Assembly: GCF_014652235.1 (NCBI RefSeq)
Contig: NZ_BMYK01000038.1
Span: forward strand, 1-43,553
Length of the DNA stretch: 43,553 bases
Origin: Pseudorhodoferax aquiterrae
Lineage (GTDB): Bacteria > Pseudomonadota > Gammaproteobacteria > Burkholderiales > Burkholderiaceae_C
Direction: 5' to 3'
Shown: positions 1 through 43,553 of the stretch, in pieces
How positions within the stretch are numbered: position 1 is the stretch's first letter
Layout: each line of letters starts with the position of its first letter
Made by a program: the position numbers and the translations under genes
The notes under the pieces: model-generated
The model's database searches: none
What the model was told of the DNA's origin: nothing
What the model saw: only the letters and a program-made list of their open reading frames with translations

Positions 1-49
1 ACGCGCCTCGGCACGAGGCTGCCGACCCCTTCTTCACGAAAGATCCGGG

Positions 50-1399
50 CTAAGGCGCTGCCGACCGGGTCCGTCCGGGGCCGGATCCCGACAGGCGCGC
101 GGCCAGCTGCCGCGCACTCCGTGCACTGGCGCCTTTGCCCGTGATCGCCAGCGCCGGCGCATGGGCCAGCATGCGCTGGAACATCGCGCGCACTTCGTCC
201 GCGCCGATGTCATCGACCGTGGCCAGCGCGTCGGCCAGCGACAGCACGCTGCCACTGGCCTGCAGTTCTTCGACGGCTTGCTCCATCGTGGCATAGGTGC
301 GTTCCGCGGCACGCACGCGCGCCACGGCCAGCTGGTTCTTGGCCCGCTCCAGGTGCACGGGATCGACCGCTGCCGCCTGCGCGCGCAGCAGTTCGCCGGT
401 GGCCGCGACCAGCGCGTCCAGCTTGTCCGGGGTCGTCACCGCGTGCACGACGAAGTTGGCCCAGACGTCACCCTTGTCGATCGTGGCTTCGGCGGTGTAG
501 GCCAGGCCGAGCTTTTCCCGCACCGTGTCGACCAGGGGCGAGGACATGCCGCCGCCGAACAGGTTCGCGGCCACCGCCGCCACGAGGCGCCAGCGCTGCT
601 GGGACATCGCATCAGGCCGCGCCGGCGCCACCGGGTAGGCGATGTTCAAAAACACCTGCGAGACCTGCGTGAAGCGCCGCACCACGGCCTGACCGACATA
701 GGCCGCCGGCGCCGGAGGCCTTGTGGCCGAGGGATCGTGCGCTGTGGGCATCGCGCCGAAGAGCTCCGCCGCGAGCGCCATCCAGGCCGCGACGTCGAAG
801 TTGCCGGCCGCGGCGACGACGGTCTTGTCCGCCACGTAGTGCGATTGCACGTGGCGCAGCAGGTCGTCGCGTGAGAAGCCTTCGATGTTGGCGAGGGTGC
901 CGATCACGGGCATGCCCATGGGGGCATCGCCCCAGATGGCACGGTCCAGGAGGTCGTCGGCGCTGTCCTGCGGATCCTCGTCGTACTCGATGGCCTCCTG
1001 GCGGATCACCTGCAGTTCGCGCTGCAGCTCGTGCGCGGGGAAGGTGCTGTTCAGCACGATGTCGGCCGTCATGCGCAAGAGCTGCCCGGCATGCCGGCCC
1101 AGGCCCGTCATGAAGTAGCCCGTGGCATCCTTGCCGGTGAACGCGTTGACATCGGCGCCCAGCCGCTCGGCGTCCAGATTGATCGCCTGCACGGAGCGCG
1201 TGGCGGTGCCCTTGAACGCCATGTGCTCCAGCACATGGCCGATGCCGTTGGTGGCCGGCGTCTCGTCGCGGGATCCGACCCGCAAGAAGACGCCCACACT
1301 GACGCTCTGCACATGCGGCATGGGAACGGCGAGCAGGCGCACGCCGTTCGCGAGCGTGCGCAGCGCCGCGGCGCCGCCCGCCTGTGGATGGGGCGCCAT
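50..1399 (-). CDS. M16 family zinc metallopeptidase
   Basis: This is a 449-residue insulinase/processing-peptidase-type (M16) protein. The inverted zinc motif HxxEH is at residues 55-59 (HVLEH), and the third ligand Glu is found exactly 76 residues later in RQEAIEY (E135), the classical M16 spacing. The C-terminal half carries the inactive-repeat region typical of the family, and the length fits a single M16 subunit. No signal peptide is evident, so it is probably cytoplasmic unless the start lies elsewhere. Most proteobacterial M16 genes come in pairs; here the upstream partner is instead a small XRE regulator ending 3 bases before this ATG, so the two are probably co-transcribed. Substrate unknown. 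The family call is sure, the role is not. Confidence 0.93.
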   Translation of the reverse strand: MAPHPQAGGAAALRTLANGVRLLAVPMPHVQSVSVGVFLRVGSRDETPATNGIGHVLEHMAFKGTATRSVQAINLDAERLGADVNAFTGKDATGYFMTGLGRHAGQLLRMTADIVLNSTFPAHELQRELQVIRQEAIEYDEDPQDSADDLLDRAIWGDAPMGMPVIGTLANIEGFSRDDLLRHVQSHYVADKTVVAAAGNFDVAAWMALAAELFGAMPTAHDPSATRPPAPAAYVGQAVVRRFTQVSQVFLNIAYPVAPARPDAMSQQRWRLVAAVAANLFGGGMSSPLVDTVREKLGLAYTAEATIDKGDVWANFVVHAVTTPDKLDALVAATGELLRAQAAAVDPVHLERAKNQLAVARVRAAERTYATMEQAVEELQASGSVLSLADALATVDDIGADEVRAMFQRMLAHAPALAITGKGASARSARQLAARLSGSGPGRTRSAAP

Positions 1400-1402
1400 G
1401 GC

Positions 1403-1660
1403 TCAGCGGTCCTGCGGCGCTTGCGGCCGGACCACGACGCCGTAGAGCGCCAGCAGGCCGACCATGTGGCCGATGGACACGCCGGGCTCGCCCGCCTCGA
1501 CGCGGCCGATGGTCTGCACGTGCACGCCCAGGCGCGCGGCCGCAGCGGCCTGGCCCTCGCCTGCCGCGAGCCGCGCGGCCTTGGCCGCCGCCCCCAGTGC
1601 CCGGATGGTCTGCAAGGCGTGGTCGCCGATGTCTGTGGAAATGCGCTTGCCTTGGGTCAT
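1403..1660 (-). CDS. Small XRE-type helix-turn-helix regulator
   Basis: An 85-residue protein that is essentially one lambda-repressor-like DNA-binding domain. The helix-turn-helix runs over about residues 33-60, with AAARLGVHVQTIGRVEAGE as the recognition segment, followed by the usual GVSIGHMVGLLALYGV helix. There is no ligand-binding domain. In size and sequence it resembles HipB/antitoxin-type regulators, but no HipA or other toxin gene follows; the next gene, 3 bases downstream, is the M16 peptidase. It may regulate that small operon or the divergent catabolic operon starting at 1810, with which it shares the 149-base intergenic region. Both targets are inference. Confidence 0.8.
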   Translation of the reverse strand: MTQGKRISTDIGDHALQTIRALGAAAKAARLAAGEGQAAAAARLGVHVQTIGRVEAGEPGVSIGHMVGLLALYGVVVRPQAPQDR

Positions 1661-1749
1661 CGCGGCATTGTCGCCGCGCTGCCGGCGTGACAGACCGCAG
1701 GGCCCGCCCGCCTGATTCGATGCCGGTATCAGATGGCCCCAAATCGGTA

Positions 1750-1779
1750 TTGGACGCCCTATAGGGGCGGCGCTATGGT
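1750..1779 (+). promoter_or_regulatory. Candidate promoter of the carboxylate catabolic operon
   Basis: TTGGAC (1750-1755) and TATGGT (1774-1779) are separated by 18 bases and resemble weak -35 and -10 elements. Between them lies a short palindrome around GCCCTATAGGGGC (1757-1769) that could be an operator. A Shine-Dalgarno GGAG (1798-1801) precedes the ATG at 1810 by 8 bases. The match is modest and only position and spacing support it. Confidence 0.35.
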
Positions 1780-1809
1780 CGGCGCCACCAGAATGATGGA
1801 GACAAGCGC

Positions 1810-2778
1810 ATGCCGCACCGCCGCGCCCTGCTGGCCCTCGCCGCCGCCCTGAGCTGTCTTGCCGGCATGCCGGCCCAGGCCCAGGACTTCCCGCACAAGC
1901 CGATCAAGTTCGTCGTGCCCTTCCCGCCCGGCAGCGGCACCGACACCTCGGCCCGCTACTTCGGCCAAAAGCTCTCGGCGCTGACGGGCCAGCCCGTGGT
2001 GGTGGAGAACAAGGCCGGCGCCAACGGCTTCCTCGCGGTGCAGGCCGTGCTGGCCGCGCCGGCCGACGGCTACACGGTCTTCGTCGGCAGCAACTCGACG
2101 CTGGCCGTCAACGTGGCGCTGTTCAAGTCCCTGCCCTACGACCCGGTCACGGACTTCGCGCCGCTCAGCATGATGATGCGCTCGCCGGCGCTGCTGATCG
2201 TGCCGGGCAGCTCGCCGCACAAGACCCTGGCCGAGCTGATCGCCGCAGCCAAGGCAAAGCCGACCGCGCTCAACTACGGCGCCGGCTCGGCCGGCTACCA
2301 GCTCATGGCCGAACTGTTCAACGACACGGCCAAGGTGCAGACCACGCACGTGCCCTTCAAGGGCGCCAACGAGGCCGTGGCGGCGGTCGCGGCCGGCACC
2401 GTGGAGCTGGCCTTCGCCGAGATGACGAGCGCGCAGGAGATGGTCAAGGGTGGGCGCATCCGCGCGCTGGCCGTGGCGTCCGACAAGCGCACCGCTGCGC
2501 TGCCCGAGGTCGCCACCGCCACGGAAGCGGGCCTGGCGGGCTTCACGGCCTACACCTGGGTCGGCGCCATGGTGTCGGCCAAGACGCCCAAGGCCGAGGC
2601 CGACAAGCTGGCTGCGCTGCTCACGCAGATCGAACGCATGCCCGAGACGCGCGCCTTCTACGAGCGCATCGGCGCCGAGGTCATGCAGGGCGGCCCGCAG
2701 GAGATGCGTGCCTTCCAGGCCGAGGAGATCCGGCTGTGGAAGCGCATCGCGAGCCAGGCCAAGGTCGAGCTGCAATGA
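1810..2778 (+). CDS. Bug-family (TctC) periplasmic solute-binding protein
   Basis: 322 residues. The N-terminus has an Arg pair, a hydrophobic stretch and an Ala-rich cleavage site ending about residue 24 (AQAQ), so it is a Sec-exported periplasmic protein. The mature start KPIKFVVPFPPGSGTDTSAR is the hallmark of the TctC/Bug family, whose members bind carboxylates, often for tripartite tricarboxylate transporters; the PPGSGTD loop contributes to ligand carboxylate binding. No TctA/TctB membrane genes follow, which is usual because these receptors are heavily duplicated in Burkholderiales. Its stop codon overlaps the ATG of the next gene (ATGA at 2775), so receptor and CoA-transferase are translationally coupled. 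That suggests the receptor senses or delivers the acid activated by the enzymes downstream. Ligand unknown. Confidence 0.92.
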   Translation: MPHRRALLALAAALSCLAGMPAQAQDFPHKPIKFVVPFPPGSGTDTSARYFGQKLSALTGQPVVVENKAGANGFLAVQAVLAAPADGYTVFVGSNSTLAVNVALFKSLPYDPVTDFAPLSMMMRSPALLIVPGSSPHKTLAELIAAAKAKPTALNYGAGSAGYQLMAELFNDTAKVQTTHVPFKGANEAVAAVAAGTVELAFAEMTSAQEMVKGGRIRALAVASDKRTAALPEVATATEAGLAGFTAYTWVGAMVSAKTPKAEADKLAALLTQIERMPETRAFYERIGAEVMQGGPQEMRAFQAEEIRLWKRIASQAKVELQ

Positions 2779-4010
2779 CACAGGCGCAAGGCGCCCTCGC
2801 GGGCATCCGCGTGCTGGACCTCTCGCGCGTGCTGGCCGGCCCCTGGGCCGCGCAGTTGCTCGGCGACCTGGGCGCCGAGGTCATCAAGGTCGAGCGCCCA
2901 GGCAGCGGCGACGACACGCGCACCTGGGGCCCGCCCTTCGTGCGCGACGGCCAGGGCGCGCCGACCACGGACGCGGCCTACTACCTCTGCACCAACCGCA
3001 ACAAGCGCTCGATCACGGTGGACATGCAGACGCCCGCGGGCCAGCGGCTGCTGCAGGAACTCGCGCAGCAGAGCGACGTGGTGGTCGAGAACTTCAAGAC
3101 CGGCAGCCTGGCCTCCTACGGCCTGGACTACGCGACGCTGTCGGCGCTGAACCCGCGCCTGGTCTACTGCTCGATCACGGGCTTCGGCCAGACCGGCCCC
3201 TACGCGCAGCGCGCGGGCTACGACTTCCTGATCCAGGGCATGGGCGGGCTCATGAGCATCACGGGCCAGCCCGACGGCGCGCCCGGCGCAGGCCCCATGA
3301 AGGTGGGCGTGGCGCTGACCGACATCCTGACCGGCCTGTACGCGGCCAACGCCATCCAGGCCGCGCTGCACGCCAGGGCGCGCACGGGCCGCGGCCAGTC
3401 CATCGACCTTGCGCTGCTCGACGTGGGCGTGGCCTGCCTCGCCAACCAGGCCATGAACTACCTGCACAGCGGCCAGGCGCCCCAGCGCATGGGCAACGCG
3501 CATCCCAACACCGTGCCCTACCAGGACTTCCCGACCGCCGACGGCCACATGATCCTGGCCACGGGCAACGACGGCCAGTACGCGCGCTTTTGCGCGGCGG
3601 CCGGCCACCCCGAATGGGCGAGCGACCCGCGTTTCGTGCGCAACGCGGACCGGCTGCAGCACCGCGAGGTGCTGATCCCGCTGCTGCGTTCGGCCACGGT
3701 GCAACGGACCACGGCCGAATGGATCGCGCTGCTCGAGAAGGCCGGCGTGCCCTGCGGGCCCATCAACACCATCGCCGATGTATTCGCCGACCCGCAGGTG
3801 CGCGCGCGCGGCCTGCAGATGGCCATGCCGCACGCGGCCGGCGCCGAGGTGGCGCTGGTGGCCAACCCCATCAGGATGTCGGACACGCCCGTGCAGTACC
3901 GCGAGGCCCCGCCCCAGCTGGGCCAGCACACGCGCGCGGTGCTGCACGACGTCCTCAACATGAGCGAGAACGACATCGATGAACTTCAACAGAAAGGTGC
4001 CTTGGGATGA
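2775..4010 (+). CDS. CaiB/BaiF (class III) CoA-transferase
   Basis: 411 residues from the ATG that overlaps the stop of the receptor gene. The N-terminal LAGIRVLDLSRVLAGPWAAQ followed by LGDLGAEVIKVERPGSGD is diagnostic of family III CoA-transferases. The catalytic Asp of the family lies in the conserved region around residues 160-185 (TGLYAANAIQAALHARARTGRGQSIDLALLD, split here as TGLYAANAIQ and GRGQSIDLALLD). The enzyme moves CoA from an acyl-CoA donor to a free carboxylic acid and so replaces an ATP-dependent ligase as the first step of degradation. An alternative start 13 codons upstream would lie inside the previous gene and is less likely. The stop again overlaps the next ATG (4007). 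Donor and acceptor cannot be told from sequence. Confidence 0.93.
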   Translation: MTQAQGALAGIRVLDLSRVLAGPWAAQLLGDLGAEVIKVERPGSGDDTRTWGPPFVRDGQGAPTTDAAYYLCTNRNKRSITVDMQTPAGQRLLQELAQQSDVVVENFKTGSLASYGLDYATLSALNPRLVYCSITGFGQTGPYAQRAGYDFLIQGMGGLMSITGQPDGAPGAGPMKVGVALTDILTGLYAANAIQAALHARARTGRGQSIDLALLDVGVACLANQAMNYLHSGQAPQRMGNAHPNTVPYQDFPTADGHMILATGNDGQYARFCAAAGHPEWASDPRFVRNADRLQHREVLIPLLRSATVQRTTAEWIALLEKAGVPCGPINTIADVFADPQVRARGLQMAMPHAAGAEVALVANPIRMSDTPVQYREAPPQLGQHTRAVLHDVLNMSENDIDELQQKGALG

Positions 4011-5161
4011 GCGCACTTGATTCCCTGACCCTGACAGAAATCCCCCCCGAGGACGAGGCCCTGCGCGCCCCCGTGCGCGCCTTCCTGGCCGAGGCCTTGA
4101 AGGACGTGCCCGCCCACGTGCGCGCCAAATCCTGGAGCGGCTACGACCCGGCCTTCAGCCGCAAGCTGGGCGCCCAGGGCTGGCTCGGCATCACGCTGCC
4201 GCCGGCCTATGGCGGTGGCGGACGCAGCGCCTTTGCGCGCTACGTGCTGGTCGAGGAGTTCCTGAACTGGGGCGCGCCCGTGGGCTCGCACTGGATCGCC
4301 GACCGCCAGAGCGCACCGCTGATCCTGCGCTACGGCACCGAGGCCCAGAAGCAGCGCTACGTGCCGCCGATCTGCCGCGGCGAGTCCTACTTCTGCATCG
4401 GCATGAGCGAGCCTGGCGCCGGCTCCGACCTGGCCAGCGTGCGCACGCGCGCCACGCCCAACGGCACAGGCTGGCTGCTCAACGGCCAGAAGATCTGGAC
4501 CACCAACGCCCACCACTGCAGCCACATGATCGCGCTGGTGCGCACCTCGGGCGCGCCCGAGGACCGGCAGAAGGGCCTGTCGCAGCTGATCGTGGACCTG
4601 AAGGCGCCGGGCGTGCGCGTGCGGCCCATCACCGACCAGTCGGGCGACGCGCACTTTTGCGAGGTGTTCTTCGACAACGTGCAGCTGGACCCAGACGCGC
4701 TGGTCGGCGCCGAGGGCAAGGGCTGGGAGCAGGTCAATGCCGAACTGGCCTTCGAGCGCAGCGGGCCCGAGCGGCTGTTCTCCAGCATCGTGCTGTTCGA
4801 CCAATGGGCGACCTGGGTGCGCCAGGACGGCCGCACGCCCGCAGCCGAACGCCTGGCCGGCCGCATCGTCTGTGCGCTGGCGCCGCTGCGCGCCATGTCG
4901 GTGGCCGTGACCGAGAGGCTCACGCGCGGCGAGAGCCCGCTGGTCGAGGCCGCGCTGGTCAAGGACCTGGGCACGGGCGTGGAGCAGCTGATCCCGGCGG
5001 CCATCGCCGACGACCTGTTCTCGCGGCCCGAGGGCAGCGTGCCGCTGGGACTGCTGCAGACGCTGGACTACGTGACCCAGGTCGCGCCTTCGTTCTCGCT
5101 GCGTGGCGGCACGCGCGAGATCCTGCGCGGCATGATCGCGCGCGGCCTGGGCCTGCGCTGA
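4007..5161 (+). CDS. Acyl-CoA dehydrogenase, large-type subunit
   Basis: 384 residues with the three-domain acyl-CoA dehydrogenase fold. The FAD/substrate signature SEPGAGSD is at residues 134-141, GQKIWTT at 160-166 and the C-terminal RGGTREILRGMIARGLGLR closes the protein. AFERSGPER (248-256) carries a Glu (E250) at about the place of the isovaleryl-CoA-dehydrogenase base, while the medium-chain position before GT is Gly. The usual helix motif YAxxRxxFG is missing: the corresponding stretch reads ATWVRQDGRTPAAE. The next gene has that motif but lacks SEPxAGSD, so the two are probably subunits of one heteromeric enzyme that introduces an alpha,beta double bond into the acyl-CoA made by the transferase. 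Start chosen at the ATGA overlap. Confidence 0.92.
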   Translation: MSALDSLTLTEIPPEDEALRAPVRAFLAEALKDVPAHVRAKSWSGYDPAFSRKLGAQGWLGITLPPAYGGGGRSAFARYVLVEEFLNWGAPVGSHWIADRQSAPLILRYGTEAQKQRYVPPICRGESYFCIGMSEPGAGSDLASVRTRATPNGTGWLLNGQKIWTTNAHHCSHMIALVRTSGAPEDRQKGLSQLIVDLKAPGVRVRPITDQSGDAHFCEVFFDNVQLDPDALVGAEGKGWEQVNAELAFERSGPERLFSSIVLFDQWATWVRQDGRTPAAERLAGRIVCALAPLRAMSVAVTERLTRGESPLVEAALVKDLGTGVEQLIPAAIADDLFSRPEGSVPLGLLQTLDYVTQVAPSFSLRGGTREILRGMIARGLGLR

Positions 5162-5177
5162 GAAGGACGAGGAGACC

Positions 5178-6176
5178 ATGGACGACTTGTTTTCCGACGC
5201 GGTCGCGCAACTGCTGCGTGACCTCTCCACCCCTGATGCCGTGCGCGCCATGGAGGCCGGCGGCGACCACCGCACGCTCTGGCAGGCCATCGAGCAGGCC
5301 GGCTTCGCCGACGCGCTGGTGCCTGAAGCCCAGGGCGGCGCGGGCCTGGCGCTGCACGAGGTCTTCGGTGTGTTGAGCCTGTGCGGCACGCATGCCCTGC
5401 CCGTGCCACTGGGCGAGACCGTGCTCGCGCGCGGCTGGCTGGCGCGCGCCGGCGTGGCCGCACCAAGCGGCAGCACCGTGTTCGCCGAGGCCGAAGCCGG
5501 CAACGGCGAGCTGGTCTGCCCGCTGGTGCGCACAGGCCGCGTGGCCGACCAGGTGCTGGTGGCGCGAGGCGGTGCCGTGCGGCTGCTGCCCGTGGCCACC
5601 GCCCAGGCCCTGCCTGCCGGTTTCGTGCTCGACGTGGCGCTGCGCTGGCCCGCTCAGGCCTGGGAGGCCGGCACCCCCGTCCAGGGCGATGCCAAGGCAC
5701 TGCACCTGCTGCAGGCGGTGCTGTACGCCGCCCAGCTGGCCGGCGCCCTGCGTGCCGCGTTCGACCGCACGCTGGCCTATGCCAACGAGCGCCAGCAATT
5801 CGGCCGGCCCATCGGCAAGTTCCAGGCGATCCAGCACCAGCTCGCGGTCATGGCCGAGCATGTGTTCGCCGCGCGCACGGCTGCGCAACTGGGCTGCCGC
5901 GCCACCGACCTCGTCCCCGAAGCGCTGCACGTGGCCATTGCCAAGGCCCGCACCAGCGAAGCCGCGCTCGAGGTGGCCGGCATGGCCCACGCCATCCACG
6001 GCGCGATCGGCTTCACGGCCGAGTTCGACCTGCAGCTCTACACGCGCCGATTGCACGCGTGGCGCCAGGCCGCCGGCAGCGAGTCCTACTGGCACGGCGT
6101 GGCCGGCCGTCGCCACCTGGACAGCGGCGAGGCCCTCGTGCTCGATACGATCCGCGCCGCCACGGAACTCGCATGA
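5178..6176 (+). CDS. Acyl-CoA dehydrogenase, small-type subunit
   Basis: 332 residues, short for the family (about 380). The C-terminal helical domain is clear: YANERQQFG at residues 201-209 continuing into GRPIGKFQAIQHQLA, and HGAIGFT at 274-280 followed by EFDLQLYTRR. The middle beta domain (about residues 70-175) is degenerate and has no SEPxAGSD motif. This is the mirror image of the preceding protein and fits a half-site partner, as known for heteromeric acyl-CoA dehydrogenases such as the actinobacterial ChsE1-ChsE2 pair. The gene starts 16 bases after its partner. The true substrate is unknown; a non-catalytic FadE paralogue is the alternative. Confidence 0.9.
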   Translation: MDDLFSDAVAQLLRDLSTPDAVRAMEAGGDHRTLWQAIEQAGFADALVPEAQGGAGLALHEVFGVLSLCGTHALPVPLGETVLARGWLARAGVAAPSGSTVFAEAEAGNGELVCPLVRTGRVADQVLVARGGAVRLLPVATAQALPAGFVLDVALRWPAQAWEAGTPVQGDAKALHLLQAVLYAAQLAGALRAAFDRTLAYANERQQFGRPIGKFQAIQHQLAVMAEHVFAARTAAQLGCRATDLVPEALHVAIAKARTSEAALEVAGMAHAIHGAIGFTAEFDLQLYTRRLHAWRQAAGSESYWHGVAGRRHLDSGEALVLDTIRAATELA

Positions 6177-6180
6177 CAAC

Positions 6181-6262
6181 CCCCAGGCGGCTTCGCCGCT
6201 CCCCCTTCTGCTGCGCGAAGGGGGCGCACCCAGCGGCCTGGCAGAGCCAGTTCCGCGGGTGC
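6181..6262. repeat. Intergenic hairpin element of Comamonadaceae type
   Basis: The 181-base gap between the acyl-CoA dehydrogenase and crotonase genes begins with two palindromes: GCGGC-TTC-GCCGC (6187-6199) and CCCCCTTC-8 bases-GAAGGGGG (6201-6224), followed by a CGCACCCAGCGGCCTGGCA stretch. From memory, very similar strings recur between genes throughout Acidovorax/Variovorax-type genomes and are often mis-translated as short proline-rich ORFs. Only one copy is in this window, so repeat status rests on recall, not on what the sequence shows. Confidence 0.5.
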
Positions 6263-6357
6263 CCTGACTTGGCCTGCTCCGCGGCCACCAGCTCCGCTGC
6301 GTTCCAGACGCAAGGGACGGTGCGCAGCGCCGTGGACGATTCACCGGAAAACAGAAC

Positions 6358-7146
6358 ATGAGCTTCCTGACCACCGAGCGCGACGGCGCCATCCTGATCC
6401 TGACCATGAACCAGCCGGAAACGCGCAACGCGCTGACCGGCAACACGGCCGTCGACGAGTTCATGCAGGCCTGCGACGCGATCCGCCGCGACACCTCGGT
6501 GCGCGCCGTCATCATCACGGGCACCGGCCCCGTGTTCAGCTCGGGCGGCAACGTCAAGGACATGCAGCGCTTCTTCGGCAGCACCTTGTCGCCCGAGGTG
6601 ATCCGCGAGGAGTACCGCAACGGCATCCAGCGCATTCCCAAGGCGCTCTACCACCTGGACGTGCCGACCATCTGCGCCATCAACGGCCCGGCCATCGGCG
6701 CGGGGCTGGACCTGACCTGCATGTGCGACATCCGCATCGCGTCCGAGAACGCCACCTTCGCCGAAAGCTTCGTGAAGGTCGGCATCGTGCCCGGTGACGG
6801 CGGGGCCTGGCTGCTGCCGCGCGCGGTCGGCATGTCCAAGGCGGCCGAGATGGCCTTCACGGGCGAGGCGCTCAACGCGCAGCAGGCCTTGGCCTGCGGG
6901 CTGGTGTCGCGTGTGGTGCCGGCCGAGGCGCTCATGGCCGAGGCACGCGCGCTGGCGGCCAAGATCGCGGCCAACCCGGGCGGTGTGCTGCGCATGACCA
7001 AGCGGCTGCTGCGCGAAGGCCAGAACAGCACGCTGGAGTCCTTGCTGGAAATGTCGGCCGGCTACCAGGCCATCGCGCACAAGACGGCAGACCACGAGGA
7101 AGCCGTGCGCGCCTTCATCGAGAAGCGCGCGCCCAAGTTCAGCTGA
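6358..7146 (+). CDS. Crotonase-superfamily enzyme (enoyl-CoA hydratase-like)
   Basis: 262 residues with the crotonase fold signatures: oxyanion-hole segment FSSGGNVKDM (60-69), INGPAIGAGLDLTCMCDIRIA (108-128, broken here as INGPAIGAGL and DLTCMCDIRIA), PGDGGAWLLPRAVG (145-158) and the C-terminal FIEKRAPKF. The two catalytic glutamates of classical enoyl-CoA hydratase are not conserved: the first (E144 of the rat enzyme) is Asp118, and the second (E164, in the QPE motif) is Phe138. It may therefore be an isomerase, hydrolase or other crotonase rather than a simple hydratase. It lies in the same direction as the CoA-transferase and dehydrogenases, 181 bases downstream across a hairpin element, and probably takes the next step of the same pathway. 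Confidence 0.9.
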   Translation: MSFLTTERDGAILILTMNQPETRNALTGNTAVDEFMQACDAIRRDTSVRAVIITGTGPVFSSGGNVKDMQRFFGSTLSPEVIREEYRNGIQRIPKALYHLDVPTICAINGPAIGAGLDLTCMCDIRIASENATFAESFVKVGIVPGDGGAWLLPRAVGMSKAAEMAFTGEALNAQQALACGLVSRVVPAEALMAEARALAAKIAANPGGVLRMTKRLLREGQNSTLESLLEMSAGYQAIAHKTADHEEAVRAFIEKRAPKFS

Positions 7147-7686
7147 TCAGTCGAACAGGCCCGGTTCGCCGAACGCGGCGTGCTCGGCCAGCAGCATGCG
7201 CAGCTTGGTGTCCACGCCGCCGGGCGCCGAGAAGCCGCCCGAGCGCGCACCGGCCGCGAGGATGCGGTGGCAGGGCACGATGGGGGCGAAGGGGTTGAGG
7301 CCCAGGGCCTGGCCGACCGCACGCGCGGCACCGGGCTCGCCGATGTCGGCCGCGAGTTCGCCGTAGGTGATGGTGCGGCCCGGCGGGATCGCGCGGGCGC
7401 GCGCGTAGACGGCCTGGTGGAAGGGCGCGATGCCGTCCATGTCGAGCGCGATGTCCAGCAGGTCGTCCCGCGCGCCAGCGAGCAGCGCGGTCGTGCGTTC
7501 GGCCGCGCCGCGCACGGCCTCGGGCGGTGAAGCGATCTGCGCGCCGGGCAGGCGCTGGCGCAGCCGGGCCAGCAGCCGCGATTCGCTGCGGTCGGGCAAC
7601 TGCACGGAAGCGATGCCACGCGGGCCCCAGCCGATGCCACAGCGGCCGATGGCCGTGTCGAACAGGTACAGGCCCGTAGCGGCCAT
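7147..7686 (-). CDS. ogt: Methylated-DNA-[protein]-cysteine S-methyltransferase
   Basis: 179 residues. The active-site motif PCHR (residues 138-141, nucleophile C139) in NPFAPIVPCHRILAAG is preceded by the helix-turn-helix PPGRTITYGELAADIG that inserts into DNA, and followed by GGFSAPGGVDTK. It removes methyl or alkyl groups from O6-alkylguanine by suicidal transfer to the cysteine. Length and lack of an AdaA domain fit the constitutive Ogt-type enzyme rather than Ada. Its stop abuts the end of the convergent crotonase gene (7146/7147). The gene upstream on this strand (histidine phosphatase) ends 9 bases before its start, so they form one transcript. Confidence 0.94.
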   Translation of the reverse strand: MAATGLYLFDTAIGRCGIGWGPRGIASVQLPDRSESRLLARLRQRLPGAQIASPPEAVRGAAERTTALLAGARDDLLDIALDMDGIAPFHQAVYARARAIPPGRTITYGELAADIGEPGAARAVGQALGLNPFAPIVPCHRILAAGARSGGFSAPGGVDTKLRMLLAEHAAFGEPGLFD

Positions 7687-7695
7687 CGCCAGGGC

Positions 7696-8358
7696 TCAGG
7701 CCAGATTGGGTGCGGCTTCCGCCGGGGCTGCGCTGCCCAGCCGCGTGACGGCCCAGCCGACCCCTGCACGGTCGAAGCGCAGCGGCGTGGCGTTGGCAAG
7801 CAGCGCCGCATCCAGCACCACGCCCAGCGCGCAGGCCAGCACGTGCAGCGTGCCGCCATGGGCCACGACCACCACGGGCGCTGGATGGGCCACGGCTTCG
7901 GCCAGGGCGACCAGCGTACGGTGGACGAACTGGTCCAGCGTCTCGCCGCCCTCGGGCGCGCAATCCCAGTCGATGTGGGCCGACGAGGTGCCGATCAACG
8001 CGCCGAAATGGCGCTCGCGCAGGCCCGCATGCAGGCGTTCCTCGTGCGCAAGCCGGCGCGCGACCATGCGCGCCGTGGTCAGCGCGCGCGGCGCATCGCT
8101 GCAGACGATGTGCACGCCTGTGCTGCCGGCCAGTTCCTCGGCCAGCCACGCCGCGGCCTGCTCGGCCTGGGCCAAGCCGGTCTCGTTGAGCGGCTCATCG
8201 ATGCTCTGGAAGATGCGCAGCGCATTGCGCGCGGTCTGCCCGTGGCGCAGGAAATAGAAGCGCTGCAGCCCCTCTGGCAGCTGGCAGCCAGCGGCGGCAC
8301 ACAGTGCCGGCAGGCGTTCCAGTCCACGGCTCACATGCAGCGGTGCGGCGCCTGCCAT
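7696..8358 (-). CDS. Histidine phosphatase (phosphoglycerate-mutase-like) family protein
   Basis: 220 residues. The phospho-acceptor motif LRHGQT sits at residues 37-42 (H39), the partner region VVVAHGGTLHV near residue 147 supplies the second His, and NETGLAQAEQAA is the usual conserved stretch between them. These enzymes hydrolyse phosphomonoesters through a phosphohistidine. The substrate (sugar phosphate, alpha-ribazole phosphate, other) cannot be chosen; no cobalamin genes lie nearby. The N-terminal 30 residues before the catalytic domain are unusual in having three Cys/Leu-rich turns and no clear signal peptide. It lies 7 bases downstream of accA on the same strand. Confidence 0.85.
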   Translation of the reverse strand: MAGAAPLHVSRGLERLPALCAAAGCQLPEGLQRFYFLRHGQTARNALRIFQSIDEPLNETGLAQAEQAAAWLAEELAGSTGVHIVCSDAPRALTTARMVARRLAHEERLHAGLRERHFGALIGTSSAHIDWDCAPEGGETLDQFVHRTLVALAEAVAHPAPVVVVAHGGTLHVLACALGVVLDAALLANATPLRFDRAGVGWAVTRLGSAAPAEAAPNLA

Positions 8359-8365
8359 CGCCGGC

Positions 8366-9340
8366 CTACTTGTCGGCCTTGGTGTCGTTGAAGCGGCCGT
8401 AGCTCTGCAGCCGCTCGTAGCGCCGGTCCACCAGTTCCTTGACCTTGAGGTCGCTGACCTGGCGGAACGCGTCGTTGAGGCCGCGCTTGAGGAAGGCCGC
8501 CATCTGCTTGTGGTCGCGGTGCGCGCCGCCCACGGGCTCGTTGACGATCTTGTCGATCAGGCCCAGGGCCTTGAGCCGGTGCGCCGTGATGCCCAGCGCA
8601 TCGGCTGCGTCCTGCGCGCGGTCGGAGGTCTTCCACAGAATCGAGGCGCAGCCCTCGGGGCTGATCACCGAATAGATCGAGTACTGCAGCATCAGCACCT
8701 GGTCGGCCACCGCGATGGCCAGCGCACCGCCGGAGCCGCCCTCGCCGATGATGGTCGTGATGATGGGCACCTCGAGCTGCGCCATCTCGTAGATGTTGCG
8801 GCCGATGGCCTCGGACTGGCCGCGCTCTTCGGCATCGATGCCCGGGTAGGCACCCGGCGTGTCGACGAAGGTGAACACGGGCAGCTTGAACTTCTCGGCC
8901 GTCTTCATGAGCCGCAGGGCCTTGCGGTAGCCCTCGGGCTTGGTCATGCCGAAGTTGCGCAGCGCACGTTCCTTGGTGTCGCGGCCCTTCTGGTGGCCCA
9001 GCACCATGCAGGCATGGCCGTTGAAGCGCGCCAGCCCGCCGACGATGGACAGGTCGTCGGCGAAGTGCCGGTCGCCGTGCATCTCGACGAAGTCGGTGAA
9101 GATCTCGTTCACGTAGTCGAGCGTGTAAGGCCGCTCGGCATGGCGCGCGATCTTGGTGATCTGCCACGGCGTCAGCACGCCGTAGATGTCGCGGGTCAGC
9201 TGCAGACTCTTCTTGCCGAGCTGGTCGATCTCGGCGGAGATGTCGACGGCGGACTCGGTCTGCACGTAGCGCAGCTCTTCGATCTTGGATTCGAGGTCCG
9301 CAATGGGCTGTTCGAAATCGAGGAAGGTTCTTTTGGGCAA
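8366..9340 (-). CDS. accA: Acetyl-CoA carboxylase carboxyltransferase subunit alpha
   Basis: 324 residues, the standard length for AccA. The start [20 protein letters not shown] and the motifs [53 protein letters not shown] and [11 protein letters not shown] are near-invariant in this subunit. With AccD it transfers carboxyl from biotin to acetyl-CoA to give malonyl-CoA, the committed step of fatty acid synthesis. AccD, AccB and AccC are not in this window. It follows the AlkA-type glycosylase gene by 22 bases on the same strand, an arrangement I recall from other Comamonadaceae. An AGGAGAG-like Shine-Dalgarno precedes the ATG. Confidence 0.98.
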
Positions 9341-9362
9341 AGCCGCTCTCCTTCTTTCCTGT

Positions 9363-10028
9363 TCAGTACCCGACCGGCAGCGGGTCGAGTGATCGCCAAA
9401 TATACCAAGTGGCCACGCTGGCGAAGGGGGCCCAGGCGGCCGCCACTTCGCGCAGGTCGCTGCGGCTCACAGGGTCTCCGGAAAAGTAGTTCTGGCTCAC
9501 GCCGTTGATGAGCCCGATGTCGTCCAGCGGCAGCACGTTGGGCCGCATCAGGTGGAAGATCAGGAACATCTCGGCGGTCCAGCGGCCGATGCCGCGGATC
9601 GCGACGAGCTCGGCGATGATGGCTTCGTCCTCCATCGCGTGCCAGTCGCGCACGTGCAGCGCGCCGGATTCGAAATGCAGGGCCAGGTCGACCAGGTACT
9701 CGACCTTGCGGGCCGACAGGCCGGCCGCGCGCATGTCGTCGACCTTGAGCTTGAGCACGCTGGCCGGCGTCAGCTGGCGCGGTAGCAGTGCGAAGCGGTC
9801 CCACACGGTCTGCGCGGCCTTCACCGAGACCTGCTGGCCGACGATGCTGCGGGCCAGCGTGATGAAGGCGTCGCCGCGCGTTTCCAGGCAGGCGTCGCCG
9901 AACTGCGGGATCAGCCGCTTCATGACGCGGTCCTTGCGCACCAGGTGGCGGCAGGCGTCCTGCCAGTACTCCGGCGTGTAGACCTGCACCACGGGCATGT
10001 CGGCCATCTTGCGCGCCCTAGCTGCCAT
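9363..10028 (-). CDS. AlkA-type DNA-3-methyladenine glycosylase II
   Basis: 221 residues from the ATG at 10028, which has a GAGG ribosome-binding site (10039-10036) 7 bases upstream; an in-frame ATG at 10070 would add 14 residues but has none. The helix-hairpin-helix [20 protein letters not shown] followed by [11 protein letters not shown] with the catalytic Asp identifies an HhH-GPD base-excision glycosylase. [16 protein letters not shown] is the conserved substrate-pocket helix. No C-terminal Cys4 iron-sulphur loop is present, which separates it from MutY/Nth and fits AlkA. It removes alkylated purines from DNA; the ogt gene repairing O6-alkylguanine lies in the same minus-strand run. Confidence 0.92.
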
Positions 10029-10073
10029 GGGCCATCCTCGCCGCGACAGCGCGCGGCGCCAGGGGAGCATGCA

Positions 10074-11477
10074 TCACTGCGCGGCCTCCCAGGTGGTTCC
10101 GGTCGGGCTGTCCTTGAGCACGATGCCCTGCTCCAGCAGGCTCTTGCGGATGCGGTCGGCCTCGGCGAAGTCGCGGGCAGCCTTGGCGGCAGCGCGGGCG
10201 GCGATCTGCGCGGTGATGGTCTCGGGCGTCAGGCCGGCTGCTCTGCCTTCCACCGCATCGGCGGGGCGCCACCGCTTGAACGCGACCGGGTCGCCCTGCA
10301 GCAAACCCAGCGTACCGGCCAAAGCCTTGAGCAATCCAGCGGTCTCGGCAGACCGCGTGCGGTTGACCTCGGCTGCGAGGTCGAACAGCACGGCCACAGC
10401 CTCGGGTGTGCCGAAGTCCTCGTCCATCGCGGCCTTGAAGCGGGCGGCGTGCGGCTGGGACCAGTCGATCGCCAGCTCGGCCGGGGCCACCGACTCCAGC
10501 GCCGTGTAGAGCCGGCGCAGCGCACTGCGGGCGTCGTCCAGATGCGCGTCGCTGTAGTTGAGCGGGCTGCGGTAGTGCGTGCGCACCATGAAGAAGCGCA
10601 GCGTCTCGGCGTCGTACTTCTTGAGCACGTCGCGGATCGTGAAGAAGTTTCCGAGGCTCTTGGACATCTTCTCGTTGTCCACGCGCACGAAGCCGTTGTG
10701 CACCCAGAAGCGCGCCAATGGCTTGCCGCTGGCGCCTTCGCTCTGCGCAATCTCGTTCTCGTGGTGCGGAAACTGCAGGTCGGCACCGCCACCGTGCAGG
10801 TCGAAGCTCTCGCCCAGCAGCGCGCAGCTCATGGCCGAGCATTCGATGTGCCAGCCGGGCCGGCCACGGCCGAAGGGACTGTCCCATTGCGCATCCGCGG
10901 GCTCCTCGGGCTTGGCGGCCTTCCAGAGCACGAAGTCCAGCGGGTCGTCCTTGCCATCGAGCACGGCCACGCGCTCGCCCGCACGCAGTTCGTCCAGCGA
11001 CTTGCCGGACAGCTTGCCGTAGCCCGGAAACTTGCGCACGGAGAAGTTCACATCGCCGCTGTTGGCGCGGTAGGCCAGCGCCTTGCCCTCCAGCGTCTCG
11101 ATCAGGCCCAGCATCTGCGGCACGTACTCGGTGGCGCGCGGCTCGTGCGTGGGCGGCTCGATGCCCAGGGCGCCGATGTCGGCGTGCATGGCCGCCGTCA
11201 TCTCGTCGGTCAGCGCACGGATCGTGATGCCACGCTCCACGGCACGGCGGATGATCTTGTCGTCGATGTCGGTGATGTTGCGCACGTAGGTCACGCGCAG
11301 GCCGCTGCACTTGAGCCAGCGCTGCACCACGTCGAAGGCCATCATCATGCGGGCATGGCCCACATGGCACAGGTCGTAGATGGTCATGCCGCAGACGTAC
11401 ATGCGGACATGGCCGGGCTCGATCGGCGAAAAAACGTCCAACGCACGCGTCAGCGTGTTGTAGATGCGCAAACTCAT
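10074..11477 (-). CDS. cysS: Cysteinyl-tRNA synthetase
   Basis: 467 residues from the [11 protein letters not shown] start, the conserved N-terminus of bacterial CysRS; the longer reading frame to 11588 is unsupported. Class I signatures are present: the HIGH-type HVGH at 38-41, the zinc ligand C29 in VRMYVCGMT, further zinc ligands in the WHIECSAMS and [16 protein letters not shown] region, and KMSKSLGNF. It charges tRNA-Cys in the cytoplasm. The C-terminal anticodon-binding helices end with WEAAQ. The divergent TPR gene starts 186 bases away and the glycosylase gene begins downstream on the same strand. Confidence 0.98.
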
Positions 11478-11598
11478 GGAATCCGGGAAAACACAGGACT
11501 GTTCGGGGACATCCTGGGGGTCGATCGGGCCGTCCTGGCCCGCTTGTTCACAAGGGTGGCCGCGCTGGCGCTGCGCCGGGCCGCACACCCCCCTCGGC

Positions 11599-11604
11599 TA
11601 GAAT
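11599..11604 (+). promoter_or_regulatory. Candidate -10 element for the TPR-cyclophilin-lpxH run
   Basis: TAGAAT in the context GGCTAGAATCGCC, the form that -10 elements commonly take in Comamonadaceae, lies 60 bases upstream of the ATG at 11664 in the cysS divergent region. No good -35 hexamer is visible at the expected distance, so the assignment is tentative. Confidence 0.35.
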
Positions 11605-11663
11605 CGCCGGCATTCTATAGCCGCGTGCGCAGGCTGTCTTTACGTATTGCAGCAAGAGGTTCT

Positions 11664-12236
11664 ATGAAGCAAGCGCTATCCCGCATCCTGCCTTCCGCCC
11701 TGCATTTGGCGCGCGTGTTCGCCATCGCTGGCGCGGCCTGGGCCGGCCAGGCGGCCATCGCGCAAGCCGACCCTTATGCCGAGGTCGGCCAACTCGTGCG
11801 CGCCGGCAAGCTGACCGAAGCCAGCGCCAAGGTCGAGCAGTACCTGGCCGGCAAACCGCGCGATCCGCAGATGCGCTTTCTGAAGAGCGTGGTGCAGACC
11901 GAGCAGGGCAAGCCCGAGGAAGCGGTCGAGACCCTCACGCAGATCACGCAGGAATTCCCCGAACTGCCCGAGCCCTACAACAACCTGGCCGTGCTGTACG
12001 CCGGCCAGAACCAGTACGACAAGGCGCGCGCGGCGCTGGAGATGGCGATCCGCCTGAACCCGAACTACGCCACCGCGCACGAGAACCTGGGCGACGTCTA
12101 CGCCAAGCTGGCGAGCCAGTCGTACAGCCGCTCGTTGCAGTTGCAGGCCAACAACCCGCAAGCCACGCAGAAGGTCGCGGCACTGACGACCATGCTGGCG
12201 CCCCAGTCCGCCAAGCCGCGCGCCAGCGGCAAGTAA
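11664..12236 (+). CDS. Exported tetratricopeptide-repeat protein
   Basis: 190 residues. The N-terminal 33 residues (MKQALSRILPSALHL... ending AIAQA) form a Sec signal peptide, so the protein is periplasmic. The mature part holds about four TPR-like units: DPYAEVGQLVRAGKLTEA, DPQMRFLKSVVQTEQGKPEEA, LPEPYNNLAVLYAGQNQYDKA and NPNYATAHENLGDVYAKLA. It ends in a Lys/Ala tail. TPR proteins are scaffolds for complexes; no specific partner can be named. The start is the first Met followed by a signal sequence; the same frame is open far upstream through the cysS antisense strand, which is a shadow of high GC. It precedes the two cyclophilin genes, 66 bases upstream. Confidence 0.88.
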   Translation: MKQALSRILPSALHLARVFAIAGAAWAGQAAIAQADPYAEVGQLVRAGKLTEASAKVEQYLAGKPRDPQMRFLKSVVQTEQGKPEEAVETLTQITQEFPELPEPYNNLAVLYAGQNQYDKARAALEMAIRLNPNYATAHENLGDVYAKLASQSYSRSLQLQANNPQATQKVAALTTMLAPQSAKPRASGK

Positions 12237-12302
12237 GCCGCGCCCGCTCGCCACGTGCCGCCTGCCGCGGCACGTCTTCGCATTCCACCACCCCCGTCCC
12301 AC

Positions 12303-12986
12303 ATGACCGCTCGTCTGCTTTCACTGTCGCGCCGCGCCCTCGTGCTGGCTGCCGGCCTCGCGCTTGCGCCCTTGAGCCATGCCGCCGATGCACCGCGCGT
12401 GCTGTTCAAGACCAGCGCGGGCGACTTCACGGTCGAGGTCTACCCCGACAAGGCGCCCAAGACGGTGGAGAACTTCCTCCAGTACGTGCGCGACAAGCAC
12501 TACGACGGCACGATCTTCCACCGCGTGATCCCGAACTTCATGGTCCAGGGCGGCGGCTACGACAAGAACTACAAGGAAAAGGCCACGCGTGCGCCGGTCG
12601 AACACGAAGGCCGCGCCGCGCTGGCCAAGGGCGGCCCGCGCAACGTGGTCGGCACGCTGGCCATGGCGCGCACCAACGATCCGAACTCGGCTTCGTCGCA
12701 GTTCTTCATCAACGTGGCCGACAACGCCTTTCTCGATCCGGTGCAGATCCCCGACGGCGACCCGGTCGCCAAGTTCACCTACCAGGGCCGCACCTACGAG
12801 AACGTGCCGCGCGCCCAGCTGGTGGGTGCGCCGCAGCTCTATGGTTACACGGTGTTCGGCAAGGTCGTCGCCGGCATGGACGTGGTACAAAAGATCAAGG
12901 CCGTGCCGACCGGCCCGGGCGGCCCCTTCCCAACGGATGCGCCGCAGACGCCCATCCTCATCCAATCCGCAACCCTGGTGAAATGA
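12303..12986 (+). CDS. Periplasmic cyclophilin-type peptidyl-prolyl isomerase
   Basis: 227 residues beginning [18 protein letters not shown] with a signal peptide cleaved near SHA-ADA (about residue 27). The cyclophilin core includes [16 protein letters not shown], with the catalytic Arg in FHRV, and [16 protein letters not shown]. It accelerates cis-trans isomerisation of prolyl bonds in exported proteins. An insertion around [26 protein letters not shown] makes it longer than the cytoplasmic paralogue encoded immediately downstream (one base gap), with which it shares most core residues; the pair looks like a tandem duplication with separate compartments. A start 16 codons upstream lacks a proper signal sequence. 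Confidence 0.95.
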
Positions 12987-12987
12987 C

Positions 12988-13494
12988 ATGAGCCAACCCC
13001 GAGTCGAACTGCACATTGCCAACTACGGCGTCATCACGATCGAACTGGACGCCGAGAAGGCGCCCAAGTCCGCCGAGAACTTCCTGGCCTACGTGAAGAA
13101 GGGCCACTACGACAACACCATCTTTCACCGCGTGATCCCGGGCTTCATGGTCCAGGGCGGTGGCTTCGAGCCCGGCATGAAGCAAAAGGCCACGGATGCG
13201 CCGATCAACAACGAGGCCAACAACGGCCTGAAGAACGACAAGTACACCCTGGCCATGGCGCGCACCAACGACCCGCACTCGGCCACGGCGCAGTTCTTCA
13301 TCAACGTGGTCGACAACGCCTTTCTGAACCACACCGCACCCTCGGCCCAGGGCTGGGGCTACGCCGTGTTCGGCAAGGTCGTCGGCGGCACCGAGATCGT
13401 CGACAAGATCAAGGCCGTGAAGACGGGCCGCAAGGGTTTCCACGACGACGTGCCGCAGGAAGACGTGGTCATCGAGAAGGCCGTCGCACTCTGA
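12988..13494 (+). CDS. ppiB: Cytoplasmic peptidyl-prolyl isomerase B
   Basis: 168 residues, the usual PpiB length, without signal peptide. Cyclophilin motifs: [46 protein letters not shown] and [11 protein letters not shown]. It is the cytoplasmic counterpart of the exported isomerase one base upstream. Its stop codon shares a base with the start of lpxH (TGATG at 13492-13496), so the two are translationally coupled; a ppiB-lpxH order is common in betaproteobacteria as far as I recall. Confidence 0.97.
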
Positions 13495-14306
13495 TGCAGC
13501 CGCAGCCGGCCCTGCCGACGTTCGCCGAACTCGTCGCGCCCAGCGACTGGCGCTGCATCGAACTGCTGTCCGATGTGCACCTGCGTCCGGAGGAGCCGGC
13601 CACGTTCGCCGCTTGGCGACAGGCCGTCACGCTAAGCCGCGCCGATGCGCTGTTCATGCTGGGTGACCTGTTCGAGGTCTGGGTCGGCGACGATGCGCTC
13701 GACCCGGCCGTGGGCGACGACAGTCCGCTCGGGCAGTTCGAACGGCAGTGCGCCGAAGTGATCCGTTCCGTGGCGGCGCAGCGGCCCGTGTACTTCATGC
13801 ATGGCAACCGCGACTTCCTGTTCGGCGCCGCCGGGCTGGCCGCCACCGGCATGCAGTTGCTGCACGACCCCACGCTGCTGGTTTTCGGCGGCCGCCGCTG
13901 GCTGCTGAGCCACGGCGATGCGCTGTGCCTGGACGACGTGGCCTACCAGCGGTTCCGCCTGCAGGTGCAGAACCCGGCCTGGCAGAAGGCCTCGCTGCAG
14001 CATCCACTGGCCATGCGTCGGCAGATGGCACGGCAGATCCGCCAGGCCAGCGAACAGCGCAAAGACCAGGGCCTGGGCTATGCCGACGTCGATGCCGACG
14101 CGGCCCGCGCCTGGCTGCGCGCCGCGCAGAGCGACACCCTGGTCCACGGCCACACCCACATGCCGGCCGACCACGACCTGGGCGAAGGCCTGCAGCGCAT
14201 CGTCATGAGCGACTGGGAAGCGACGGCCCAGCCGCCGCGGCTGGAACTGCTGCGGCTGGCCACCGACGCCCCGCCCCGGCGCATCGCCGTCACACCCGCT
14301 GCATGA
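13494..14306 (+). CDS. lpxH: UDP-2,3-diacylglucosamine diphosphatase
   Basis: 270 residues with calcineurin-type metallophosphoesterase motifs in order: LLSDVHL (D-x-H), MLGDLFEVWVGDD (GD), MHGNRDFLFG (GNRD, the LpxH form of GNHE), LSHGDALCLDD and VHGHTHMP (GHTH). It cleaves UDP-2,3-diacylglucosamine to lipid X and UMP at the inner membrane, the fourth step of lipid A synthesis. This marks a Gram-negative host with lipopolysaccharide. The N-terminal about 20 residues before the first motif extend beyond the E. coli enzyme. Coupled to ppiB upstream and to mtfA downstream by overlapping stop and start codons. Confidence 0.95.
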   Translation: MQPQPALPTFAELVAPSDWRCIELLSDVHLRPEEPATFAAWRQAVTLSRADALFMLGDLFEVWVGDDALDPAVGDDSPLGQFERQCAEVIRSVAAQRPVYFMHGNRDFLFGAAGLAATGMQLLHDPTLLVFGGRRWLLSHGDALCLDDVAYQRFRLQVQNPAWQKASLQHPLAMRRQMARQIRQASEQRKDQGLGYADVDADAARAWLRAAQSDTLVHGHTHMPADHDLGEGLQRIVMSDWEATAQPPRLELLRLATDAPPRRIAVTPAA

Positions 14307-15148
14307 GCGGCGGCTGGGGCCGGCTGCTGCGCTGGTGGCAGCGCTGGTGGCAGCGCGCGCCGCGCGCCATCCCCGATCCGCTCTGGCAGGCCGTGCTGGC
14401 CGACTATGGCTTTCTGCAGGCCCTTTCCCCCGACGAGCAGCAAGGCCTGCGCGCGCTGAGCGCCGAGTTCCTGGCCCAAAAGGAATTCCACGGCGCCGAC
14501 GGCCTGCAGGTCACCGATTCAATGGCCATCGCCATCGCCGCCCAGGCCTGCCTGCCGTTGCTGCACCTCGCGGCCCGGCCGGGCGGCGGCACGCCCGGCC
14601 GCGGCTCTGTGCTGCGCTGGTACGCCGACTTCGTCGGCATCGTGGTGCAGCCCGGCGACGTCGTCGCGCGCCGTGAAACCGTCGACGAGACCGGCGTGGT
14701 CCACGCCTACGACGAAGTGCTGGCCGGCGAGGCCATGGACCAGGGGCCGGTGATGCTGAGCTGGCAGGCCGTCCGCGAGGCGGGCGACAGCGCGGGCGCA
14801 GGCTACAACGTGGTCATCCATGAGTTCGCGCACAAGCTCGACATGGCCGATGGCGCGCCCGATGGCTGCCCTCCCCTGCCGCCCGGCTTCATGGGCGCGC
14901 GCAGCGCAGCCCACGCACGCCGTCAGTGGTTCGAGATCTGGGAGCAAGCCTATGCGCAGTTCTGCGACCAAGTGGTGGTCGCCGAACGCTTCGGTGGGGA
15001 ACTGCCCTGGCTGGACAGCTACGGCAGCAAAAGCCTGGACGAATTCTTCGCGGTGGCCTGCGAGGCCTACTTCGTGAACCGCCCGCGCTTCAGCGCGGAT
15101 TTCCCCGATCTACTGCCTTCGCTGGACGCATTCTTCCGGTCAGGCTGA
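14303..15148 (+). CDS. mtfA: M90 family zinc peptidase, MtfA-like
   Basis: 281 residues from the ATG overlapping the lpxH stop (ATGA). The zinc-binding HEFAH is at 173-177, followed by KLDMADG as in MtfA (HExxH...LDxxDG), and further conserved stretches are SYGSKSLDEFFAVACEAYF and the N-terminal Trp/Arg-rich helix. In enterobacteria MtfA binds the glucose repressor Mlc and has aminopeptidase activity. No Mlc or PTS glucose system is visible here, so the regulatory role cannot be assumed. The end of the gene directly abuts the convergent LysR gene. Confidence 0.92.
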   Translation: MSGGWGRLLRWWQRWWQRAPRAIPDPLWQAVLADYGFLQALSPDEQQGLRALSAEFLAQKEFHGADGLQVTDSMAIAIAAQACLPLLHLAARPGGGTPGRGSVLRWYADFVGIVVQPGDVVARRETVDETGVVHAYDEVLAGEAMDQGPVMLSWQAVREAGDSAGAGYNVVIHEFAHKLDMADGAPDGCPPLPPGFMGARSAAHARRQWFEIWEQAYAQFCDQVVVAERFGGELPWLDSYGSKSLDEFFAVACEAYFVNRPRFSADFPDLLPSLDAFFRSG

Positions 15149-16048
15149 TCAGCGTTCCCACAGCGGCGTGCTGCCCAGGCGCTGATTCAGGAAATCGAGC
15201 AGCGTGCGCAGGCTCGCCGGCTGGTGGCGGCGCGAGATGTAGAACGCATAGATGCCCAGCTCGTCGGCATGCCAGTCGGGCAGCACGCTGACCAGTTCGC
15301 CGTCGCGCAGCATCGGCGCCACGACATAGTTCGGCAACACGGCCAGGCCACCGCCGGCGCGGACCGCCTCCACCAGACTCATGGTGTCGTTGGCACTGAA
15401 ACTGCCCGAGACCTGCACCAGGCATTCCTCGCCCTGGCGCGAAAAGCTCCATTGGCTCTTTTCCACGCGCGAATGGGACAGGCAGTTGTGCTGCGTCAGG
15501 TCGTCTGGCGTCTTGGGAGCGTCGTTCTTTTCCAGGTAGGCTGGCGTGCAGCACAGCACGGCACGGCAGGTGCTGAGCTTTTTGGCGATCAGCGCGGGAT
15601 CCAGCTCGTTGGTCATCCGGATGGCCAGGTCGATGCGCTCGTCGACGAGATTGAGCGGCTGGTCGCTGAGCACCAGATCGATCTTGGTGCGCGGGTACTT
15701 CGCGAGGTAGTCCACCAAGATGGCGGACAGGTAGGCCTGGCCGAATGCGGGGTTGCACTGCACGCGGATCTGGCCGTGCGGCTCCGTGTCGCGCTGGCCG
15801 ACCACCTGCTCCACATCGTTGACGAGTTCGAGCAGTTGGCGGCTGCGCACCACGCAAGCCTCGCCCGCCTCGGTCAGCGACAGGCGGCGCGTGGAGCGTT
15901 GCAACAGGCGTGCGCCCAGCCAGCGTTCGAGCTCGCCGATGTGCCGGGTCACCATGGCCCTGGACATGCCCAAGGTGTTGGCGGCCGCCGTGAAGCTGCC
16001 ACGCGTCACCACTTCACTGAACACACGCATCGCGGAAATTCGGTCCAT
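15149..16048 (-). CDS. LysR-family transcriptional regulator
   Basis: 299 residues, the standard length. The winged helix-turn-helix covers residues 1-60 (MDRISAMRVFSEVVTRGSF, then AAANTLGMSRAMVTRHIGELE and LLQRSTRRLSLTEAG), followed by the periplasmic-binding-like effector domain from about residue 90. It belongs to the broad CrgA/PA-type subgroup of LysR proteins. LysR genes usually regulate a divergent neighbour, but here the upstream gene (aminotransferase) is on the same strand, 209 bases away, so the target is unclear. Its stop abuts mtfA. Confidence 0.93.
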   Translation of the reverse strand: MDRISAMRVFSEVVTRGSFTAAANTLGMSRAMVTRHIGELERWLGARLLQRSTRRLSLTEAGEACVVRSRQLLELVNDVEQVVGQRDTEPHGQIRVQCNPAFGQAYLSAILVDYLAKYPRTKIDLVLSDQPLNLVDERIDLAIRMTNELDPALIAKKLSTCRAVLCCTPAYLEKNDAPKTPDDLTQHNCLSHSRVEKSQWSFSRQGEECLVQVSGSFSANDTMSLVEAVRAGGGLAVLPNYVVAPMLRDGELVSVLPDWHADELGIYAFYISRRHQPASLRTLLDFLNQRLGSTPLWER

Positions 16049-16257
16049 CGCACACCTGTAGGAGACAACTTGCTCGGCTCAACTCCGGACACCCGATTCG
16101 GCACCAGAGTGAACAAATCTTAAAGCGGCGAGTTGTAACGCAGTACACAAAAATTTCACGTTTCCGGGTGAATACACCTGGTTTTGTGACGAAACAAAAA
16201 GATAACAGCTTTTTTATGTATGCAATTAAGTGCAAATACGTAGGTATGCAGAATCGC
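16049..16257. other. AT-rich intergenic region upstream of the LysR gene
   Basis: This 209-base gap is visibly much richer in A and T than its surroundings, especially 16120-16250, with runs such as CAAAAATTTCACG and AACAAAAAGATAACAG. It must hold the promoter of the LysR gene and any terminator of the aminotransferase gene. I see no convincing hairpin-plus-T-run, -35/-10 pair or complete LysR box (T-N11-A) that stands out, and no ORF worth calling. Confidence 0.6.
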
Positions 16258-17421
16258 TCACGCTCGCTGCTCGTTCAGCCAGCGGCCCAGTCGCTCTGCG
16301 CCCTGGACCAATCGCTGCGGGTCGCGCGAGGCGAAGCACCAACGCAACCAGCCCTGGGCCTGCGGGGCGAAGGCCGAGCCCGGCGCCAGCCCCAAGCCGG
16401 CCTCGCGTACCAGCCGCTTGGCCACGGCCAGGGAATCGTCGACCCCTTCCAGCTGGAAGAACGCGTACATGCCCCCTTGGGCCGCCGACACGCGCACTTG
16501 CGGCATGGCGGCCAGCAGCGGCACCAGCGTGTCACGGCACTGGCGCAAATGCTCCACGACGCGCGGCGTGACCTCGTCACGGCGTGCCAGCGCGGCCAGT
16601 GCAGCGCGCTGCGTGAACACGCTGGCGCAGGAGGTGTTGAACTCGATCAGCTTGCCCATGGCCTGGGTCAGCGTGGCGGGCACCACCAGCCAGCCGAGCC
16701 GCCAGCCCGTCATCAAGAAGCTTTTGGAGAAGCTGTGCACGACCACCAGCCGGTCGTCGGGCTCCGCCTGGTCGAGGAAACTTGGCGCGCAGGCCAGCGT
16801 TGCGGGCGCGTAATACAGGCGTTCGTAAACCTCGTCGGCCAGGATCCAGGTGCCGGTGCGTCGGCAATGCGCGAGCAGCGCGGCCTGCTCTTCGGCGCGC
16901 AGTGTCCAGCCCGTCGGATTGTTCGGGGCATTGACGATCAGCAGCCGCGTGGCCGGGGTGATGGCGGCCAGGAGCGCGTCCAGGTCCAATGTCCATTGCC
17001 CATCCACGGGCCGTAGCGGCACGCAGCGCAGGCGCGCGCCCAGGATGAGGGGCTGGGCCGTGAGGTTGGGCCACACCGGTGTCACGGCAACCACCTCGTC
17101 GCCCGGATCGACCAGGCACTGGACGGCCAGCATCAAGGCATTGACGCCACCGGAGGTGACGGCGATGCGTTCCGTCGCGATCGCGCCATGCAATGCCGAC
17201 ATGTAGCCCGCGATGGCTTCGCGCAGTTCCGGCAGGCCGAGGTTGTGGGCGTAGAAGGTCTCGCCGCGCTGCAGCGATTCGATGGCGGCCTCGCGGATGA
17301 ACGCGGGCGTGACCTCGTCGCTCTCACCGAACCAGAACGGCAGCACGTCGTCGCGGCCGATGCCGGCATTGGCCACCTCACGGATCTGCGATTCGGCGAG
17401 GTCTTGGATGGCTTTTCTCAT
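16258..17421 (-). CDS. PLP-dependent aminotransferase, class I/II
   Basis: 387 residues from the start MRKAIQDLAESQIREVAN; the reading frame is open 30 codons further but that part is not family-like. Fold-type I motifs: NAPNNPTGW (substrate and PLP contacts), ILADEVYERLYY (the Asp that pairs with the PLP ring nitrogen), HSFSKSFLMTGWRLGWLV with the Schiff-base Lys in SFSKSF, and RRDEVT / GLAPGSAF toward the C-terminus. It transfers an amino group between an amino acid and a 2-oxoacid in the cytoplasm. Aspartate, aromatic or alanine specificity cannot be resolved. It is monocistronic as far as can be seen. Confidence 0.93.
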   Translation of the reverse strand: MRKAIQDLAESQIREVANAGIGRDDVLPFWFGESDEVTPAFIREAAIESLQRGETFYAHNLGLPELREAIAGYMSALHGAIATERIAVTSGGVNALMLAVQCLVDPGDEVVAVTPVWPNLTAQPLILGARLRCVPLRPVDGQWTLDLDALLAAITPATRLLIVNAPNNPTGWTLRAEEQAALLAHCRRTGTWILADEVYERLYYAPATLACAPSFLDQAEPDDRLVVVHSFSKSFLMTGWRLGWLVVPATLTQAMGKLIEFNTSCASVFTQRAALAALARRDEVTPRVVEHLRQCRDTLVPLLAAMPQVRVSAAQGGMYAFFQLEGVDDSLAVAKRLVREAGLGLAPGSAFAPQAQGWLRWCFASRDPQRLVQGAERLGRWLNEQRA

Positions 17422-17505
17422 GGGATTGGGCAATGGTTCACGCTGCGGGCCATGGTAGCGGCGGCGTGCGTGGCACACACTGCGCAGTCCCTGGGAGAAA
17501 CCATC

Positions 17506-17736
17506 ATGCACATGTCCATCCCGCTGTCTGCGGCCTGTCTGGCGCTGGGGTTGTGGACGGCCCTGCCCGCCGCGGCCGCCAAGGCCGAGAACGGCCCGCC
17601 GCCGAAGCGGAAAGCGGCCGCGCCCAAGTTCATCCCGAGCAGTACGCAGGAAAGCGCCCGCGAACGCGAACGCCGGCTGCTCCGCGAATGCAAGGGCCGG
17701 CCCAACGCCGGCGCCTGCGCCGGCTACGCAAGCTGA
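17506..17736 (+). CDS. Small exported protein of unknown function
   Basis: 76 residues: a Sec signal peptide (MHMSIPLSAACLALGLW..., cleavage near PAAAA, residue 24), then a short Lys/Pro-rich linker (PPPKRKAAAPKFIPSS) and a basic helix RERERRLLRECKGRPNAGACAGYA. Two cysteines in the tail (ECKGRPNAGAC) are spaced to form a disulphide. A GGGAG ribosome-binding site (17493-17497) lies 8 bases before the ATG, which supports the start. I recall similar RLLREC-x-GRPNAGAC-x-GY tails in many Comamonadaceae proteins of unknown function. It is divergent from the aminotransferase gene and convergent with the ABC receptor gene. Confidence 0.7.
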   Translation: MHMSIPLSAACLALGLWTALPAAAAKAENGPPPKRKAAAPKFIPSSTQESARERERRLLRECKGRPNAGACAGYAS

Positions 17737-17739
17737 GCC

Positions 17740-19014
17740 TCAAGCGGCCGGGCGCGCCATCTGGCAACTGGTCGGCAGCGCGGCGCGGCTGGCCGCGACC
17801 TGCTTGACCACGCGAAAGCCGTAGCCCGAGCCTTCCACGTCGAACTTGACGCCCGGCGCGCCCTGGCGGTCCATCACGCCCACGACCAGGGTCTGCTGGA
17901 ACTGGTGGTCGGATGCCCGCATGCGGCCGCTCTGTCCGTGCAGCGTGACACTCGCCTGCTCCAGCGCCAGCCCCACTTTCACGGCGTCCAGGCTGTCGGC
18001 CTTCTCGATGGCCTGGGCCAGGGCCTCGACCATGAGCTGCATGCGCATGTGGACATAGTCGTCCGCAGGCTTTGGGTAGCGCTGGCGGAAGGCCTGGTAG
18101 AAGGCCTCGCTCGCTGCACCCGGCAGGTTGGGCAGCCAGTCGGCCACAGCGATGACCTTGCCGATGCCGGCATCACCGAGCGCCGCAGGTGCACCCAACG
18201 CATTGCCGTAGAAGGTGTAGAACTTGCCCTCGAAGCCGGACTCGCGCGCCGCCTTGACCAGCAGCGTGAGGTCGTTGCCCCAGTTGCCCGTGATGACAGC
18301 GCCCGCGCCGCTGGCCTTGATCTTGGCCGCATAGGGCAGGAAGTCCTTCACGCGGCCCATGGGATGCAGTTCGTCACCGACGATGGCCATGTCGGGCCGT
18401 TGAACCTGCAGTTGCCGCCGCGCTTCGCGCAACACGGCCTGACCGAAGCTGTAGTCCTGGCCGATCAGGTAGGCGCTCTTGACCGTCTCGTCCTCGCGCA
18501 GCACCTCCATGAGCGCGGCCATGCGCATGTCGGCATGGGCGTCGAAGCGGAAGTGCCAGAAGCTGCAGCGCTCGTTGGTCAGGACCGGATCGACGGCCGA
18601 GTAGTTCAGAAACAGCGCGCGCCGCCTGGGTTCGCGCTCGTTGTGCTTGTTCAGCGCATCGAGCAAGGCTGCCGCCGTCGCCGACGAATTGCCCTGCGCC
18701 ACGAAACCCACGCCATCGTCGATGGCCGAGCGCAGTGCACTCAGCGCCTCCTCGTTCTGGCCCTTGCTGTCGTAGCGCGTGATGGCCAGCGGTCGTGCAC
18801 CGCCGGACAAGTTCACGCCGCCGCGTGCATTCACACGTTCTGCCGCCCACACGAGGTTGCGGAACACGGCCTCGCCGGTGTTGGCGAACGGGCCGCTCAA
18901 GGTCTCGATCATGGCCACGCGCACGGGTGCGGGCTGTGCGGCCACGAACGGAAAGGCCGTCACAGATAGCGCTGCTGCAGCGCTTTTCAAGACCCGTCGA
19001 CGTGCTACCTGCAT
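17740..19014 (-). CDS. LivK-type ABC transporter substrate-binding protein
   Basis: 424 residues. The N-terminus MQVARRRVLKSAAAALSVTA has a twin-arginine-like signal (RRRVLK) followed by a hydrophobic core ending about residue 26. The mature protein starts with VRVAMIETLSGPFANTGEAV, typical of branched-chain amino acid-type receptors (periplasmic binding protein fold I); AYLIGQDYSFGQAVLREARR and AVITGNWGNDLTLLVKAARE are the usual interdomain segments. No permease or ATPase genes lie nearby, so it is an orphan receptor that must borrow a transporter. Ligand unknown. Confidence 0.9.
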   Translation of the reverse strand: MQVARRRVLKSAAAALSVTAFPFVAAQPAPVRVAMIETLSGPFANTGEAVFRNLVWAAERVNARGGVNLSGGARPLAITRYDSKGQNEEALSALRSAIDDGVGFVAQGNSSATAAALLDALNKHNEREPRRRALFLNYSAVDPVLTNERCSFWHFRFDAHADMRMAALMEVLREDETVKSAYLIGQDYSFGQAVLREARRQLQVQRPDMAIVGDELHPMGRVKDFLPYAAKIKASGAGAVITGNWGNDLTLLVKAARESGFEGKFYTFYGNALGAPAALGDAGIGKVIAVADWLPNLPGAASEAFYQAFRQRYPKPADDYVHMRMQLMVEALAQAIEKADSLDAVKVGLALEQASVTLHGQSGRMRASDHQFQQTLVVGVMDRQGAPGVKFDVEGSGYGFRVVKQVAASRAALPTSCQMARPAA

Positions 19015-19114
19015 TCAAAAAATCCTCTTGAAAATCAAAGCGCTGCACGCAGATTGGAGGCATGCGGCGCTCACGGTGAGAGCCGCGGAGTGTAAAGAGA
19101 TCAGGAGTTCCACC

Positions 19115-19501
19115 ATGTTCTTCGCCCCCGTCATCCGCCAGGCCAGCTACAGCCCCGCACTGCGCACGCTGGACCGCAGCTTCGAGCGCTTCTTCAACGA
19201 CGTCGCCTACGTGCGCCAAAGCGGCACCAAGGGCCACAGCCTGAGCCAGGACGAGAACAGCTGGACGCTGTCGGTCGACCTGCCCGGCGTGGCCAAGGAC
19301 CAGCTAAACATCGGCATCGAAGGCGCCGTGGTGCGCATCGAGAGCACCGAGGCTGCAGCACGCAAGGTCAAGGCCGCCTACGAACTTCCGCTGGAGATCG
19401 ATGCCGCTGCAAGCAGCGCGACGCTGGAGAACGGTGTGCTGACGCTCAAGCTGGCCAAGAAGCTGCCGCAGAGCAACGTGACCCCGTTGGCCATCCAGTA
19501 A
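19115..19501 (+). CDS. Small heat-shock protein, Hsp20/alpha-crystallin family
   Basis: 128 residues from the ATG preceded by AGGAG (19103-19107) at 7 bases. The N-terminus MFFAPVIRQASYSPALRTLDRSFERFFND is typical of proteobacterial Hsp20 proteins. The crystallin domain runs from about residue 40, with VDLPGVAKDQLNIGIEGAVVRI and the closing ATLENGVLTLKLAKK (the A-x-x-x-n-GVL motif). It holds unfolded proteins in the cytoplasm. The dimerisation loop is short, which makes the protein smaller than IbpA. The divergent receptor gene starts 100 bases upstream. No heat-shock sigma-32 promoter or ROSE element is obvious in that gap. Confidence 0.92.
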   Translation: MFFAPVIRQASYSPALRTLDRSFERFFNDVAYVRQSGTKGHSLSQDENSWTLSVDLPGVAKDQLNIGIEGAVVRIESTEAAARKVKAAYELPLEIDAAASSATLENGVLTLKLAKKLPQSNVTPLAIQ

Positions 19502-19543
19502 GCTGCTCCGCGCTCCGCACCCCGCCCGGCGCCGTCTGCTCCC

Positions 19544-20572
19544 TCAGATCGCGTCGAGCGGCCAGCGCGGCTTCACGTCGAAGGCGTAACGCCTGTCGGC
19601 GTGTTGCACGCCGGCCTGCATGCGCATGGCAGCGGCCATGGCGATCATGGCGCCGTTGTCGGTGCACAGCGCCAGCTCCGGGTAATGCACCCGCACCTTC
19701 TTCTTCGCGCACGCGGCATCGAGCTGCGCACGCAGTTCCCGGTTCGCCCCCACCCCACCCGCCACGACCAGGCGCTGCAGCCCGCTCTCCTTGAGCGCGG
19801 CCAGCGACTTGCGCACCAGCACGTCGACGATGGCGGCCTGCGTGGAAGCCGCCAGGTCGGCACTGCGCTCGGGCAGCGCGTCGCCGAGCTTCCTGGCCTG
19901 GGTCAGCACAGCAGTCTTGAGGCCGGCGAACGAGAAATCCAGATCGCCGCTGTGCAGCAGCGGCCGCGGCAGCGCGAAGGCCTTGGCATCGCCCTGCTCG
20001 GCCAGGCGCGCCAACGCCGGTCCGCCTGGGTAGCCCAGGCCCAAGAGCTTGGCCGACTTGTCGAAGGCCTCGCCAGCCGCGTCGTCGATGGTCTCGCCCA
20101 GCATGGCGTAGCGGCCCACACCGTCCACGCGCATGAGCTGCGTGTGGCCACCGGACACGAGCAGCACCACGAACGGAAACTGCGGCGGATCGGCGCTCAT
20201 GAAGGGCGACAGCAAATGCCCTTCCAGGTGGTGCACGCCCAGCACGGGTTTGTCGAGCGCCGCCCCCAGCGCGCACGCCACACCTGCGCCGACGAGCAGC
20301 GCCCCTGCCAGGCCCGGTCCGCGCGTGTAGGCGACGACATCGACCTCGGCGACACTGCGGCCCGCCTCGCGCAGCACGGTCTCGGCCAGCGGCAACGCAC
20401 GGCGGATGTGGTCGCGGCTGGCCAGTTCGGGCACCACCCCGCCGTAATCGGCGTGCATGCGCACCTGGCTGTGCAGCGCGTGCGCCAGCAGCCGCGGCAG
20501 CTGCGCGCCCTCCGACTGCACCAGCGCCACGCCCGTTTCGTCGCAGGAAGACTCGAATCCCAATACCAGCAT
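19544..20572 (-). CDS. tsaD: tRNA N6-adenosine threonylcarbamoyltransferase
   Basis: 342 residues from [18 protein letters not shown], the near-universal TsaD start. Metal ligands lie in [12 protein letters not shown] (H-x3-H), and further ASKH-fold motifs are [37 protein letters not shown], and the C-terminal CTDNGAMIA. With TsaB and TsaE it attaches the threonylcarbamoyl group to A37 of ANN-decoding tRNAs. The frame runs 161 codons further upstream as an antisense shadow of nasR. It is transcribed away from nasR, with 54 bases between the starts. Confidence 0.98.
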
Positions 20573-20626
20573 GGGGCGCGAGTGTAGTGAGCCCGCGGGC
20601 GCGGCACGGTTGTTGCTCTGAATTCC

Positions 20627-21856
20627 ATGGCCACCACGATGAAATCTGGACTGCACTTTTTGATCGCCGCGCGCGAATGCGAGATCGGCGACCTCGAACA
20701 GCTCGCGCTCACCGGCGAGCTGGTGGGCTTGATCGGCCAGCTCGTGCATGCGCTGCAGCGCGAGCGCGGGCTGTCCAACCTGCTGCTCGGCTCGCGCGGC
20801 ACCCGCTTCGCGCAGGCCCGCGAAGATCAGCTGCGCGAATGCGATGCCGCCGCCATGCAGCTGCGCCGGCATTTCGACGCGATGGACACCCAGGGCACCG
20901 CGGTGCGCAACGGCGCACGGCTGTTCGGGCGCATCGCCACGGTGCTGCAGGCGCTGGACGGACTGCCCGCGCTGCGCCGCGACATCGCCGCCCTGGCGAT
21001 CACGCCACAGGCGGCCACGGCCGCCTTCGTGCGGCTCGTGGCCGGCTTGCTGCAAGTGGTGTTCGAGGCCGCCGACAGCGCGACCGATCCGCAGATCTCG
21101 CGCGCGCTCGTGGCCTTGTTCAACTTCATGCAGGGCAAGGAGTTCGCCGGCCAGGAACGCGCTTTCGGCGGCGCCTGCTTCGCCGAAGGCCAGATGGAGA
21201 GCGGCCGCGCCCAGCAGTGGCTGGAACTCATCGAATCACAGGAGCGGTGCTTTCGCATCGCGCTCGACTTCTCGGATACGGCGGCGCAGGCGGCCTGGCG
21301 CACAGCCGTGGACACGCGTACCCAGGCCGAACTCGAACGGCTGCGCCGCATCGGCTGCACGCCACGCGCCGACGGCTTGCTCGACCCGGAACTGGCCCAG
21401 GGCTGGTACGACTGCTGCACGCAGCGCATCGACGCCATGCGCGGCGTCGAGGAGCTGCTGGCGGCCCAGCTGCTGCAGCTGTGCGCCTCGCGCATCGCCA
21501 AGGCACGCGACGAACTGCGCAACCACGAGGCCATCCGCGATGCGCTGGTGCGTGCGGCCGGAGGCGCCGACACCGGCGAGCCGGCGCCCAGCTACGGGCC
21601 GCACCTGGAGCGCTCCATCCTCGACCTCGTGCAGGACCAGGCGCGCCGGCTGCAGCAGATGACCGACGAGCTGGACACCGTGCGTGCCTCGCTCAACGAA
21701 CGCAAGATCATCGAACGCGCCAAGGGCCTCTTGATGGCCACTCGCAAGCTCAGCGAGGCGGACGCTCACAAGATGCTGCGCCAGACCGCGATGAACCAGA
21801 ACCGCAAGCTGCTGGACGTGGCGCAGTCGGTGCTGGCGCTCTCCGACTACCTCTGA
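20627..21856 (+). CDS. nasR: Nitrate-responsive ANTAR antiterminator NasR
   Basis: 409 residues in two parts. Residues about 30-290 form a NIT (nitrate/nitrite-sensing) helical domain with the signature [16 protein letters not shown] (R45/R47 region) and [15 protein letters not shown] (K171-A179); by homology with Klebsiella NasR the arginines of these stretches bind nitrate. Residues about 340-405 form an ANTAR RNA-binding domain: [20 protein letters not shown] then [24 protein letters not shown]. No transmembrane segment is present, so it is a soluble one-component sensor. The gene lies directly upstream of a leader with paired ANTAR hairpins and a terminator, and of the nas operon, so the target is plain. 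An alternative ATG 12 bases in (20639) is possible; neither has a strong ribosome-binding site. Confidence 0.96.
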
Positions 21857-21873
21857 GATCGAGCTGCTGCGCC

Positions 21874-21888
21874 GCACAAGTTTTGTGC
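21874..21888. promoter_or_regulatory. NtrC-like enhancer site 1
   Basis: GCACAAGTTTTGTGC is an inverted repeat GCAC-N7-GTGC that matches the NtrC dyad TGCACCA-N3-TGGTGCA at about 10 of 14 positions when flanks are included. Its centre is about 153 bases upstream of the predicted start of transcription, in the range of the glnA enhancers of enteric bacteria. Confidence 0.6.
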
Positions 21889-21902
21889 CGCCCAAGCGCC
21901 CA

Positions 21903-21919
21903 TGCACCACGATTGCGCG
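21903..21919. promoter_or_regulatory. NtrC-like enhancer site 2
   Basis: The left half TGCACCA (21903-21909) is identical to the NtrC consensus; after three bases the right half TTGCGCG (21913-21919) matches at four of seven positions. The centre is 30 bases from site 1, about three helical turns, as for paired NtrC sites. A further perfect left half TGCACCA at 21992-21998 has no right half and was not called. Confidence 0.45.
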
Positions 21920-22006
21920 CTGCCACCCGGCTGAGCAGTCCAGGGTCGGAGCGCCAAGTCATTGATTCACAAAGGTTGCTGCAACCGATCGTGCACCAAC
22001 TGAAGG

Positions 22007-22024
22007 TTGGCACGCGAACTGCAT
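22007..22024 (+). promoter_or_regulatory. Sigma-54 (-24/-12) promoter of the nas operon
   Basis: TTGGCACG (22007-22014), four bases, then CTGCAT (22019-22024) matches the RpoN consensus TTGGCACG-N4-TTGCW with one mismatch (C for T). The GG (22009-22010) and GC (22021-22022) doublets have the required spacing. Transcription should start near 22034, just before the first leader hairpin. Confidence 0.85.
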
Positions 22025-22039
22025 AGGCTGAGCCACGAT

Positions 22040-22060
22040 CCCGGCCAAAGGCGGCCAGGG
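22040..22060 (+). promoter_or_regulatory. ANTAR target hairpin 1 in the nas leader RNA
   Basis: CCCGGCC (22040-22046), loop AAAGGC (22047-22052), GGCC-A-GGG (22053-22060): a 7-base-pair stem with one bulged A and a six-base loop having A at position 1 and G at position 4, the loop features described for ANTAR-protein RNA targets. It is the upstream member of a pair with the hairpin at 22081-22096. Confidence 0.75.
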
Positions 22061-22080
22061 TTTCAGGCTCACCAGCCAAC

Positions 22081-22096
22081 TGGACAACGGCGTCCA
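22081..22096 (+). promoter_or_regulatory. ANTAR target hairpin 2 (antiterminator)
   Basis: TGGAC (22081-22085), loop AACGGC (22086-22091), GTCCA (22092-22096). The hexaloop has A1 and G4, and differs from loop 1 (AAAGGC) by one base. Bases 22086-22096 are also the 5' arm of the terminator, so this hairpin and the terminator exclude each other: NasR binding to the hairpin pair should prevent termination. Confidence 0.8.
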
Positions 22097-22148
22097 TTTC
22101 TCCGTACCGCGCACGCGCGGTCGAGAAATGGGCGCCGTTTTTGTTTTT
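22086..22148 (+). terminator. Intrinsic terminator in the nas leader
   Basis: The 5' arm 22086-22102 pairs with 22123-22139 over 17 base pairs including one G-U pair; an inner helix ACCGCG/CGCGGT (22106-22111, 22116-22121) closes on a CACG loop. The arm is followed by TTTTTGTTTTT (22138-22148). It lies between the sigma-54 promoter and nasF, so it acts as an attenuator and not as the end of nasR. Confidence 0.9.
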
Positions 22149-22175
22149 CCGCTTCCTTTCATTGCAGGAGCTCGC

Positions 22176-23432
22176 ATGACCCCATCCGCCTTTCCCCGCC
22201 CGGCACCGGCACGGCGCGACTTCATCCGCAAAGCCGGCGCCGTGGCAACCACCGCGCTGTTGGGCGACCTGGTCGCGCGCGGCGCCTGGGCCGCGGGCTC
22301 CGACGCGCCCGAAAAGAAGGAAGTGAAGATCGGCTTCATCCCGCTGACCGACTGCGCCAGCGTGGTCATGGCCTCGGTGCTGGGCATCGATCAGAAGTAC
22401 GGCGTGAAGATCATCCCGAGCAAGGAGGCCAGCTGGCCCGGCGTGCGCGACAAGCTGGTCAATGGCGAGCTCGACATGGCCCATGTGCTGTGGGGCCTGG
22501 TGTACGGCGTGCACCTGGGCGTCTCCGGCCCCAAGAAGGACATGGCCGTACTCATGAACCTGAACCACAACGGCCAGGCCATCACGCTGTCCAAGAAGCT
22601 GGCCGACAAGGGCGCGGTGGACGCCGGCTCACTGGCGCAGCTGATGGCCAAGGACAAGCGCGAATACACCTTCGCCCAGACCTTCCCGACCGGCACGCAC
22701 GCGATGTGGCTGTACTACTGGCTGGCCTCGGCGGGCATCAACCCGATGAAGGACAGCAAGATCACCACGGTTCCGCCGCCCCAGATGGTGGCCAACATGC
22801 GCATCGGCAACATGGATGGCTACTGCGTGGGCGAGCCCTGGGGCCACCGCGCCGTGGCCGACGGCATCGGCATCACCGCCGTCACCACGCAGGACATCTG
22901 GAAAGACCACCCCGAGAAGGCACTGGGCACGACGGCCGAGTTCGCGCAGAAGAACCCGAACACCTGCCGCGCCGTGGTCGCCGCCATCCTGGAGGCCAGC
23001 ATGTGGATCGACGCCAGCCTGTCCAACAAGATGAAGATGGCCGAGACCGTGGCCGACAAGGCCTACGTCAACACCAGCGTGGACGTGATCAACCAGCGCA
23101 TCCTGGGCCGCTACCAGAACGGCCTGGGCAAGACCTGGGACGACCCGAACTACATGAAGTTCTACAACGACGGCATGGTGGGCATGCCCTACCTCTCGGA
23201 CGGCATGTGGTTCCTGACCCAGCACAAGCGCTGGGGCCTTCTCAAGGAGCACCCGGACTACCTGGGCGTGGCCAAGCAGATCAACAAGATCGACCTGTAC
23301 AAGCAGGCCGCCACGGCCGCCAAGGCCGGCATTCCCAAGGACGTGATGCGCACCAGCCGCCTGCTGGACGGCGTGGTCTGGGACGGCAAGGATCCGGCCA
23401 AGTACGCCGACGGTTTCAAGGTCAAGGCCTGA
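22176..23432 (+). CDS. nasF: Nitrate ABC transporter substrate-binding protein
   Basis: 418 residues of the NrtA/NasF/CmpA family. A twin-arginine signal ARRDFIRKAGAVATTALLG lies at residues 13-31 with cleavage near AWA-AGS, so it is exported folded to the periplasm. The mature part has KIGFIPLTDCASVVMASVLG, WPGVRDKLVNGELDMAHVLWG, GTHAMWLYYWLASAGINP and YCVGEPWGHRAVADGIG, all typical of nitrate receptors. It delivers nitrate or nitrite to the NasE/NasD importer. The start at 22176 has AGGAG 5 bases upstream; the Met 16 codons earlier lies within the terminator and is rejected. First gene of the operon (named nrtA in cyanobacteria). Confidence 0.95.
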   Translation: MTPSAFPRPAPARRDFIRKAGAVATTALLGDLVARGAWAAGSDAPEKKEVKIGFIPLTDCASVVMASVLGIDQKYGVKIIPSKEASWPGVRDKLVNGELDMAHVLWGLVYGVHLGVSGPKKDMAVLMNLNHNGQAITLSKKLADKGAVDAGSLAQLMAKDKREYTFAQTFPTGTHAMWLYYWLASAGINPMKDSKITTVPPPQMVANMRIGNMDGYCVGEPWGHRAVADGIGITAVTTQDIWKDHPEKALGTTAEFAQKNPNTCRAVVAAILEASMWIDASLSNKMKMAETVADKAYVNTSVDVINQRILGRYQNGLGKTWDDPNYMKFYNDGMVGMPYLSDGMWFLTQHKRWGLLKEHPDYLGVAKQINKIDLYKQAATAAKAGIPKDVMRTSRLLDGVVWDGKDPAKYADGFKVKA

Positions 23433-23453
23433 GCGCCGCAGAAGGAGCACCCT

Positions 23454-24377
23454 ATGGTTTCCGCTGTCTTCCATGCCCCGCTCGAGGCCGCGCCGCCCGA
23501 GCCCCCCGTGCGCGACCTCAAGGTCGTGCCCAAGGCTGCTGCCAACGACGCGGCCCGCACGGCCCCGCCCACCGCCGTGCGCAAGCCGCCGTTCGACTGG
23601 CGCGGCCTGTGGCTGCGCGTGCTGCCGCCGCTGGCCGGCCTGGGCCTGCTGGTCGTGCTCTGGGAGATCGTCTCGGTCGCCACCGCCGGCAGCATCCCGA
23701 CCCCGCGCGACACCTGGGCCCAGGCCGTCGAGGTGTTCAGCGACCCTTTCTATCGCAACGGCCCGAACGACCAGGGCGTGGGCTGGAACGTGCTGTCCTC
23801 GCTGCAGCGCGTGGCGCTGGGCTTCGGCCTGGCGGCACTGGTCGGCATCCCCGCCGGCTTCGCGATCGGGCGCTTCACCTTCCTGTCGCGCATGTTCAAC
23901 CCGCTCATCAGCCTGCTGCGCCCGGTCTCGCCGCTGGCCTGGCTACCGATCGGCCTCCTGGTCTTCAAGGGCGCCAACCCGGCCGCCATCTGGACCATCT
24001 TCATCTGCTCGATCTGGCCCATGGTCATCAACACCGCGGTGGGCGTGCAGCGCGTGCCGCAGGACTACATGAACGTGGCCCGCGTGCTGAACCTGTCGGA
24101 ATGGAAGATCGTCACCAAGATCCTGTTCCCGGCCGTGCTGCCCTACATGCTGACCGGCGTGCGCCTGGCGGTGGGCACGGCCTGGCTCGTGATCGTGGCA
24201 GCCGAGATGCTGACCGGCGGCGTGGGCATCGGCTTTTGGGTCTGGGACGAGTGGAACAACCTCAACGTCAAGAACATCATCATCGCCATCTTCGTGATCG
24301 GCATCGTCGGCCTGCTGCTGGAGGCCGCACTCGTCAAACTGGCATCGGCATTCACGTTCGAAGAGGTGAAGTCATGA
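23454..24377 (+). CDS. nasE: Nitrate ABC transporter permease
   Basis: 307 residues of the NrtB/NasE family. After a cytoplasmic, Pro/Ala-rich N-terminal tail of about 50 residues there are about six membrane segments, starting with LPPLAGLGLLVVLWEIVSVA. The EAA loop that contacts the ATPase is in DYMNVARVLNLSEWKIVTKI followed by LFPAVLPYMLTGVRLAVGTAW. Two copies are expected to form the channel. GANPAAIWTIFICSIWPMVI is characteristic of the nitrate/taurine permease class. The stop overlaps the nasD start (ATGA at 24374). Confidence 0.95.
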   Translation: MVSAVFHAPLEAAPPEPPVRDLKVVPKAAANDAARTAPPTAVRKPPFDWRGLWLRVLPPLAGLGLLVVLWEIVSVATAGSIPTPRDTWAQAVEVFSDPFYRNGPNDQGVGWNVLSSLQRVALGFGLAALVGIPAGFAIGRFTFLSRMFNPLISLLRPVSPLAWLPIGLLVFKGANPAAIWTIFICSIWPMVINTAVGVQRVPQDYMNVARVLNLSEWKIVTKILFPAVLPYMLTGVRLAVGTAWLVIVAAEMLTGGVGIGFWVWDEWNNLNVKNIIIAIFVIGIVGLLLEAALVKLASAFTFEEVKS

Positions 24378-25177
24378 ACGATCGGAAGTACATCGAGATC
24401 CAGGGCGTCGAGCAGGCCTTCAACACACCGCGTGGTCGGTTCGTCGCTCTCCAGAGCATCGACCTCACGGTGGCCAAGGGCGAGTTCGTCGCGTTGATCG
24501 GCCACTCGGGCTGCGGCAAGTCCACGCTCTTGAACCTGATCGCCGGCCTCACGCGGCCGACGCAGGGCACGCTGCTGTGCGCCAACAAGGAGATCGCCGG
24601 CCCCGGCCCCGAGCGCGCCGTGGTGTTCCAGAACCACTCGCTGCTGCCGTGGCTGACCTGCTTCGAGAACGTCCACCTGGGCGTGGAGCGCGTGTTCGGC
24701 GCCAAGGAGACCAGGGCGCAGCTCAAGCAGCGCACCGAAGCCGCGCTGGCCCTGGTCGGCCTCACCGCCGCCACGCACAAGCGCCCCGGCGAGATCTCCG
24801 GCGGCATGAAGCAGCGGGTGGGCATCGCGCGCGCGCTGGCCATGGAGCCCAAGGTGCTGCTCATGGACGAGCCCTTCGGTGCCCTGGATGCGCTGACGCG
24901 CGCCAAGCTGCAGGACGAGTTGCTGGCCATCGTGCAGAAGACGGAGAGCACGGTGGTCATGGTCACCCACGACGTGGACGAAGCCGTGCTGCTCTCCGAC
25001 AAGATCGTGATGCTCACCAACGGCCCGGCCGCCACCATCGGCGAAGTGTTGGCAGTGGATCTGCCCCGCCCGCGCCAGCGCGTGGAGCTGGCTGAGGACC
25101 GCAACTACGTCATGTACCGCAAGGCGGTGATCGACTTCCTCTACACCCGCCAGGGCCACGTGGAGAAGGCCGCCTGA
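24374..25177 (+). CDS. nasD: Nitrate ABC transporter ATP-binding protein
   Basis: 267 residues with all ABC ATPase motifs: Walker A GHSGCGKST (about 42-50), Q-loop VVFQNHSLLPWL, signature SGGMKQR, Walker B VLLMDEPFGALD and switch histidine VMVTHDVDEAV. It powers the NasE channel from the cytoplasmic side. It matches NrtD/NasD rather than NrtC because it lacks a C-terminal receptor-like domain. The start is the ATG overlapping the nasE stop; the same frame is open far upstream as a shadow of nasF and nasE. Confidence 0.96.
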   Translation: MNDRKYIEIQGVEQAFNTPRGRFVALQSIDLTVAKGEFVALIGHSGCGKSTLLNLIAGLTRPTQGTLLCANKEIAGPGPERAVVFQNHSLLPWLTCFENVHLGVERVFGAKETRAQLKQRTEAALALVGLTAATHKRPGEISGGMKQRVGIARALAMEPKVLLMDEPFGALDALTRAKLQDELLAIVQKTESTVVMVTHDVDEAVLLSDKIVMLTNGPAATIGEVLAVDLPRPRQRVELAEDRNYVMYRKAVIDFLYTRQGHVEKAA

Positions 25178-25199
25178 GCGGCGCGGCGGGAGCGAACCG

Positions 25200-26420
25200 G
25201 TGAAGAGGATGAAACTCGTGGTGGTCGGCAACGGCATGGCCGGCGTGCGCACGCTGGAAGAGCTGCTCAGGATCGCGCCCGACCTGTACGAGATCACGGT
25301 TTTCGGTGCCGAGCCGCACCCCAACTACAACCGCATCATGCTGTCGCCCGTGCTGGCCGGGGAGCAGACGCTCGAAGAGATCGTGCTGAACCCCTGGGAG
25401 TGGTACGGCGCCAACGGCATCACGCTGCATGCGGGCAAGAAGGTGGTGGCTGTCGACCGCCGGCGCCGCACCGTGCGTGCCGAGGACGGCACCGAGGCGG
25501 CCTACGACCGGCTGCTGCTGGCCACGGGCTCCAACCCGTTCATGCTGCCGTTGCCAGGCAAGGATCTGGAGGGCGTGATCGCTTACCGCGACATCGCCGA
25601 CACCCAGGCCATGATCGAGGCGGCCCGCACGCACCGGCATGCGGTGGTGATCGGCGGCGGCCTGCTGGGCCTGGAAGCGGCCAACGGCTTGGCGCTGCGT
25701 GGCATGCAGGTCAGCGTGCTGCACCACGGCGGATGGCTCATGGAGCGCCAGCTCGACCGCGTCGCCGGCGAACTGCTGTGCAGCGCGCTGGAGCAGCGCG
25801 GCCTGCAGTTCCTGCTCCATGCGCACACGGCCGCGCTGCTCGGCAACGAAGCCGGCCGCGTGCGCGCGGTGCGCTTGCAGGACGGCCGCGAAGTGCCAGC
25901 GGACGTCGTCGTCATGGCCGTGGGCATCCGCCCCAACATCGCGCTCGCGCAGCAGATGCGCCTGCACTGCGAGCGCGCCATCGTCGTGCACGACACCATG
26001 CAGACCGTGACCGATGCGCGCATCTATGCAGTGGGCGAGTGCGCGCAGCACCGCGGCATCGCCTACGGCCTCGTCGCACCGCTGTTCGAGCAGGGCAAGG
26101 TGGCGGCCAACCACTTGGCCCACCATGGCATCGGCCGCTACCAGGGCTCGCTGACTTCGACCAAGCTCAAGGTCACGGGCATCGACCTGTTCTCTGCCGG
26201 CAGCTTCCAGGGCGGCGAGGGCACGGAGGAGATCGTCCTGAGCGATGCGCTGGGCGGCGTCTACAAGAAGCTCGTGATCCAGGGCGACAAACTGGTCGGC
26301 GCCTGCCTGTACGGTGACACGGTGGACGGCAACTGGTACATGCAGCTGCTGCGCGAGGGCCGCAGCGTGCAGGCCATCCGCGACCAGCTCATGTTCGGCG
26401 AGCCTGCCGCAACGCCATGA
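25200..26420 (+). CDS. nasC: FAD/NADH oxidoreductase, NirB N-terminal-like (nitrate reductase electron donor)
   Basis: 406 residues equal to only the flavoprotein part of NirB: FAD site VVVGNGMAGVRTLEELL at residues 6-22, TLEEIVLNPWEWYGANGITL, NAD site VVIGGGLLGLEAANGLALRG and the C-terminal YKKLVIQGDKLVGACLYGD. It lacks the BFD-like [2Fe-2S] and sirohaem domains of a nitrite reductase. In this setting, next to nasA, it fits the NasC-type subunit that passes electrons from NADH to nitrate reductase. It begins with GTG at 25200, supported by GGGAG (25188-25192) 7 bases upstream; an ATG at 25209 has no usable spacing. Overlaps nasA by 4 bases. Confidence 0.88.
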   Translation: MKRMKLVVVGNGMAGVRTLEELLRIAPDLYEITVFGAEPHPNYNRIMLSPVLAGEQTLEEIVLNPWEWYGANGITLHAGKKVVAVDRRRRTVRAEDGTEAAYDRLLLATGSNPFMLPLPGKDLEGVIAYRDIADTQAMIEAARTHRHAVVIGGGLLGLEAANGLALRGMQVSVLHHGGWLMERQLDRVAGELLCSALEQRGLQFLLHAHTAALLGNEAGRVRAVRLQDGREVPADVVVMAVGIRPNIALAQQMRLHCERAIVVHDTMQTVTDARIYAVGECAQHRGIAYGLVAPLFEQGKVAANHLAHHGIGRYQGSLTSTKLKVTGIDLFSAGSFQGGEGTEEIVLSDALGGVYKKLVIQGDKLVGACLYGDTVDGNWYMQLLREGRSVQAIRDQLMFGEPAATP

Positions 26421-29194
26421 CGACCGAGACGCGCTCCACCTGCCCCTACTGCGGCGTCGGCTGCGGCGTGGTCATCGCGTCCCGGGATGGCCAGATCACG
26501 GGCGTACGCGGCGATCCGGAACACCCTGCCAACTTCGGCCGCCTGTGCACCAAGGGCTCGACCCTGCACCTGACGGCAACGCCCGAGGTCACGCGCCAGA
26601 CCCGGCTGCTGCAGCCCATGCAGCGCGCCGCACGCGGCGCAGCCCCGCAGCCCCTCGGTTGGGATGCGGCCCTGGACAGCGCGGCGGCGCGCTTTGCCAG
26701 CGTGATCACTGCGCACGGACCGGATGCCGTGGGCTTCTATCTCTCGGGCCAGTTGCTGACCGAGGACTACTACGTCTTCAACAAGCTGGCCAAGGGTCTC
26801 ATCGGCACCAACAACCTCGACACCAACTCGCGTCTGTGCATGAGCAGCGCCGTGGCCGGCTACAAGCAGACCCTGGGTGCGGACGCGCCGCCGACCTGCT
26901 ACGACGACCTCCAGCACACCGAATGCCTGTTCATCGTGGGCAGCAACACGGCCTGGGCCCACCCCATCCTGTTCCGACGTATCGAGGACGCCAAGCGCGC
27001 CAATCCGGCCCTGCAGATCGTGGTGGTGGACCCCCGCCGCACCGACACCTGCGAGATCGCCGACCTGCACCTGGCCCTGCTGCCCGGCACCGACGTGATG
27101 CTCTTCCACGGAATGCTGCACCTGATGCTGCGCGAAGGCTGGACGCAGCCCGCCTACATCGCGGCCCACACCAGTGGCTTCGACGCACTCGCGGCCCTGG
27201 TGCGCGAGTGCACGCCCGAGCGCGTCGCTGCGGTCTGCGGCATCGCACAGGACGCGCTGCTGCAGGCCACGCGCCTGTTCGCCACCTCGCCGGCCACGCT
27301 GAGCCTGTACTGCATGGGCATGAACCAGTCGTCCAGCGGCACGGCCAAGAACGCGGCGCTCATCAACCTGCACCTGGCCACGGCGCAGATCGGCCGCCAC
27401 GGCGCGGGCCCGTTCTCGCTGACCGGCCAGCCCAATGCCATGGGCGGGCGCGAGGTGGGCGGGCTGTCCAATCTGCTGCCGGCGCACCGGGACCTGGCCA
27501 ATGCCGCGCACCGCGCCGAGGTGGCGGCGTTCTGGGGCGTGGAGCAGATCCCGGCCCAGCCGGGGAAGAGCGCCATCGAGATGTTCGAGGCCGCGGCCGA
27601 CGGCGAGATCCGCGCGCTGTGGATCGCCTGCACGAACCCGGCCCAGTCCATGCCCGACCAGGCCACGGTGCGGCGCGCGCTGCAGCGCGCGGAGTTCGTC
27701 GTGGTGCAGGAGGCCTTCGCCGGCACCGCCACCTGCGCCTTCGCCGACCTGCTGCTGCCGGCCACCACCTGGGGCGAGAAGGAAGGCACGGTGACCAACA
27801 GCGAGCGGCGCATCTCGCGCGTGCGCGCGGCCGTGCCGCCGTCCGGCATGGCGCGGCACGACTGGCACATCGCGGCCGACTTCGCGTGCCGGCTCGCCGA
27901 GCGGCTCGGGCGCGGCGCGGCGCTGTTCCCCTACACAACGCCCGAATCGGTCTGGAACGAGCACCGCGAGACCACGCGCGGCCGCGACCTGGACATCACC
28001 GGCATGGACTACGCCATGCTGGAGGCCGCGCCGCAGCAGTGGCCGTTGCCCGCAGGCGCCACGCAGGGCAGGCCGCGCCTGTACGAGGATGGGCGCTTCG
28101 CCACGACGGATGGCCGGGCGCGCTTCGTCGCCGCGCCCTACCAGGCCGTGGCCGAACCGCGCGACGATCACTATCCCTTTTCACTGAACACCGGCCGTCT
28201 GCGCGACCAATGGCACGGCATGAGCCGCACGGGCACGCTGGGCCGGCTGTTCGGCCATGTGCCCGAACCCGTGGTGCAGATGCATGCGCAGGACATGGCG
28301 CGCCACCGCCTGGCCGACGGCGACCTGGTCCATGTGAGCTCGCGGCGCGGCAGCATCGTGGTGCCCGTGGTGGCCAGCGCCGACCTGGGCGCCTCGCAGG
28401 CCTTCATCGCCATGCACTGGGGCCCGGAGTACCTGGGCGGGCGCAGCAGCACGGGCATGGCACTGGCCGGCGTGAACGCCCTGACCACGCCGCAGCACTG
28501 CCCCGTCTCCAAACAGCCCGAGCTCAAGCACACGGCCGTCAAGATCCTCAAGGCCGAACTGCCGTGGTCGCTGCTGGCCATGGCCTGGCTGCCGGACGGC
28601 GAGGCGCTGCAGGCGCGCGCGCAGTTGCGTGCGCTAGCCGACGCCCTGCCCTTCGTGAGCTGCGTGCCATTCGGCGCCACGGGCAACGGCACGGGGCACA
28701 CCGGCGTGCTGCTGCGCGCTGCTGACCGCGCGGCGCCCGACAGCGCTCTGCTGGCACAGATCGAGCAAGTGCTGGGCCTGTCGGGTCTGGACACGCTGCG
28801 CTATGCCGACCCGCGGCGTGGCCAGCGCCGCGCCGTGCGGCTGCAGCGCGATGGCGCAACCGCCCATGTGGTCGGCGTGCTGCTGGCCGGCGACACGCGC
28901 GCCGAGGCCTGGCTTCGCGCTTTGCTGCAAGACCGGTTGCCGGCGCAGGATTTCGGCCGCCAGTTGCTGTCGTTCCAGGCCAAGGCACCGGCCGGTGTCC
29001 AGTCGCGCGGCAAGATCGTGTGCAGCTGCTTCGGCGTCAGCGAGTCGGCCATCCGCGACAGACTCGGGCAGTGCAGCGGCAGCGGCGCGCAGCGCCTGGC
29101 CGCGCTGCAGGGCGCGCTGCAATGCGGCACCAATTGCGGCTCGTGCGTGCCCGAGCTCAAGCGCATGGTGCGCGCCACCGCGGCGCTCGCATGA
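26417..29194 (+). CDS. nasA: Assimilatory nitrate reductase catalytic subunit
   Basis: 925 residues of the molybdopterin oxidoreductase family. An N-terminal [4Fe-4S] site has Cys9, Cys12, Cys16 and Cys44, followed by the conserved Lys46. The molybdenum region contains LDTNSRLCMSSAVAGYKQ, in which Cys is the likely Mo ligand. The molybdopterin dinucleotide-binding domain is near LNTGRLRDQWHGMSRTG. A C-terminal BFD-like [2Fe-2S] domain has CSC (869-871) and CGTNCGSC (903-910), as in Klebsiella NasA; its electrons probably come from NasC. No Tat signal, so it is cytoplasmic, which separates it from NapA. It reduces nitrate to nitrite. Overlaps nasC by 4 bases. Confidence 0.97.
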   Translation: MTTETRSTCPYCGVGCGVVIASRDGQITGVRGDPEHPANFGRLCTKGSTLHLTATPEVTRQTRLLQPMQRAARGAAPQPLGWDAALDSAAARFASVITAHGPDAVGFYLSGQLLTEDYYVFNKLAKGLIGTNNLDTNSRLCMSSAVAGYKQTLGADAPPTCYDDLQHTECLFIVGSNTAWAHPILFRRIEDAKRANPALQIVVVDPRRTDTCEIADLHLALLPGTDVMLFHGMLHLMLREGWTQPAYIAAHTSGFDALAALVRECTPERVAAVCGIAQDALLQATRLFATSPATLSLYCMGMNQSSSGTAKNAALINLHLATAQIGRHGAGPFSLTGQPNAMGGREVGGLSNLLPAHRDLANAAHRAEVAAFWGVEQIPAQPGKSAIEMFEAAADGEIRALWIACTNPAQSMPDQATVRRALQRAEFVVVQEAFAGTATCAFADLLLPATTWGEKEGTVTNSERRISRVRAAVPPSGMARHDWHIAADFACRLAERLGRGAALFPYTTPESVWNEHRETTRGRDLDITGMDYAMLEAAPQQWPLPAGATQGRPRLYEDGRFATTDGRARFVAAPYQAVAEPRDDHYPFSLNTGRLRDQWHGMSRTGTLGRLFGHVPEPVVQMHAQDMARHRLADGDLVHVSSRRGSIVVPVVASADLGASQAFIAMHWGPEYLGGRSSTGMALAGVNALTTPQHCPVSKQPELKHTAVKILKAELPWSLLAMAWLPDGEALQARAQLRALADALPFVSCVPFGATGNGTGHTGVLLRAADRAAPDSALLAQIEQVLGLSGLDTLRYADPRRGQRRAVRLQRDGATAHVVGVLLAGDTRAEAWLRALLQDRLPAQDFGRQLLSFQAKAPAGVQSRGKIVCSCFGVSESAIRDRLGQCSGSGAQRLAALQGALQCGTNCGSCVPELKRMVRATAALA

Positions 29195-29268
29195 ATGCCC
29201 TGCAGCGCGCCGAAGGCATAAGCCGACTCACGATCCGGCATAAGCCCTGCGGGACAATCGCCCCACCC

Positions 29269-30177
29269 ATGGGAAGCATTGCGCACTACATCAAGGAAAT
29301 CGGCCGCGGCGCACGCGGCGCCAAGCCGCTCGCGCGCGAGCAGGCGGCCGATCTGTTCGGACAGATCCTGGACGGCAGGGTCACCGACCTGGAGGTCGGC
29401 GCCTTCTGCCTGGCCATGCGCGTCAAAGGGGAGACCACGCCAGAGATGGCCGGTTTCCTGGACGCCACGCATGCCCGTGTCGCCAAGCTGCCGGCAAGCC
29501 ATCGCCCTGTGGTCGTGCTGCCCAGCTACAACGGTGCGCGCAAGCTGCCGGTGCTGACGCCGCTGCTGGCGCTGCTGCTTGCGCGCGAAGGTCTGCCAGT
29601 GCTGGTGCACGGCAGCGCTACCGAAGGCAGCCGTGTGCTGGCCAGCGAGGTGCTGGCCTTGCTCGACCAACCGGCCTGGACCGGCATCCGTCGGATCGGC
29701 GAGGGTGAAGTGGCGGTGGTCGGCACCGAGTTGCTGCATCCTGGGCTCAAGCGCCTGCTCGACGTGCGCCGCGTGGTCGGCCTGCGCAACGCCGGGCACA
29801 GCGTGGTCAAGCTCATGCAGCCCGTCGATGGCCCGGCGGTGGTGGTCGGCAGCTACACCCATCCGGCATTCGCCACGGTCATGACCGAGCTGTTCGAACT
29901 GCTGGGCATGACGGCCCTGCTCTCGCGCGGCCTGGAAGGCGAAGTCGTCAGCGATCCGCGCCGCACCCCGCAGCTCGACGGCTTCGTGCGCGGCCGCCCG
30001 ATGACCTTGCAAGCGCAGCAGCCCGGCACGCAGGCCGAGGTGCCCGGGCTGCCGGCGTCGATCGCTGCGGCCGACACAGCGGAGTACACGCGCAGCGTGC
30101 TGGCTGGCCGCCTTCCCGTCCCGGCGGCCATCGCCGCCCAGGTCGACCACATCCTCCAGTTGACGTCCCACGCATGA
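29269..30177 (+). CDS. ybiB: YbiB/TrpD2-like DNA-binding protein
   Basis: 302 residues of the glycosyltransferase family 3 fold (anthranilate phosphoribosyltransferase-like), YbiB branch. IAHYIKEIGRGARGAKPL at the start matches the beginning of E. coli YbiB, and PSYNGARKLPVLTPLLALLL replaces the glycine-rich PRPP loop of TrpD, so it is not a TrpD enzyme. YbiB binds nucleic acid and is linked to LexA regulation in E. coli. I chose the ATG at 29269 because homology begins there; an in-frame ATG at 29191 overlapping the nasA stop would add 26 residues by translational coupling. Its presence in a nitrate operon is functionally unexplained. Overlaps cobA by 4 bases. Confidence 0.88.
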   Translation: MGSIAHYIKEIGRGARGAKPLAREQAADLFGQILDGRVTDLEVGAFCLAMRVKGETTPEMAGFLDATHARVAKLPASHRPVVVLPSYNGARKLPVLTPLLALLLAREGLPVLVHGSATEGSRVLASEVLALLDQPAWTGIRRIGEGEVAVVGTELLHPGLKRLLDVRRVVGLRNAGHSVVKLMQPVDGPAVVVGSYTHPAFATVMTELFELLGMTALLSRGLEGEVVSDPRRTPQLDGFVRGRPMTLQAQQPGTQAEVPGLPASIAAADTAEYTRSVLAGRLPVPAAIAAQVDHILQLTSHA

Positions 30178-30962
30178 ACAAGACCACCACCCCGCCGCTG
30201 GGCACCTGCACGCTGGTCGGCGCAGGCCCCGGCGATCCCGAACTGCTCACTCTCAAGGCGGTCAAGGCGATCCAGGCCGCGACCGTCCTGCTGGTCGACG
30301 ACCTCGTCAACCCCGAGGTGCTGGCCTGGGCCAGGCCGGACGCCCGCATCGTCCACGTGGGCAAGCGCGGCGGCTGCAAGAGCACGCCGCAGGCCTTCAT
30401 CGAGAAGCTCATGGTCATGGCCGTGCGCGATGGCGAACATGTGGTGCGCCTCAAGGGAGGAGATCCCTTCATCTTCGGCCGCGGCGGCGAGGAGGTGGAA
30501 CATCTGAGAGCTGCGGGCATTCCCTGCAGCGTTGTGAACGGCATCACTTCTGCACTGGCCGCCGCAAGCTCGCTGGGCGTTCCATTGACCCACCGCGAGC
30601 ATGCCCGTGGCGTGGTTTTCCTGACAGGACACGCCAAGCCCGGGGCCGAGGAAACCGATTGGGAACAAGCCGGCGCCAGCGCGCGGGCGCTCAAGCTCAC
30701 CCTGGTGATCTACATGGGCGTACGGGAAGCCGATCGGCTGCAGGCAGGCCTCCTGAAGGGCCTTCCAAGCGCGACGCCGGTGGCCATCGTTCAGGACGCC
30801 AGCCGTGCGACACAAACCTACTGCACCGGCCGACTGGACCGGCTCACAGCATTGATCGAGGCAAAAAAAATCGCCAGTCCGGCGATCATTGTGGTGGGTG
30901 ACGTCGTCCATGGCGTCGCCCAGCTCGCGGCACAGGAGCAGGAGTGCCGCACGGCCTCGTAA
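30174..30962 (+). CDS. cobA: Uroporphyrinogen-III C-methyltransferase
   Basis: 262 residues of the SUMT family. TLVGAGPGDPELLTLKAVKA at the start, VVRLKGGDPFIFGRGGEEVE, and VVNGITSALAAASSLGVPLTHRE are the SAM- and substrate-binding signatures. It methylates uroporphyrinogen III twice to precorrin-2, the branch toward sirohaem and B12. As the last gene of the nas operon it probably supplies sirohaem for nitrite reductase, whose gene is not here. It is a stand-alone enzyme without the CysG oxidase/chelatase half, so those steps are encoded elsewhere. The stop codon sits inside a hairpin loop (30952-30971). Confidence 0.96.
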   Translation: MNKTTTPPLGTCTLVGAGPGDPELLTLKAVKAIQAATVLLVDDLVNPEVLAWARPDARIVHVGKRGGCKSTPQAFIEKLMVMAVRDGEHVVRLKGGDPFIFGRGGEEVEHLRAAGIPCSVVNGITSALAAASSLGVPLTHREHARGVVFLTGHAKPGAEETDWEQAGASARALKLTLVIYMGVREADRLQAGLLKGLPSATPVAIVQDASRATQTYCTGRLDRLTALIEAKKIASPAIIVVGDVVHGVAQLAAQEQECRTAS

Positions 30963-30975
30963 GCGAGGCCGCTGC
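30949..30975. terminator. Hairpin enclosing the cobA stop codon
   Basis: CGGCCTCG (30952-30959) and CGAGGCCG (30964-30971) are perfect inverted repeats around the tetraloop TAAG, which contains the TAA stop. With one bulged C the stem extends by three more pairs (30949-30951 with 30973-30975). No T-run follows on either strand, so it is not a canonical intrinsic terminator, but it lies between two converging genes and could slow or end transcription of the nas operon. Confidence 0.4.
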
Positions 30976-30983
30976 TTCCGGGT

Positions 30984-31505
30984 CTAGAACCCCGCCAGCA
31001 ACTGCAGCAGGTTGTCAGCCTTGTCGTAAGGCATGGTTCCGCCACTGGGGCGGATGTAATCCTTGCTGTCCAACACGGCGATGAACATGCCACGGACATC
31101 GGTCTGGTTCACGTAGTAGGACGGATCTTTCGACGCATTGAGATATGCAACCGCCGCCCGCTGCGCCAAGAGCTTCGAACCCGAGATCGCTAGAGGACCG
31201 CTGTAGCCCTGGAGAATGTCCTTCAACAGCACGTTGTGCCAACGATTGTCCGTCCCGAACAGCTCCTTGAACTTGACCGGGCTGGTCTTGTACTGATCGA
31301 CGTAGGTCGCAAGGGGTGTCCCGGCGCAAATCGGCTCGTCATTGCCATTCGGCGACATGTTGCCGGAGACTTGACCAGACACAGTACACAAATAAGTGTT
31401 GCCCAGCGCCCTTTTGGACAGGAGGGACGACAACACCACGGGAGCGATGGCTGCTCCCTTTGCGAGTCGGCGGCGGCTCACTTCTCCAGGCTTTTGCGTG
31501 TTCAT
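30984..31505 (-). CDS. Tat-like secreted protein of unknown function near the HPr-rel-A genes
   Basis: 173 residues. SRRRLAKGAAIAPVVLSSLL at residues 10-29 looks like a twin-arginine signal, with cleavage near ALG-NT (about 35). The mature protein begins with CTVSGQVSGNMS, has only two cysteines (C40, C60), then FKELFGTD (79-86) and KLLAQRAAVAYLNAS (111-125). The last two features resemble a secreted domain I remember from other proteobacteria (F-x-x-x-FG and LARHAVAALLNA after a CSPGYWK motif); here the CSPGYWK motif itself is gone. The DNA is visibly less GC-rich than the flanking nas and yhiN genes. It follows the nucleotidyltransferase gene after a 121-base AT-rich gap on the same strand and may be the system's substrate. 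No enzyme motif is seen. Confidence 0.75.
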   Translation of the reverse strand: MNTQKPGEVSRRRLAKGAAIAPVVLSSLLSKRALGNTYLCTVSGQVSGNMSPNGNDEPICAGTPLATYVDQYKTSPVKFKELFGTDNRWHNVLLKDILQGYSGPLAISGSKLLAQRAAVAYLNASKDPSYYVNQTDVRGMFIAVLDSKDYIRPSGGTMPYDKADNLLQLLAGF

Positions 31506-31559
31506 TGAAAACTTTCAAGCATTTTGGCGTTGCACAGCAAGCTTCGCGCCAGAAAAATA

Positions 31560-31575
31560 ATTCTTGAGAATCATA
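31560..31575 (-). promoter_or_regulatory. Inverted repeat and -10-like box before the secreted-protein gene
   Basis: ATTCTTGAGAAT (31560-31571) is a perfect 5-2-5 palindrome; on the minus strand a TATGAT box (31575-31570) overlaps it. The core TGAGAATCAT shares 9 of 10 bases with the centre of the Fur consensus, but the outer arms do not match. It suggests a separate, possibly repressed promoter for the gene starting at 31505. Confidence 0.3.
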
Positions 31576-31626
31576 GGCTTACACTCTCTCGCTGCGCCCG
31601 TTCTTCATTAATGTAAGAAAAATCGA

Positions 31627-32697
31627 CTATCTTGACGGCTCGTCTGCGATGGCCTTGTAGACCAAATGTGGGATCAAACGATGCAAAGGCATGCGAAGCC
31701 AGTGCCCCCGAACGTAGAGCGTCGTCCTCACCATTCCAGCACTGCGTGAACTGGTGCTGGCATGGGCTCCCGCAAATGCCGTCATGAACAACCGGTCCAT
31801 CCAGGCCGACTCCCGCAGCCCGGCGCGGGCGAGATGTTGCCGTAGTTCGGTAGCGAGGGGCGTGCAAAAAACCACATCCAGGTACTTCGCGGCATACAGC
31901 AGGGGCTTTTGCAGGTTCAGCTCGAACGCGCGCGCTGCCAGGCGGCTCCCGTCGGCGTCGTCGGCCGCATAGGCACGCATCAGGAGATCCAGGTCGCTGA
32001 GATCACGGAGGCCCCCCGTGCTCCATTCCCCCTCGTGGAACAGGTGTGTTGCGGAGTGCAGGATGCGGTCCTGCGGCGCCGGAACGAAGACCTGCGTGAA
32101 TTGCGGGAGCGGCACCGCGGACGCCAGGATCAAATCGGGGCGGGTTTGGAGGCGGGCCGTCTGCGGCAGGATGTTGTGGTGCACATCGAGGCTGGTGCGC
32201 CGGCGCAAGTGGACCATCGGCGGCAGTTCATGCATCCACCTGCGGTAGTACATGTTGTCGTAGCGGCTCACGCCCTCGATCATCCAACCGCCCATGAACA
32301 ATGCATGCTCGACATCGCCGAGCCGCTCGCGCGGGACCAGAATGTCGATGTCGGCAAACATGCGGCCGGCAGCACTCGGTGCGTCGGCCATGACATAAGC
32401 GGCACCTTTCAGCAGGACGGTACGAACGTCCAGCCCTTCCAGTGCTTGCGCAATCTGCCGGACTTCCCAGCGAACTGCGTTCTGCTGGCGCGCCACAATG
32501 CTGCGCAGTGCGGAAAAATGCGGCCGGACGCATGGCGGCACGTCCACCCCCGCCGCCTCGGCCAGCACCCCCAGGCGCCCGAGCAGGCCCGTGGCCCTGG
32601 CCTGGCGGAGACCGATGTCCCAGTCCGCGTCCGAAAACCGGGCCATCTGCGTCGGAGCGCGCAAGGCAACGATGAGCGGGGATTCCAGCAGCTTCAT
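31627..32697 (-). CDS. Nucleotidyltransferase-family protein (NTP_transf_5-like)
   Basis: 356 residues. The nucleotidyltransferase core is VLLKGAAYVM (94-103) followed by GRMFADIDILV (111-121), with the metal-binding pair D116 and D118, and LDVHHNI (170-176), with D171 as the likely third acidic residue. The C-terminal half is helical with a His-rich segment (ILHSATHLFHEGEW). This matches an uncharacterised family of nucleotidyltransferases often found in polysaccharide, exosortase and HPr-rel-A gene clusters; its acceptor is unknown. The start overlaps the stop of the kinase gene (ATGA in the minus direction), which supports MKLLESPLIV as the N-terminus and a common operon. Confidence 0.85.
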   Translation of the reverse strand: MKLLESPLIVALRAPTQMARFSDADWDIGLRQARATGLLGRLGVLAEAAGVDVPPCVRPHFSALRSIVARQQNAVRWEVRQIAQALEGLDVRTVLLKGAAYVMADAPSAAGRMFADIDILVPRERLGDVEHALFMGGWMIEGVSRYDNMYYRRWMHELPPMVHLRRRTSLDVHHNILPQTARLQTRPDLILASAVPLPQFTQVFVPAPQDRILHSATHLFHEGEWSTGGLRDLSDLDLLMRAYAADDADGSRLAARAFELNLQKPLLYAAKYLDVVFCTPLATELRQHLARAGLRESAWMDRLFMTAFAGAHASTSSRSAGMVRTTLYVRGHWLRMPLHRLIPHLVYKAIADEPSR

Positions 32698-33593
32698 CGC
32701 GTGAGCGCGTCGAAGACCGCCAGTGCCTCGGGCAACTGCGTGTAAGTGAAGTCGTAGCACGCACAGGCATCGATCAGTGCTGCCGCGAGATCGAAGCCCA
32801 CACTGCCCAGCACCGGGTAATTGAATGCATGGTTGGTCAAATGCATGAAGGCGTCCGCCTTGGGACGGGTGGTCAAGGCGGCCTTCACATCCGGTTGCCA
32901 CCGGGGAAAGATGACGAAGGCGGCCGTGGCGCGTTGGTGCGCCATGGCGACACTGGGAGACGGCGGCTTGAGATGCGCGACGGTGCCCTTGTGGGTGTCG
33001 TAGGCCACCTCGCCCAGCACAGCGTCCACAGAGAGGCGGCGCACGATGTCGATCGACGCATTCTTGAGATTGACCGGCCGTGCCAGCGGCACCAGCAGCC
33101 CGTCGTCGCGGTCGATGATGGCCATTTCATCGGACAACAGGCGGTACCCACTGAGCGCAAGCGCCGCAGTCAGCGTGCTCTTGCCGGCGCCAGGGCTACC
33201 GGGCAGGATCAAGGCCTTGCCGTTGCGCTCCAACACGGCTGCATGCAGCAGCAGATAGTGGTGTGCATGCCCTGCGATGCACCAGTTGAGCCCCCATTCC
33301 AGCAACGCGTAGGCGTGGTTCGCGGGCAATGGCTTGAATGGTTGCACGCCGTCGAAATCGAAACTGACCTGAGGGCGAAAGCGCGCGCGCAGACCGCGGA
33401 CACGGTCCACCCGCACTGTGTAGTCGCAAAAGCCGCCGTCGCAGACCTGAAAGTCCCCATATAGCCTGCGCAGGCCTTGAAACACCGGCTCGGTGTGCGA
33501 GGTGATGCGGAATTTGAAGGGGCCAGTTGCCAGCGCAAGCCCGGTGCGCAGCGCTTCGCGCAATTGGGCATCGGCGAGCTCGGACAACTTCAT
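32694..33593 (-). CDS. HprK-related kinase A
   Basis: 299 residues. The P-loop LPGSPGAGKSTLTAAL is at 130-145 (K138, S139), preceded by HAAVLERNGKALI and followed by GYRLLSDEMAIID (149-161), the layout of the C-terminal domain of HPr serine kinase/phosphorylase. The first 110 residues do not resemble the HprK N-terminal domain. This is the arrangement named HprK-related kinase A; the protein it phosphorylates is not known, and no HPr (PTS) gene is nearby. Start and stop overlap both neighbours by 4 bases. The protein is likely cytoplasmic. Whether it is a kinase in fact rests on the family alone. Confidence 0.88.
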   Translation of the reverse strand: MKLSELADAQLREALRTGLALATGPFKFRITSHTEPVFQGLRRLYGDFQVCDGGFCDYTVRVDRVRGLRARFRPQVSFDFDGVQPFKPLPANHAYALLEWGLNWCIAGHAHHYLLLHAAVLERNGKALILPGSPGAGKSTLTAALALSGYRLLSDEMAIIDRDDGLLVPLARPVNLKNASIDIVRRLSVDAVLGEVAYDTHKGTVAHLKPPSPSVAMAHQRATAAFVIFPRWQPDVKAALTTRPKADAFMHLTNHAFNYPVLGSVGFDLAAALIDACACYDFTYTQLPEALAVFDALTR

Positions 33594-33862
33594 GCGCCGC
33601 GCACCACGATGCCCAGTCTGCGCAGTTCTTCCAGCGCTGCCTGCACGTCGTCCAGGTGCAGGTCGATTCGCTCGGACAGCGCCTGGGCGTCGTCTGGCTG
33701 CCCAGCCAGCGCCTGCAGCAGTTGGGCCACCGCCTGTGGTACGCGATGGGTATCGCCCGCTGCACCGTGAAAGACCACGCACTCGCTGTCCCATTGGCGA
33801 AACTGAAGTCGAGATTCGACAGCCAAATGCCAACACGGGCCGGCCTCATGGGTGGGGGTCAT
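33590..33862 (-). CDS. PqqD-like small protein, HPr-rel-A type
   Basis: 90 residues from the ATG at 33862 (93 from a GTG at 33871; neither has a Shine-Dalgarno). WHLAVESRLQFRQWDSECVVFHGAAGDTHRV is broken here as WHLAVESRLQFRQWD and ECVVFHGAAGDTHRV; it is followed by VAQLLQALAG and a small winged-helix tail VQAALEELRRLGIVV. This is the fold of PqqD/RRE proteins, which bind leader peptides of ribosomally made substrates. It is the first gene of a tightly overlapping set with the kinase and the nucleotidyltransferase. Alone it is too short to be certain, but the context fits the HPr-rel-A PqqD-like family. Confidence 0.8.
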   Translation of the reverse strand: MTPTHEAGPCWHLAVESRLQFRQWDSECVVFHGAAGDTHRVPQAVAQLLQALAGQPDDAQALSERIDLHLDDVQAALEELRRLGIVVRGA

Positions 33863-33892
33863 GGTCGTCACGGCCGGGTAGCATAACTGCGA

Positions 33893-35104
33893 ATGACCTT
33901 ACCTTCCTTCGATGCCGTGATCATCGGCGCTGGCGCCGCCGGCCTGTTCTGCGCTGGCATCGCGGGCCAGCGCGGCCTGCGGGTCTTGCTGCTGGACCAC
34001 AGCGCCAAGGTCGCGGAAAAGATCCGCATCTCCGGCGGCGGCCGGGCCAACTTCACGAACCTGGACGTCGGCCCGGGCAACTTCCTGTCCGACAACCCCC
34101 ATTTCTGCCGCGGCGCTCTCGCACGCTTCACGCCAAAGCAGTTCATCGCCCTACTGCAGCGCGACGCCATCGGCTTCCACGAGAAGCACCGTGGCCAGCT
34201 GTTCTGCGACCGCTCGGCCGAAGACTTGATCGACCTGCTGCTGCGCGAATGCGCGGCTGGCTCTGTCACGCGCTGGCAGCCATGTGCCGTGCACGCAGTG
34301 CGCACCACCGGCGATGCGCCCGCCCGCTACCTGCTGGCCACCGACCGCGGCGAGGTACGGACCCGCTCCGTGGTGGTCGCGACCGGCGGTCTGTCGATTC
34401 CCAAGATCGGCGCCAGCGATTACGGCTACCGGATCGCGCGCCAGTTCGGCCTGCGCCTGGTCGAACAGCGGCCGGCGCTGGTGCCGCTGACCTTCGACGA
34501 GCAAGCCTGGGAGCCCTTCGCGCAACTGGCCGGGCTGTCCCTGCCAGTGGACATCGCGACCGGCGAGAAGAAGGCCCGCACCAGTTTTTCCGAAGACCTG
34601 CTGTTCACGCACCGCGGCCTCAGCGGGCCCGCCGTGCTGCAGATCTCCGGCTACTGGAAGCCCGGAACGCCGATCGGCATCGACCTGTCGCCCCAGGTCG
34701 CACTGCTGCCCACCTTGCAGGACGCCAAGCTCAGCACGCGCCGCCTGCTCGCGAACGTGCTGGGCGAGCACCTGCCCGCGCGCCTGGCCGCCGCCTGGAC
34801 CGGCGCCGATCCCGGGTGGCAGAGACCGGCCAACGAAACGGCCGACAAGGCGCTCAATGCGCTGGCCAGCAGCCTGCACGGCTGGCAGCTGGTCCCGACC
34901 GGCACCGAGGGCTACCGCAAGGCCGAGGTCACAGCCGGCGGCGTGGACACGCGCGACCTGTCGTCGCAGACCATGGAGTCGCGCCAACCCGGGCTGTACT
35001 TCATCGGCGAGGTGGTCGATGTGACCGGGTGGCTCGGCGGCTACAACTTCCAATGGGCCTGGTCCAGCGCCTACAGTTGCGCCCAAGCCCTTACAGCCCC
35101 ATGA
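33893..35104 (+). CDS. YhiN/HI0933-family flavoprotein
   Basis: 403 residues. An N-terminal FAD site DAVIIGAGAAGLFCAGIAGQ (residues 8-27) is followed by KIRISGGGRANFTN, a family hallmark. The C-terminal flavin segment contains TAGGVDTRDLSSQTMESR and PGLYFIGEVVDVTGWLGGYN. The family (HI0933, YhiN) is widespread and uncharacterised; a role as an oxidoreductase of an unknown metabolite is all that can be said. The gene is divergent from the PqqD-like gene, with only 21-30 bases between the two starts, so their promoters must overlap or lie inside the coding parts. Confidence 0.9.
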   Translation: MTLPSFDAVIIGAGAAGLFCAGIAGQRGLRVLLLDHSAKVAEKIRISGGGRANFTNLDVGPGNFLSDNPHFCRGALARFTPKQFIALLQRDAIGFHEKHRGQLFCDRSAEDLIDLLLRECAAGSVTRWQPCAVHAVRTTGDAPARYLLATDRGEVRTRSVVVATGGLSIPKIGASDYGYRIARQFGLRLVEQRPALVPLTFDEQAWEPFAQLAGLSLPVDIATGEKKARTSFSEDLLFTHRGLSGPAVLQISGYWKPGTPIGIDLSPQVALLPTLQDAKLSTRRLLANVLGEHLPARLAAAWTGADPGWQRPANETADKALNALASSLHGWQLVPTGTEGYRKAEVTAGGVDTRDLSSQTMESRQPGLYFIGEVVDVTGWLGGYNFQWAWSSAYSCAQALTAP

Positions 35105-35117
35105 ATCAGGCTATAAT
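35091..35117 (+). promoter_or_regulatory. rpsU promoter
   Basis: A perfect -10 hexamer TATAAT (35112-35117) in the context GGCTATAATGCCCGG, as seen upstream of rpsU in other betaproteobacteria, lies 105 bases before the rpsU start. A poor -35 candidate TTACAG (35091-35096) is 15 bases upstream. Transcription starting near 35124 gives a leader of about 100 bases. Confidence 0.7.
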
Positions 35118-35222
35118 GCCCGGCTAACTCCGGCCTACCCTCAGCGGGCCAATACGCTTTTGAGTTGAGGAAACCCCGGCCACGGCTTTCGATCTTGCCC
35201 GGCCATTCAGTCAACGAGATAC

Positions 35223-35435
35223 ATGACCACCATCCGCGTTAAAGAAAACGAGCCGTTCGACGTGGCACTGCGCCGCTTCAAGCGCACCATCGAAAAGCTG
35301 GGCCTGCTGACCGACCTGCGCGCCCGCGAGTTCTACGAGAAGCCGACGGCCGAACGCAAGCGCAAGAAGGCTGCCGCCGTGAAGCGCCACTACAAGCGCG
35401 TGCGCAGCATGCAGCTGCCCAAGAAGCTGTACTGA
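35223..35435 (+). CDS. rpsU: 30S ribosomal protein S21
   Basis: 70 residues, [21 protein letters not shown] at the start and [18 protein letters not shown] at the end: textbook S21, very basic, a component of the small ribosomal subunit near the anti-Shine-Dalgarno region. An intrinsic terminator follows, then yqeY. In many proteobacteria rpsU heads the operon with dnaG and rpoD; those genes are not present here. Confidence 0.99.
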
Positions 35436-35464
35436 TCCAGCACCCGACCGGCTACCGGTTGAAG

Positions 35465-35497
35465 GCCCGCCCTGGTGCACCCAGCGCGGGCTTTTTT
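35465..35497 (+). terminator. Intrinsic terminator after rpsU
   Basis: GCCCGC (35465-35470) pairs with GCGGGC (35486-35491); inside, CTGG (35472-35475) pairs with CCAG (35481-35484) around TGCAC, with one C-C mismatch. TTTTTT (35492-35497) follows. It would end or attenuate rpsU transcription before yqeY. Confidence 0.88.
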
Positions 35498-35518
35498 CAT
35501 TCACAGGAGGTTTGCACC

Positions 35519-35977
35519 ATGGACAACACCACGACCCTCAAGGACCGCATCACCCAGGACATGAAGGACGCCATGCGTGCCAAGGACGCCGAGCGCCTGG
35601 CGACCATCCGCCTGCTGCTGGCCGCCATGAAGCAAAAGGAAGTGGACGAGCGCGTGACGCTGGACGATGCGGCCGTCGTGGCCATCGTCGACAAGCTGAT
35701 CAAGCAGCGCAAGGACTCCATCGCGGCCTTCCAGCAGGCCGGCCGCCAGGACCTCGCCGACAAGGAAGCCGCCGAACAGCGCGTGCTGCAGGCCTACCTT
35801 CCCGAGCGCATGGACGCCGAAGCCGTGCTGGCCGCCGTGCGTACCCTGGTCGCCCGGCTCGAGGCCAAGGGCCCCGGCGACATGGGCCGCGTGATGGCCG
35901 CGGCCAAGGCCGAACTGGCTGGCAAGGCCGAGATGGCCCAGGTGTCCGCCGCCGTCAAGCAGGCCTTGGCCGGCTGA
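35519..35977 (+). CDS. GatB/YqeY domain protein
   Basis: 152 residues, entirely a YqeY domain: LKDRITQDMKDAMRAKDAERL at the N-terminus, IRLLLAAMKQKEVDERV, EQRVLQAYLPERMD and GPGDMGRVMAAAKAELAGKA. The family is the tail domain of the GatB amidotransferase subunit and may bind tRNA, but the free protein has no established function. A strong ribosome-binding site AGGAGG (35505-35510) lies 8 bases before the ATG, so it is probably expressed by read-through of the rpsU terminator. Confidence 0.95.
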   Translation: MDNTTTLKDRITQDMKDAMRAKDAERLATIRLLLAAMKQKEVDERVTLDDAAVVAIVDKLIKQRKDSIAAFQQAGRQDLADKEAAEQRVLQAYLPERMDAEAVLAAVRTLVARLEAKGPGDMGRVMAAAKAELAGKAEMAQVSAAVKQALAG

Positions 35978-36062
35978 ACTTTCCAAGGTTTACAGGTCTT
36001 TGCACAGCGCAGGCGAACCAAAACGCGCGCTCGCGCGTTCTAAGCTGGAAAGGAGGCCCGCC

Positions 36063-37661
36063 ATGGCCGCAAGGATCTGGAGAATTTGGGCTGCCGCGCT
36101 CGCGCTGGTGGCTGCCGTCAGTCTGCCCGCCGGCGCCCAGCAGGACCCGCCCGGCCGCGCAGCCCGCCTCACGCAGTCGGACAGCGGCGTGCAATGGTCC
36201 GGACCCGATGGCAGCTGGCGGCCTGGCGATCCGAACTGGCCGTTCACGGCGGGCGACAGCATCCGTGTGGCAGCAGGCAGCCGTGCGGAGCTGCACGCCG
36301 GCGCGCACGCCCTGCGTTTGCAGGGTCCCGCCGAGCTGTCCATCGACGCCCTCGACGAGAACGACCTGCGCCTGACGCTACGGCAGGGCGGCCTCAACCT
36401 GCGCACCCGCGACATGGCGCCCGATGAGCGCATCGAGGTCAACACGCAGAACCTCGCCCTGCTGGTCGACCGGCCCGGTGAGTTTCGGCTGGATGTGGAA
36501 CCTGGCAGCACCCGGGTGCTGGCGCGCACGGGCACGGCCACGCTCTACGGCGAGAACGGGCAATCCGCGACGCTCGCGCCTGCCCAGCAGGCCCGCTACG
36601 TCGGCCGCGACCTCAGCGCCGTGGCCATCCAGGGGGCTGGAGCGCGCGACGCACTGGACCAATGGGCCGCCGACCGCAACCTCGCCGAAGACCGCTCGCC
36701 CAGCGCCCAATACCTGTCGCGCGAAGTGCTGGGTTACCAGGAGCTCGATGCCAACGGCGAATGGGCCACCACGGCCGACTACGGCACGGTGTGGTACCCG
36801 CGCACGACCATCGTCGATTGGGCGCCTTACCGGCACGGCCAGTGGCGCTGGGTCGACCCCTGGGGCTGGACCTGGTTCGACGATGCACGCTGGGGTTTCG
36901 CCCCGTTCCATTACGGGCGCTGGGTGCGGATCGGCCCCCGTTGGGCCTGGGTGCCCGGGCCGCGCGGACCCAGGCCGTACTACGCCCCCGCGCTCGTCGG
37001 CTTCGCCGGCACGCCGGCGCCGCGGCCGCCGGGCTTCGGCCGGCACCGCACGCCGGGCACCGACTGGTTCCCACTGGCGCCAGGCCAACCCTGGCGGCCC
37101 GGCTTCGGCGCGGCCCCACGCGACCCGGAGCGCGGCAACCCCGGCCTGCCGCTGCGCAACACCCAGCGCGAGCGCCCGCCGGGGGCCGTCATGGCCACCC
37201 CGGCGCCAGGCTTCGCGCCCGGCCGCGCGGGAGACGAACGCCGCGAACGCTGGCAGCGCGAACAGGAATGGCAACAGCAGCAACGCCGCCAGCAGATGCA
37301 GGACCAGGGCCGCACGGAGTTCCAGCAGCGCCAGCAGCAGCTCCGCCAGGAACAACAAGTCCGCCAGGAGCAGCAGCAGCGCATGGACCTGGCCCGTCAG
37401 CAGCAACAGGCCGCGCAGGAGCAGCAGATGCGCCAGATGCAACAGCTGCGTCAGCAGCAGGAGGCGCAGCAACGCCAGATGCAGGAGCCGCAGCGCCCAC
37501 AGGGCAACTTCCTGCGCGATCACATGGAGCGGCGCGAACAGCGCGAAATGCGTGAGCAGCGCCAGGACCGGCCGCAGCCTCCGCGTGCCGCACCACCCCA
37601 GGAATTGCGGCAGCCGTCCGGTGAACGCGAGCGCGGCGGCCGCTTCGGCAACCGCGATTAG
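36063..37661 (+). CDS. Exported FecR-like/DUF6600 protein with glutamine-rich tail
   Basis: 532 residues with four parts: a signal peptide (residues 1-25, ending AGAQ); a FecR-like beta domain (about 30-190, for example GDSIRVAAGSRAELHAG and GTATLYGENGQSATLAPAQQ); a tryptophan-rich DUF6600-type region (about 200-310) with WAPYRHGQWRWVDPWGWTWF and WVRIGPRWAWVPG; and a Gln/Arg-rich, probably coiled or disordered segment at about 393-480. An AGGAGG (36051-36056) lies 6 bases before the ATG. The protein is likely periplasmic or outer-membrane associated; no sigma/anti-sigma pair is nearby, so a FecR signalling role is unlikely. Function unknown. Confidence 0.88.
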   Translation: MAARIWRIWAAALALVAAVSLPAGAQQDPPGRAARLTQSDSGVQWSGPDGSWRPGDPNWPFTAGDSIRVAAGSRAELHAGAHALRLQGPAELSIDALDENDLRLTLRQGGLNLRTRDMAPDERIEVNTQNLALLVDRPGEFRLDVEPGSTRVLARTGTATLYGENGQSATLAPAQQARYVGRDLSAVAIQGAGARDALDQWAADRNLAEDRSPSAQYLSREVLGYQELDANGEWATTADYGTVWYPRTTIVDWAPYRHGQWRWVDPWGWTWFDDARWGFAPFHYGRWVRIGPRWAWVPGPRGPRPYYAPALVGFAGTPAPRPPGFGRHRTPGTDWFPLAPGQPWRPGFGAAPRDPERGNPGLPLRNTQRERPPGAVMATPAPGFAPGRAGDERRERWQREQEWQQQQRRQQMQDQGRTEFQQRQQQLRQEQQVRQEQQQRMDLARQQQQAAQEQQMRQMQQLRQQQEAQQRQMQEPQRPQGNFLRDHMERREQREMREQRQDRPQPPRAAPPQELRQPSGERERGGRFGNRD

Positions 37662-37665
37662 CCGA

Positions 37666-39036
37666 TCAGCTGCCAGCCACCTTCATGCGCTCGACCAGCA
37701 CCGAGCCCACGGTCTTGGCGCCGTAGTTGTAGGCATCGGCGCCCACGGCGACGATGCCCTGGAACATGTCCTTGAGATTGCCGGCGATGGTGATCTCCTC
37801 GACCGGGTGGACGATCCTGCCGTTCTCGACCCAGAAACCGCTGGCCCCGCGCGAATAGTCCCCCGTCACGTAGTTCACGCCCTGGCCCATGAGTTCGGTC
37901 ACGAACAGGCCGCGGCCCAGTTTGCGCAGCATGGCATCGAGGTCGTCGCCGGGGTGGGTCAGGCGCGACTGCAGCACCAGGTTGTGCGAACCGCCGGCAT
38001 TGCCGGTCGTGCGCATGCCCAGTTTGCGCGCCGAATAGGTCGACAGGAAATAGCCCTGCACGCGCCCTGCGTCCACGACCTTGCGTGCCGCCACGCGCAC
38101 GCCCTCTTCGTCGAACGGCGAGCTGCCCTTGCCGCGCAGCACGAAGGGGTCTTCGAGCAGGTCGATGTGCTCGGGAAACACCGCCTTGCCCAGCGCATCG
38201 AGCAGGAAACTGCTGCGCCGGTACAGCGCGCCACCGCTGACAGCCTGCACGAAGCCTCCCACCAGCCCGGCCGCCAGCGGCGACTCGAACAGCACCGGGC
38301 ATTCCACCGTCTTGATCTTGCGCGCCTTCAGGCGCGACAAGGCACGCTCGGCGGCGTAGCGCCCCACGGCCTCGGGCGAGGCCAGCTCCTCGGCATTGCG
38401 CATCGAGCTGTACCAGGCGTCGCGCTGCATTTGCGCGCCACGGCCCGCGATGGGCGCGACCGAGATCGAATGGCGCGAACTCGCGTAGCCGCCGCGAAAG
38501 CCCGAACTGTGGCCCGTGAAGAAGTGCGATTGCTGGGCCGAGACGCCCGCGCCCTCGCTGTTGGTGATGCGCTTGTCGGTCGCGAAGGCGGCGGCCTCGC
38601 AGCGCAGCGCCAGTGTGGCCGCCCCTTCGGAGTCGACGTCCCAGGGATGGAACAGGTCGAGGTCGGGCTGTTCGGTCGCCATGTCCTGCGGATCGGGCAG
38701 ACCGGCTGCCGGGTCCTCGGCCGTGAATCGCGCGATGTCGAACGCAGCCTGCACGGTCTGGCGGATGGCCGCAGGCGAGAAGTCCGAGGTGCTGGCATTG
38801 CCGCGGCGCTTGCCGGCATAGACCGTCACGCCCAGCGACTTGTCGCGGTTGCGCTCCACGTTCTCAAGCTCGCCCTTGCGCACCGAAACCGACAGGCCAC
38901 AGCCCTCCGAAGCCTCGGCACCGGCATCGGTGGCGCCGATCTTCTTGGCATGGGCCAGGGCCTGCTCCACGAGTTCCTGGAAAAACGGACGGCTGTAGCT
39001 GAAGCCGGCCGCGGCAGCTTGGGAAGATGCATTCAT
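37666..39036 (-). CDS. pmbA: Metalloprotease PmbA/TldE
   Basis: 456 residues from MNASSQAAAAGFSYSRPFFQ; the frame is open 22 codons further upstream without homology. Typical TldE/PmbA stretches are AEASEGCGLSVSVRKGELENVE, here AEASEGCGLSVSVRK then GELENVERNRDKSLGVTVYAG; NAGGSHNLVLQ; and VTGDYSRGASGFWVENGRI. PmbA and TldD together form a peptidase that matures microcin-type peptides and degrades CcdA; PmbA itself lacks the HExxxH of TldD. tldD is not in the window. It is divergent from darP (86 bases), the usual pmbA-yjgA arrangement. Confidence 0.95.
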   Translation of the reverse strand: MNASSQAAAAGFSYSRPFFQELVEQALAHAKKIGATDAGAEASEGCGLSVSVRKGELENVERNRDKSLGVTVYAGKRRGNASTSDFSPAAIRQTVQAAFDIARFTAEDPAAGLPDPQDMATEQPDLDLFHPWDVDSEGAATLALRCEAAAFATDKRITNSEGAGVSAQQSHFFTGHSSGFRGGYASSRHSISVAPIAGRGAQMQRDAWYSSMRNAEELASPEAVGRYAAERALSRLKARKIKTVECPVLFESPLAAGLVGGFVQAVSGGALYRRSSFLLDALGKAVFPEHIDLLEDPFVLRGKGSSPFDEEGVRVAARKVVDAGRVQGYFLSTYSARKLGMRTTGNAGGSHNLVLQSRLTHPGDDLDAMLRKLGRGLFVTELMGQGVNYVTGDYSRGASGFWVENGRIVHPVEEITIAGNLKDMFQGIVAVGADAYNYGAKTVGSVLVERMKVAGS

Positions 39037-39122
39037 GTTGCCGGCTATGATACCGGCCGCACCGGCTTGGCCCGGCCGCCCGGGCAGCATCCCTGCCCCC
39101 ACCCTTCCCCACCGTTTTCCCG

Positions 39123-39764
39123 ATGTCGCGCAAACCCAAAAAAGGCTATTTCGTGCGGGGCCAGTTCGTCGCCGAAGGCAGCGCGCTGGACCTGGAGCTC
39201 AAGGCCGAACTCAAAGGCACGGACGGTGCCAGCCGCACCGACATGAAGCGCGAGAGCGACGCGCTGCAGGAGCTGGGCGAAGAACTGCTGACCCTGCGCG
39301 CCGACCGGCTGGCACAGCTGGGCCTGCCCGACAAGCTGACCGACGCCCTGGCCGAGTTGCGCCGCATCACCAACTTCGAAGGCCGGCGCCGTCAGGCGCA
39401 GTTCGTTGGCAAGCTCATGCGCAAGCTCGACGACGACACCGTGGACCAGGCCCGCGCGGCCCTGGCCGAGCAGCGCCGCGGCCCGGCGCGCGAGGCGGCA
39501 CTGCTGCACCACACCGAACAATGGCGCACCGTGCTGCTGGAGGACGACGAGGCCCTGGCGCGCTGGATGACGCAATACCCCGCGACCGACGCCCAGCAGC
39601 TGCGCGCGCTGGTGCGCCAGGCCCGCAAGGATGCCGTGCCCGAGAAGCCCGGCCTGGCGCCGCGCCACGGCCGCGCTTACCGCGAGATCTTCCAATTGCT
39701 GCGCGAGCAGCTGAACCAGACGGACGAGGCCGCACCCCAGGAGGAGGAAGACGATGGCGCATGA
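39123..39764 (+). CDS. darP: Ribosome biogenesis factor DarP (YjgA, DUF615)
   Basis: 213 residues. KRESDALQELGEELLTLRADRL, split as KRESDALQELGEELL and TLRADRLAQLGLPDKL, and NFEGRRRQAQFVGKLMRKLD are characteristic of the DUF615/YjgA family, which binds the large ribosomal subunit late in assembly. The N-terminus SRKPKKGYFVRGQFVAEG is basic. It overlaps the mog start by 11 bases. The C-terminus is an acidic Glu/Asp tail. Confidence 0.95.
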   Translation: MSRKPKKGYFVRGQFVAEGSALDLELKAELKGTDGASRTDMKRESDALQELGEELLTLRADRLAQLGLPDKLTDALAELRRITNFEGRRRQAQFVGKLMRKLDDDTVDQARAALAEQRRGPAREAALLHHTEQWRTVLLEDDEALARWMTQYPATDAQQLRALVRQARKDAVPEKPGLAPRHGRAYREIFQLLREQLNQTDEAAPQEEEDDGA

Positions 39765-40344
39765 ACCCGCACGCATCGGCCTGGTCTCCATCAGCGACCG
39801 CGCCTCCGCCGGCGTCTACGAGGACAAGGGTCTGCCCGCGCTGCGCGACTGGCTGGCCCGCGCGCTGCAGAACCCGCTGACGTTCGACGAGCGCCTGATC
39901 CCGGACGAGCAGGCCGGCATCAGCGCCACGCTCATCGAACTGGTCGAGGCCGGCTGCAGCCTCGTGCTGACCACCGGCGGCACCGGCCCCGCGCCGCGCG
40001 ACGTGACGCCCGAGGCCACACTGGCCGTGGCCGAAAAGGAGCTGCCGGGCTTCGGCGAGCAGATGCGCCAGATCGGTCTGCGCTTCGTGCCCACCTCCAT
40101 CCTGTCGCGCCAGGTCGCCGTGGTGCGCGGGCGCTGCCTGATCGTCAACCTGCCCGGCCAGCCCAAGGCGATCCAGGAGACGCTGGAAGGCTTGAAGAAC
40201 GCCGAGGGCCAGCAACTGGTGCCCGGCATCTTCGCCGCCGTGCCCTACTGCATCGACCTGATCGGCGGCCCCTACCTGCAAACGCACGACGCAGTCTGCG
40301 CCGCGTTCCGGCCCAAGTCGGCGCGGCGCCCGCCGGCCGGCTGA
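39754..40344 (+). CDS. mog: Molybdopterin adenylyltransferase
   Basis: 196 residues of the MogA/MoaB fold: IGLVSISDRASAGVYEDKGLP at the N-terminus, LVLTTGGTGPAPRDVTPEAT with the nucleotide/molybdopterin motif GGTG, and LIVNLPGQPKAIQETLEGL. It adenylates molybdopterin before Mo insertion. The reaction is needed for nitrate reductase NasA encoded 10 kb upstream, although the genes are not in one operon. It overlaps darP, so the two are translationally coupled. Confidence 0.95.
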   Translation: MAHEPARIGLVSISDRASAGVYEDKGLPALRDWLARALQNPLTFDERLIPDEQAGISATLIELVEAGCSLVLTTGGTGPAPRDVTPEATLAVAEKELPGFGEQMRQIGLRFVPTSILSRQVAVVRGRCLIVNLPGQPKAIQETLEGLKNAEGQQLVPGIFAAVPYCIDLIGGPYLQTHDAVCAAFRPKSARRPPAG

Positions 40345-40351
40345 GCGCGGC

Positions 40352-41140
40352 CTACTTGCCGATCAGCTGCGCAAGCTTCTCGGCCTCGAAGCACTCGGCG
40401 CGCGCCGCATCCTGCGGCACGCAGTCGCCCTGCGCATTGCCGAAGGAACGCTGACGCGACAGCTGCTCGACGGCCTTCCAGAGCAGCGCGATCTGGTGGT
40501 CCTGCGCTGCCGTGCTGTCGATCAGGCCGCGCATCGCCTGGCTCAGCGGATCGTCCTCGGGCGTGACGCCGTAGGCCGAGAAGCGCGGCGTGGACATGGC
40601 CGCGTCGCCTGCGTTCTCGCCCTTGGGCATGATGATGCGCGCCGGGATGCCCACAGCGGTGGCGCCGGCCGGCACCGGCTTGATGACCACCGCGTTCGAG
40701 CCGATCTTGGCGCCGTCGCCCACGACGAAACCGCCCAGCACCTTGGCACCGGCGCTGACCACCACGTCGCGGCCCAGCGTGGGATGGCGCTTGGTGCCCT
40801 TGTAGAGCGAGGTGCCGCCCAGGGTCACGCCCTGGTAGATCGTGCAGCCGTCGCCGATCTCGGCCGTCTCGCCGACCACCACCCCCATGGCGTGGTCGAA
40901 GAACACGCGTTCGCCGATCTTGGCGCCCGGATGGATCTCGATGCCCGTGAGCCAGCGCGAAAACTGCGAGATGGCCCGGCCCAGCCACTTGAAGCCGTGG
41001 TTCCAGCACCAGTGCGCGCGCCGGTGCAGGATCAGCGCATGGATGCCCGGGTAACAGGTCAGCACCTCCCAGGCACTGCGCGCGGCGGGGTCGCGCTCGA
41101 GGATGCAGCGGATGTCGGTGCGCAGTCGGGCGAAAAACAT
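40352..41140 (-). CDS. cysE: Serine O-acetyltransferase
   Basis: 262 residues. N-terminal helical domain ([32 protein letters not shown] in two pieces: [31 protein letters not shown]) and a left-handed beta-helix built of hexapeptide repeats with [20 protein letters not shown] and [16 protein letters not shown]. It acetylates serine for cysteine synthesis. The C-terminal tail after residue 180 is longer than in the short CysE class ([16 protein letters not shown]...), a feature of some betaproteobacterial enzymes. Nine bases separate it from trmJ upstream. Confidence 0.97.
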
Positions 41141-41149
41141 CGGGCGAGT

Positions 41150-41887
41150 CTAGCGATTTGCCCGTTCCGCTGCTTTGAGCATGGCCTTGGCGATGCCGCG
41201 CAGGATGTGGATCTCCTCGGCGCTGGGCTGGGCGCGGTTGAACAGCTGGTTCAGCCGCGGCATCAGCTTCTTGGGCGCGGCCGGATCCAGGTAGTCGAGC
41301 GCGATCAGGGCCTCGCGCCAGTGCTCCAGCATGCCGCCGAGCTGGCGCGCATCGGCCGGTTGGTGCTCGGCCGTGTTCGATTGCACCGCGTAGCCGCCCA
41401 GGGCCTGGCGCCATTCGTAGGCCACGACCTGGATCGCCGCGCCCAGGTTCAGGGAGCCGAACTGCGGATTCGTGGGAATGCTCATGGCCACGTTGCAGCG
41501 GTAGACATCCTCGTTGGCCATGCCGAAGCGCTCGGAGCCGAACAAAAAGGCAACGCCGCCGGGGCGCGCAGTGCCAGGGGCCAGCAGCGTCTCGAAGTGC
41601 GGCCGCGGCGCGCGCGTGGGCGGGCCGAAGTCGCGCGCAACCATGGCCGTGGCGCACAGATGGTCCATGCCGTCCAGCGCCTCGTCCAGCGTCTCGACGA
41701 TGCGGGCCTTCTCCAGCACGTCGAGCGCGCCGCTCGCGCGCTGGATGGTTTCCTGGCGTCGCAGCACGTTGGGCCAGCGCGGCGCGACCAGCACCAGGTC
41801 GTCGAAGCCCATGACCTTCATGGCGCGCGCGGCGGCGCCCACGTTGCCGGCATGGCTGGTGCGGATCAGGACAAAACGGGTGCGCAT
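41150..41887 (-). CDS. trmJ: tRNA/rRNA 2'-O-methyltransferase TrmJ-like
   Basis: 245 residues of the SPOUT (SpoU) class with the trefoil-knot motifs: VLIRTSHAGNVGAAARAMK at the N-terminus (motif 1), FLFGSERFGMANEDV (motif 2) and SIPTNPQFGSLNLGAAIQV (motif 3). The extension after the knot fits TrmJ (Cm/Um32 of tRNA). The annotation of the target base rests on family only. It heads the minus transcript trmJ-cysE and is divergent from suhB. Confidence 0.93.
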   Translation of the reverse strand: MRTRFVLIRTSHAGNVGAAARAMKVMGFDDLVLVAPRWPNVLRRQETIQRASGALDVLEKARIVETLDEALDGMDHLCATAMVARDFGPPTRAPRPHFETLLAPGTARPGGVAFLFGSERFGMANEDVYRCNVAMSIPTNPQFGSLNLGAAIQVVAYEWRQALGGYAVQSNTAEHQPADARQLGGMLEHWREALIALDYLDPAAPKKLMPRLNQLFNRAQPSAEEIHILRGIAKAMLKAAERANR

Positions 41888-41910
41888 GGCAGGGATGGCG
41901 AGAGCATCGG

Positions 41911-41916
41911 TAAAAT
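41911..41916 (+). promoter_or_regulatory. Candidate -10 element upstream of suhB
   Basis: TAAAAT in the context CGGTAAAATCCCGCG, a -10 form frequent in this group, lies 59 bases before the suhB ATG in the 87-base gap shared with the divergent trmJ. No good -35 is seen. Confidence 0.4.
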
Positions 41917-41974
41917 CCCGCGATTCTCGCCGGCCTGATCGCAGACCGCCCCGCCCCGCTCCTCCTCACAAACC

Positions 41975-42910
41975 ATGTCGTTCAACCAGCACCCCATGCT
42001 CAATGTGGCCGTCAAGGCCGCACGCGCCGCCGGCGCCATCATCAACCGCGCCGCGCTCGACGTCGAGGCCGTGCGCGTCTCGCAGAAGCAGGTGAACGAC
42101 TTCGTGACCGAGGTCGACCAGGCCGCGGAGGCCGCGATCATCCAGACGCTGCTGGAGGCCTACCCGGGCCACGGCATCCTGGCGGAAGAATCGGGCTCCG
42201 AGCATGGTGCCAAGGACTCCGAATTCGTCTGGATCATCGATCCGCTGGACGGCACCACCAACTTCATCCACGGCTTCCCGTTCTACTGCGTCAGCATCGC
42301 GCTGGCCGTCAAGGGCCGCATCGAGCAGGCCGTGGTCTACGACCCCACGCGCAACGACCTGTTCACGGCCACGCGCGGCCGCGGCGCCTACCTGAACGAC
42401 CGCCGCATCCGCGTCTCGCGCCGCACGCGGCTGGGCGAGTGCCTGATCTCCACGGGCTTCCCGTTCCGCCCGGGCGACAACTTCAAGGAATACATGGCCA
42501 TGATGGGCGACGTGATGCAGCGCACGGCCGGCATCCGCCGCCCCGGCGCCGCGGCGCTGGACCTGGCCTACGTGGCGGCCGGCTACACCGACGGCTTCTT
42601 CGAAAAGGGCTTGTCGCCCTGGGATGCGGCCGCGGGCTCGCTGCTCGTGACCGAGGCCGGCGGTCTGATCGGCAACCTGTCGGGCGAGGCCGACTTCCTG
42701 GACCAGAAGGAATGCCTGGCCGCCAACCCGAAGATCTATGGCCTGTTGATCGGACTGGTCGGCAAGTACAGCAAGTTCGCAAGCGCCGGCGAGAAGGCCG
42801 GCGTGCGCCAGAAGCTCACGCTGTCGGACAGCGCGAGCACCGACGACAAGGCCGACGGCAGCACCGACATGCCGGACGGCGATGCCGCGGACGACAAGGG
42901 CGCTGCCTGA
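41975..42910 (+). CDS. suhB: Inositol-1-monophosphatase SuhB
   Basis: 311 residues. Metal-binding motif [20 protein letters not shown] (residues about 86-105) with D-P-L-D-G-T-T, upstream Glu in LAEESG, and C-terminal [17 protein letters not shown]. It hydrolyses myo-inositol phosphate and in E. coli SuhB also acts with Nus factors in rRNA antitermination. The last about 45 residues ([20 protein letters not shown] region) form an acidic tail rich in Asp, Ser and Ala not found in the 267-residue E. coli protein. It ends 6 bases before the convergent HD-GYP gene. Confidence 0.96.
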
Positions 42911-42916
42911 GCCTGG

Positions 42917-43553
42917 TCAGTCCTCGTCGCGGTGCGTCACCGCGATCTGGCGGAAATCCTCCGCCACAGCCAGGAAGGCATCGACCACATCGGGGTCGAA
43001 ATGCTTGCCCCGGCCTTCCACGACGATGCGCACGGCCTCCTCGTGCGGGAAGGCCGGCTTGTAGACGCGCTTGCTGATCAGCGCATCGTAGACATCGGCC
43101 AGCGCCATGAGCCGTGCCGACAGCGGGATCGCCTCGCCCGCCAGCGCCTGCGGATAGCCCGAGCCGTCCCACTTCTCCTGGTGCGACAGCGCGATCTCCT
43201 TGGCCAGCGACAGGAAGTCCACCTTCATGCCCAGGCGCTGTTCCGCCTCGGCGATGGCCGTATGGCCCAGCGTGGTGTGGGTCTTCATGATCTCGAATTC
43301 CTCGGCCGTGAGCTTGCCTGGCTTGAGCAGGATCTCGTCGGGAATGCCGACCTTGCCGATGTCGTGCAGCGGCGCGGACTTGTACAGCAGCTCGATGGTG
43401 CGCTCGCTCAGCTGGCCCGAGAAGCGCGGGTGGTCCTTGAGCTGCTCGGCCAGCCGGCGCACGTACAGCTGGGTGCGCCGGATGTGCGCGCCGGTCTCGT
43501 TGTCGCGCGTCTCCGCGAGCGAGGCCATGGCCATGATGGTCACGTCCTGGATC
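42917..43553 (-). CDS. HD-GYP domain phosphodiesterase (5'-truncated by window)
   Basis: About 212 residues from the C-terminal part of a c-di-GMP phosphodiesterase; the frame runs off the right edge, so the N-terminus (probably a REC receiver domain) is missing. Motifs in order: ETGAHIRRTQLYV, SAPLHDIGKVGIPDEIL (the HD pair and the DIGK motif), HTTLGH, SHQEKWDGSGYP (the GYP motif) and ALADVYDAL. The layout matches RpfG-type response regulators. The QDVTIMAMASLAETRD stretch in front of the HD domain reads through the window edge, so no start was called. Confidence 0.93.
   Translation of the reverse strand, partial: IQDVTIMAMASLAETRDNETGAHIRRTQLYVRRLAEQLKDHPRFSGQLSERTIELLYKSAPLHDIGKVGIPDEILLKPGKLTAEEFEIMKTHTTLGHTAIAEAEQRLGMKVDFLSLAKEIALSHQEKWDGSGYPQALAGEAIPLSARLMALADVYDALISKRVYKPAFPHEEAVRIVVEGRGKHFDPDVVDAFLAVAEDFRQIAVTHRDED

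Follow-up and report, generated by a model that had tools for sequence, protein, structure and literature searches.

The HPr-rel-A system as a probable four-gene, leader-guided cassette for modification of a small exported protein

The HPr-rel-A system is probably a four-part cassette in which a PqqD-like protein, an HprK-type kinase and a nucleotidyltransferase, guided by a leader, modify a small protein that bears a twin-arginine leader (the RR protein) and would be exported afterwards. Three features of the system are new here: a nearly universal fourth gene encoding the RR protein, a leader specific to these loci, and conserved serines within the RR protein. No paper describing the system came up when a paper library was searched for HPr-rel-A, its model numbers, PF14907, the motif of the domain or its parts in combination.

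Results

Organization and composition of the locus

The window is the whole stretch of Pseudorhodoferax aquiterrae DNA analysed, 43,553 nucleotides of contig NZ_BMYK01000038.1. Open reading frames were taken from a custom caller together with stop-to-stop frames, and the four genes reported in the earlier note were present at the positions given there, all on the minus strand. The features are as follows.

30174..30962, plus strand: uroporphyrinogen-III C-methyltransferase, a flanking core gene outside the cassette (TIGR01469, 276.5 bits, cut-off 185)
30984..31505, minus strand: RR-leader protein, putative substrate, 173 aa, without Pfam or NCBIfam family
30987..31328, minus strand: folded domain of the RR protein, residues 60-173, divergent SPGYWKNH-type member (AlphaFold2)
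31353..31388, minus strand: serine motif C40-T-V-S43-G-Q-V-S47-G-N-M-S51, candidate modification sites (group-A conservation)
31398..31505, minus strand: N-terminal leader with twin arginine, residues 1-36 (leader-only profile)
31627..32697, minus strand: nucleotidyltransferase, PF14907 (NTP_transf_5), start inside the kinase stop (ATGA)
32344..32367, minus strand: GRMFADID core of the nucleotidyltransferase (R112, D116 and D118 in 163/163 aligned members)
32694..33593, minus strand: HprK-related kinase A, TIGR04352, start inside the PqqD stop (ATGA)
33177..33200, minus strand: P-loop GSPGAGKS of the kinase (from sequence; K138 in 173/173 aligned members)
33590..33871, minus strand: PqqD-like protein, putative leader binder, TIGR04353
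33893..35104, plus strand: TIGR00275 / HI0933-like FAD enzyme, a flanking core gene outside the cassette (355.7 bits, cut-off 183.8)

The ATGA overlaps said to join the three enzyme genes can be read in the sequence at 32694-32697 and 33590-33593, and the proposed core-gene flanks proved to be a uroporphyrinogen-III C-methyltransferase on one side and an HI0933-like FAD enzyme on the other. The start of the PqqD-like protein may be an in-frame ATG located 9 bases inside the GTG. A scan for promoters and terminators gave no signal exceeding that of shuffled sequence. The cassette is poorer in GC than its surroundings, as had been noticed, with a G+C of 0.623 compared to 0.690 in the remaining window, and the lowest value among 698 equal-length window stretches clear of the cassette was 0.656. 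Transfer of the block, which had been suspected from this composition, is supported within the genus, where one site carries two distantly related versions of the cassette between conserved flanks. At this single site one whole cassette takes the place of another and the flanks stay: the uroporphyrinogen-III C-methyltransferase and the HI0933-like FAD enzyme (76.8-93.0% identical) are the flanking genes in each of the other five genomes of the genus as well.

The enzymes retain their catalytic residues

Domain searches agreed with the identities assigned earlier from the letters, since the PqqD-like protein scored 49.4 bits against TIGR04353 (cut-off 35), the HPr-kinase-type protein 386.7 bits against TIGR04352 (cut-off 200) and the nucleotidyltransferase 175.1 bits against PF14907 (cut-off 31.2). 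With its kinase and PqqD-like protein passing curated cut-offs, the window is a member of the HPr-rel-A system; it also has a PF14907 nucleotidyltransferase adjoining the kinase, a feature of the system drawn from the loci in this analysis. An HPr gene was not recognised in the cassette, in line with the description of a kinase without HPr.

The kinase residues H117, K138, D155 and E156 are each found in all 173 aligned members. The kinase has in common with HPr kinase/phosphorylase the P-loop and the catalytic His and Asp region and aligns with the HprK structure 1jb1 across the P-loop region, but the structure match is confined to this P-loop/catalytic region and the protein fails TIGR00679 (17.3 bits, cut-off 240). 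The predicted G-R-x-x-x-D-x-D core of the nucleotidyltransferase is present as GRMFADID at residues 111-118, and K97, G98, R112, D116, D118 and D171 are kept in 163/163 aligned members. Pfam describes PF14907 as an 'Uncharacterised nucleotidyltransferase', and a PDB sequence search with the window protein gave no match at E<=1. Among 159 aligned PqqD-like proteins, 156 keep T41 and 148 keep H42.

A fourth gene accompanies the enzymes

The earlier note had proposed a check of the co-occurrence of the four families and had named absence of the secreted gene from most other loci as a refutation. This refutation failed: after removal of duplicates, 167 of 174 loci contained an RR homologue, a count in which related genomes are non-independent events. 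By set, the RR gene lay beside the enzymes in 50/50 order-level loci, in 72/73 further named loci (79/80 before seven duplicate contigs were dropped) and in 45/51 phylum-level loci; the profile used for the 80 further loci had the first 50 as its sole training set, whereas the other profiles drew on loci similar to the ones being counted. All six genomes of the genus that were examined had it as well. In the first set, the kinase and the RR gene were on the same strand in all 48 loci in which the kinase was placed, and since the kinase was upstream in 41 of these and downstream in 7, the adjacency outlasts a change of gene order. The product of the fourth gene is about 110-290 aa long across loci (trimmed frames). 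Because almost every related locus examined encodes this small, rapidly changing RR protein, with its shared leader, beside the enzymes, it is the likely target.

The RR gene was undetected in seven of the 174 loci (L115, L204, L205, L216, L225, L239 and L240). By eye, the surroundings of L204, L205 and L216 are of the exopolysaccharide type. PqqD was undetected in L115, L132, L137, L155, L204, L205, L216 and L224-L229, so it may at times be dispensable or too diverged. The system is common: of 300 genomes from the order, 50 had a TIGR04352 kinase above the cut-off, as did 61 of 398 from the phylum, but 14 well-known control genomes had none.

The RR protein has a specific leader, conserved serines and a folded domain

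The window RR protein, about 15 kDa once the leader is removed, has no Pfam or NCBIfam match at E<=1, and an orthologue 83.8% identical to it is present in genome G708. Eleven members of the fourth gene were run against both databases; none reached the cut-off of any model, and two had matches below it. RR proteins were assigned to groups A-E by patterns and by eye, the window protein being of group A.

A leader-only profile was built from 34 of 47 picked leaders (alignment A4), leaving out 3 mis-picked leaders, 3 of a divergent type and 7 near repeats. Against 200 genomes it gave 27 matches at E<=6.1e-6, each with a TIGR04352 kinase no more than 2 kb away, and none at E<=1e-5 away from the kinase; this is partly circular, as the loci behind the profile were of the same sort as those on which it was scored. 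The twin arginine, which stands before a hydrophobic stretch, is present in 111/111 group-A proteins (as R11 R12) and in 35/35 group-B proteins. The twin arginines and hydrophobic stretch partly uphold the earlier description of a 'Tat-like' secreted protein, but the leader falls outside the usual model for such signals, as it was not among the 45 TIGR01409 (TAT_signal_seq) matches at E<=1 in its own genome. One group-B member scored 14.6 against this model, below the cut-off of 16.7. Conversely, none of the ordinary Tat proteins of the window genome matched the leader profile at E<=0.01.

After the twin arginine, the most conserved residues of group A are two serines outside the hydrophobic stretch, S43 and S47 (each 110/111), with C40 in 108/111 and S51 in 95/111. 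AlphaFold2 models gave this segment a pLDDT of about 65 in the window protein and about 75 in a canonical member. In the window protein the folded domain that follows had a pLDDT of 79-95 over ten-residue blocks, with one block at 60. Comparison of two models (mean pLDDT 76.7 and 82.4) with PDB folds returned best E values of 2.6 and 3.7, a weak negative. The group-A folded domain recurs in giant SPGYWKNH-type frames of 1046-2888 aa, where the match begins at model position 83-85; unlike in the group-A RR proteins, the preceding 60 residues have neither leader nor serine motif.

Groups B and E keep one serine near the C-terminus, within a motif [STN]C[WYF]xS[LFIV] that occurs in 44/170 RR proteins and 0/1937 other genes, a comparison that is partly circular since a motif had served to define both groups. 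A single C-terminal serine site for all groups is ruled out for the window protein, which ends in ADNLLQLLAGF; as these last eleven residues have no S or T, a C-terminal site is inapplicable to it. Mapped onto the kinase tree, the five substrate groups (161 rows) can be explained by 4 changes, which is the minimum; with rows lacking an RR gene or a group counted as labels, 13 changes are needed, the least possible being 6. The position of the candidate serine varies by group; a single enzyme family would not necessarily accept such variation, and this counts against the modification reading.

Discussion

Similar enzymes are known from lasso peptide clusters. According to PMC9266682, PMC8498205 and PMC7533575, a kinase homologous to HprK places a phosphate on a C-terminal Ser, hexoses are attached to it by a nucleotidyltransferase, and in lasso clusters a PqqD-like B1 protein binds the leader; for pseudomycoidin these results are taken from two reviews and one survey. 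Clusters for phosphorylated and phosphoglycosylated lasso peptides (paeninodin, PadeK; pseudomycoidin, PsmK/PsmN) thereby share the three kinds of protein with the present cassette, and in them, too, a serine accepts the phosphate and the precursor carries a leader. The putative substrate here differs: it is a small protein whose leader has a twin arginine and, in group A, it has a folded domain and is not a threaded peptide. For the His-Lys-Asp-Asp residues of lasso kinases, the candidate counterparts in the present kinases are H117, K138, D155 and E156, the fourth being Glu.

The genomic argument supports a PqqD-guided kinase and nucleotidyltransferase acting on a peptide or protein, as the earlier note read the cluster, and the secreted RR protein being itself the substrate is a likely addition to that reading. 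We infer the following order of steps. The small RR protein would be made with its conserved leader, and the PqqD-like protein would bind this leader in the cytoplasm and hand the RR protein to the HprK-type kinase. The kinase would phosphorylate a conserved serine, the candidates being S43 and S47 just past the leader in group A and, in groups B and E, the serine that lies a few residues before the C-terminal end. The nucleotidyltransferase may then place a nucleotidyl or sugar group on the phosphate, comparable to the activity of PsmN on phosphate reported for pseudomycoidin (PMC9266682). The finished protein would be exported via its twin-arginine leader.

The enzymes could instead act in the synthesis or decoration of a polysaccharide or small molecule, with the RR protein serving as a secreted binding or export partner and not as a substrate. 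XrtA/PEP-CTERM exopolysaccharide genes are close neighbours of many loci, the family that includes an XrtA amidotransferase being near 25 of the 174 loci and the one that includes two XrtA glycosyltransferases near 24, and some kinase homologues occur in exopolysaccharide surroundings without an RR protein. We nevertheless consider this unlikely, because PqqD-type proteins are known to bind leaders (PMC7533575 and PMC8498205), the RR leader is a specific mark of such loci, and 0/10 of the genes flanking the cassette in the window are polysaccharide-related.

Tat substrates often have dedicated chaperones. It is conceivable that the RR protein is simply exported by Tat, with the PqqD-like protein as a proofreading chaperone and the kinase and nucleotidyltransferase regulating export without any modified product, and the invariant twin arginines of groups A and B are what this would predict. 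That it is an ordinary Tat protein does not suffice as an explanation, given that TIGR01409 misses the RR leader and the leader profile misses ordinary Tat proteins; with two serines outside the hydrophobic stretch being the most conserved residues past the twin arginine, the chaperone explanation appears quite improbable. A lasso peptide or other classical RiPP cluster with an overlooked small peptide is suggested by the trio of kinase, PqqD and nucleotidyltransferase, as in pseudomycoidin-type clusters (PMC9266682), and by an asparagine-synthase homologue adjoining some group-B cassettes (L031, L045). In the window, neither a lasso cyclase (C) nor a B2 protease was found among the ten flanking genes (NCBIfam E<=1e-30, Pfam E<=1e-5), and these included no asparagine-synthase or transglutaminase-type gene. 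This anatomy disfavours a lasso cluster here and, together with a near-universal fourth gene whose product has about 110-290 aa and a folded domain in group A, makes an overlooked peptide highly improbable.

Modification of the RR protein is the reading we prefer, and we tentatively extend it, at somewhat less than even confidence, to a protein-scale, RiPP-like pathway in which the leader would direct the kinase and nucleotidyltransferase to place phospho-sugar or nucleotidyl groups on invariant serines of a small folded protein before export. Its product may diversify so fast that cassettes of enzymes plus substrate are swapped like alleles at a fixed site, as would suit recognition, matrix building or cell competition. 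In NCBIfam the system is named solely through its components; it now gains a testable substrate, leader and candidate serines. If the modification reading is true, tailoring by a lasso-type kinase and nucleotidyltransferase would extend to small exported proteins, PF14907 would gain an assayable function, and the leader profile would provide a means of finding the substrate.

The cassette in the window

The HPr-rel-A cassette consists of four genes, read in the order listed.

Genes of the cassette (window 30984-33871, minus strand)
PqqD-like protein, minus strand, 93 aa; TIGR04353 ('HPr-rel-A system PqqD family peptide chaperone'), 49.4 bits, cut-off 35
Kinase, minus strand, 299 aa; TIGR04352 (HprK-related kinase A), 386.7 bits, cut-off 200
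Nucleotidyltransferase, minus strand, 356 aa; PF14907, 175.1 bits, cut-off 31.2
RR protein, minus strand, 173 aa; twin-arginine leader; 121-base gap after the nucleotidyltransferase gene

The earlier note had described three coupled genes in DNA of lower G+C content between core genes, and each of these points was borne out. Two ATGA overlaps join the PqqD-like, kinase and nucleotidyltransferase genes. G+C content is 0.623 in the cassette versus 0.690 in the rest of the window, and all 698 other window stretches of the same length lie above the cassette (lowest, 0.656). The flanking genes encode uroporphyrinogen-III C-methyltransferase and a TIGR00275/HI0933-like FAD enzyme. The window's RR protein had zero matches in Pfam and NCBIfam at E≤1. 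A PmbA metalloprotease gene lies 4 kb away from the cassette (window 37666-39036). Some RiPP leaders are trimmed by TldD/PmbA proteases; PmbA is a core gene, and its closeness to the cassette may be meaningless.

The RR gene accompanies the enzymes

Far from being absent from most HPr-rel-A loci, the outcome that the earlier note had set against its own proposal, the secreted gene was present in 167 of 174 non-duplicate loci. The four-gene block is a real finding rather than a chance neighbourhood, and its fourth gene is near-universal. The kinase exceeded the TIGR04352 cut-off in 50 of 300 genomes of the order, with a single copy in the window's genome, and the neighbourhoods of all 50, the window plus 49 loci, formed the first set. 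A profile seeded with the window's RR protein and 14 relatives (BLAST E<0.01), after five rounds of iteration over a set of 7081 stop-to-stop ORFs, picked up one RR homologue per locus in 50/50; the weakest match, a low-complexity protein in L034, had an E-value of 3.4e-6. The RR gene shared the kinase strand in all 48 loci where gene calling also placed the kinase, lying upstream of it in 41 and downstream in seven, including the window.

A profile trained on these 50 loci detected the RR gene at 79 of 80 further loci from named genomes (72/73 without the seven contigs seen before). The sole exception, L115 from a Nitrosospira MAG, had the kinase and nucleotidyltransferase only, with no RR gene found. 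A phylum-level sample, in which 61 of 398 genomes exceeded the kinase cut-off, gave 51 further loci; 45 had the RR gene, 41 by profile and four by pattern and eye (L230, L231, L232 and L236), and none was found in L204, L205, L216, L225, L239 and L240. Five other genomes of the window's genus, additional to the 174 loci, all had the RR gene.

Several loci departed from the usual arrangement. The RR and PqqD genes of L202 lie on the strand opposite to the kinase. In L204, L205 and L216, where kinase homologues above the TIGR04352 cut-off lie in surroundings of exopolysaccharide type (judged by eye), neither a PqqD nor an RR gene was detected, and the kinase may have a second role there. In three of the window's nearest relatives, two different tandem RR proteins follow the nucleotidyltransferase (L080, 8071-9600; L081, 5668-7107; L085, 2532-4043), as if two substrates shared one enzyme set. 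L083 (5788-11123) has two consecutive kinase-nucleotidyltransferase pairs, with one PqqD and one RR gene detected, and in L102 (5947-6924) an in-frame stop divides the kinase frame into two adjoining pieces.

RR-protein groups and candidate serines

Sorted by pattern, the RR proteins (170 from the 167 loci) fell into groups A (109), B (35), E (9), C (5) and D (2), with ten unassigned; five of the ten were placed by eye, L108, L111, L119 and L145 in group A and L211 in group B. In group A, to which the window's protein belongs, the twin arginine was present in 111/111 sequences, S43 and S47 each in 110/111, C40 in 108/111 and S51 in 95/111. The segment after these serines carries an SPGYWKNH-like motif, little of which is retained in the window's protein. 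Groups B and E have [STN]C[WYF]xS[LFIV] near the protein end, with 1-6 residues beyond its serine in 40 of 44. Since this motif defines the two groups, its invariance within them carries no weight as evidence, unlike its absence elsewhere: it occurred within the last 30 residues of 44/170 RR proteins versus 0/1937 other genes.

AlphaFold2 predicted most of the window's RR protein past residue 60 as well folded, with the serine segment near pLDDT 65; a canonical group-A member gave a mean pLDDT of 82.4, with its serine segment near 75. Neither model matched any PDB structure. The SPGYWKNH-type folded domain of group A also occurs in four genomes within giant frames (1046-2888 aa), which are probably secreted proteins and lack the leader and the serine motif.

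Giant frames with the SPGYWKNH-type domain
L160, 2016-10682
L161, 2437-6342
L162, 2802-5942
L163, 3-4796

H117, K138, D155 and E156 were invariant in 173 aligned kinases, and K97, G98, R112, D116, D118 and D171 in 163 aligned nucleotidyltransferases. Compared with HprK proteins of known structure, the kinase can be aligned only over the catalytic region. On a FastTree tree built from all 173 kinase sequences, four changes sufficed to account for the five substrate groups, which cover 161 rows; a five-state character needs at least that many. When the other 12 rows, unassigned or lacking an RR gene, were counted as two extra labels, the tree required 13 changes versus a minimum of six. The window's kinase grouped with Thiobacillus-like and other loci in a set of 13 rows (support 99), away from those of two other genera in its family (L074 and L075).

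The leader is specific to kinase loci

A profile built from 42 RR proteins of group A, searched over 300 genomes at E≤1e-3, matched in 43 of 50 genomes with the kinase above cut-off versus eight of 250 without. Two of the eight matches (G108 and G184) were the folded domain alone, inside frames of >1000 aa, and the other six were borderline (5.3e-4 to 9.7e-4). A leader-only profile (34 sequences from all groups, 39 positions) searched over 200 genomes gave 27 matches at E≤6.1e-6, all within 2 kb of a kinase by coordinates; the next match was at 5.5e-4. If the 200 are G000-G199, 32 carry the kinase above cut-off and five were missed (G111, G049, G137, G067 and G118); the profile excluded one divergent leader type (L074, L075 and L130), to which G049 belongs. 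Its sensitivity is flattered because part of its sequences came from the searched genomes, which leaves the absence of matches elsewhere unaffected.

The description of the secreted protein as 'Tat-like' held in part: it has the twin arginines and a hydrophobic stretch, which make Tat the likeliest export route, but the general TAT model misses it, as it was absent from the 45 places matched in its own genome at E≤1. Together with the specificity of the leader profile to kinase loci, this argues that the leader is more than a common Tat signal.

Cassette exchange at one site in the genus

The kinase was present in 6/6 genomes of the genus, and each of the five besides the window's has its cassette between the uroporphyrinogen-III C-methyltransferase and FAD-enzyme genes. 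G708, G712 and G711 carry the window-type cassette, with the RR gene last (kinase identity to the window 96.7, 69.6 and 67.0%); G710 and G709 carry a second type, with the RR gene first (43.1 and 42.8%). The kinases of G710 and G709 are 57-60% identical to those of L074 and L075, and their RR proteins match the L074/L075 RR proteins (35-39% over about 200 residues) and had no match to the window's (E 0.9 and 0.16). The flanking FAD enzyme is still window-like in both (92.5 and 89.3% identity), and the enzymes and the RR gene were hence exchanged together.

Between the window and G712, identity was 89.9% for the FAD enzyme, 69.6% for the kinase, 52.4% for the nucleotidyltransferase and 41.8% for PqqD; only the first 86 residues of the RR protein aligned (48.8%). 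The RR protein is among the parts that change fastest. The cassette genes were absent from 29 FAD-enzyme loci of other genera in the family (flank per locus ≤1.5 kb), five of which had the methyltransferase within reach. In three of the five (L247, L248 and L254), the FAD-enzyme and methyltransferase matches are just 87-160 bases apart, and these are apparent empty sites.

Genomic context elsewhere

Neighbouring families, counted over the 174 loci, differed by RR group. A family with a Trypsin_2 peptidase, which could process the RR protein, lay near 34 loci (30 of them group A), and a Sel1/SLT family near 17. L037 (7020-7787) is a member of the peptidase family. Families with XrtA amidotransferase and XrtA glycosyltransferases lay near 25 and 24 loci (23 and 22 of them group B). 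Asparagine-synthase homologues adjoin group-B cassettes in L031 (4739-6652) and L045 (10820-12655); their glutaminase part matches poorly, and they match the model for lasso cyclases, but with scores under the cut-off. About 25 group-A loci (L051, L061, L062 and similar) have a block with hemA-, prfA-, prmC- and glutaredoxin-like genes (named by eye), which is a second favoured chromosomal site for group-A cassettes.

A possible mechanism

We found no described function for the HPr-rel-A system, a system named by its parts. The same trio of kinase, nucleotidyltransferase and PqqD-like protein occurs in lasso clusters. There, an HprK-homologous kinase acts on a C-terminal serine of the precursor, placing a phosphate to which a nucleotidyltransferase attaches one or two hexoses, and leader binding is the task of a PqqD-like B1 (PMC9266682, PMC8498205, PMC7533575). 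The lasso substrate is a precursor peptide, whereas the putative HPr-rel-A substrate is a small, probably exported protein with a leader and invariant serines.

The RR protein is the probable substrate of the cassette enzymes. By the predicted chemistry it would be modified before export, as ATP and NTPs are cytoplasmic, and Tat, which transports folded proteins, would suit export of the modified protein. By analogy, the presence of this trio beside a single protein that bears a leader and invariant serines points to a lasso-type logic acting on a small exported protein, and the neighbouring families, together with the folded domain in giant frames, hint at a role of the system at the cell surface or in the matrix.
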